A stretch of DNA of 34,296 nt from a virus: IMG/VR virus record IMGVR_UViG_3300009425_002174, positions 1 to 34,296 of that record. One strand, 5' to 3'. Both the position numbers and the translations under genes were made by a program. Shown here piece after piece: positions 1 through 34,296 of this stretch. The notes under the pieces are model-generated. The model worked only from the letters and a program-made list of their open reading frames with translations. It did no database searches and had not been told where the DNA came from. Each line of letters begins with the position of its first letter. Position 1 is the stretch's first letter.

Positions 1-103
1 AAAGAATGTTTTTGCCCTTGCAAAATTCGCTCAGGTACTCATTTGAAACGGTCGCGGTGAAAGTTTCAAGAATGGAGTCTGTAAAGTAGTAAATTTCAAT
101 CAT
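1..103 (-). CDS. Partial hypothetical protein (N-terminal 34 residues)
   Basis: A minus-strand reading frame begins at ATG 103 and runs off the left edge of the window without a stop. It starts MIEIYYFTDSILETFTA. I do not recognise a family. The start follows an A-rich leader (GAAACGAAAAACATG) like the leaders of the small minus-strand genes at 843 and 1106, which supports the start but is not a strong Shine-Dalgarno. It is probably the next member of the leftward small-gene cluster. Confidence 0.5.
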   Translation of the reverse strand, partial: MIEIYYFTDSILETFTATVSNEYLSEFCKGKNIL

Positions 104-690
104 GTTTTTCGTTTCAAAAATCGTGTCGTTGTTGTGTCGTCCCTACACTAAAGAGGAAATCCCCATGAGAGGGGGTTAAGGGCAAGTCGTTACCACATAA
201 GGACTTACGACGATTTTGAACTTTTACCCATTCCTTATTGAGAATACTAATTTGAAAGTTTATTTGAAAGTTGATGTAAGTTGTTGTTATATAAGGACTT
301 ATGACGACAGTTTTCTTTTGCACTAAATCCTTGTTGAGAATGGGTATCCCCCCCGATTGGCAAAAGTGCTGTAAGGGAAGAATAACCGCCACGACCTTTG
401 GCACGGTATTTGCTACACCACCCCTCTGTCGGCGGCCCCGCACCCCCCATTTGGCGATCTGGTATGATGGGCTAAAACATTGACGTAAACCCTTACTACC
501 AAAGGACTTACAACAGGCGGGGCGGCCCCGACCGCCGTAAGTCGTTACCCACAAAGGACTTACAACTATTATCAGGATAATCCGATTTTAACCGGATTTG
601 CTATTGACAGGGTGTGTGGTAGTGCGTCCGCTTCTAGGATCAAGAGCGGCAGTATAACCTAGAACTAACCTTTGACGTTACCACCCCGAA
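104..690. other. Intergenic region with iteron-like repeats and a GC-rich patch
   Basis: About 590 nt without a convincing gene. It contains four copies of a roughly 30-nt repeat (separate entry), a short direct repeat TTTGAAAGTT at 251 and 263, and a GC-rich patch at about 350-545 with GCGGCCCCG twice (near 433 and 523). A perfect small inverted repeat AATCCG/CGGATT lies near 579-598. Minus-strand ORFs that cross it run straight through the repeats and have no ribosome binding site, so I treat them as spurious. An origin or regulatory region is the simplest reading, but that is inference. Confidence 0.5.
182..566. repeat. Four iteron-like direct repeats with inverted ends
   Basis: Copies lie at 182-212, 276-308, 485-514 and 537-566. 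The common core is AAGGACTTA followed by C/T and an AC-rich end, preceded by GTTA or similar. In the copy at 537-566 the ends are a perfect 7-bp inverted repeat (GTAAGTC ... GACTTAC). The copy at 182-212 is nearly so, the copy at 276-308 keeps 5 of 6 positions, and the left arm at 485-514 is degenerate. Iterated sites with dyad symmetry are typical of replication-initiator or regulator binding sites, or of small hairpins. No initiator gene is visible, so the function is inferred. Confidence 0.55.
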
Positions 691-843
691 TCAGTTCGAC
701 CCGAATCGCCCGTCCATAGTAACCTGATCAGCAGTGGGATTGTGTGAACCTTCCCGCTTTACTTCTACCTTCCCTTCCCGCATTGCTGCTTGGAATTGTG
801 CAAGGGTCATGTTTTCAGTTTGTTTCGCAGTTAAAGTTTTCAT
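691..843 (-). CDS. Small hypothetical protein, 50 aa
   Basis: The frame runs from ATG 843 to TGA 691. The product starts MKTLTAKQTENMTLAQFQ and ends DGRFGSN. It is hydrophilic with no membrane segment and no recognised family. The case for it being real is its position directly downstream (about 44 nt) of a perfect TTGACA-N16-TATAAT promoter on the same strand. The ribosome site is weak (AAGAAAACAACT before ATG). It overlaps a plus-strand open frame (734-1021) that has no such signals. Probably a small early accessory protein. Confidence 0.55.
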   Translation of the reverse strand: MKTLTAKQTENMTLAQFQAAMREGKVEVKREGSHNPTADQVTMDGRFGSN

Positions 844-886
844 AGTTGTTTTCTTAGTTGTTAGTTGTTGTTTGTTGTATGCTTCT

Positions 887-914
887 ATTATACATACTTC
901 GGCAGATTTGTCAA
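887..914 (-). promoter_or_regulatory. Consensus sigma70-type promoter P1 (leftward)
   Basis: On the minus strand, TTGACA (914-909) is followed after 16 nt by TATAAT (892-887). Both hexamers are exact consensus. It lies about 40 nt upstream of the 50-aa ORF starting at 843. The core and spacer closely match the second promoter at 1166-1139, including the shared block CTGCCGA. Confidence 0.8.
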
Positions 915-941
915 CCCCTCATGAGGCTAATCCCAAAAGAA

Positions 942-1106
942 TTAGGAAAGTAATTCCCGTACTCTATCGCCTACTTCGTACTCAGCATAACCTGCTTGCT
1001 CAAAGGATTCGATCCAGATAATCGAGATAACCTTTTGAACGCTGCAACCTTGAGCGTTCATTCTTGCGTTAATGTATTGGGTAGTAAGTTGTGATAGTCT
1101 TGACAT
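942..1106 (-). CDS. Small hypothetical protein, 54 aa
   Basis: The frame runs from ATG 1106 to TAA 942. The product starts MSRLSQLTTQYINARMNAQG and ends YEVGDRVRELLS. It is amphipathic and probably mostly helical, with one Cys and no recognised family. It lies about 33 nt downstream of a perfect minus-strand promoter (1166-1139). The leader has an A-rich GCGAGAAAAACA before ATG, similar to the neighbouring small genes. The arrangement promoter / short A-rich leader / about 50-aa ORF occurs twice in a row (here and at 691-843), which looks like a modular early-gene cassette. Confidence 0.6.
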   Translation of the reverse strand: MSRLSQLTTQYINARMNAQGCSVQKVISIIWIESFEQAGYAEYEVGDRVRELLS

Positions 1107-1138
1107 TGTTTTTCTCGCGTTGTTGTTGTTATGTCTCT

Positions 1139-1166
1139 ATTATATACATATCGGCAGTTTTGTCAA
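1139..1166 (-). promoter_or_regulatory. Consensus sigma70-type promoter P2 (leftward)
   Basis: On the minus strand, TTGACA (1166-1161), a 16-nt spacer and TATAAT (1144-1139), both exact consensus. The ATG of the 54-aa ORF is at 1106. Sequence and spacing are nearly the same as P1, so the two are probably a duplicated cassette read by host RNA polymerase early in infection. Confidence 0.8.
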
Positions 1167-1287
1167 CCCCTATACACTCTAATTTTGAAGAAAGTCGAAG
1201 TTTTCTGTTCAAACACTAAGGGTAACTATCCTTCCGTAATAGCCGGGGTGGTTCAGAAGAAATTGAACACAAAATATTTATAATGTC

Positions 1288-1455
1288 TTAGCTGATGTCC
1301 CTAGACTGCCCCTTATCGCTATAAACCGCCCCACATAAAACACATTTGAATTTTGTATTACTTATCATCTTCGCCACATGAGTCCCGCATTTGCAGCTTG
1401 GCGGCCCGGAGACGATCCTCGGCACAAAGGGCGGCTTCTTCTTTCTCTTTTTCAT
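1288..1455 (-). CDS. Small zinc-ribbon-like protein, 55 aa
   Basis: I place the start at ATG 1455 because GGAGGAA sits 6-12 nt upstream on the minus strand. An in-frame ATG at 1482 lacks such a site. The product begins with a basic stretch (MKKRKKKPPF) and has Cys21-x-Cys23 and Cys38-x2-Cys41, a plausible four-cysteine zinc ribbon. The first 98 nt overlap the end of the DUF1289 gene in another frame, so the two are probably translationally coupled. Function unknown. A nucleic-acid-binding role is only a guess from the basic N-terminus and the zinc ribbon. Confidence 0.6.
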   Translation of the reverse strand: MKKRKKKPPFVPRIVSGPPSCKCGTHVAKMISNTKFKCVLCGAVYSDKGQSRDIS

Positions 1456-1555
1456 CCATATTCCTCCAATTAGATATTTCACCTCTTGTCATACCACATC
1501 CCACACATATTTGTTGTTGATTTAAAGCACAATAACCATTACAGGGTGATTTCAT
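1358..1555 (-). CDS. DUF1289-family four-cysteine protein, 65 aa
   Basis: The N-terminus has the DUF1289 pattern: SPC at 3-5, Cys9, then ICVGCGMTRGEI with Cys17 and Cys20, then a Trp (W30) and an acidic helix. In bacteria this is a small cytosolic protein with four conserved cysteines, presumed to bind metal or an Fe-S cluster; its role is not established. The start is supported by AGGAGACTTT just before ATG 1555. The C-terminal third overlaps the zinc-ribbon gene. The recognisable family core ends near residue 45, so the overlapped part may be under little constraint. It is the first gene of the leftward cluster. Confidence 0.75.
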   Translation of the reverse strand: MKSPCNGYCALNQQQICVGCGMTRGEISNWRNMDEKEKEEAALCAEDRLRAAKLQMRDSCGEDDK

Positions 1556-2049
1556 AAAGTCTCCTATTTATGGACCCTCGGCTTTTATCCTACCAAGCAA
1601 GTCTCGCGTTGCTCGATATTATATGAGATACTTATTAGTGAGCCACCAACCAGACGCTTGCTTTGTGGTTTGGGTGAGAGCCTTAAAACTCACAACCTTC
1701 AACAATCATTATGTCGAAGACTTTTTCATTACTGAAAACCATTTCGTCTGCCAAATGTAGTAGGCACGGGTAATACCTACTTCCAACTCCTAACCATCCT
1801 CTAAATCCCCACATCTAAATTGGCCCATTACCAAATTGTCCAAGCGCCACAAACAGGACGTGCCTTCGCACATATGCGTTAGCTTTTTTATGTGACAGCG
1901 TTATGTGAAAATCCCAATTCCAAATATCCCAGTGGTTTCCCACCGTAGTATTATAGTGGATAGCACTCTTTTCTGCTAAAATTATCGTGTATTTCTTTCA
2001 AATAGTGTATATCATTATGTGAAGTCTTTAATTTAAACGGAGAAAACTT
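1556..2049. other. Divergent intergenic region between early (-) and late (+) genes
   Basis: About 490 nt without a supported gene separate the leftward DUF1289 gene from the rightward late operon. The right end has the late-promoter-like elements near 1987 and 2005. Dyads are present near 1930-1975: GTGG-TTTC-CCAC (GAAA loop on the minus strand) at about 1932-1943, and AGTG-GATAG-CACT at about 1956-1968. A minus-strand frame (2015-1683) reads fairly well but contains TGA and TAG and has no ribosome site, so I do not annotate it. No tRNA was seen. Confidence 0.5.
1987..2013 (+). promoter_or_regulatory. Late-promoter-like elements upstream of the late operon
   Basis: Two GTGTAT elements (GTGTATTTC at 1987 and GTGTATATC at 2005) lie 63 and 45 nt before the first late ORF at 2050. 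The second matches the TGTG-TATA pattern found before other structural transcription units in this window. Confidence 0.45.
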
Positions 2050-2235
2050 ATGATAGAATCGAAATTAACCACAAAAGCAACTGCTGAGTTGCAAGAGGAA
2101 ATTCAAAAAGAGCTTGCAGCCGATATTCCAGATCCCCCACAAGGGGCGGCGGCAGCACTGGGGCTAGAAGAACTAGGAAAGGAAGAAGAACTAGATGAAA
2201 ATACCCAAGGGGATGGACGAAAAGGAAGTTGTTGA
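2050..2235 (+). CDS. Small acidic hypothetical protein, 61 aa
   Basis: ATG 2050 follows a fair ribosome site (CGGAGAAAACTT). The product is acidic and helix-prone with an Ala/Pro-rich middle (PDPPQGAAAALG). It has no recognised domain. Its last 41 nt overlap the start of the sigma-factor gene, so the pair may be coupled. It is the first gene of the rightward late operon. Confidence 0.55.
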   Translation: MIESKLTTKATAELQEEIQKELAADIPDPPQGAAAALGLEELGKEEELDENTQGDGRKGSC

Positions 2236-2713
2236 CACAATCTTGAAAATTGCCAAGAAGGTGGCGCACAGGTATACATTTGCCTCCTATGAAATAGAAG
2301 ATATAGAGCAAGAGGCGTTTTTGATTGGCGTTGCGGGCCTTGAAAAATATGATCAGTCGCGGCCTCTTGATAATTTCATGTATGTGCATATAAATAATAG
2401 ATTAAAAACCTTTAAGCGTGACAATTACTATAGACTAGAGCATGGGGCGGCTGAAAGAATACAAAAATCCAAGAAAGGGATTCTTGAACCCTTAGATATT
2501 CATGGTTTATATAATATTGCTACAGATGGTGATATAAGTCAAGATGTGCAGCTTTTGGAGATGTTGGAAAATATAGATGATAAATTACCATCGGATATGA
2601 GGGCGGATTACTTAAAGTTGAAGAACGGTACATCATTACCTAAGAATAGACGGGCTAAGGTTATCGCTTTGATACAAGACATTATAGATGGGGAAAGTTA
2701 TGAAGAAGGGTAG
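2195..2713 (+). CDS. T4 gp55-like late sigma factor, 172 aa
   Basis: Residues about 15-85 match a sigma region 2 of the gp55 type: a helix ending AHRYTFASYEIEDIEQEAF, then KYDQSRPLDNF and HINNRLKTFKRDNYYR. In T4, gp55 directs host RNA polymerase to late promoters with the extended -10 sequence TATAAATA. The size (172 aa) is close to T4 gp55 (185 aa). No classical region 4 is visible, as expected for this group. The start is preceded by AAGGAAGAAGAAC. The gene ends in TAG 2711-2713 and overlaps the next gene by 14 nt. The TGTG-TATA elements in this window are the obvious candidate targets. Confidence 0.8.
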   Translation: MKIPKGMDEKEVVDTILKIAKKVAHRYTFASYEIEDIEQEAFLIGVAGLEKYDQSRPLDNFMYVHINNRLKTFKRDNYYRLEHGAAERIQKSKKGILEPLDIHGLYNIATDGDISQDVQLLEMLENIDDKLPSDMRADYLKLKNGTSLPKNRRAKVIALIQDIIDGESYEEG

Positions 2714-3497
2714 GTTTTCATTTGAAGAGATGTCCTATATCGAGCAGAACTGCGAGGTTCTTTCTCCTGAAGCGATAGCAAAAGAATTAAATCGCGATCC
2801 AACCTCTATCCAGACATGGATCAAAAAGAAAGTGGGCTTTTCAGCAAAACAAAAGAAAGAGGCGGCTGTCGCAAATGAATTAAGGGAAAAACCTTACTTC
2901 AAAGAGTTGTCGAATCAATTTACGCCAGAAGAGTTGGATATGTTTGAGTTCCACTTCAAAAAGATGTGGAGCCAGTTCAAAGACGATGTGTTTCACACGG
3001 AGGAAATGCAAATAATTGATACGATCAAACTTGAACTCCTCATGAATAGGATTCTCAAATCTCAGCACGAAAACCAGCAGTCAATAATATTGAACGATAG
3101 GGTTATTCAGAACGAAAAGGCGCGAGACAAAGATCAGAGGGACATTGATCTAATAATGAACACAGAGCGCCACATAGCCATTCTGCGGGCTTCACAGGAA
3201 ACCCTGAGTAAAGACTACAAAGATCTTCAGGCACGCAAGGCGACGATGCTGAAGGATCTCAAAGGCACAAGAGAGCAAAGAGTTAAAGCTATCGAAGACT
3301 CAAAGCTTACATTCGTATCACTTGTGAAGAAATTGGCAACAGATCCAAAATATAGAAGTGAAGTAGGAATAGAGATGGAAAAGATGAGATTAGCAATGGA
3401 ATCAGAGAAAGAACGTCTTTCTGATTATATACAATATAACGACGGCATCGTAGATCAGCCGTTTTTGACACCGGAAACGCTAAAGGAAGAAGAATGA
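2700..3497 (+). CDS. HTH and coiled-coil protein, small-terminase candidate
   Basis: I prefer ATG 2700 (GGGGAAAGTT upstream) over the in-frame ATG at 2688, giving 265 aa. Residues about 5-45 form a helix-turn-helix (FEEMSYIEQNC ... SPEAIAKELNRD ... IQTWIKKK). The rest is almost entirely charged helix, with long coiled coils at roughly 110-240. An N-terminal HTH followed by oligomerising coiled coil, in the same operon as the large terminase, fits a small terminase subunit. The large subunit is 2.7 kb away, so this is inference. It could instead be a transcription co-regulator partnered with the sigma factor just upstream. It overlaps gmd by ATGA. Confidence 0.5.
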   Translation: MKKGRFSFEEMSYIEQNCEVLSPEAIAKELNRDPTSIQTWIKKKVGFSAKQKKEAAVANELREKPYFKELSNQFTPEELDMFEFHFKKMWSQFKDDVFHTEEMQIIDTIKLELLMNRILKSQHENQQSIILNDRVIQNEKARDKDQRDIDLIMNTERHIAILRASQETLSKDYKDLQARKATMLKDLKGTREQRVKAIEDSKLTFVSLVKKLATDPKYRSEVGIEMEKMRLAMESEKERLSDYIQYNDGIVDQPFLTPETLKEEE

Positions 3498-4522
3498 AAG
3501 CAATCATTTTTGGAATAACAGGACAGGACGGCAGCTATCTAGCGGAACTCTTACTAGAGAAGGGCTATGAAGTAGTTGGAGTGACCAGAAGGGTGAGCGT
3601 ACCCACACTAAATCGAATTGAACATATTCTGCCTAAAATAAAAATTGTTGAAGGTGACATTACGGATGCGTTTAGTGTTAGTAATATAATCAAAGAAGAG
3701 GAGCCTGACGAGATTTATAATCTTGCTGCACAATCTCATGTTGGGACGAGTTTCAAGCAACCTAGCCTGACTTGGGACGTAACTGCTGGTGGAGTGCTGA
3801 ATATTCTGGAGGCAATAAGATATTCTAGCAGAAAAGACAATATAAAGTTTTATCAGGCCAGTTCAAGCGAAATGTTTGGTAAGAACTATAGCTTGCGAGA
3901 GCAATTTGTGGACATATTAAAATACCAAGACGAGAAAACACCATTTGCGCCCCAGAGTCCATATGCTATTGCTAAATTGGCGGCTCATCACCTTGTGCGG
4001 AACTATCGTGACAGTTATGGGATATTCGCCTGTAGTGGGATTTTGTTTAATCATGAGAGCGAAAGGAGGGGCGAGAAGTTCGTAACCAGAAAGATTACCA
4101 AGTGGATTGGTGAGTTTGTAGCTTCTGGTATGGACAAAGAGTTTCCTGCGCTACGATTAGGCAATCTAGACGCAAAACGAGATTGGGGCCATGCAGAGGA
4201 CTATGTGCGGGCCATGTGGGAAATGATGCAGCATGAAACACCAAACGACTATGTGGTGGCTACTGGCGAGACTCATTCGGTCAGGGATTTCTTAGACGTG
4301 GCTTTCAAGCACGTAGGAATTGACGACTGGGAAGATCTTGTGGTAATTGACCCAGAGTTTTACCGTCCATCAGAAGTAGACTATTTATTGGGGATACCAG
4401 CTAAGGCGAAGCGTGTCTTGGGCTGGGAACCTGAGATTTCATTTGAAAAACTAGCAGAAAGAATGGTGGATAGCGATGTCGAAGCGGCGAGACTACGACG
4501 ACCCGATATACAAAGAGTTTAG
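3494..4522 (+). CDS. gmd: GDP-mannose 4,6-dehydratase
   Basis: The enzyme converts GDP-D-mannose to GDP-4-keto-6-deoxymannose, the branch point for GDP-fucose, GDP-rhamnose and related sugars. The Rossmann nucleotide motif GITGQDG is at 7-13. The catalytic set is present: SSSEMFG at 123-129 and the YxxxK pair Y157/K161 (SPYAIAK). Family signatures FNHESERRGEKFVTRKI (about 185) and RDWGHAEDYVRAMW (about 230) are intact, and the length (342 aa) is close to bacterial enzymes. The loop before SPYAIAK is a few residues longer than usual. It is a phage auxiliary metabolic gene inside the late operon, overlapping its neighbours by 4 nt (left) and 47 nt (right). No partner reductase or glycosyltransferase is in the window. 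Confidence 0.93.
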   Translation: MKAIIFGITGQDGSYLAELLLEKGYEVVGVTRRVSVPTLNRIEHILPKIKIVEGDITDAFSVSNIIKEEEPDEIYNLAAQSHVGTSFKQPSLTWDVTAGGVLNILEAIRYSSRKDNIKFYQASSSEMFGKNYSLREQFVDILKYQDEKTPFAPQSPYAIAKLAAHHLVRNYRDSYGIFACSGILFNHESERRGEKFVTRKITKWIGEFVASGMDKEFPALRLGNLDAKRDWGHAEDYVRAMWEMMQHETPNDYVVATGETHSVRDFLDVAFKHVGIDDWEDLVVIDPEFYRPSEVDYLLGIPAKAKRVLGWEPEISFEKLAERMVDSDVEAARLRRPDIQRV

Positions 4523-4748
4523 GCGTAAAGTATTAAAAAGGGACAAATATACGTGTCAAATGTGTAAAAAGAGAGGGAAGAGAGCTAGATTAAACGTTCA
4601 TCATATAATGAAATGGTCTTCCGCTGCCTCCCTGAGATATGACACCGACAACGGCATAGCGCTCTGTAGCGCTTGTCATAAGTCTGTGACAGGGAAGGAA
4701 TCTCACTATGTTTTATATTTTTCAGAACTAATTAAAAGAAAGAGATAA
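4476..4748 (+). CDS. HNH endonuclease, 90 aa
   Basis: A compact HNH nuclease with zinc cysteines C27-x2-C30 and C64-x2-C67, the catalytic HH at 42-43 (VHHI), Asn59 (DTDNGIALC) and a final His68. Small free-standing HNH proteins beside terminase genes are known to assist packaging-related cleavage in some phages of the HK97 type. Others are homing enzymes. Here it lies between gmd and an ERCC4-type nuclease, 1.4 kb upstream of the large terminase. Its first 47 nt overlap the gmd 3' end, an arrangement that favours a co-expressed operon gene. The ribosome site (GGTGG) is modest. Confidence 0.85.
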   Translation: MSKRRDYDDPIYKEFRRKVLKRDKYTCQMCKKRGKRARLNVHHIMKWSSAASLRYDTDNGIALCSACHKSVTGKESHYVLYFSELIKRKR

Positions 4749-4750
4749 CA

Positions 4751-5026
4751 ATGTTCAACAAAGAAGAAAAATCTACATTTAATAAGGACTGGGGTCTAGA
4801 CAATAAAAAAATATTAGAGAAGTCTAGAGAGGTTTTTATAGAGACTCCCAAACCAGATAAACTAAACGATGCTGGCTCTATTATAGATACTATAAACGAA
4901 AATCCCGGTAAACCCGCTATTTTTGAAAACTGCACAGGCTCTACTTTTAATCAAGTTTACAACGCCGTTGGCAGAGTTAAGCCAACTTGGGATGCAGCTA
5001 AAGGAATTATAAAATACAAACAATGA
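4751..5026 (+). CDS. Hypothetical protein, 91 aa
   Basis: ATG 4751 follows the HNH stop by 2 nt with a purine-rich AAAGAAAGAGATAAC leader. The product is soluble and charged in the first half; the second half contains INENPGKPAIFENCTG and ends GIIKYKQ. I do not recognise a family. It overlaps the ERCC4-type nuclease by ATGA, so the two are likely co-translated. Confidence 0.65.
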   Translation: MFNKEEKSTFNKDWGLDNKKILEKSREVFIETPKPDKLNDAGSIIDTINENPGKPAIFENCTGSTFNQVYNAVGRVKPTWDAAKGIIKYKQ

Positions 5027-5583
5027 TACCTAAATATAAAGTAATTAAAGACACAAGAGAGCAGGATGGATGGTTTTTCTCTCCGTATGATAAGTGTTCT
5101 GGGATGGAAGTTGGAACTCTTAACACAGGAGACTATACCCTTGAAGGTTTTGAGGATGTTGTCTGCATAGAGAGAAAAGCTTCTGTGTCTGAGATTGCTA
5201 TAAATTTAGGTAAAAAGAAAAAAACCTTTTATAATGAAATAGAAAGGATGAGGGATTTTCACTTTCGGTATTTACTCTTGGAGTTTTCGGCTTCTGATCT
5301 TATAGACTATCCACACAGCCTGTTAAAGACGGAAGAAGATAAAGAACTCTACGAAGCATATAAGGAGGGAAAGATAAACCTTCCCAAGTTTAAAAGGTTT
5401 CAGGTCATAGAGCAAACAAAAATAAGCGGAAGATATTTACTAAAGGCTCTGATGGAGATTTCTATAACATATGATGTTAATGTGATATTCTGCGATAATA
5501 AACACAATGCATTTATGGTGTGTAATAGTATCTTCAAAAGATTGAACGAGCTATTTCATAAGGAGCAAGATGTCAAACGTTAG
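5023..5583 (+). CDS. ERCC4-type nuclease, 186 aa
   Basis: The ERCC4/XPF nuclease signature is clear: DTREQ at 10-14, GDYTLEGF with Asp37, and IERKAS with E50-R-K52. These are the metal-binding GDx(n)ERKxxx residues of the PD-(D/E)XK-like fold; the usual Asp of ERKxxxD is replaced (ERKASVSE). The family cleaves branched or flap DNA. In a phage late operon it could resolve replication intermediates before packaging, but this is inferred. No helicase or HhH domain is attached. It overlaps both neighbours (4 nt upstream, 14 nt into the ClpP-like gene) and stops with TAG. Confidence 0.82.
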   Translation: MIPKYKVIKDTREQDGWFFSPYDKCSGMEVGTLNTGDYTLEGFEDVVCIERKASVSEIAINLGKKKKTFYNEIERMRDFHFRYLLLEFSASDLIDYPHSLLKTEEDKELYEAYKEGKINLPKFKRFQVIEQTKISGRYLLKALMEISITYDVNVIFCDNKHNAFMVCNSIFKRLNELFHKEQDVKR

Positions 5584-6187
5584 AGACGCTATTGGTGAAA
5601 TACATAACTATGGAATTGATGTCAAGGATAGGGAAATTTATTTACACTCAGCGAAGGATGGTGGAGATGACGATCCCGGCGTAGACTATAGAATGGCTAT
5701 AAATTTTGTAAAGAATGTAAGGTATTTAGATAACTTAAATAATAATGAAATAAGAATAAACATGCAGAGCATTGGCGGCAGTTGGCAAGCCGGAATGACC
5801 ATATTCGACGCTATATCAGCATGTAAATCATATATAACAATAGTAGCCTATGGTCAAGCCGAATCAATGAGTGGCGTTATACTACAAGCCGCAGATAAAC
5901 GACTGATGTCTCCAAGTACACACTTTATGGCGCACTTCGGCTCTACGGATTGCAGTGGCGAATATCTAAATTCCCAAAATTGGGCAGCGTTAGATAAAGA
6001 TAACCTAGACCTTATGCTTAATACATTTGCCGCCAAGTGTTACAAAACTGGAAAGTTCTTCAAAGAAAAAAAATACAATATTTCAAAAACAAAATCATAC
6101 ATAAAAAGAAAAATGAAAGATGGAGATTGGTATCTTAGCTCGGGAGAGGCTGTATATTACGGCTTTGCTGATGGTATATCTGAATGA
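5570..6187 (+). CDS. ClpP-like serine protease (S14), 205 aa
   Basis: The ClpP fold signatures are intact. INMQSIGGSWQAGMTIFD (about 63-80) matches the oxyanion/IGG region. GQAESMSG gives the catalytic Ser99, FMAHFG the His122, and GDWYLSSGEAVYYGFADGI the Asp186. No Clp ATPase is encoded in the window. S14 peptidases serve as prohead proteases in a number of phages, so head maturation is a possible role. However, the gene at 10383 also looks like a protease-scaffold fusion, so the division of labour is open. The start has a strong ribosome site (AAGGAG). The stop overlaps the terminase start (ATGA). Confidence 0.85.
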   Translation: MSNVRDAIGEIHNYGIDVKDREIYLHSAKDGGDDDPGVDYRMAINFVKNVRYLDNLNNNEIRINMQSIGGSWQAGMTIFDAISACKSYITIVAYGQAESMSGVILQAADKRLMSPSTHFMAHFGSTDCSGEYLNSQNWAALDKDNLDLMLNTFAAKCYKTGKFFKEKKYNISKTKSYIKRKMKDGDWYLSSGEAVYYGFADGISE

Positions 6188-8163
6188 TAAGCGATAAGCA
6201 AAAACTAGAAGATGCGTGGCTAGGAATAGACGTAGATCAAAAACTATTATTTAATCCTATGGATTTTATAATGGAGGGGGCAGATAAGGATCAACTTCTA
6301 GAAAGAATAGCTTGGTTGATGATGAGGCCAGAGTATCTCTCCTTCGCCTGTAAATATATATTAAATATAGAATTATTACCCTTCCAGTCCTTACTTCTTT
6401 ACGAGCTATGGAACAGGAAGTTTCCAATGCTTATCGGAAGCAGGGGGATGGGAAAATCATTCATGCTTTCCGTTTACCCGCTTCTTCGCGCTCTATTTAT
6501 GCCGGGTAGAAAAATCATTGTTGTTGGCGCAGCTTTTAGGCAGTCAAAAGTTCTTTTTGAATATATGGACACCATCTGGAAAAACGCGCCGGTTCTTAGA
6601 GATCTGTGCGGATCTAACAGTGGCCCAAGAAGGGATGTGGATAGGTGCGTAATGCATATAAACCAAAGCACTATAACGTGTCTACCTCTCGGTGATGGCA
6701 GTAAGATTAGAGGTCAGCGCGCTAATGATATTATTGCTGACGAGTTTGCATCTATACCTAGGGACATTTTTGAGAATGTTGTGGCTGGCTTTGCCGCTGT
6801 TGCAGCATCTCCAGCAGAGAAGGTGAAGATTAAAGCCAGAGTAAAAAGAGCAAAAGAGCTAGGTGTGGGGGTTGGTAAAAGTACAGACAACCCCCAAGAC
6901 AAGTCAAACCAAATAATTCTTTCTGGTACGGCTTATTATGACTTTAATCATTTTGCAGATTACTGGAAAAGGTATAGAGCCATAGTAAACAGCGGAGGAA
7001 AGGAATCCGCCTTACAAGATGTTTTCGGGGGGGATGTCCCGGCAGACTTTGACTGGAGAGAATATTCTGTTATTAGGATGCCTGTAGAAAATCTTCCTGA
7101 TGGCTTTATGGACTCAGGTCAGGTTTCCAGAGCAAAAGCCACTATACACTCTGGTATATTCAATATGGAGTATGGGGCTTGTTTTACAACCGATAGTCAG
7201 GGGTTTTTCAAGAGGAGTCTAATAGAGTCCTGCTGCACATCTCCAACAAAAACGATAAGCTTCCCATCCGGCGATGTTTGCTTTGAAACCATGTTAAAAG
7301 GAGACCCTAAGAAAAAATATGTGTTTGGAGTTGACCCCGCTTCTGAGGTGGATAATTTCAGTATTGTCGTGATGGAGATTAACGAAGACCACAGAAGGAT
7401 AGTTCACTGCTGGACGACAAACAGAAAACAGCATAAAGATAAGGTTAAATCAAAGATAGCAGACGAGGATGATTTCTATTCCTATTGTGCCAGAAAGATT
7501 AGAGATTTGATGAAGGTTTTCCCATGTGCAGAAATATCCCTAGACGCCCAAGGCGGTGGCATCGCTGTAATGGAGGCGTTGCACGACAAAGATAAAATAA
7601 AAGAGGGAGAAGTGGCAATCTGGCCCGTTATAGAGGAGAAGGAAAAGGATACAGATGATAACACCGGACTACATATTTTAAGGTTATGTCAATTTGCAAA
7701 AGCTAATTGGTTAGCAGAGGCTAATCACGGCCTTAGAAAAGACTTTGAAGATAGAATTGTGTTATTTCCGTTCTTTGATTCTGTTAGTATTGGTTTATCT
7801 ATAGAGGACGATAAATTAACAGGCAGGAAGTATGACACACTAGAGGACTGTGTTATGGAGATAGAAGAATTAAAGGATGAATTAAGTATGATTGTCATGA
7901 CACAGACCACGGCAGGAAGAGAAAGGTGGGATACTCCAGAAGTTAAAGTAGCGGCAGGTAAAAAGAACAGATTAAGAAAAGACAGATATTCTTCTCTGAT
8001 AATGGCTAATATGTCCGCTAGAACTTTGTCAATAGAACAAGATATAGTCGAATATGGCGCAATAGGGGGTTTTGCAAAGCAAGACGGCTCTATAAAATAC
8101 AATAATGACAAACTATACTACGGTCCTTCGTGGTTTGCTGATAAAGTTCAAGATATTTACTAA
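6184..8163 (+). CDS. terL: Terminase large subunit (TerL)
   Basis: This is the packaging motor ATPase and headful/cos nuclease. The N-terminal ATPase has Walker A GSRGMGKS (85-92) after an adenine-binding LPFQ (65-68) and Walker B IIADE (183-187). The C-terminal RNase H-like nuclease has its acidic residues in FGVDPASEVDNFS (about 385), ISLDAQGGG (about 455) and YDTLEDC (about 550). The length (659 aa) is normal. It starts by ATGA overlap with the ClpP-like gene and ends in TAA just before a late-promoter-like element. Confidence 0.93.
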   Translation: MISDKQKLEDAWLGIDVDQKLLFNPMDFIMEGADKDQLLERIAWLMMRPEYLSFACKYILNIELLPFQSLLLYELWNRKFPMLIGSRGMGKSFMLSVYPLLRALFMPGRKIIVVGAAFRQSKVLFEYMDTIWKNAPVLRDLCGSNSGPRRDVDRCVMHINQSTITCLPLGDGSKIRGQRANDIIADEFASIPRDIFENVVAGFAAVAASPAEKVKIKARVKRAKELGVGVGKSTDNPQDKSNQIILSGTAYYDFNHFADYWKRYRAIVNSGGKESALQDVFGGDVPADFDWREYSVIRMPVENLPDGFMDSGQVSRAKATIHSGIFNMEYGACFTTDSQGFFKRSLIESCCTSPTKTISFPSGDVCFETMLKGDPKKKYVFGVDPASEVDNFSIVVMEINEDHRRIVHCWTTNRKQHKDKVKSKIADEDDFYSYCARKIRDLMKVFPCAEISLDAQGGGIAVMEALHDKDKIKEGEVAIWPVIEEKEKDTDDNTGLHILRLCQFAKANWLAEANHGLRKDFEDRIVLFPFFDSVSIGLSIEDDKLTGRKYDTLEDCVMEIEELKDELSMIVMTQTTAGRERWDTPEVKVAAGKKNRLRKDRYSSLIMANMSARTLSIEQDIVEYGAIGGFAKQDGSIKYNNDKLYYGPSWFADKVQDIY

Positions 8164-8175
8164 TTTGTGTATAAG
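8164..8175 (+). promoter_or_regulatory. Late-promoter-like element before portal
   Basis: TTTGTGTATAAG lies in the short gap between terminase and portal, about 55 nt before the portal ATG. It is one of the set of intergenic TGTG-TATA elements (T4-late-like TATAAGTA). Confidence 0.5.
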
Positions 8176-8222
8176 TAGATATCAATCCTATTAACAATGC
8201 CATTGAATGGAGATCAATTCAA

Positions 8223-10328
8223 ATGAATGACGATTCCTCACTATACCTGACTTGGGACAACGACTCACAGAGACAAGAAGCATACGCTAAAACCTCAGAT
8301 AACGTAGAAGCTTATGAGGGAATTCAAAAGAGTATGGGTTATGGTAGGCAGAATAGCTATATTGATATAGAGTCAAACCGATCTGTTAGAAGCTCTTTTT
8401 TAAGATCTGATTACGATAGCTTTAGGCCGGGGGAATCGGTCTCTAATAAGCAGAAGAGAATAATCAAACAGTGTATGCAGGCATACGATAGGGTTGGAAT
8501 AATAAGGAATGTTATTGACCTAATGAGTGATTTTGCCTCACAGGGGCTAGTGTTAGTCCATCCAAATAAGACTATTGAAAAATTCTATAGAAAGTGGTGG
8601 CAAGAAATAGGTGGTGTAGATAGATCGGAAAGATTTCTAAATTATCTATACAGATGTGGAAATGTAGTTGTTCGTAGACATACCGCCAAGATAAACAAAC
8701 AACAAGAAAAAAATCTTAGGAATTCTTTAGCCGCAGACGTGAAGATTGACCCCCTTAAAGTTCTAAAGAGGGAAATACCTTGGTCATACGATTTCTTAAA
8801 TCCCCTAGCTGTAGAGATAAAGAACAACGGCTCACAAATAGTTGGTAAGCCTGAATTTGTATTAAACTTATCAAAGAATAGCTATGAAGCACTGGTTAAA
8901 ACAGACAATTCTCCAAATACAATATTCAAAACACTCCCTCTAGACATACAGAAAAGCCTACAGAGAGGAGAAAGAAAAATCCCCCTAAGTCCAGAAAATG
9001 TCCAAACCTTCTATTATAAAAAGGACGATTGGCTTCTCTGGGCAAATCCCATGATTTACGCTATTCTTGATGATATTACTATGCTTGAAAAAATGAAGCT
9101 CGCAGACGTAGCGGCCTTAGACGGAGCCATTTCTAATGTGAGACTATGGACCGTTGGGGACTTAGACCACAAGATTATTCCAACAAAAGCCGCCATAAAT
9201 AAGCTTAGAGATATTCTAGCTAGTAATGTTGGTGGCGGTACAATGGATTTAGTCTGGGGGCCAGAGCTTAAATTCACAGAAAGTCAATCTCAGGTCTATA
9301 AGTTCTTGGGTGGAGATAAATATCAACCAGTGCTAACAAGCATATATGCTGGTCTTGGGATTCCCCCCACTCTCACTGGGGCTAGTAGCGGAGGGGGCTA
9401 TACCAATAACTTCGTTTCTTTAAAAACCTTAATAGAAAGATTGGAGTACGGGAGAGAGGTACTGTCTCAATTTTGGTTAAATGAAATACGAATAGTGCAA
9501 AAAGCTATGGGGTTCAGATTTCCTGCTCAGATTCATTTTGATTCTATTATTCTTTCTGATGAAGCCGCCCAAAAGAAACTTCTGATGGATCTTGCGGATA
9601 GGGATATAATATCTCAAGAAACATTACTGGAAAGATTTAGAGAGATTCCAAGTATTGAAAGGGTTCGAGTGAGGCGCGAAGAAAGAGAAAGATCCAACGA
9701 TAACTCCTCTCCAAACAAGGCTGGTCCATATCATAACCCTCAACATAAGGATGATATTGCCAAAATAGCATTAACAAAAGACATTTTAGACCCGGAGTAC
9801 CTTGAGAATATGGGAATTCCTTATACTGCCCCCAAAATAGAAGAGGTAGTTAAAGATACTAAACAGGATACTAAACAGGATGACAATAATCCAACAAACA
9901 ACGATGGTAGACCCAAGTTTTCCAGAGATGTAAGGAAAAGGAAAGAAAAAAGAGTACTGCCAAGAAGTTCTGACGCAACATCTAAAACTTTATGGGCTAT
10001 GGAGGCTCAGTCAAAAATATCAGAAATAGTTTCTCCTATAGCTTTGTCTCATTTTGAGAAAAAGAACATAAGAAGCTTAAACAAAGCAGAAGTTGACCAG
10101 CTAGAACATCTGAAGCTTTGCATACTGACAGGAATGCAGCCATTCATGGATATTAATGAAGCTATAATAAAACAGCTAATAGATAGTAAAAGTAAACCAT
10201 CTAAAGGTTTTTACGGTTTAGCAAAAGAGAAGACGCTAGACTTTGTAAAGAACAATAAGAGAAATCCCAACACCTCGGAAATGAGATACATCTACTCTGC
10301 TACGTTTGGAGAAATGTTCAATTTTTAG
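8223..10328 (+). CDS. Portal protein, 701 aa
   Basis: The dodecameric portal forms the DNA entry/exit channel at one capsid vertex. Features seen: an N-terminal charged region, then CMQAYDRVGIIRNVIDLMSDFASQG (about 80-105), typical of portals; a long wing region; and the clip/stem hallmark GIPPTLTGASSGGGYTNN followed by KTLIERLEYGREVLSQFWL (about 380-420). The C-terminal 150 residues are charged and probably internal. The start has TGGAGATC upstream. Position between TerL and protease/scaffold is the usual order. It ends in TAG with TAA two codons later. Confidence 0.88.
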   Translation: MNDDSSLYLTWDNDSQRQEAYAKTSDNVEAYEGIQKSMGYGRQNSYIDIESNRSVRSSFLRSDYDSFRPGESVSNKQKRIIKQCMQAYDRVGIIRNVIDLMSDFASQGLVLVHPNKTIEKFYRKWWQEIGGVDRSERFLNYLYRCGNVVVRRHTAKINKQQEKNLRNSLAADVKIDPLKVLKREIPWSYDFLNPLAVEIKNNGSQIVGKPEFVLNLSKNSYEALVKTDNSPNTIFKTLPLDIQKSLQRGERKIPLSPENVQTFYYKKDDWLLWANPMIYAILDDITMLEKMKLADVAALDGAISNVRLWTVGDLDHKIIPTKAAINKLRDILASNVGGGTMDLVWGPELKFTESQSQVYKFLGGDKYQPVLTSIYAGLGIPPTLTGASSGGGYTNNFVSLKTLIERLEYGREVLSQFWLNEIRIVQKAMGFRFPAQIHFDSIILSDEAAQKKLLMDLADRDIISQETLLERFREIPSIERVRVRREERERSNDNSSPNKAGPYHNPQHKDDIAKIALTKDILDPEYLENMGIPYTAPKIEEVVKDTKQDTKQDDNNPTNNDGRPKFSRDVRKRKEKRVLPRSSDATSKTLWAMEAQSKISEIVSPIALSHFEKKNIRSLNKAEVDQLEHLKLCILTGMQPFMDINEAIIKQLIDSKSKPSKGFYGLAKEKTLDFVKNNKRNPNTSEMRYIYSATFGEMFNF

Positions 10329-10352
10329 CAATAAAATCCAATATTTTAAAAA

Positions 10353-10364
10353 TTTGTGTATTAA
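10353..10364 (+). promoter_or_regulatory. Late-promoter-like element before protease/scaffold
   Basis: TTTGTGTATTAA lies in the 54-nt gap after the portal gene, about 27 nt before the next ATG, with GCGGAGG between them as the ribosome site. Confidence 0.5.
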
Positions 10365-10382
10365 TTTGCGGAGGTATTTTAT

Positions 10383-11861
10383 ATGAAAATATACGAAGCA
10401 GAAATAAAAGATGGTCTTGGTGATATATTGTCGTCTAGTAACAGTATTGCATATTGCGCTGTTGCCGAGGTATATAAGCCAGAGATATCGCCAGAAGCCG
10501 TTGATAAACTAAGAAAAATTCTTACTAGCGCTAGTGATGTGGAGTTATCCACTTCTCAGAACGAAGAACAGATGGATTTGTTTTATTTACAGTCCGTTCT
10601 TGTTAGCACTGGTTGGAATAAAAATGATGACGTTTTTGACCCTTCGGAAACTTGGGCGGCTAGAAATACCCCAGAAGACAAGCCGTTCAATTATATGCAT
10701 GATGAAAAAGATATAATAGGTCACATAACGGGTAATAGTGTTGTTGACTTTGAGGGTAACTCGATAGCAGAAAACTTAGAGAATCCCCCCTCCTCTTTTA
10801 ATATATTAACCACTGCGGTTATATATAAAGAGTGGAGTAATGTAGACCAGAGAAGTAGAATACAAAAAATATTGGCTGAAATCGAAGATGGAAAATGGTT
10901 TGTTTCTATGGAATGCCTTTTTCCTAGTTTTGATTACGCTCTTATAGATAGTGTTGGAGAAACTAGACTCATTCCTAGAAATGAAGCCTCGGCGTTCCTT
11001 ACTAAACACCTAAGATCTTATGGCGGAAGCGGACAATATGAAGACTACAGAGTAGGCAGACTTCTAAGAAACTTATCGTTCTCTGGTAAAGGCTTAGTTT
11101 CAAAACCTGCAAACCCTCGTAGCGTAATTTTGGAAGGAAATAGATTTTTTGATGAATCTGAGGCACAAATTTTAACCATATCTTCAATGAAGGAGAACTT
11201 AATGTCTGATACTTACGAAAAGCAAATCGACGATTTGCAAACAAAACTAGAAGAGGCTAAAGCAGCCAATGAAGAACTTACCCAAAAGGTAGTTGCAGAA
11301 AAGGTGGCTGAGTTTGAGTCTTTGATTCAATCTCTTGAAACCGCCGTTTCAGAAAAAACAGAGACTATCAAATCCCTCTCTGAAACGAACGATTCTCTGG
11401 TAAGCTCGACTAAACAGCTTGAAGAAGCTGCAAAGGCGATGGACGAAGAGATTAAAGGGATGAAAAAGAGAGAAGCCATGATGAAGCGCAAGGCGCAGCT
11501 TGAAGACCTCGGTCTTGACGCAAAGGAAGCCGAAGCTACTTTGGCTCAGTTTGAAGATGCTGATGACGCTACTTTTGACAAAGTTGTTGCGGTTATGGTA
11601 ACGATGAGAGAAAAGGCGGGAATGCCACCTTGGTTGAAGAAGGACAAAGACAAAGAAGAAGACAAAAAAGAAGATAAAGACGCAAAGGCGGAAGAGGAAG
11701 TTGATTCCGCTGAAGCTGGAGAAGAGGCTCTCGATCAAGTAGAGCCAGTCGAAGAAGTCGCAATTGCGGAATTAGACGAACAAGAAGACCCAAGAGAATC
11801 TCTTCGTAGCGTAGCGAGTGAGTGGCTTGGTTCTGTTTTACAAACCGTGCCTAATAAATAA
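10383..11861 (+). CDS. Fused prohead protease and scaffold, 492 aa
   Basis: Residues about 1-250 form a globular domain with conserved-looking His residues in FNYMHDEKDIIGHI (H106, H114) and a possible serine in WFVSMECLFP (about 171-180). This resembles the His/Ser arrangement of phage prohead proteases. Residues about 274-380 are coiled coil (KQIDDLQTKLEEAK and on), followed by a very acidic/lysine-rich tail, as in scaffolds. Protease-scaffold fusions directly upstream of decoration and capsid genes are common. An internal in-frame ATG at 11202 with AAGGAG probably makes scaffold alone. The protease assignment is moderate: I infer the active site from pattern, not alignment. Confidence 0.7.
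   Translation: MKIYEAEIKDGLGDILSSSNSIAYCAVAEVYKPEISPEAVDKLRKILTSASDVELSTSQNEEQMDLFYLQSVLVSTGWNKNDDVFDPSETWAARNTPEDKPFNYMHDEKDIIGHITGNSVVDFEGNSIAENLENPPSSFNILTTAVIYKEWSNVDQRSRIQKILAEIEDGKWFVSMECLFPSFDYALIDSVGETRLIPRNEASAFLTKHLRSYGGSGQYEDYRVGRLLRNLSFSGKGLVSKPANPRSVILEGNRFFDESEAQILTISSMKENLMSDTYEKQIDDLQTKLEEAKAANEELTQKVVAEKVAEFESLIQSLETAVSEKTETIKSLSETNDSLVSSTKQLEEAAKAMDEEIKGMKKREAMMKRKAQLEDLGLDAKEAEATLAQFEDADDATFDKVVAVMVTMREKAGMPPWLKKDKDKEEDKKEDKDAKAEEEVDSAEAGEEALDQVEPVEEVAIAELDEQEDPRESLRSVASEWLGSVLQTVPNK
11202..11861 (+). CDS. Scaffold protein from internal start, 219 aa
   Basis: Within the protease-scaffold gene, AAGGAG at 11190-11195 sits 6 nt before an in-frame ATG at 11202 (MSDTYEKQIDDLQTK). 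This is exactly where the globular protease part gives way to coiled coil. The short product would be an acidic coiled-coil scaffold, analogous to Nu3 made from inside lambda gene C. Seen: ribosome site, start and frame. Inferred: that it is used. Confidence 0.65.
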   Translation: MSDTYEKQIDDLQTKLEEAKAANEELTQKVVAEKVAEFESLIQSLETAVSEKTETIKSLSETNDSLVSSTKQLEEAAKAMDEEIKGMKKREAMMKRKAQLEDLGLDAKEAEATLAQFEDADDATFDKVVAVMVTMREKAGMPPWLKKDKDKEEDKKEDKDAKAEEEVDSAEAGEEALDQVEPVEEVAIAELDEQEDPRESLRSVASEWLGSVLQTVPNK

Positions 11862-11889
11862 GTAATTTTTAAATACAAGGAGATTCATA

Positions 11890-12387
11890 ATGGCTCTTAA
11901 AACTGATAGAAGTACTCTACAAACTGATATTTCATTTTTCATGAATGAAGCTGCCACTCGCGGTGGCGTGGTCGCACTTAGTACTGGAGGTTCTGGTGCA
12001 GCTATGGATCAAGGCGCTGCCTTGGTTACTTATGCTGCTGCTCCATCTGGTAAAGTCCCTATTGGAGTTTTGCTTAACGATATGGTCAATATTGACCTTA
12101 CTCGTCAGCATTTAAATCAATATAAAGACGAAGTTCAAAAAGGCGGAAAGGTTACATTGCTCCAGAAGGGTTATGTTGTAACTAGCAGCTTGGAAGGTAC
12201 AGATCCAAACGCAGGTGATGTGGCCTACTTGTCACATAGTGGAAATCTTGCATCATCAAACATCGGTGGAGATAGCACCATTGGAGGCGCTAGACTCGTT
12301 GTTGGACGTTTCCTGTCTGATGTTGATGAAGATGGCTACGCCAAAGTCTACATCGACCTTCCAAATACTAACATCGCCCAAGCCTAA
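11890..12387 (+). CDS. Capsid decoration-like protein, 165 aa
   Basis: Small beta-rich protein directly upstream of the major capsid gene, with a strong ribosome site (CAAGGAGATTCATA). The sequence has Gly/Ala/Thr-rich strands (RGGVVALSTGGSGAAMDQG; VGRFLSDVDEDGYAKVYIDLP). Position between scaffold and capsid and size fit a head decoration or stabilising protein. No cysteine and no signal peptide. A head-fibre base or minor capsid role is also possible. Confidence 0.6.
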   Translation: MALKTDRSTLQTDISFFMNEAATRGGVVALSTGGSGAAMDQGAALVTYAAAPSGKVPIGVLLNDMVNIDLTRQHLNQYKDEVQKGGKVTLLQKGYVVTSSLEGTDPNAGDVAYLSHSGNLASSNIGGDSTIGGARLVVGRFLSDVDEDGYAKVYIDLPNTNIAQA

Positions 12388-12415
12388 TAATTAAAATAAA
12401 AGGAGAAATATTACC

Positions 12416-13420
12416 ATGTCTATTAAACAAAGACCTTCGGAAGAGTTTTTAACTCTATTAAGAACATCAGGCAGTTCGGATAAAACCGTTGCCATTCAAG
12501 CACAGAGAGAAATTGCAAAGGCTCTTGAGACACCGCTTAGAGAGGGTGTTCTTTTTGGGGACGTTGTTACTTCGATCTACGAGACGATGACACTAGAACC
12601 GGGAGCAAGCCCAGAGTTTCCTCTGGACCTTTTGGCCCCCGGAACAGAAGGTGAGCATATCGCCTATACGAATCCCGGTAACGGACGTATTCCTGAGCGT
12701 CATGTTGAAAGTGATTATGTCATGATTAATACTTATGGCATTTCAAGTTCTATTGACTATCTGCTTAAATATGCTCGCGAAGCTAACTGGAATGTGGTTG
12801 GTCGCGCTATGCAAGTGCTTGAAGCGTCGTTTGTTAAGAAAATTAACGATGACGGCTGGCACACTCTTTTAGCCTCTGCTGTTGACCGTAACATTTTGGT
12901 TTATGATGCAGATGCCGCTGCTGGTCAATTCACCAAGCGACTTATTAGCTTGATGAAGACTGTCATGCGCAGAAATGGTGGTGGTAACAGTGTTACTGCT
13001 CCGGGTCGCTTGAGCGATCTCTATCTGTCTCCAGAGGCCATAGAAGATATTCGTAACTGGGGTGTTGACCAATTAGATGAGGTTAGCCGTAGAGAAGTTT
13101 ATCTTTCCAACGATAATGGTCCAGATTTGACTAGAATCTTTGGTGTTAATCTTCACGACATCTTTGAGTTTGGTGATGGTCAAGATTATCAGAGCTACTT
13201 CATTAGCGATCTTGGTGGATCTCTCGCTTCTGCCGATGTTGAGCTAGTTATTGGCTTGGATCAAGGCAGTAGCGACAGCTTTGTTATGCCTGTCAAGAAG
13301 ACTGTTGAAATTTTTGAAGACGAAGCTCTTCACCGATTCCAACGCCAAGGTTATTACGGCTGGGCCGAGATCGGTTTCGGCGTTCTTGATAACCGTAGAG
13401 TTTTGGCTGGCTCCTTCTAA
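12416..13420 (+). CDS. Major capsid protein, 334 aa
   Basis: HK97-fold candidate. It has a helical N-terminal segment, then an extended loop region (PGTEGEHIAYTNPGNGRIPERHVESDYV), a spine-helix-like middle (ANWNVVGRAMQVLEASFVKK), a P-domain with the loop RRNGGGNSVTAPGRLSDLYLSPEA, and a C-terminal strand (HRFQRQGYYGWAEIGFGVLDN). The last is a typical capsid ending. Position after scaffold and decoration and the strong ribosome site (AAAGGAGAAA) agree. A terminator follows directly. There is no long N-terminal delta domain, consistent with a separate scaffold. Confidence 0.85.
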   Translation: MSIKQRPSEEFLTLLRTSGSSDKTVAIQAQREIAKALETPLREGVLFGDVVTSIYETMTLEPGASPEFPLDLLAPGTEGEHIAYTNPGNGRIPERHVESDYVMINTYGISSSIDYLLKYAREANWNVVGRAMQVLEASFVKKINDDGWHTLLASAVDRNILVYDADAAAGQFTKRLISLMKTVMRRNGGGNSVTAPGRLSDLYLSPEAIEDIRNWGVDQLDEVSRREVYLSNDNGPDLTRIFGVNLHDIFEFGDGQDYQSYFISDLGGSLASADVELVIGLDQGSSDSFVMPVKKTVEIFEDEALHRFQRQGYYGWAEIGFGVLDNRRVLAGSF

Positions 13421-13446
13421 TAGAAGTAAATTTCAGACAAAAAGTA

Positions 13447-13476
13447 AAGTCGCTCATTTTTGGGCGGCTTTTTTTT
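13447..13476 (+). terminator. Intrinsic terminator after major capsid gene
   Basis: The 9-bp stem AAGTCGCTC / GGGCGGCTT (two G-U pairs) has a 6-nt loop ATTTTT and is followed by a run of eight T. It begins 26 nt after the capsid stop and is followed 15 nt later by a new late-promoter-like element. Confidence 0.88.
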
Positions 13477-13490
13477 GTTATATACTATGT

Positions 13491-13502
13491 TTTGTGTATA
13501 TA
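13491..13502 (+). promoter_or_regulatory. Late-promoter-like element after the capsid terminator
   Basis: TTTGTGTATATA lies between the terminator and the small virion gene at 13518, about 24 nt before its ATG. A fresh promoter immediately after a terminator is the best positional support in this window for the motif being a real promoter. Confidence 0.6.
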
Positions 13503-13517
13503 CTTACGGAGGTGTCT

Positions 13518-13739
13518 ATGTTTGGTTTTGCTTCTTTTTCTAAAACTGCAATTGCTGACGATGGTCTGACTAGAACAGATCCATATGGCGGTGGTGTTGT
13601 GGTTTTATATTTCAATAAAGACGTTTTAACATTTCCGCTTAGTATAAACAAGCAGATAGACCATTCATTAGACATAAATAAGCAACAAGATTATATCTTA
13701 AAAATAAATAAAATAATTAACTTTAACGTAAGGAGATAG
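13518..13739 (+). CDS. Small hypothetical virion-region protein, 73 aa
   Basis: I choose ATG 13518 because ACGGAGGTGTCT directly precedes it. The longer open frame from 13251 overlaps the capsid gene and crosses the terminator. The product begins MFGFASFSKTAIADDG and contains INK three times (SINKQIDHSLDINKQQDYILKINK read in parts), ending with a basic FNVRR. No recognised domain. It is the first gene after the capsid terminator, so it is probably expressed with the fibre genes. It stops with TAG 13737. Confidence 0.65.
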   Translation: MFGFASFSKTAIADDGLTRTDPYGGGVVVLYFNKDVLTFPLSINKQIDHSLDINKQQDYILKINKIINFNVRR

Positions 13740-13741
13740 GA

Positions 13742-14032
13742 ATGGCTGTTTTTTCGGTTAATATTTCAGATGAGGATGTTGGAAGGGTGATTACCGCCAT
13801 GTGTGGAAATTATGGCTATGAGTCAGAAATCACAAATCCAAACTATAATCCATCCCTGCCAGTAGATGCAGAAACAAATCCAGAACTCATAACCAATTCT
13901 GAAAACCAGTCTCAATTTGCGAATAGAAAAGCTAGAGATTTTTTGATGGATAATACCGTTGCTTATGAGCTAAGGCTAGAAAAAGAAAATATTACAAGAC
14001 CCACTCCTCCAAACATTACAGACCCCAACTGA
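13742..14032 (+). CDS. Hypothetical protein, 96 aa
   Basis: ATG 13742 has AAGGAGATAGG upstream. The product starts MAVFSVNISDEDVGRVITAMC and has an Asn/Pro-rich centre (NPNYNPSLPVDAETNPELI) and a C-terminal helix (NRKARDFLMDNTVAYELRLEKEN). No domain recognised. It sits 2 nt after the previous stop and 36 nt before the fibre. The size and location suggest a fibre-associated or assembly protein, which is inference. Confidence 0.65.
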   Translation: MAVFSVNISDEDVGRVITAMCGNYGYESEITNPNYNPSLPVDAETNPELITNSENQSQFANRKARDFLMDNTVAYELRLEKENITRPTPPNITDPN

Positions 14033-14068
14033 AAAACATTAACATTTCTATAAATGGAGGATGTCTTT

Positions 14069-17000
14069 ATGACATTAAAAGTAGCGGACAGAGTTAGAGA
14101 AAATACCTCTAGTACCGGTGTTGGCGGTTTATCTTTAACCGGAAGCCCGGCAGGATTTCAAAGATTTAACGTCTTTTTAGCCAGCGGTGACATAACTTAC
14201 TACACTCTAGAAGAAAATGATAAATGGGAAGTTGGCGTTGGAACCTACGGCTCAAACAACCTAGAACGTACTACTATTCTTTCTAGCTCAAACAGCGGAA
14301 GTAAAATTAGTCTTGGCGGAAGCGGAGTGGTATTTGTAACTTATCCCGCTGAAAAAGCCATATTCAACAGTGAATCCAACCAGCTTGTTCTTGGTGCTTC
14401 TGGTCTACTTTTTTCTAACGGTACAAATCTAAAAGATGCTAAACTTGTTGAGCTTACAGATGTTAACCTTAGTGGAACCCCTACCCAAAATAGTGTTTTT
14501 GATTTAAATATTACTAATAAGTCTTTATCTATAGGTGATAAAACTGGCCCCACAAACAGTAATAATATACTTATAGGTTATGGCGCCGGGAGTGGAATAA
14601 CTAGCGGTAGTGATAGCGTTATTATAGGTTCTGAGTCTTCTACTATAAATAAAACCGGTCAGCATAATGTCCATATAGGAGCTAAAGCTGGCCCAACGGT
14701 ATCAGACGCCGCCAGCGCTGTCTATAGTAGCGTTGCTGTTGGTTATTCTGCCGGTAATAAAATGAGACATCAGTCTATTGCCATAGGATACGAAGCGGCC
14801 TTACACGCTTATGAAATAGGCTTTATTGGTATCGGTTATCAGGTTGGGTCTGGTCTTGGTGGCTATAGTACAATTATTGGATATCAGGCTGGTAGAACTT
14901 TGGGTGAAGATTATGCTATCGCAATAGGTTATCAGGCGGGTTACAATGGAGCAGGAGAAAGTGCTGTATGGATAGGTCAGGGCGCTGGACACTCCTCTAC
15001 AAGTTCAACCAAATCTATAGGTATAGGTAAAAACGCTGGTAAAAGCTCATCTGGTACTGAGTGTATTTATATTGGGGAGTCTGCTGGTTTATCTAACTCC
15101 ACTTCAAATCTTTTATTCATTGGTAATGGTTCACCCGCCGCGAGTGACACCTTAATAAAAGGAGACATGGATTCTAAGAGGGTGGCTATTGGGGTTGCTG
15201 ACGTTACTCTTTCTGACACTCTTTTTGTTGGCGTAAATGCTGCAAATGATGAAGGTTTAGTAGTAAAAGGTGCCGCTTCACAGGTTTCAAATTTAACAAG
15301 TTGGAAGAATAGTTCTGATGGTGTTTTAGCTTCTGTAGATAATGATGGAATTATTTCTGGTCATGGCATTTATGCGACTGGGAACGGAATACAAATAGCG
15401 AATACTACACCAAGCGTAACAACGAATAAATTATACAATGCTGCCGGAACTCTGTATTTTAATGGTTTTCAACTTGCAACCGCTGGCGCTAGCTCAGAAG
15501 CCTCATATGCTTCTGGTCAGGCTATCGCCAATGAAAGCGATATTGTTGCCGTATCTGGCATAGCCGCTTACGCTTCAGGTGTTGGCGGGGGCGGTGGAGA
15601 TGTAACCACCGCTCAACTTAACTATGTTTCAGGTATAGCTGTTTATAGCTCAGGGCAGACTATAGAGAATCAGGGTAATATCACCGCGCTAAATACAGCT
15701 TCTGGTATCGCTACCTCTTTACTAGCCGTTTCCGGTACAGCAACTTCGTTAGTTGCCAGTTCGGGTATAGCCACCTATGCTAGCGGTCAGGCTATAGAAA
15801 ACGAAGGTCTTGCGACATATGCTTCGGGTCAAGCAATATCTAATCAGGGCAATATCACCGCCTTAAATACTGCTTCTGGAATAGCCACCTCTTTATTAAC
15901 GGTTTCTGGAACGGCCACTTCATTAGTTGCCACGTCTGGTATCGCGTCATACGCTTCTGGAAATACCGCAAATATTACTTTTGGATCTAACGCCGAAGGT
16001 GATATCCTTTACCATAATGGAACCAGTTTCACTAGGCTTGCTAAAGGTACAAATAATTATATACTGAAGATGGACGGAAATGTACCAAACTGGGAAGCAG
16101 AAAGTAGTGGTGGTGGAGTCAGTACGGCAGATTTAAACTATGTATCAGGCATCGCTGTATATAGTTCAGGGCAGACAATATCAAATCAAAGCAATATAAC
16201 CGCACTAAATACAGCTTCTGGTATCGCTACCTCTCTGTTGGCCGTTTCTGGCACGGCAACCTCGCTGGTTGCTAGTTCGGGCATAGCGACCTACGCTAGT
16301 GGGCAAGCGATTGAAAACGAAGGTCTTGCGACATATGCTTCTGGTCAAGCCATATCAAATCAAGGTAATATTACAGCCTTAAATACCGCTTCTGGAATCG
16401 CTACCTCTTTATTAACGGTTTCTGGAACGGCCACTTCATTAGTTGCCACGTCTGGTATAGCCACTTACGCTTCTGGTCAGGTTAATATTACAACGGATGG
16501 TACAGTAGAGGCTTCTAAGGCTATAATCTTAGATTCGGCAAAAAGTTTTACTGGGATTAAGCATGGAAGATTTTCTCAGTTTGATTCCTTTGTTTATAGT
16601 ACTGGTGTTAGTGTTGGTAATTCTGGTGTTATTCTTGTTAGAAATACTCCCGGTGTTACTACTGACACATTATATAATGTCGGCGGAACGCTTTACTTTA
16701 ACGGTTCTCAGCTTGCTAGTGCTGGTGGCGCAAGCACTACTGCTCAATATGCATCTGGACAAGCTATATCAAATCAGTCTAACATCACAGCATTGAATAC
16801 GGCTTCTGGTATAGCTACGTCATTAATTACTGTTTCTGGAACTGCTACTTCGTTAGTTGCTAGTTCTGGAATTGCAACCTACGCCAGCGGTCAGGCTATC
16901 GAAAATGAAGGTCTTGCGACATACGCTAGCGGTCAGGCTATATCTAATCAAGGTAATATCACCGCTTTAAGCACCGCTTCTGGAATAGCTACCTCTTTAT

Positions 17001-18922
17001 TGACAGTTTCTGGAACGGCTACTTCATTGGTTGCTAGTTCAGGGATAGCCACATACGCATCTGGCAACACGGCTAATATTAGTTTTGGATCAAATGCCGA
17101 AGGCGATATTCTTTATCACAATGGTACTAATTTTATTAGATTAGCTAAAGGTACTGACGACTATATCTTGAAAATGAATGGAAATGTACCAAACTGGGAA
17201 GCAGAAAGTGGTGGCGGAGATGTCACCACTGCTCAACTTAATTATGTTTCTGGGATTGCCGTTTACAGTTCTGGTCAGGCAATCGCTAACGAAAGTGATA
17301 TTGTGGCGGTTTCCGGTATTGCCGCTTTTAGTTCTGGTGTAGTTACCGATGTGGATGTTATTGTTGGTCAGGTGTCAACTACTGCCGGTACGGGCATAGC
17401 GATAGGCTATGGAGCCGGTCTTGACTCTTCTATCAATAACGCTAATTCCATTAACGGATATAAGGCTTCTGATGTTCTTATTGGGCATTTTGCTGGCTCT
17501 GGTTATATCCACCGCGCTCCCACCTCGACAGCACTTAGTAGCGTTCAACAAAATGTCATGATTGGTTTTAAGGCCGGGGCAGATTCTCTTAACTATAGAG
17601 GTGGTTCTACGGCGTTGGGCAGGAATGTATACATAGGGCTTGAGACTGGACATACTGCTTCTGGCTATGATAGGGTTTGTATAGGAAGTGAAGCAGGGAA
17701 GCGAGGAAGCGGCATTAGGGTTGTAGCAGTAGGTAAGAAATGTTTTGAAAACTCCGAAGGTGACGACAACACTGCTGTTGGATATAGATCGGGAGGATAT
17801 AGCACTGGTGATCATAATTTGTATTTAGGTCATTTGGCGGGTTTTGGGGTTATAGGTGCTAATAATATAGAGCTACTTACCGAAGGGCCGAATCCTAGTT
17901 TGATAGGCAGTAATAGTAACAAGATTAATATTGAAAACACTATTATTGGTGACACTTCCGCTAAAAAAATAGCCATTGGTAATATTGCTGCTGGCGACCT
18001 AACTCCAGATGCCACGCTTGAAGTTAAACCAAGGGTTGCGAGCGATATTGGCATCATAGTACAAGGTGCAGCTTCTCATTCTGCTAATTTACAAGAATGG
18101 CAAAACAACTCTGAAGAAGTTCTTGCTCGCGTTGAGCCTAATGGCGTTATATTTAGCAGCGGCGTAACGGCGAGCGGATTACTACTGCCCAACCATGTTC
18201 CCGTTAGTACAACAAACACCCTGTACAATGAGGGTGGTACGCTCAAATTTAATGGAGGCGCTACTTATGCTTCGTTGTTAACCGCTTCAGGGATTGCTAC
18301 ATCTTTATTGACTGTCTCCGGGACCGCCACAGCTTTAATTGCTAGTTCGGGAATAGCTACTTACGCTAGTGGTCAGGTAAATGTTACTACAGCCGGGACT
18401 GCCGTAGCTTCCAAAGCTTTAGTTTTAGATTCTGCGAAAAGTTTCACAGGAACCAAACATGGTGTATTTAATGAGTTTGATTCTAGGGTGACGGCTAGTG
18501 GTGTTACTATTGGCGCTTCTGGAATAACCTTAACTGGTGGAGCCTATGTCCAAGAAGCTGTACCGGCAAACGATACGCCAACAACCGAAGATGCGACGGT
18601 TACTATAGATTTAAATACTGGAAATTATCACAATGTTATATTGGGTGTTAATGTTACTAAGTTTGAATTTATAAATTCAAAAAGAGGTCAAAGATTTTTA
18701 CTAAGAATAACACAACATGCAGGCTCCGCAAAAACTGTTGCTTGGACCAATGTTGATTATACTACTGGGGGCGCTGCCGCAGCAGTAAGATGGGCCGGTG
18801 GCGGCACGGCACCAACCATGTCTACAGCAACTTCACATACAGATGTTTATGGTTTCCTCTGCACAAACGACGCCGGAAGCGCTTTTGATGGATTCGTAGT
18901 TGGTCAAAACCTCCCTGATTAG
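14069..18922 (+). CDS. Tail fibre / appendage protein with YadA-like repeats, 1617 aa
   Basis: I place the start at the second ATG (14069), 8 nt after TGGAGG, not at 14054. Order: N-terminal attachment domain (about 1-95: VADRVRENT ... YYTLEENDKWEVGVGTYG ... TYPAEKAIF), a pattern common in phage fibres. Next is a first run of YadA-head/Hep-Hag-like repeats (SIAIGYEA, IAIGYQAG, IGIGKNAG; DNA about 14560-15110). Then come large internal repeats rich in ASGIATSLL and ATYASGQ (15625-17060), a second YadA-like run (17395-17830), a short further repeat (18275-18375), and a C-terminal beta domain (EFINSKRGQRFLLRITQ). This is a trimeric beta-structured adhesin likely to bind the host surface. It stops with TAG. 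Its place between capsid and connector genes is unusual. Confidence 0.82.
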   Translation: MTLKVADRVRENTSSTGVGGLSLTGSPAGFQRFNVFLASGDITYYTLEENDKWEVGVGTYGSNNLERTTILSSSNSGSKISLGGSGVVFVTYPAEKAIFNSESNQLVLGASGLLFSNGTNLKDAKLVELTDVNLSGTPTQNSVFDLNITNKSLSIGDKTGPTNSNNILIGYGAGSGITSGSDSVIIGSESSTINKTGQHNVHIGAKAGPTVSDAASAVYSSVAVGYSAGNKMRHQSIAIGYEAALHAYEIGFIGIGYQVGSGLGGYSTIIGYQAGRTLGEDYAIAIGYQAGYNGAGESAVWIGQGAGHSSTSSTKSIGIGKNAGKSSSGTECIYIGESAGLSNSTSNLLFIGNGSPAASDTLIKGDMDSKRVAIGVADVTLSDTLFVGVNAANDEGLVVKGAASQVSNLTSWKNSSDGVLASVDNDGIISGHGIYATGNGIQIANTTPSVTTNKLYNAAGTLYFNGFQLATAGASSEASYASGQAIANESDIVAVSGIAAYASGVGGGGGDVTTAQLNYVSGIAVYSSGQTIENQGNITALNTASGIATSLLAVSGTATSLVASSGIATYASGQAIENEGLATYASGQAISNQGNITALNTASGIATSLLTVSGTATSLVATSGIASYASGNTANITFGSNAEGDILYHNGTSFTRLAKGTNNYILKMDGNVPNWEAESSGGGVSTADLNYVSGIAVYSSGQTISNQSNITALNTASGIATSLLAVSGTATSLVASSGIATYASGQAIENEGLATYASGQAISNQGNITALNTASGIATSLLTVSGTATSLVATSGIATYASGQVNITTDGTVEASKAIILDSAKSFTGIKHGRFSQFDSFVYSTGVSVGNSGVILVRNTPGVTTDTLYNVGGTLYFNGSQLASAGGASTTAQYASGQAISNQSNITALNTASGIATSLITVSGTATSLVASSGIATYASGQAIENEGLATYASGQAISNQGNITALSTASGIATSLLTVSGTATSLVASSGIATYASGNTANISFGSNAEGDILYHNGTNFIRLAKGTDDYILKMNGNVPNWEAESGGGDVTTAQLNYVSGIAVYSSGQAIANESDIVAVSGIAAFSSGVVTDVDVIVGQVSTTAGTGIAIGYGAGLDSSINNANSINGYKASDVLIGHFAGSGYIHRAPTSTALSSVQQNVMIGFKAGADSLNYRGGSTALGRNVYIGLETGHTASGYDRVCIGSEAGKRGSGIRVVAVGKKCFENSEGDDNTAVGYRSGGYSTGDHNLYLGHLAGFGVIGANNIELLTEGPNPSLIGSNSNKINIENTIIGDTSAKKIAIGNIAAGDLTPDATLEVKPRVASDIGIIVQGAASHSANLQEWQNNSEEVLARVEPNGVIFSSGVTASGLLLPNHVPVSTTNTLYNEGGTLKFNGGATYASLLTASGIATSLLTVSGTATALIASSGIATYASGQVNVTTAGTAVASKALVLDSAKSFTGTKHGVFNEFDSRVTASGVTIGASGITLTGGAYVQEAVPANDTPTTEDATVTIDLNTGNYHNVILGVNVTKFEFINSKRGQRFLLRITQHAGSAKTVAWTNVDYTTGGAAAAVRWAGGGTAPTMSTATSHTDVYGFLCTNDAGSAFDGFVVGQNLPD
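15625..17060 (+). repeat. Large tandem repeats inside the fibre gene
   Basis: Three blocks (about 15625-15960, 16140-16475, 16745-17060) each hold two 57-residue (171-nt) units of the type NQGNITALNTASGIATSLL. The first two are nearly identical at DNA level in places (for example GGTCTTGCGACATATGCTTC at both 15808 and 16323). The third differs mostly by synonymous changes. A further half unit is at 18275-18375. Linker modules are duplicated too: FGSNAEGDILYHNGT at about 15975 and 17077, and DSAKSFTG at about 16530 and 18433. Confidence 0.85.
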
Positions 18923-18930
18923 GATATATA

Positions 18931-19347
18931 ATGGCAACAACAACTTTTACAAACGCTACAGGCTCAGGTGCTGCCGATGAACATGAGTATTCTGTTGCAA
19001 TTAGTGGTATTACCGCTAGCCAAGTTACTAATATGAGATTTGAGCTAGATTGGAATCCAGATGAAGATTGTGGTGGGGACGCTTCGGGTAGCACCTGTAG
19101 TATTACTGCTCCAACGAGTTTTGCAATGTGGTCTTATGGCAGTAAAAATGGAGGAGAAGCCAGAACGGACACTTTTGATAAAACTAGTGGCTTTACAGGT
19201 TCTTTTACCTTTAATGGGGATTGGACCTTTTACCTAGTAGACGATGATTACACTGAGTGCTTTACTATATCAGAAGCAAGAATAATAGTAACATATACCG
19301 CAGCAGCCGCCACCACGAATGCGCCCTTTTTGATGTTTGTTGATTAA
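18931..19347 (+). CDS. Beta-rich appendage protein, 138 aa
   Basis: ATG 18931 is 8 nt after the fibre stop. The protein is beta-rich with acidic, aromatic segments; GSGAADEHEYSVAISGI near the start and FNGDWTFYLVDDDYTECF later resemble the jelly-roll P-domain pattern seen in some secreted and phage proteins. Two Cys (DEDCGGDASGSTC) could pair. No enzymatic motif. Co-transcription with the fibre suggests a fibre accessory or head/tail decoration protein. The family resemblance is by eye only. Confidence 0.5.
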   Translation: MATTTFTNATGSGAADEHEYSVAISGITASQVTNMRFELDWNPDEDCGGDASGSTCSITAPTSFAMWSYGSKNGGEARTDTFDKTSGFTGSFTFNGDWTFYLVDDDYTECFTISEARIIVTYTAAAATTNAPFLMFVD

Positions 19348-19379
19348 ATTATTATTTTGAGACAGAATACCCCCTAACT

Positions 19380-19390
19380 GTGTATAAATA
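19380..19390 (+). promoter_or_regulatory. Late-promoter-like element with exact TATAAATA
   Basis: GTGTATAAATA in the 57-nt gap before the gene at 19405. Positions 19383-19390 read TATAAATA, identical to the T4 late promoter consensus. The other copies in the window keep TGTG-TATA but vary after it. Confidence 0.6.
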
Positions 19391-19404
19391 ACTGGAGGCA
19401 TATT

Positions 19405-19731
19405 ATGGCATTTGTAGAACAGGCGCATGTTAACGATATAGGCACAGCTTTTAGGGTTACGGTTTACGACACTTCGTCCACCGGGACTACTTCTGTGGCT
19501 AATATTAGCAGCGCAACAACCAAAAAATTCACATTTAAAAAACCAGACGGTTCGACTTTTGAGAGGACTGCTGTATTTACTAGTGATGGGTCTGATGGTC
19601 AAATACAGTACTTGACCGTTGATGGCGATTTGTCTGGTCCCGGAACTTGGCATTTGCAGGCATACGTTATAACTTCTGACGGGACGTGGAATACTAGCGT
19701 GGGTTATTTCAAAGTTAACGAAAATTTATAG
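19405..19731 (+). CDS. Small beta-sandwich virion protein, 108 aa
   Basis: ATG 19405 has a good ribosome site (CTGGAGGCATATT). The pattern NDIGTAFRVTVYDTSS ... KFTFKKPDGSTFERTAVF ... GDLSGPGTWHLQAYV resembles the Ig-like N-terminal fold of phage baseplate upper proteins and related small virion proteins: polymerised PDGS loop, strands and a Trp near the end. It stops in TAG and the next gene begins 7 nt later. Likely a structural adaptor or decoration protein; the exact role is unknown. Confidence 0.55.
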   Translation: MAFVEQAHVNDIGTAFRVTVYDTSSTGTTSVANISSATTKKFTFKKPDGSTFERTAVFTSDGSDGQIQYLTVDGDLSGPGTWHLQAYVITSDGTWNTSVGYFKVNENL

Positions 19732-19738
19732 GTGATTT

Positions 19739-20239
19739 ATGTCTTGGAAAGTAGATTTAGTTGTCATGCTCAGATCTCTAATAGGAGACTTAGACCATGC
19801 AAAATACACAGATGAAAGATTAAAACAAGTTATTGTTGTTGGCGCTTACAATGTTCTTAACGATGCGGATTTTAGTAATGATTACACGGTTAGCGTTTCT
19901 TCTGTTTCTATTTCTCCAGATCCGATAGTCCAAAAGGATACGGATTTTTCTGTGCTTAGTGTTTTTAAGTCTGCCTGTATATTGTTGGGTAGTGAGGTAA
20001 AAACGGAGTCAGCAAATGCCATCTCTATCAAAGATGGGCCTTCCGCAATTGATCTAAGGGGAGTTACCCAAAATTTAAATACATTATATAACGACATATG
20101 CAAGAAGTATGATGAATTATTAAAAAATTACCAATATAACAACACCCTTGTTGGTCAAGCTATACTTGGTCCATATAGTCCGGGGAGTTTCGCTCTCAGG
20201 TCTAATCAGTTTGACTATCGCGGAAATATATTCGATTAG
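19739..20239 (+). CDS. Head-tail adaptor candidate, 166 aa
   Basis: Short helical protein with an N-terminal YTDERLKQVIVVGAYNVLNDADF pattern. A central helix (VFKSACILLGSEVKTESANAIS) and a C-terminal helix with YNDICKKYDELLKN follow, then an ordered tail ending in NQFDYRGNIFD. This resembles the gp6/gp15-type head-tail adaptors that sit under the portal. It is the first gene of the connector cluster. It starts after AGGTGATTT and stops in TAG. Confidence 0.6.
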   Translation: MSWKVDLVVMLRSLIGDLDHAKYTDERLKQVIVVGAYNVLNDADFSNDYTVSVSSVSISPDPIVQKDTDFSVLSVFKSACILLGSEVKTESANAISIKDGPSAIDLRGVTQNLNTLYNDICKKYDELLKNYQYNNTLVGQAILGPYSPGSFALRSNQFDYRGNIFD

Positions 20240-20248
20240 GAGAAAAAA

Positions 20249-20506
20249 ATGGCAGTTACACAAAAAATAATTACTGGCAACGATCAACCCCAAGGTGGGG
20301 AGGGTATCGTTAGCATAGCTGGAGCTAGAGGTTTAGCCGCAGCAGATAAGCTTGGCGCTAACAATACGGTTAGTCCGTTTCCACCCATTTTAGCAACTCA
20401 AATAGATCAGTCTATTGCTGTTATAAATGCTAGGATGGATGGTAGATATAGTATTGTTCAGGCTTACCAACCAAATAGTCCGTCTGGAGTCGCAGTTACC
20501 CCGTAG
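20249..20506 (+). CDS. Small hypothetical connector-region protein, 85 aa
   Basis: Starts 9 nt after the previous stop with TAGGAGAAAAAA; the upstream TAG forms part of the ribosome site. The product is Gly/Ala-rich in the first half (GGEGIVSIAGARGLAAADKLG) with SPFPPILATQIDQSIAVINARMD in the second. No domain recognised, no membrane segment. Position between adaptor and zinc-containing connector candidate suggests a minor neck component. Confidence 0.6.
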   Translation: MAVTQKIITGNDQPQGGEGIVSIAGARGLAAADKLGANNTVSPFPPILATQIDQSIAVINARMDGRYSIVQAYQPNSPSGVAVTP

Positions 20507-20515
20507 GAGACTTAA

Positions 20516-21028
20516 ATGGCTATAAATATACCGGCTAGCGTTTTTAATACATATAATGAAGCGGTTCTATTATTTACTAGAACCGGAACGTTAGTGTATC
20601 CCGAAAAGAGAGAGCGATGTCCTAACTGTTATATGGACACGATGGGAACTAGAAACAGGTCTATAAGTAAATACAGAACGGGTGGTCCTTACCCCTTTGA
20701 GAGAGGTATGCCGTGTCCTTATTGTGAAGGAAAAGGATATAAAGCTGTTGAAACTAAGGAAGACATTACTCTTAGAATTTATTGGAATAGAAAGTTTTGG
20801 GTTGATATAGGAATTCCTATTGATATCCCAGATGGGTCTATACAGACTATAGCCTACATGACAGATTTAGAGAAAATAAATAAGGCTAAATACATCATTC
20901 CAAATTATGACGGAATAGAGAAATACGATCAGGGTAGATACGAAAGGGAGGGTATGTCGTACCCCCAAGGATTCAAGCAGAATGAAACCAAGTACATTGT
21001 TACATTTTGGAGTAGGAGCGGACAGTGA
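20516..21028 (+). CDS. Zinc-binding head-closure candidate, 170 aa
   Basis: Contains two CxxC knuckles, CPNC at 35-38 and CPYCEGKGY with C67/C70. The second has the CxxCxGxG form of DnaJ-type zinc fingers. The remainder is beta-rich (ITLRIYWNRKFWVDIGIPIDIPDG). Location between adaptor and neck proteins suggests a head-closure or connector ring protein stabilised by zinc. No chaperone J-domain is present, so it is not DnaJ. Ribosome site TAGGAGACTT. It ends by overlapping the next GTG start. Confidence 0.55.
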   Translation: MAINIPASVFNTYNEAVLLFTRTGTLVYPEKRERCPNCYMDTMGTRNRSISKYRTGGPYPFERGMPCPYCEGKGYKAVETKEDITLRIYWNRKFWVDIGIPIDIPDGSIQTIAYMTDLEKINKAKYIIPNYDGIEKYDQGRYEREGMSYPQGFKQNETKYIVTFWSRSGQ

Positions 21029-21630
21029 AAATAGTTCAAAGCAACGCTAGAATAAGGGCTTTAATAAACAAAGCCTTAGCAAAGGAGGGGAATATAGTCC
21101 TCAAGAGGGTTGAGTCTAGCATTAGAAGACAAGTTGTGGAAGTTGTTAGAAGGTCTATGGTTGCTTCGCCAGAAATAAACTCTCTTTCTGGTGGTACTTT
21201 AAGTTTAGATTTTGGCCTGACTGAAGATCCAGCCATAGATATTATAAATTCCGTTGTAGCTTCTGTTAGGGTTTCTGTTTCTAAAATAATTTCATCCCGT
21301 GGAAACTTTAAAGGGGGAATTAAAATAACCGTACAGCCCTCTGCGTTTTCTAATCTTCTGTCTTTGGCAGTTGCTAAACAGGCCATTGAGGGAGGGGAGC
21401 TACCTTGGCTCAAGTGGTTATTGACTTCTGGCGACTCTATTATCATCGCTGATTTTGATGTTAAGTATGCTGCTGGGGCAGGTAGAACCGGAGGCGCTAG
21501 AATGTCTAAAGGGGGAGCATTTAAAGTAAATCCATTATTTTCTGGTACTGTAGAAGATAACTTTGTGACTAGGGCTATCGCCCCAAATATAAAAGAAATA
21601 TCAAGAATAGTAAGAAAGGAGCTTTCATAA
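21025..21630 (+). CDS. Neck / tail completion candidate, 201 aa
   Basis: Starts with GTG 21025, overlapping the previous TGA (GTGA). The N-terminal helix (IRALINKALAKEGNIVLKRVESSIRRQVVEVVRR) is followed by beta segments and a WLKWLLTSGDSIIIADFDV block (about 142-160), then GRTGGARMSKGGAFKVNPLFSGTVEDNFVTRA. This looks like a neck or tail-completion type protein with a conserved C-terminal half. The assignment rests on position and general pattern. The last base of the stop is the first base of the next ATG (TAATG). Confidence 0.5.
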   Translation: MKIVQSNARIRALINKALAKEGNIVLKRVESSIRRQVVEVVRRSMVASPEINSLSGGTLSLDFGLTEDPAIDIINSVVASVRVSVSKIISSRGNFKGGIKITVQPSAFSNLLSLAVAKQAIEGGELPWLKWLLTSGDSIIIADFDVKYAAGAGRTGGARMSKGGAFKVNPLFSGTVEDNFVTRAIAPNIKEISRIVRKELS

Positions 21631-22589
21631 TGGTCGGCGGTCCTCATACTAAACTATCAAATCTAGCAAACGCCCAAGATGCCACAATCTCTAATATTTT
21701 ATTGGATAATTTTATTGCATTTTACGACTGGGGTTTTTTGGATCGTGGCTCGTTCTTTAATGTTAAAATACCACAATCAGGCATTTATGGTGGAGATAGG
21801 CATAAGCTTAGGGCTACGGATGATCCTAATTATACAGATGGTCAGGTCTGGGAAGGCTATCGTCAGAATTGGGTCTGGGAAAGCGGTATAGACGGAACCG
21901 CAGAACAGCCAACAAGAATATCTGGAGTATTTGTTGATAATTCATTCTACGCCACAGGAAATGTAAGCAAGCCCTTTTATATAGATTATCCAAACGGAAG
22001 GGTTGTTTTTGATACTGCCATATCGACAGCCAGCACTGTTAAATTAGAGTATAGTCATAAATGGGTTCAGGTTATACCCGCCGAGGGTGTTTCATGGTTT
22101 CGTCAAATTCAGCAGAGATCCTTTAGAAACGATGAAGGTTTTCAGGTTTCTAGTTCTGGGGGTTGGGCGCAGCTAGGAGACACTAGAGTTCAACTACCGG
22201 CTATGGCTATAGAAGTCATTCCTGCCTCAAGCATGGAGGGGTATCAACTAGGGGGAGGTCAGTGGTCAAATAATGACGTTATTTTCCACGTTATAACAGA
22301 GAATCACTGGGAGTGTAACAACTTAATGGATGCGACACTTTACCAAAACGATAGAACAATACACCTTTTTAATCCTACCACAGTAGGAATCTCCGGGGTC
22401 TATCCTTTTAATTACAGGAATGAGTTAAACGAAAATGCTATCCCCAGCGGCCTTTATCCTAAGCTTATTGATAACTATTATTATAATAAGTGTTGGATTA
22501 ATAGCTCTAGAGGGCAAGACGTAGTTCAGATCTCTCCAGACCTTTACATTGGCACTACTAGGTGTAAAACGCAAGTAAAAGCTATATAA
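21630..22589 (+). CDS. Tail terminator / neck protein candidate, 319 aa
   Basis: Starts by TAATG overlap. Beta-rich and aromatic (AFYDWGFLDRGSFFNVKIPQSG near the start; GYRQNWVWESGI). It contains PFYIDYPNGRVVFDTAI and a C-terminal VIFHVITENHWECNNLMDATLYQNDRTIHLF segment. Position immediately before the tube gene suggests the ring that caps the tail tube or a neck protein. I do not recognise a named family. It ends the connector cluster, followed by a late-promoter-like element. Confidence 0.5.
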   Translation: MVGGPHTKLSNLANAQDATISNILLDNFIAFYDWGFLDRGSFFNVKIPQSGIYGGDRHKLRATDDPNYTDGQVWEGYRQNWVWESGIDGTAEQPTRISGVFVDNSFYATGNVSKPFYIDYPNGRVVFDTAISTASTVKLEYSHKWVQVIPAEGVSWFRQIQQRSFRNDEGFQVSSSGGWAQLGDTRVQLPAMAIEVIPASSMEGYQLGGGQWSNNDVIFHVITENHWECNNLMDATLYQNDRTIHLFNPTTVGISGVYPFNYRNELNENAIPSGLYPKLIDNYYYNKCWINSSRGQDVVQISPDLYIGTTRCKTQVKAI

Positions 22590-22597
22590 TTCAAAAT

Positions 22598-22610
22598 TTT
22601 GTGTATATAA
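22598..22610 (+). promoter_or_regulatory. Late-promoter-like element before tail tube
   Basis: TTTGTGTATATAA lies in the 68-nt gap before the tail tube gene, about 57 nt before its ATG. It is one of the T4-late-like TGTG-TATA set. Confidence 0.55.
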
Positions 22611-22657
22611 CAACAGCCTTTACCAGAGGATGATAAAAAAAACAAAGGAGACCAAAC

Positions 22658-23725
22658 ATGGCTCGTAATCAAAGAATATTTTATGCATGTCAGGCTGTAG
22701 CAATAATGGGCAGAGGGGCGGTTCCAACCGCTGCCGGTGTCGTAAAGGGTTTGCAAAGCGTTGGTATGTCTAGCACATTTACCCTCGATCAAGTTTTTGA
22801 GATGGGGCAAATTGAAATTTATGAAAATATCGAAGAAGTTGCCGATATTGAAGTTACTCTCGAAAAAGTTATTGATGGCAATAAGTTAATTTACGACTTG
22901 GCTTCCGGTGGCGCGTGTAAAACAGACGTTGTTACCGCAACTAAGGCAAGATGTGATGTTTACGTGGCAGTGTTTGATGATGGCTTGTCACATGCTACGG
23001 GTGTTCCGAGGAACGTTTGCTTTAATTCTGGAATGTTCACAAGTTCGGTTTCGTATAGTTATAGCGTAGACGGAAGCGCCACTGAATCGGTTACTCTTGT
23101 CGGTAATGATAGATTCTGGAATGGTTTAGCTGTTACGAGAACTGGCGGTGACGTTCCTGTAAGTTTAACTCCTAGCGGCTCTTGGCGCGATAACGAAGGA
23201 AGCTTGGCTCATACAAGTATTAGCCAAGTGTTCGACGGCAACCATTCGGCTACTGGAGTTCCCGGTTCGGGTGTTGTTCGTAGAGTAAATGTAGATATCG
23301 CCGGATCAACTCTTCCTGCTATAATTAGATCTCAGGGGGGTGATGACAGTTCTACTGAGGCCGGTCTTAGTTCTAATGCTCATATTCAAAGTATTTCTGT
23401 TAGTACGGACTTTGGGCAAGAGAATATTCAAGAGCTTGGTCGATTTGGGCCTTATACTAGATATGCAACTTTCCCTGTGGAAGTGACATGTGATTTTGAG
23501 GTTATGGCGACTTCTGGTGATTTGATTAATGTTTCTGGTGCGGCTCCAAACCTTGCTAATAATGAGCTTGTTATTAAAGATACCGCTGGTACTATCATTA
23601 ATCTTGGAACTCAGAATAAACTTTCTTCAGTTTCTTATTCGGGCGGAGACACGGGTGGAGGAAACTCAACCGTTAGCTTCTCGTTTAGTAACTTTAACGT
23701 CTTGACTGTTCATGGTGGTAGCTAA
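22658..23725 (+). CDS. Major tail tube protein, 355 aa
   Basis: Strong ribosome site (CAAAGGAGACCAAAC). Beta-rich with features typical of tube proteins: FTLDQVFEMGQIEIYENIEEVADIEVTLEKVIDG near residues 40-75, a tube-type pattern, and a final strand TVSFSFSNFNVLTVHGG. It has its own promoter-like element and a stable hairpin after the stop, fitting a highly expressed gene. No sheath gene accompanies it, so the tail is probably non-contractile. The Gly/Ser-rich second half might be a surface domain. Confidence 0.72.
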   Translation: MARNQRIFYACQAVAIMGRGAVPTAAGVVKGLQSVGMSSTFTLDQVFEMGQIEIYENIEEVADIEVTLEKVIDGNKLIYDLASGGACKTDVVTATKARCDVYVAVFDDGLSHATGVPRNVCFNSGMFTSSVSYSYSVDGSATESVTLVGNDRFWNGLAVTRTGGDVPVSLTPSGSWRDNEGSLAHTSISQVFDGNHSATGVPGSGVVRRVNVDIAGSTLPAIIRSQGGDDSSTEAGLSSNAHIQSISVSTDFGQENIQELGRFGPYTRYATFPVEVTCDFEVMATSGDLINVSGAAPNLANNELVIKDTAGTIINLGTQNKLSSVSYSGGDTGGGNSTVSFSFSNFNVLTVHGGS

Positions 23726-23734
23726 TCCGCGATA

Positions 23735-23761
23735 GCCTAGGCTTTGGGATAAAGTCTAGGC
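23735..23761 (+). other. Stable hairpin after tail tube gene
   Basis: Inverted repeat GCCTAGGCTTT / AAAGTCTAGGC with loop GGGAT, an 11-bp stem with one G-U pair, 10 nt after the tube stop. No T run follows, so it is not a standard terminator. It could protect the 3' end of the abundant tube mRNA or act as a processing site. Confidence 0.7.
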
Positions 23762-23783
23762 AAGTGGATAATGGGAATTTGGG

Positions 23784-24833
23784 ATGGATGATATTTTAAT
23801 TGAAAAAACTTTATATCGTATATTGCAGGGTCGCTTACGCTGTTCGCTGGGCGATCCTGTTTTATACATATATGAGCCTAGTAAGGAAATAATGGAAGAA
23901 TCTTTCGACATTTATGATAAGTCTTATAAGGAAGCGTATTTCAAGGGTGTATATCTAAAAGAAGAACTTAAAGAGGTTCTTGTATATAATGAGCTTTGGA
24001 GTCCTTATGATGACAGGGAAGCGAAAAAGATAGAAGAAAAGATAGAAGAAGAAAAGTTAGAAGCCTTTAAATTCTTCTATAAGACTACAGATCTTTTTCG
24101 TATAAAGATAAGGATTAGGGGTTTGGAAAAGAAACTTATGAAAGTTAAATCAAAAAAACACACATTAGATCACATTTCTTGCGAAGGGGCCGCCTCGTTT
24201 GCTAGATCCATGTGGATAATATCTAAAAGCGCTTATCTCACAGACGGAAATCTTTACGATTGGTCTAATCACACTATATCTTCTCTCATGGATTATTATA
24301 ATTCAAATCAAATATCTAGTGAGATCTTTAGATCCATAGCAAGGAGTGAGCCTTGGAGGTCTATGTGGTCTATCGGTAAAAAACAAGGAAATGCATTTGG
24401 TAAAGCCTCCTGTGACATGACAAAAGATCAGGTTTCCTTGTGTAGTTATTCTTCTATGTATGATAATGTTTATGAAAGTTCTGAATCTCCCGACGAAAAG
24501 GTTATAGAAGATGACGATTGTTTAGATGGTTGGTTTATATCTCAGCGTAGAGAATACGAAATAGAGAAGAAAAAACGTCAAGTTGATGATCTGATTAAAA
24601 ATCCTAAAATAGCGGGTTCTGACGAAATTTTCCTGATGGCAAAAGACCAAGAGGAAGCGAACAAAATATTTGATGTTAACCATCCAGCAATAAGAAATGT
24701 TATTAGAGATAGGCAAAACACTATTGAAAACGCCGATGGTCAAATCAGCTTTACAGAATTAAACGACATAAAACAAGATATAGCGATGGAACAAATGCAG
24801 TCAGCCAAAAGTAAAATTAAAGGAAACAGATAA
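23784..24833 (+). CDS. Hypothetical tail-assembly region protein, 349 aa
   Basis: Starts with ATG 23784 after GGGATGG. Highly charged and helical, with DDREAKKIEEKIEEEKLEAFKFFY at about 75-98 and a C-terminal coiled region (EMQSAKSKIKG at the end). Middle segment HISCEGAASFARSMWIISKSAYLTDG. No catalytic motif recognised. Position between tube and chaperone candidates suggests a tail-assembly role. It overlaps the next gene by TAATG. Confidence 0.6.
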   Translation: MDDILIEKTLYRILQGRLRCSLGDPVLYIYEPSKEIMEESFDIYDKSYKEAYFKGVYLKEELKEVLVYNELWSPYDDREAKKIEEKIEEEKLEAFKFFYKTTDLFRIKIRIRGLEKKLMKVKSKKHTLDHISCEGAASFARSMWIISKSAYLTDGNLYDWSNHTISSLMDYYNSNQISSEIFRSIARSEPWRSMWSIGKKQGNAFGKASCDMTKDQVSLCSYSSMYDNVYESSESPDEKVIEDDDCLDGWFISQRREYEIEKKKRQVDDLIKNPKIAGSDEIFLMAKDQEEANKIFDVNHPAIRNVIRDRQNTIENADGQISFTELNDIKQDIAMEQMQSAKSKIKGNR

Positions 24834-25216
24834 TGGAAGACTATAGTAATTTTTTAAAATCATCTCTAGATTACAAAAGATCAAGAGAAGACCGCTTTAA
24901 AGAAGTTTCAAGAGACGCTCTATTTAAAGCATCTAAGAAAAAAATCCAGACAACAATGATAGGGGCGCTCTCAACCATAGAGGAGCATTTTGGATTCCTA
25001 TGGGGGCTGGATTCAGACGAAGAAAAACTCACACCAGAACAAAAACACGTAAGGTCAATATTTGAAGATATTCGTGCAAAAATTTTAGATAGAGGAAATA
25101 CACAAATCAGGAACTTGGAGTCAGAATTTGTTAATTATGAAATTAGCAAAAAGAAATATTTTATTAACTTGCCAGTGGCAAAACCTAAAGGAGATCAAGA
25201 TGACAGGAAAGAATGA
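24833..25216 (+). CDS. Tail-assembly chaperone candidate A, 127 aa
   Basis: Helical, strongly charged protein (SSLDYKRSREDRFKEVSRDALFKASKKKIQTTMIGAL) with FGFLWGLDSDEEKLTPEQ in the middle and a C-terminal RGNTQIRNLESEFVNYEISKKK. Starts by TAATG overlap and its last 17 nt overlap the next gene in another frame. In many siphophages the two genes before the tape measure are chaperones linked by a frameshift. Here the second has its own strong ribosome site, so independent initiation looks more likely. Confidence 0.5.
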   Translation: MEDYSNFLKSSLDYKRSREDRFKEVSRDALFKASKKKIQTTMIGALSTIEEHFGFLWGLDSDEEKLTPEQKHVRSIFEDIRAKILDRGNTQIRNLESEFVNYEISKKKYFINLPVAKPKGDQDDRKE

Positions 25217-26159
25217 TAAGCAGAGAACAATTACTAGTGTTGATAATGACGATAAAGAAGTAATTCTTGTTGTTAAGAGACCAACGTCAGAGGATTATAA
25301 TAAATCTCAAATAGCGTATAATAAGGCGTTTAGGGAAGCTCTTGATTCGGGGGCGCTGTTAAGACAGAAGCTTACCGACTATATGTCTCAGCAGGGGCTT
25401 TGGGACAAAAAGAAAGAAGCGGAATATGAGAGCTTAGTAAAAGAGATTAACGATAAAGAAGAGGCTTTAAAAGGGGGCGGTATAAGGTTATCTAAAGCTA
25501 AAGAAGTAGCCTTGGAATTAAAAGGACAGCGTAATGACTTTAGAGAGCTTTTAAGTGAAAAGAATGGTCTTGATAATAACTCGGCAGAAGGTCAGGCTGA
25601 TAATGCTAGATTTGTTAGCTTGGTTTCTACTTGCATTTTTGACGCCTCTGGTAGTAATCAAAAGTTTGCCGACGTAAAGGCTTATGAAGCTCAAGCAGAC
25701 CAACCTTGGGCATCGGAGGCGGCTAGCGAGCTAGCTAATATGTTGTATAATCTTGATCCTAACTATGATAAAAACCTTGAGGAAAATAAATTCCTTAAAG
25801 AGTTTAATTTTGTAGATGAAGAGCTTCGGTTAATCAATGACGAGGGACACCTAGCTGACTCAGAGGGGCGTCTTATCAACGAAGAGGGGCGCTATATAGC
25901 CTATAGAACGACTAAGGGTAAAAAGGAAAAAAATGCCGATGATGTTTATTTTGTAAATCGTGAAGGTGAAGAGGTTGTTCCTATTACTAATTCTGAGGGT
26001 GAAGAAGAATGGGTAAAGATTTCACTAGTGGAGCGTAAACCGTTTTTGGACGAGAAAGACGACCCTATTGCAGCCAAGGCGGAAGAAGAAGATAAGCCAA
26101 AAGCTAAAACTACGAAGCGTAAAACAGCAGCAAAGAAAACAGATGCTAAAACGCCATAA
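25200..26159 (+). CDS. Tail-assembly chaperone candidate B, 319 aa
   Basis: I choose ATG 25200 because AAAGGAGATCAAG precedes it. The frame itself opens earlier, at a TTG at 25128, inside the upstream gene. The N-terminal half is helical (VKRPTSEDYNKSQIAYNKAFREALDSG ...). A segment near residues 215-275 is a run of EGRLIN/EEGRYI-type short repeats (INDEGHLADSEGRLINEEGRYIAY read in parts). The C-terminus is a Lys/Ala/Glu tail (KAKTTKRKTAAKKTDAKTP). Position directly before the tape measure suggests a tape-measure chaperone or partner. Confidence 0.5.
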   Translation: MTGKNDKQRTITSVDNDDKEVILVVKRPTSEDYNKSQIAYNKAFREALDSGALLRQKLTDYMSQQGLWDKKKEAEYESLVKEINDKEEALKGGGIRLSKAKEVALELKGQRNDFRELLSEKNGLDNNSAEGQADNARFVSLVSTCIFDASGSNQKFADVKAYEAQADQPWASEAASELANMLYNLDPNYDKNLEENKFLKEFNFVDEELRLINDEGHLADSEGRLINEEGRYIAYRTTKGKKEKNADDVYFVNREGEEVVPITNSEGEEEWVKISLVERKPFLDEKDDPIAAKAEEEDKPKAKTTKRKTAAKKTDAKTP

Positions 26160-26170
26160 GTGCGTATAAC
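26160..26170 (+). promoter_or_regulatory. Weak late-promoter-like element before tape measure
   Basis: GTGCGTATAAC just after the stop of the preceding gene resembles the TGTG-TATA set but with a C in place of T. It is 78 nt before the tape-measure ATG and lies upstream of the hairpins at 26189-26225. Weakest member of the set. Confidence 0.3.
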
Positions 26171-26188
26171 AATTAGGGAATGCTTCAG

Positions 26189-26225
26189 ACGGGGGAAATG
26201 TAAAAGTTTCCTCCGTGTTTTACAT
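26189..26225 (+). promoter_or_regulatory. Two overlapping, mutually exclusive hairpins before tape measure
   Basis: Hairpin A pairs ACGGGGGAAA (26189-26198) with TTTCCTCCGT (26207-26216): 10 bp with one G-U, 8-nt loop, followed by GTTTTAC. Hairpin B pairs ATGTAAAA (26198-26205) with TTTTACAT (26218-26225): a perfect 8 bp with a 12-nt loop. B uses A's loop and A's right arm is B's loop, so both cannot form at once. A resembles a weak terminator and B an antiterminator, but no ligand or partner is evident. The tape-measure ribosome site (GGCGGAGAAAAG) follows directly. Confidence 0.6.
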
Positions 26226-26239
26226 AGGGCGGAGAAAAG

Positions 26240-27901
26240 ATGGCACAACAATTTAATCTAACTGCACAAATAAATTTGCAGTCACCGAAGAATGTTGGAA
26301 GGGTTGTTGCTGATATCCAGCGGCAACTAAAGGGTAAAGGCTTAAATACGGTAAACATAAAGGTAAAAGCCGACCCTAGAGCATTGGCCCAGACTAATAA
26401 GCAGCTTCAGAGCGTCGGTAAAAATTCTAGGAGGGCTGCCAAAGATATTAGTGTTCTTAATTCAAATCTTCGTGAATCTGCCCGCAGATTTAGTGTTATT
26501 ACGGTTGCTACTGGCGGAATGCTTGCCCTTGTTACAGGACTTAAAAACGCCACAAAAGCCGCTATTGCATTTGAGCGAGAGATTATTAAGATATCGCAGG
26601 TTACTGGTAAAAGTATACAACAATTACGAGGGTTGACACAAGAGGTAACTAGACTTTCTACTACTTGGGGTGTTTCATCTACTGATTTACTCAGCGTTTC
26701 TCGCACACTGGCTCAGGCCGGTTTTAGCGCAGAAAAAACCCGTAAAGCTCTTGATATTCTCGCCAAGACCACCCTTGCTGCTACTTTTGACAATATTCAA
26801 GATACTACAGAGGGTGCGATTGCGCTGCTCAGACAGTTTGGAGATGAAGCAAGACGTAGTGGTGGCGATATAGCTTTTCTTGAGAAAAGTCTGAGTGCTA
26901 TCAATAGTGTATCTAAGAAGTTTGCGGTTGAGTCTGGAGATTTGATTACGGTTATTCGTAGGGTTGGTGGTGTCTTTTCTGCTGCTGGCGGTGAAATAAA
27001 TGAATTAATTGCATTGTTCACTAGTGTTCGTTCTACCACCAGAGAAAGTGCAGAAACTATTGCCACTGGTCTTCGTACAATTTTCACACGTATTCAAAGA
27101 CCTGAAACCATAGCTCAATTAAGAGAGCTTGGAATTGTATTGCAAGATGCTAAGGGTAATTTTGTTGGGGCTTTTGAGGCGGTAAAAAGGCTTTCTTCGG
27201 GGCTTAGTTCTATAGATCCTAGAAGTGGTCTTTTTAGTCAGATTGTTGAAGATCTTGGTGGGTTTCGTCAGGTTGGTAAGGTTATTCCTCTTATTCAGCA
27301 GTTTGCCGTGGCTCAGAATGCCCTTAATGTTGCTCAGGGGGCTAGTGGTTCTGTATCTAAAGACGCAGCAAAGGCCCAGCAGGGGCTAGGTGTACAAATA
27401 ACAAAAGTCAAAGAAGAATTTACAGCACTGATACGTAAGTTTTCAGATAGTAGTGCTTTTAAGAGCATTGCCGGGGGCGCTCTTGAAATTGCTAGCGCTA
27501 TGATAAAGGTGGCTGATGCGATAACGCCTCTTATTCCGCTTTTGACAGCTATGTTTGCCATGAAAATAGGCAGAAGTTTAGCTCCGGGTATTGCTGGTAT
27601 GGCGGGAATGGCTAGGCGTGGTGGCGGCGGTCCTATTGGCGTGAGTAAGTTTGCTAAAGGGGGTGTTGTTCCGGGGAGAGGGAATCGTGATACAGTACCA
27701 GCAGTGTTGACCGCTGGTGAATTTGTCATAAGAAAAGATAGTGTTAGCAAGATAGGTGTAAATAATCTACAAGAGATGAATGCTACCGGTTTTGCTGCTG
27801 GTGGCGCTGTTAGAAGCGGTAGGAATAATTATGGCATTAGGACGAGTTTAGAGGGGCTTAGAAAACAGAAATCGTTTGACGCAAATTTTAAAGCGGGATA
27901 G
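26240..27901 (+). CDS. Tape measure protein, N-terminal part (553 aa, ends in TAG)
   Basis: The gene that sets tail length. The N-terminus is tape-measure-like (MAQQFNLTAQINLQSPKNVG, then helical RNVRRQLKG-type segments). Residues about 85-330 carry the PhageMin_Tail / TP901 core: FEREIIKISQVTGKS, TRLSTTWGVSSTDLL, TTRESAETIATGLRTIF, ELGIVLQDAKGNFVG. A hydrophobic segment (ITPLIPLLTAMFAMK) lies near 430. The end holds the motif DTVPAVLTAGEFVIRK. Ribosome site GGCGGAGAAAAG. A TAG at 27899 ends it, yet the same frame stays open for the rest of the window. The 553-residue product alone would be too short for this phage's likely tail, so I treat this and the next entry as one tape measure interrupted by an amber codon. 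Confidence 0.8.
   Translation: MAQQFNLTAQINLQSPKNVGRVVADIQRQLKGKGLNTVNIKVKADPRALAQTNKQLQSVGKNSRRAAKDISVLNSNLRESARRFSVITVATGGMLALVTGLKNATKAAIAFEREIIKISQVTGKSIQQLRGLTQEVTRLSTTWGVSSTDLLSVSRTLAQAGFSAEKTRKALDILAKTTLAATFDNIQDTTEGAIALLRQFGDEARRSGGDIAFLEKSLSAINSVSKKFAVESGDLITVIRRVGGVFSAAGGEINELIALFTSVRSTTRESAETIATGLRTIFTRIQRPETIAQLRELGIVLQDAKGNFVGAFEAVKRLSSGLSSIDPRSGLFSQIVEDLGGFRQVGKVIPLIQQFAVAQNALNVAQGASGSVSKDAAKAQQGLGVQITKVKEEFTALIRKFSDSSAFKSIAGGALEIASAMIKVADAITPLIPLLTAMFAMKIGRSLAPGIAGMAGMARRGGGGPIGVSKFAKGGVVPGRGNRDTVPAVLTAGEFVIRKDSVSKIGVNNLQEMNATGFAAGGAVRSGRNNYGIRTSLEGLRKQKSFDANFKAG
27781..27837 (+). repeat. Direct repeat copy 1 inside tape measure
   Basis: 57-nt copy encoding ATGFAAGGAVRSGRNNYGI. 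It is about 80% identical in DNA to 28792-28848. The offset is 1011 nt, a multiple of three. It directly follows the DTVPAVLTAGEFVI motif and precedes the amber codon by about 60 nt. Confidence 0.8.
27899..27901 (+). other. In-frame amber codon splitting the tape measure frame
   Basis: GGA-TAG-GTG. The frame is open from 26240 to the window end apart from this codon. No other gene here has an internal TAG in its annotated frame, and nine genes use TAG as their stop. Confidence 0.9.
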
Positions 27902-30900
27902 GTGATAAGTGGTGAAAAAAGCACCGTTGGAGGCAAGAAAATAGCAACTGGAACACTAACACCCATGCTAAAAGCGGAACAATTAGCTAAAACCTATGCC
28001 GACGAAGATACTTATGGCGCTGCGTTCCTGAGACCAGAAGCTAGAGGTAAAAGTTTTGCAGGACGCATTAATAAATCGAATTTAGTCGTCGCAGTAAAAG
28101 ATGCAATGACTAAAACTGGGATAGCTCATGGTGGGTCCAAAATGGTCAATGCGGCTGCGACAAAAAAAATTGTCGATACATATGCCTCTAGAAACACTTT
28201 TAAAGTAAATGCGGGATCTTTAGAAAAATTAGAATCAGAAAAATTAGAAGATACTATACTTAATGGTGTTGTGAAGACCGCCAAAAAAGGTGCTAGCCAA
28301 CTAAATAGCTCGTTAGGAATACAAGGCAGTGGGAATATAGCAAAATCTTTAAAAAGTGCAAATATAGATCAGGTAATAGGAAATCTATTTGAATTAATTT
28401 TAACAAACGCTGGCGCGCCATATGGCGCACCCGATAAAGACCTTCCAAATGCTCCGTTTGATTTTCCTTCTGGTCTAGGAAACTCGCTCGCTAAGAAGTT
28501 TGGTATACCTGCCAAAAGTAAGTCTGAAGCAAAATCGTATTTTAGTGAACCAAACATAGCAACCCTGAACAAGAAAGTTCAAAACGAACTTAAAAATGAA
28601 ACAACAGAAGAATTAGCCCGTGTCTTTAATGTGATGAAGGCGGCAAAGGCAGGAAGGAGAGTAAATGCGAATAAGGGTGGTGCTGCAAGCGATACTGTTC
28701 CTGCCATGTTGACTCCCGGTGAGTTTGTTATTAATAAAAGTGCAGCGAGTTCAATTGGTCGGGGCAACCTAGATCGCATGAATGAAAAGGGTGTTACTGG
28801 ATTTGCTGCTGGTGGGGCTGTTACTACTGGGAGGAATAATTATGGGGTTATGCCTACGGGTGGTATGCGCGTCGGAATCGGCGCTGGCGATTCAGTTGAA
28901 CTCAAAGCGAAAAAGTTGGCGGCTGCACTTCAAAAAATGGGATTTAGTACAGAAAAAATCAATGCTATTATGCCTAAATTTTCTCAAAACTTAAAGGAAG
29001 GTGATAGTAACGCAGAAGCCTTAGAAAAAGCGATGCAAGATTTAAAGCTTGGTGTAAAAAATGTAACAAAAGAGTACCAAAGAGAACAAAAAGAAATACA
29101 AGAATCTAATGCCGCCAGAGATAAAGAACAGATCAAAATGAGTAAAAGGGCTGCCGGTGCTGGCATGGTAGGCGCTGGCGCTCAAAGGGTATCAAGAGTA
29201 GCCGGTAGCGCTCAAGGTCTAATGATGATGGGGGTTATGATAGGAAGTGTTACCAGTCAGATGTCGGGACTCAACGATGCTACAAAATCAGCCATTAATC
29301 AAACCGTTGCGGCGGGGGCTGCTATTGCCATGATTGGCGGAATGGTAGTTGAGATGGGGGCGTCTCTGGTTAGTGCGGCAGCAAACAGTGTTGAGTCCGC
29401 AGCGTCACTGGCTGCCGCTGGTGCTGATGCGACTGAGGCTGGGGCGTCATTGGCGGTAACGGCAGCTTTGGGGCCACTTGCCATAGCGGGCTTCGCCTTG
29501 GCTGCCGTGTTTCTTGTATTGGTGGCTGGTCTTGCGATTGCCGCTGGAGCCGCTTTCTACTTTTCTAGAAAGGCTAAAGCCGAGGCTGATGAATTTGGTA
29601 AGGCTGCCCAAAAATTTAGGGATGAATTTGCAAAAACCGGGGAGGGGATGGCCGGTATTATAGAAAACGTAAGAAAGCAGTCACAAAAAGAGGAAGAGTC
29701 TAGGCAGGAAGCGGTGAAGGGGGCATCTATGTTTGGGGGGAGTGCGGCAAAAGCGGTGGGTGCGACAGACGAGGAAGCCGCCGCAGCGAGTGGCGGAGCG
29801 TGGGCGGGGGCGGTGGAAGGCTACATGATGGGCAGTCTGGGGGGTAATCCTTTGCTGTTTGCTAGCGGACTTACGGGCGCGGCAGTCGGTGCAACATACG
29901 GGGGAAGAAGTGGGGCAGAAGGCGAGATGGAGGATGCCATCCCAGAACGTCAAAAACTTGAAAATGATAGAGTGGCAAGTCTCAAAGCACAACTTACAAT
30001 AGAAAAAAAGCTTATAAGTTCTCTTAAAGATTTTGATGGTAGATTAAATGAAATTGATTTGCTGGATTCTTTGACCCCGGACAAAAGGGTTCGGGCAAGA
30101 CTTGACGCCCAAGAAAAGTTTAGAGCTAAAACTCCTAAGTTTGATCCGAGGGGTAAGGAGAGTCCATTAGCAAATTTAAAAGAGGCGAGACAAGCCGCTA
30201 TTGAGAATGTAGGTAAGGATAGCGAGGATGCTAAAACACTTCAAAGTATGGAGCTAGAAGATCTTAATAAGCTTGATTTTAGTAATTTTGATCTAGATCC
30301 GTTAGTTATTGCAAGACTGGAATCTTCTCTTACCGATTTAAATAGACATACAGAAACGGCTGCAAAACAGACCCAAGAATCGTTTAAAACTCTTTCAGAG
30401 GCTCGTCAACAAATAGATTTTTCTGCCATAAAGGACTTTGAAGAGCTTAAAAGTCTAAAAACTGACAGCACGGGAGATGCGGCAACTGAAGCAAATAAGA
30501 ATTATGCCCAATCTTTGAGAGATTCCATAGCGGCGATTGAGCTAGAATCCAAGATAAAGGAAGAATCGTTGAGATATGAAGCCGCTCAGTTGAAAGCTAC
30601 CGCTAAAAAAGGCAGCGTCGAGGAAACAAGGTCAATACAATTATCAAAACAAGCCGATGCGCAAGCGGTGGCTACCGGAAAGCTTACAAAACAACTTGAA
30701 GACTCAGAAAAATCTATGACTGAAGTCGCTTTGTTCAGAATCGAAGCAGATAAACTAGCGGCAGCGGCAGCGACTGCTCTCAGAAACTCTTTATATGATG
30801 CCGCCGAAGCTCTTGCAGGACTTGAAGAAAGAACCAAGTCTTTTCAAGATCAAGAAACCGCTATAAAAGACTTGGGTGGTCTCAGATCTAATAAAACAAC

Positions 30901-33900
30901 TGAATTAAAGGCCAAGGGCTTGGGGACTGTGGGCGCCCATACTGATCTTGATGATTTTAGATCGAGGGCTGATGCTTCCGTATCTGGTATCTCTGATCCA
31001 AAACAGAAGGCTGCCGCACAGAAGGCAGTCGATCAACAGATATCAGCCGCTGAAGCCCTTCGTAGCCTCAAGGGTCCAGATAGCGGGATTTTAGGTAAGA
31101 AAAGTACAGATTTGAAAAGAGATGTATCAAAGGTTACGTCTGGAGATATTGCGGGACTTGAAAAATTATTTAAAGACGTAAAAATTGACATTCCAGATTT
31201 AACTTTTTTGCCAGATGATATGCGGGAGTCGATATTAAGACAGATCGCAGAGGCGGCGGGTAAGGGTGTCAGCTTTGAAGATTTGGAAAAGATTACCAAG
31301 CCTATTGAAGAATCCGCTAGAGAATACCAAAAGACAACAGATGAAATGACAAAGGGGAATCAGGCATATCTTAATGCATACACCGCCTACTTGAATGAAG
31401 TAAAAGCCCAGTATAATGAAGAGGTAAAGTTTAGAAATAGTATTTTTGCAGCACAAGAAAAGGCTATAGATAGAGAGTTAAGGGCCAGAAACATCATCAA
31501 TAAATCATTGGGGCTAGATGCGGCGATTCAAGACAGGGGCGCAAAAGAAGCCAGAAGAAAAGCCAAGGCTCAATCCGATTTAGGTGCTGCGGGAGTGGGG
31601 ATAGCTGCTGGCGACACCGGAACGTTAGAAGCAGAACGAAAAAGACTAGGCAAACAATATAGAGATCAGGCCGAAGATATAAGAAATAGCGATCTGGGTC
31701 CAACAGGACAAGGGCAAGCTAAAAAAGCACAAGAAGAAACTTTAAAACGGTTAAATGCTGTCAATAAAGAGCTTGGAAGGATGGCGGATCAGAGCGATAG
31801 AGTTAATGATATCTTTAGTGAAATGGATAGAAATGCCGAAGCTATAGAAAGTGAAAGACAAAAAAGAGAACAAGTTACCAGCGTTATAGAAGATTTTGTT
31901 GTGGGGGGTCAGCAGACCAGAAAGGCTTTGGTTGATTCCGCTAATGGTATAAGGCAGGCATTTGCTAGCGGGACTTTACAAAATCAATCAGAGGAACAAA
32001 GATCCGCAACCGTAGGGTTGCTGGATAAATTGTCTGATGTGCCTTTGCTTAATGGGTTTACCGGTAAAGAAATTAAACAAGAGTTGGTGTTTAGAGACGC
32101 TATCAAAATGGGGCTTGATCCTAAAATAGCAGAAATGCTTGCTACTGCCACAAGCAAAGAGCAACAGCTTATTGATTCTAACGAGCGCTTAGGTTTTGAA
32201 CTTCATCTGCTTACGCAAGAAATAGCGGGGGCTGCACAAGGGTTATCTCCTCTTGAGAATCCGGGGATGATTGACCTCGGCATGAATAAAGGTGGAATGG
32301 TTTATAAGGCTAGTGGTGGAAGTATATTTAAACCAAGGGGGACAGACACTGTTCCGGCCATGCTCAGTCCGGGCGAGTTTGTTATCAGGAAGTCTGCTGT
32401 TGATAGTATTGGGGCTGATAATTTAGCTGCTATGAATAATGGTACAAATTATCTTGATAAAGGGGGACAGGCACATGTTCATACACCATCCGATATTATA
32501 CGCGCTCGCAAGGCACATGAAAAATATAAACAAGGTATGGGTGAATTTTTCTTAGGTTGGACCGTTGACGATTTTGACGAAGAGGCTTGGCTTGCTGGTA
32601 GTGGTCCAGATTTTTCTGGTGATGCCAAAATAAGAGCGGGAACGGCTGCGGCAAAAGGTTTTATGGGCGTGACGGAGGGCCAACCTCAAAGCGGTCCTAG
32701 TAGTTATGGGTGGTCGGAAAAAGCAGATGTAATACAGGGGACGACTCCAATAAGCCCGGCTGAAAAAATGCTTGGCCTTACGAGAGGTACTAAATCTGAG
32801 GATCATTATTCCAATGCTGGTGAGGGTAGTAAAGTTCCCGGTAGCATGTCTAGGGCGGAGCAGGCGGCGCAGGGCGCTGGTTCGGCCCTTCTTGGCGGTG
32901 TTGATGGTTTTTTTGGGCTGGGTAATTATGCAGAAAGTAGCCAAGAACGCCGTCGTCAAGAGGGTAATCAACGGGCAAACGTTCAAACTAATAAATCGCA
33001 AATGAAATTCGATCAAGAAGAGCTAGAGGCTAAGAAAAAAGTTCAGTCCGAACAAGACGCCCTTCATATAGCTAGGTTTAAGTCGATGAGCGATCAAACG
33101 TCGATAGGAAGATATTACCAAAAAACTGGCGATCTTAAAGGCACCCTAAAATATGAACAAAATCAATTGGCTGCTCAAAGACAGGCAAACTCTCTCTCAT
33201 CAAAGACTGAGAGAAAAAAGATACAAGCTGAAATAGAGGAAATGAAAGAATACTCTGACCAAGTAAGTTACAACATGTCTGTAGACACTGAAGGGGTTCC
33301 GATACAACAGGGATTGAAAGATCAAGACGGAACTGCTCACCAACAAAAAAGCATACTTCAACAACAAGCTGAAAATAGAAGTAATGCTTTTACGGCGTAT
33401 ACAATGTCCATGCTGAAAAATAGCTCAAGGCTAGGGTATAATACTGATGTGGTTTCTCAAGAAGAACGTGATAGGATATTTGGTGAATATAGTAGCCATT
33501 TAAATAATCCAGATGCGGAATTGCAAAAAGAATATGAGAAAGCCCAAGAAGCGGTGAGAAGCCACTGGCGTACCGAACAGATGGGGAAAAGCGCAAAAGA
33601 AAACAAAGAGGCTGCCGCAGCCAAGAAAAGAGTAACCGACGAATTTGCTCCCAAAGGTGAAACGTCTGGTTTGGAGAGTGTGAAGATGGGCGGCGGTGTG
33701 GCCGCGCCCCTTGAAGATAAATCACTTGTAGACGATATACTTAGCAAGGCTGAATCTTATGATTCTAGTGAAAAGTCTAAGCTTAAAAATGTTGTTGACC
33801 AAGATCAAGCAACCACTGCCCAAAGAAAGAAACATGAAGACGTTATGGCGAAAAATGCGATAAGTGTCGCTAAAGCAGAAAAAGACCGGGCAGATAAAAA

Positions 33901-34296
33901 ACTAGAACACGAAAAACGAAGCGGTGATACTGGTATAATGTTTGGTAGTGATGATGCTAAAAATGCATATTTAGCTAGAGAAGACGCGCGTAAAAAGAGA
34001 AAAGAGGGAATGGGGCATGTTAAATTTGGCTCACATCTCATGGGAGAGGATTTTCTGGCATATAGAAACTATATTATTGGTGGTGGTTCCGCCAATGATA
34101 AGACAGCTAAGAAGCTTCTCGCGGAAGGAAAGAAAAAACAACAAACTGCCACACTTCCCGCTGCCGCCCCCGCTGCCGCCCCCGGTGAAGGTTTAGAAGA
34201 ATTTATAGCAAGAAAGGGAAGAGAAAATGAGTTTCAGGCGAGCATGGGGATGGAGCCGGGTAGACCAACAAGCATAAGTACAGGATTTACCCCGTC
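27902..34296 (+). CDS. Tape measure protein, C-terminal part (partial, at least 2131 codons)
   Basis: Same frame as the N-terminal part, starting directly after TAG (GTG 27902; next ATG 27965 has no clear ribosome site) and open to the window end. Order: a lysine-rich segment; a PD-(D/E)XK-like stretch (28381-28535); a second DTVPAMLTPGEFVI motif (about 28690); a glycine/alanine-rich hydrophobic region with a likely membrane helix (GFALAAVFLVLVAGLAIAAG, 29492-29551); long coiled coil (about 30000-32250); a third DTVPAMLSPGEFVIRK motif (about 32345); then a charged, Gln-rich C-terminal region with an AAAPAAAPG linker near 34160. This is the expected content of a long tape measure. Translation could occur by amber readthrough or by a separate start. 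Confidence 0.75.
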   Translation, partial: MISGEKSTVGGKKIATGTLTPMLKAEQLAKTYADEDTYGAAFLRPEARGKSFAGRINKSNLVVAVKDAMTKTGIAHGGSKMVNAAATKKIVDTYASRNTFKVNAGSLEKLESEKLEDTILNGVVKTAKKGASQLNSSLGIQGSGNIAKSLKSANIDQVIGNLFELILTNAGAPYGAPDKDLPNAPFDFPSGLGNSLAKKFGIPAKSKSEAKSYFSEPNIATLNKKVQNELKNETTEELARVFNVMKAAKAGRRVNANKGGAASDTVPAMLTPGEFVINKSAASSIGRGNLDRMNEKGVTGFAAGGAVTTGRNNYGVMPTGGMRVGIGAGDSVELKAKKLAAALQKMGFSTEKINAIMPKFSQNLKEGDSNAEALEKAMQDLKLGVKNVTKEYQREQKEIQESNAARDKEQIKMSKRAAGAGMVGAGAQRVSRVAGSAQGLMMMGVMIGSVTSQMSGLNDATKSAINQTVAAGAAIAMIGGMVVEMGASLVSAAANSVESAASLAAAGADATEAGASLAVTAALGPLAIAGFALAAVFLVLVAGLAIAAGAAFYFSRKAKAEADEFGKAAQKFRDEFAKTGEGMAGIIENVRKQSQKEEESRQEAVKGASMFGGSAAKAVGATDEEAAAASGGAWAGAVEGYMMGSLGGNPLLFASGLTGAAVGATYGGRSGAEGEMEDAIPERQKLENDRVASLKAQLTIEKKLISSLKDFDGRLNEIDLLDSLTPDKRVRARLDAQEKFRAKTPKFDPRGKESPLANLKEARQAAIENVGKDSEDAKTLQSMELEDLNKLDFSNFDLDPLVIARLESSLTDLNRHTETAAKQTQESFKTLSEARQQIDFSAIKDFEELKSLKTDSTGDAATEANKNYAQSLRDSIAAIELESKIKEESLRYEAAQLKATAKKGSVEETRSIQLSKQADAQAVATGKLTKQLEDSEKSMTEVALFRIEADKLAAAAATALRNSLYDAAEALAGLEERTKSFQDQETAIKDLGGLRSNKTTELKAKGLGTVGAHTDLDDFRSRADASVSGISDPKQKAAAQKAVDQQISAAEALRSLKGPDSGILGKKSTDLKRDVSKVTSGDIAGLEKLFKDVKIDIPDLTFLPDDMRESILRQIAEAAGKGVSFEDLEKITKPIEESAREYQKTTDEMTKGNQAYLNAYTAYLNEVKAQYNEEVKFRNSIFAAQEKAIDRELRARNIINKSLGLDAAIQDRGAKEARRKAKAQSDLGAAGVGIAAGDTGTLEAERKRLGKQYRDQAEDIRNSDLGPTGQGQAKKAQEETLKRLNAVNKELGRMADQSDRVNDIFSEMDRNAEAIESERQKREQVTSVIEDFVVGGQQTRKALVDSANGIRQAFASGTLQNQSEEQRSATVGLLDKLSDVPLLNGFTGKEIKQELVFRDAIKMGLDPKIAEMLATATSKEQQLIDSNERLGFELHLLTQEIAGAAQGLSPLENPGMIDLGMNKGGMVYKASGGSIFKPRGTDTVPAMLSPGEFVIRKSAVDSIGADNLAAMNNGTNYLDKGGQAHVHTPSDIIRARKAHEKYKQGMGEFFLGWTVDDFDEEAWLAGSGPDFSGDAKIRAGTAAAKGFMGVTEGQPQSGPSSYGWSEKADVIQGTTPISPAEKMLGLTRGTKSEDHYSNAGEGSKVPGSMSRAEQAAQGAGSALLGGVDGFFGLGNYAESSQERRRQEGNQRANVQTNKSQMKFDQEELEAKKKVQSEQDALHIARFKSMSDQTSIGRYYQKTGDLKGTLKYEQNQLAAQRQANSLSSKTERKKIQAEIEEMKEYSDQVSYNMSVDTEGVPIQQGLKDQDGTAHQQKSILQQQAENRSNAFTAYTMSMLKNSSRLGYNTDVVSQEERDRIFGEYSSHLNNPDAELQKEYEKAQEAVRSHWRTEQMGKSAKENKEAAAAKKRVTDEFAPKGETSGLESVKMGGGVAAPLEDKSLVDDILSKAESYDSSEKSKLKNVVDQDQATTAQRKKHEDVMAKNAISVAKAEKDRADKKLEHEKRSGDTGIMFGSDDAKNAYLAREDARKKRKEGMGHVKFGSHLMGEDFLAYRNYIIGGGSANDKTAKKLLAEGKKKQQTATLPAAAPAAAPGEGLEEFIARKGRENEFQASMGMEPGRPTSISTGFTP
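28792..28848 (+). repeat. Direct repeat copy 2 inside tape measure
   Basis: 57-nt copy encoding VTGFAAGGAVTTGRNNYGV. It follows the second DTVPAMLTPGEFVI motif, so motif plus repeat form a duplicated unit. Recombination between the copies would remove 1011 nt (337 codons) in frame, including the amber codon. Confidence 0.8.

Follow-up and report, generated by a model that had tools for sequence, protein, structure and literature searches.

What does a single amber codon in the middle of a giant phage reading frame stand for: a device for making two products from one message, a boundary between two genes, or a mistake in the genome or in its recorded sequence? The question is raised by a linear virus fragment of 34,296 bases, the whole of which is referred to as the window, with the end of its tape-measure protein (TMP) gene and most of the genome lying beyond it. 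The initial annotation had described one frame running from ATG 26240 with a single stop, and this was confirmed, as TAG 27899-27901 is the sole stop in that frame up to 34294 and the parts on either side of it, here called the N-part and the C-part, are in the same frame. We consider it very probable that this is one TMP gene interrupted by a sporadic nonsense codon. The features on which the argument depends are the following:

26225-26239, plus strand: ribosome-binding region of the TMP gene, GGGCGGAGAAAAG 5′ of ATG 26240, with an anti-Shine-Dalgarno duplex energy of -7.4
26240-34296, plus strand: TMP gene with one TAG inside, continuing past the window edge; relatives have it as a single conserved frame
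26240-27898, plus strand: tape-measure core, 553 aa ahead of the stop, with PF10145 at residues 134-327
27689-27781, plus strand: motif 1, DTVPAVLTAGEFVIRKDSVSKIGVNNLQEMN, which bounds the variable cargo region on the left
27782-27952, plus strand: linker with the stop, poorly conserved, open in relative L160 at nearly equal length
27899-27901, plus strand: in-frame TAG, private to this contig
27953-28669, plus strand: cargo domain of 239 aa, in which Glu, Asp and Lys do not vary across 35 relatives; its likeness to a nuclease is limited to the residue pattern
28691-28783, plus strand: motif 2, DTVPAMLTPGEFVINKSAASSIGRGNLDRMN, which bounds the cargo region on the right
29213-29563, plus strand: hydrophobic stretches of the C-part, probably membrane-spanning as judged from the sequence, with a putative function
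32345-32437, plus strand: motif 3, DTVPAMLSPGEFVIRKSAVDSIGADNLAAMN

The interrupted gene and its C-part

The identity of the N-part as a tape-measure core, proposed in the initial annotation, is borne out by its match to the Pfam family PhageMin_Tail (PF10145, E 6e-26, above the curated cut-off) and to PHROG tape-measure families, and this core match places the protein among the TMPs. Its likeness to the TMPs of PF10145 and of PHROG 28 and 4211 comprises the core domain, the late-gene position, the large size and the single frame in relatives, and variable cargo domains between repeated motifs are also found in that family, whereas the copy in the window differs by its one in-frame stop. Three DTVPAMLxPGEFVI motifs are present in the window TMP, one in the N-part and two in the C-part, the latter two being the further tape-measure motifs that had been reported there. 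Likewise, the membrane helix assigned to the C-part corresponds to long hydrophobic stretches at 29213-29368 and 29471-29563. The TAG itself falls in the linker that joins the tape-measure core to the variable cargo domain and that is poorly conserved.

The condition of the sequence beyond the stop is informative in regard to its age. The C-part can be aligned with relatives and retains 86% of the columns that are conserved among them, the relatives' own range being 68-92%, and because of this the long open C-part can be taken as coding and not as a product of chance. Furthermore, synonymous differences exceed non-synonymous ones throughout, and dN/dS against the closest long-contig relative (L003) indicates purifying selection, with a dS so high that the stop cannot be dated from it. 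By these measures the C-part has not decayed, and the stop is therefore recent, false or bypassed.

A 59-nt repeat flanking the cargo was considered as a possible duplication specific to the window and rejected; the repeat is old, because the same motif tails are found at the borders in L160 and other relatives. Elsewhere in the window, positions 14054-18922 encode a long fibre-like protein (1,622 aa) in which near-identical repeats, among them 'NITALNTASGIATSLL' and 'SSGIATYASGQAIENEG', are numerous.

Relatives across the stop site

IMG/VR was scanned with the N-part, with the start of the C-part and with two alignments, and 163 loci with the core were recovered, of which 116 are distinct (L-numbers are the labels of these relative loci). 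The frame is open for at least 170 codons past motif 1 in 103 of the 116, while 11 relative contigs end within that distance, and an in-frame stop past motif 1 was found only in L034. Motifs 1 and 2 are joined in one frame in 91 relatives, and the TMP frame is unbroken over at least 1,700 aa in 78. In the closest long-contig relative, L003 (same contig as L016), which is 81% identical in the core, the frame extends stop-free over 2,620 aa, and in L160, whose linker and cargo are most like those of the window, the linker is open and of similar length. Since the relatives are open across the site, the TMP gene is a single frame in this lineage, and the TAG is private to this contig.

A single N-part query had no match among GTDB genome contigs, while an alignment query recovered eight contigs binned in MAGs, none of which has a stop in the linker; in one of them, L199, the frame ends at 881 aa with TGA. 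An exact sequence pattern spanning the stop, any codon being allowed at the stop itself, had no match in IMG/VR that would represent the same population, and neither megablast of the window nor tblastn of the C-part had a match in phage records.

In relatives where the gene is complete, it is read in a single frame into one protein of about 1,800-3,500 aa, which consists of the core, motif 1, the variable cargo, motif 2, hydrophobic and coiled-coil parts and further motifs. In many relatives (e.g. L003, L060 and L084), a second very long frame, often of more than 1,000 codons, lies downstream of the TMP. As for the proposals made at the outset, a TAG conserved among relatives was not found, and the continuous frame in relatives speaks for a sporadic stop and against a conserved division into two genes, halves lying in different frames with separate ribosome sites being absent from them.

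Termination at TAG and possible routes past the stop

If TAG were recoded to an amino acid in the phage or its host, the stop would be no stop at all. Recoded phages do exist, and in phAss-1 TAG is found inside the TMP gene, as in the window (PMC10607447). However, in this truly recoded phage 41 ORFs contain TAG and three suppressor tRNA genes are present (PMC10607447), and phages of its type have TAG in dozens of ORFs, whereas the window has a single in-frame TAG, ordinary termination at TAG and no suppressor tRNA that could be seen. In the TMP frame, one TAG stands against 138 Gln codons among 2,685 codons in total. TAG ends eight other credible genes of the window, with TAA ending 11 and TGA six; nine TAG-ended genes had been counted initially, and of that claim the use of TAG as terminator holds while the number drops to eight. 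For the window genes with TAG ends at 19731 and 20239, relatives stop at the same place or within a few codons, with TAG or TAA, and portal homologues in relatives stop within two codons, with TAA. No tRNA was found in the 34,296-nt window, in the 79-kb record of the closest relative or in another record of 95 kb, and no CUA anticodon was present at the scanned loci of tRNA-bearing relatives. Neither the many in-frame TAGs in late genes nor the avoidance of TAG as terminator that characterize a TAG-recoded phage were observed. TAG is thus a normal, working terminator in this lineage, in agreement with the initial view that wholesale reassignment is unlikely, and a recoded TAG is hardly credible.

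With a working terminator, programmed or leaky readthrough could still yield a short core together with a minority of full-length TMP, and the identical frame on both sides of the TAG and the intact C-part would suit such a mechanism. In its most elaborate version, the amber codon would be a leaky switch separating the tail-length core from the enzyme-like cargo: most copies would terminate at 553 aa, a minority would include the cargo and membrane parts, and the amount of cargo would be set by the phage through translation; we regard this as very improbable, and the same applies to readthrough in general. The stop is not conserved in relatives, with the exception of the polymorphic L034, and no suppressor tRNA was found in the window or at the scanned relative loci. 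A stimulatory RNA structure 3′ of the TAG was not detected either, the folding of the 60- and 90-nt stretches after the stop being weaker than at about 70% of gene positions and weaker than the gene average. A literature search by title and abstract returned no case of readthrough in TMP genes. Programmed or suppressor-tRNA readthrough, the first of the explanations offered initially, is accordingly left unsupported.

Alternatively, ribosomes could stop at the TAG and restart nearby, for instance at GTG 27902 directly 3′ of it, with the 553-aa core and a separate C-part assembling together. The break lies in a flexible linker between domains, the C-part is intact, and the stop of L034 falls in the same linker, all of which would fit two polypeptides. 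On the other hand, Shine-Dalgarno pairing at GTG 27902 (-4.7) and at ATG 27965 (-3.3) falls in the background range seen at internal codons, none of the candidate starts shortly after the TAG differs from these in having a ribosome-binding site of its own, and a conserved split was seen in none of the 116 relatives. We therefore consider this arrangement improbable, if somewhat less so than readthrough.

An intron or similar element spanning the stop and spliced out also has to be mentioned, as TMP genes are known intron targets, e.g. in ICP1 (PMC10448857), where the TMP reading frame is likewise interrupted. Unlike ICP1, the window has no intron, homing endonuclease gene or extra length at this place: the stop-free linker of L160 is nearly as long, which leaves no room for such an element, the frame is unchanged across the stop, and Rfam gave no credible element in the window, its one match being a chance match far below the cut-off. 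Of all the readings this one is the least plausible.

Origin of the stop and the exchangeable cargo

Broken TMP frames are not limited to the window. Frameshifts are present in L033 and L182 and an apparent one in L056, the TMP of L041 is broken by a run with N, and L034 has a nonsense codon, TGA, in the same linker as the window's TAG. For the last case a sister is available, L035, which is 99.5% identical over 3,867 nt and has a sense codon at the position of the TGA. In the TMP part that they share, only four codons differ, all of them within 44 nt and all non-synonymous, and three of the four differences are G>T or C>A. One of the differences is the stop, and another affects the DGDT-like site within an endonuclease-like domain. 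Such a pattern suggests that the differences are probably read errors and not evolution. The clustered changes in L034, together with its open sister, show that contigs of this kind carry error-like stops, and by analogy the stop in the window could have a similar origin.

The expected frequency of such stops can be estimated roughly. About 4% of substitutions in the TMP gene create a stop, and with an error rate of 1e-5 to 1e-4 per base 0.3-2.7 nonsense codons would be expected in the approximately 226,000 TMP codons surveyed, where two were seen. Both fall in the same linker, for which the chance is about 3-6% by length; this is a mild coincidence, which would also fit a place tolerating a break.

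A sporadic nonsense codon could arise in two ways, both included among the explanations proposed initially. A wrong base in the consensus of the metagenome contig is the likeliest origin, and we hold it to be somewhat better supported than all others together; a true nonsense mutation with no programmed role, in a genome that is a variant or defective, comes next, and is rather unlikely. This division between sequence error and real mutation is an inference. In model phages, TMP genes do not tolerate amber mutations unless a suppressor is present, and for this reason a majority genome with a truncating stop would be unlikely, which speaks for a consensus error more than for a fixed mutation. 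Isolated premature stops are also found among near-identical T5-like isolates, where they affect tail-fibre and other genes (PMC5816814). The likeness consists in isolated stops that set apart otherwise near-identical phages, but the T5-like cases are isolates with sister genomes, while no contig nearly identical to the window was found in the collections searched.

Apart from the stop, the TMP gene contains a hypervariable cargo region, at 27782-28690 in the window, between repeated DTVPAMLTPGEFVI motifs. The window's own cargo domain was compared with PD-(D/E)XK nucleases, with Glu, Asp and Lys proving invariant in the 35 aligned sequences; its structure was predicted confidently (pLDDT 87.7), and a search with the predicted model gave no usable fold match in PDB or BFVD, so no nuclease fold is claimed. 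At the same site, ADP-ribosyltransferase domains occur in L043 and L079, above the Pfam cut-off, endonuclease-like domains in L007 and L035, and a polynucleotide-kinase-like (kinase/phosphatase-like) domain in L013. It is possible that the cargo domains are exchangeable enzymes that are injected.

A stop that was both real and programmed would amount to a new means of tuning tail assembly or the loading of cargo. The case also calls for caution, as very long single-gene frames in metagenome contigs gather isolated breaks, and a survey of relatives tells these from biology. The stop itself is of low interest, and the exchangeable enzyme-like domains of the TMP are more interesting. ADP-ribosyltransferases packaged in the virion are known, as parts of head proteins and of polyvalent proteins (PMC9503650), in a text where the word 'tape' is absent, and a TMP with exchangeable enzymes, as the sequences suggest, would be a variant of this known virion-packaging strategy.
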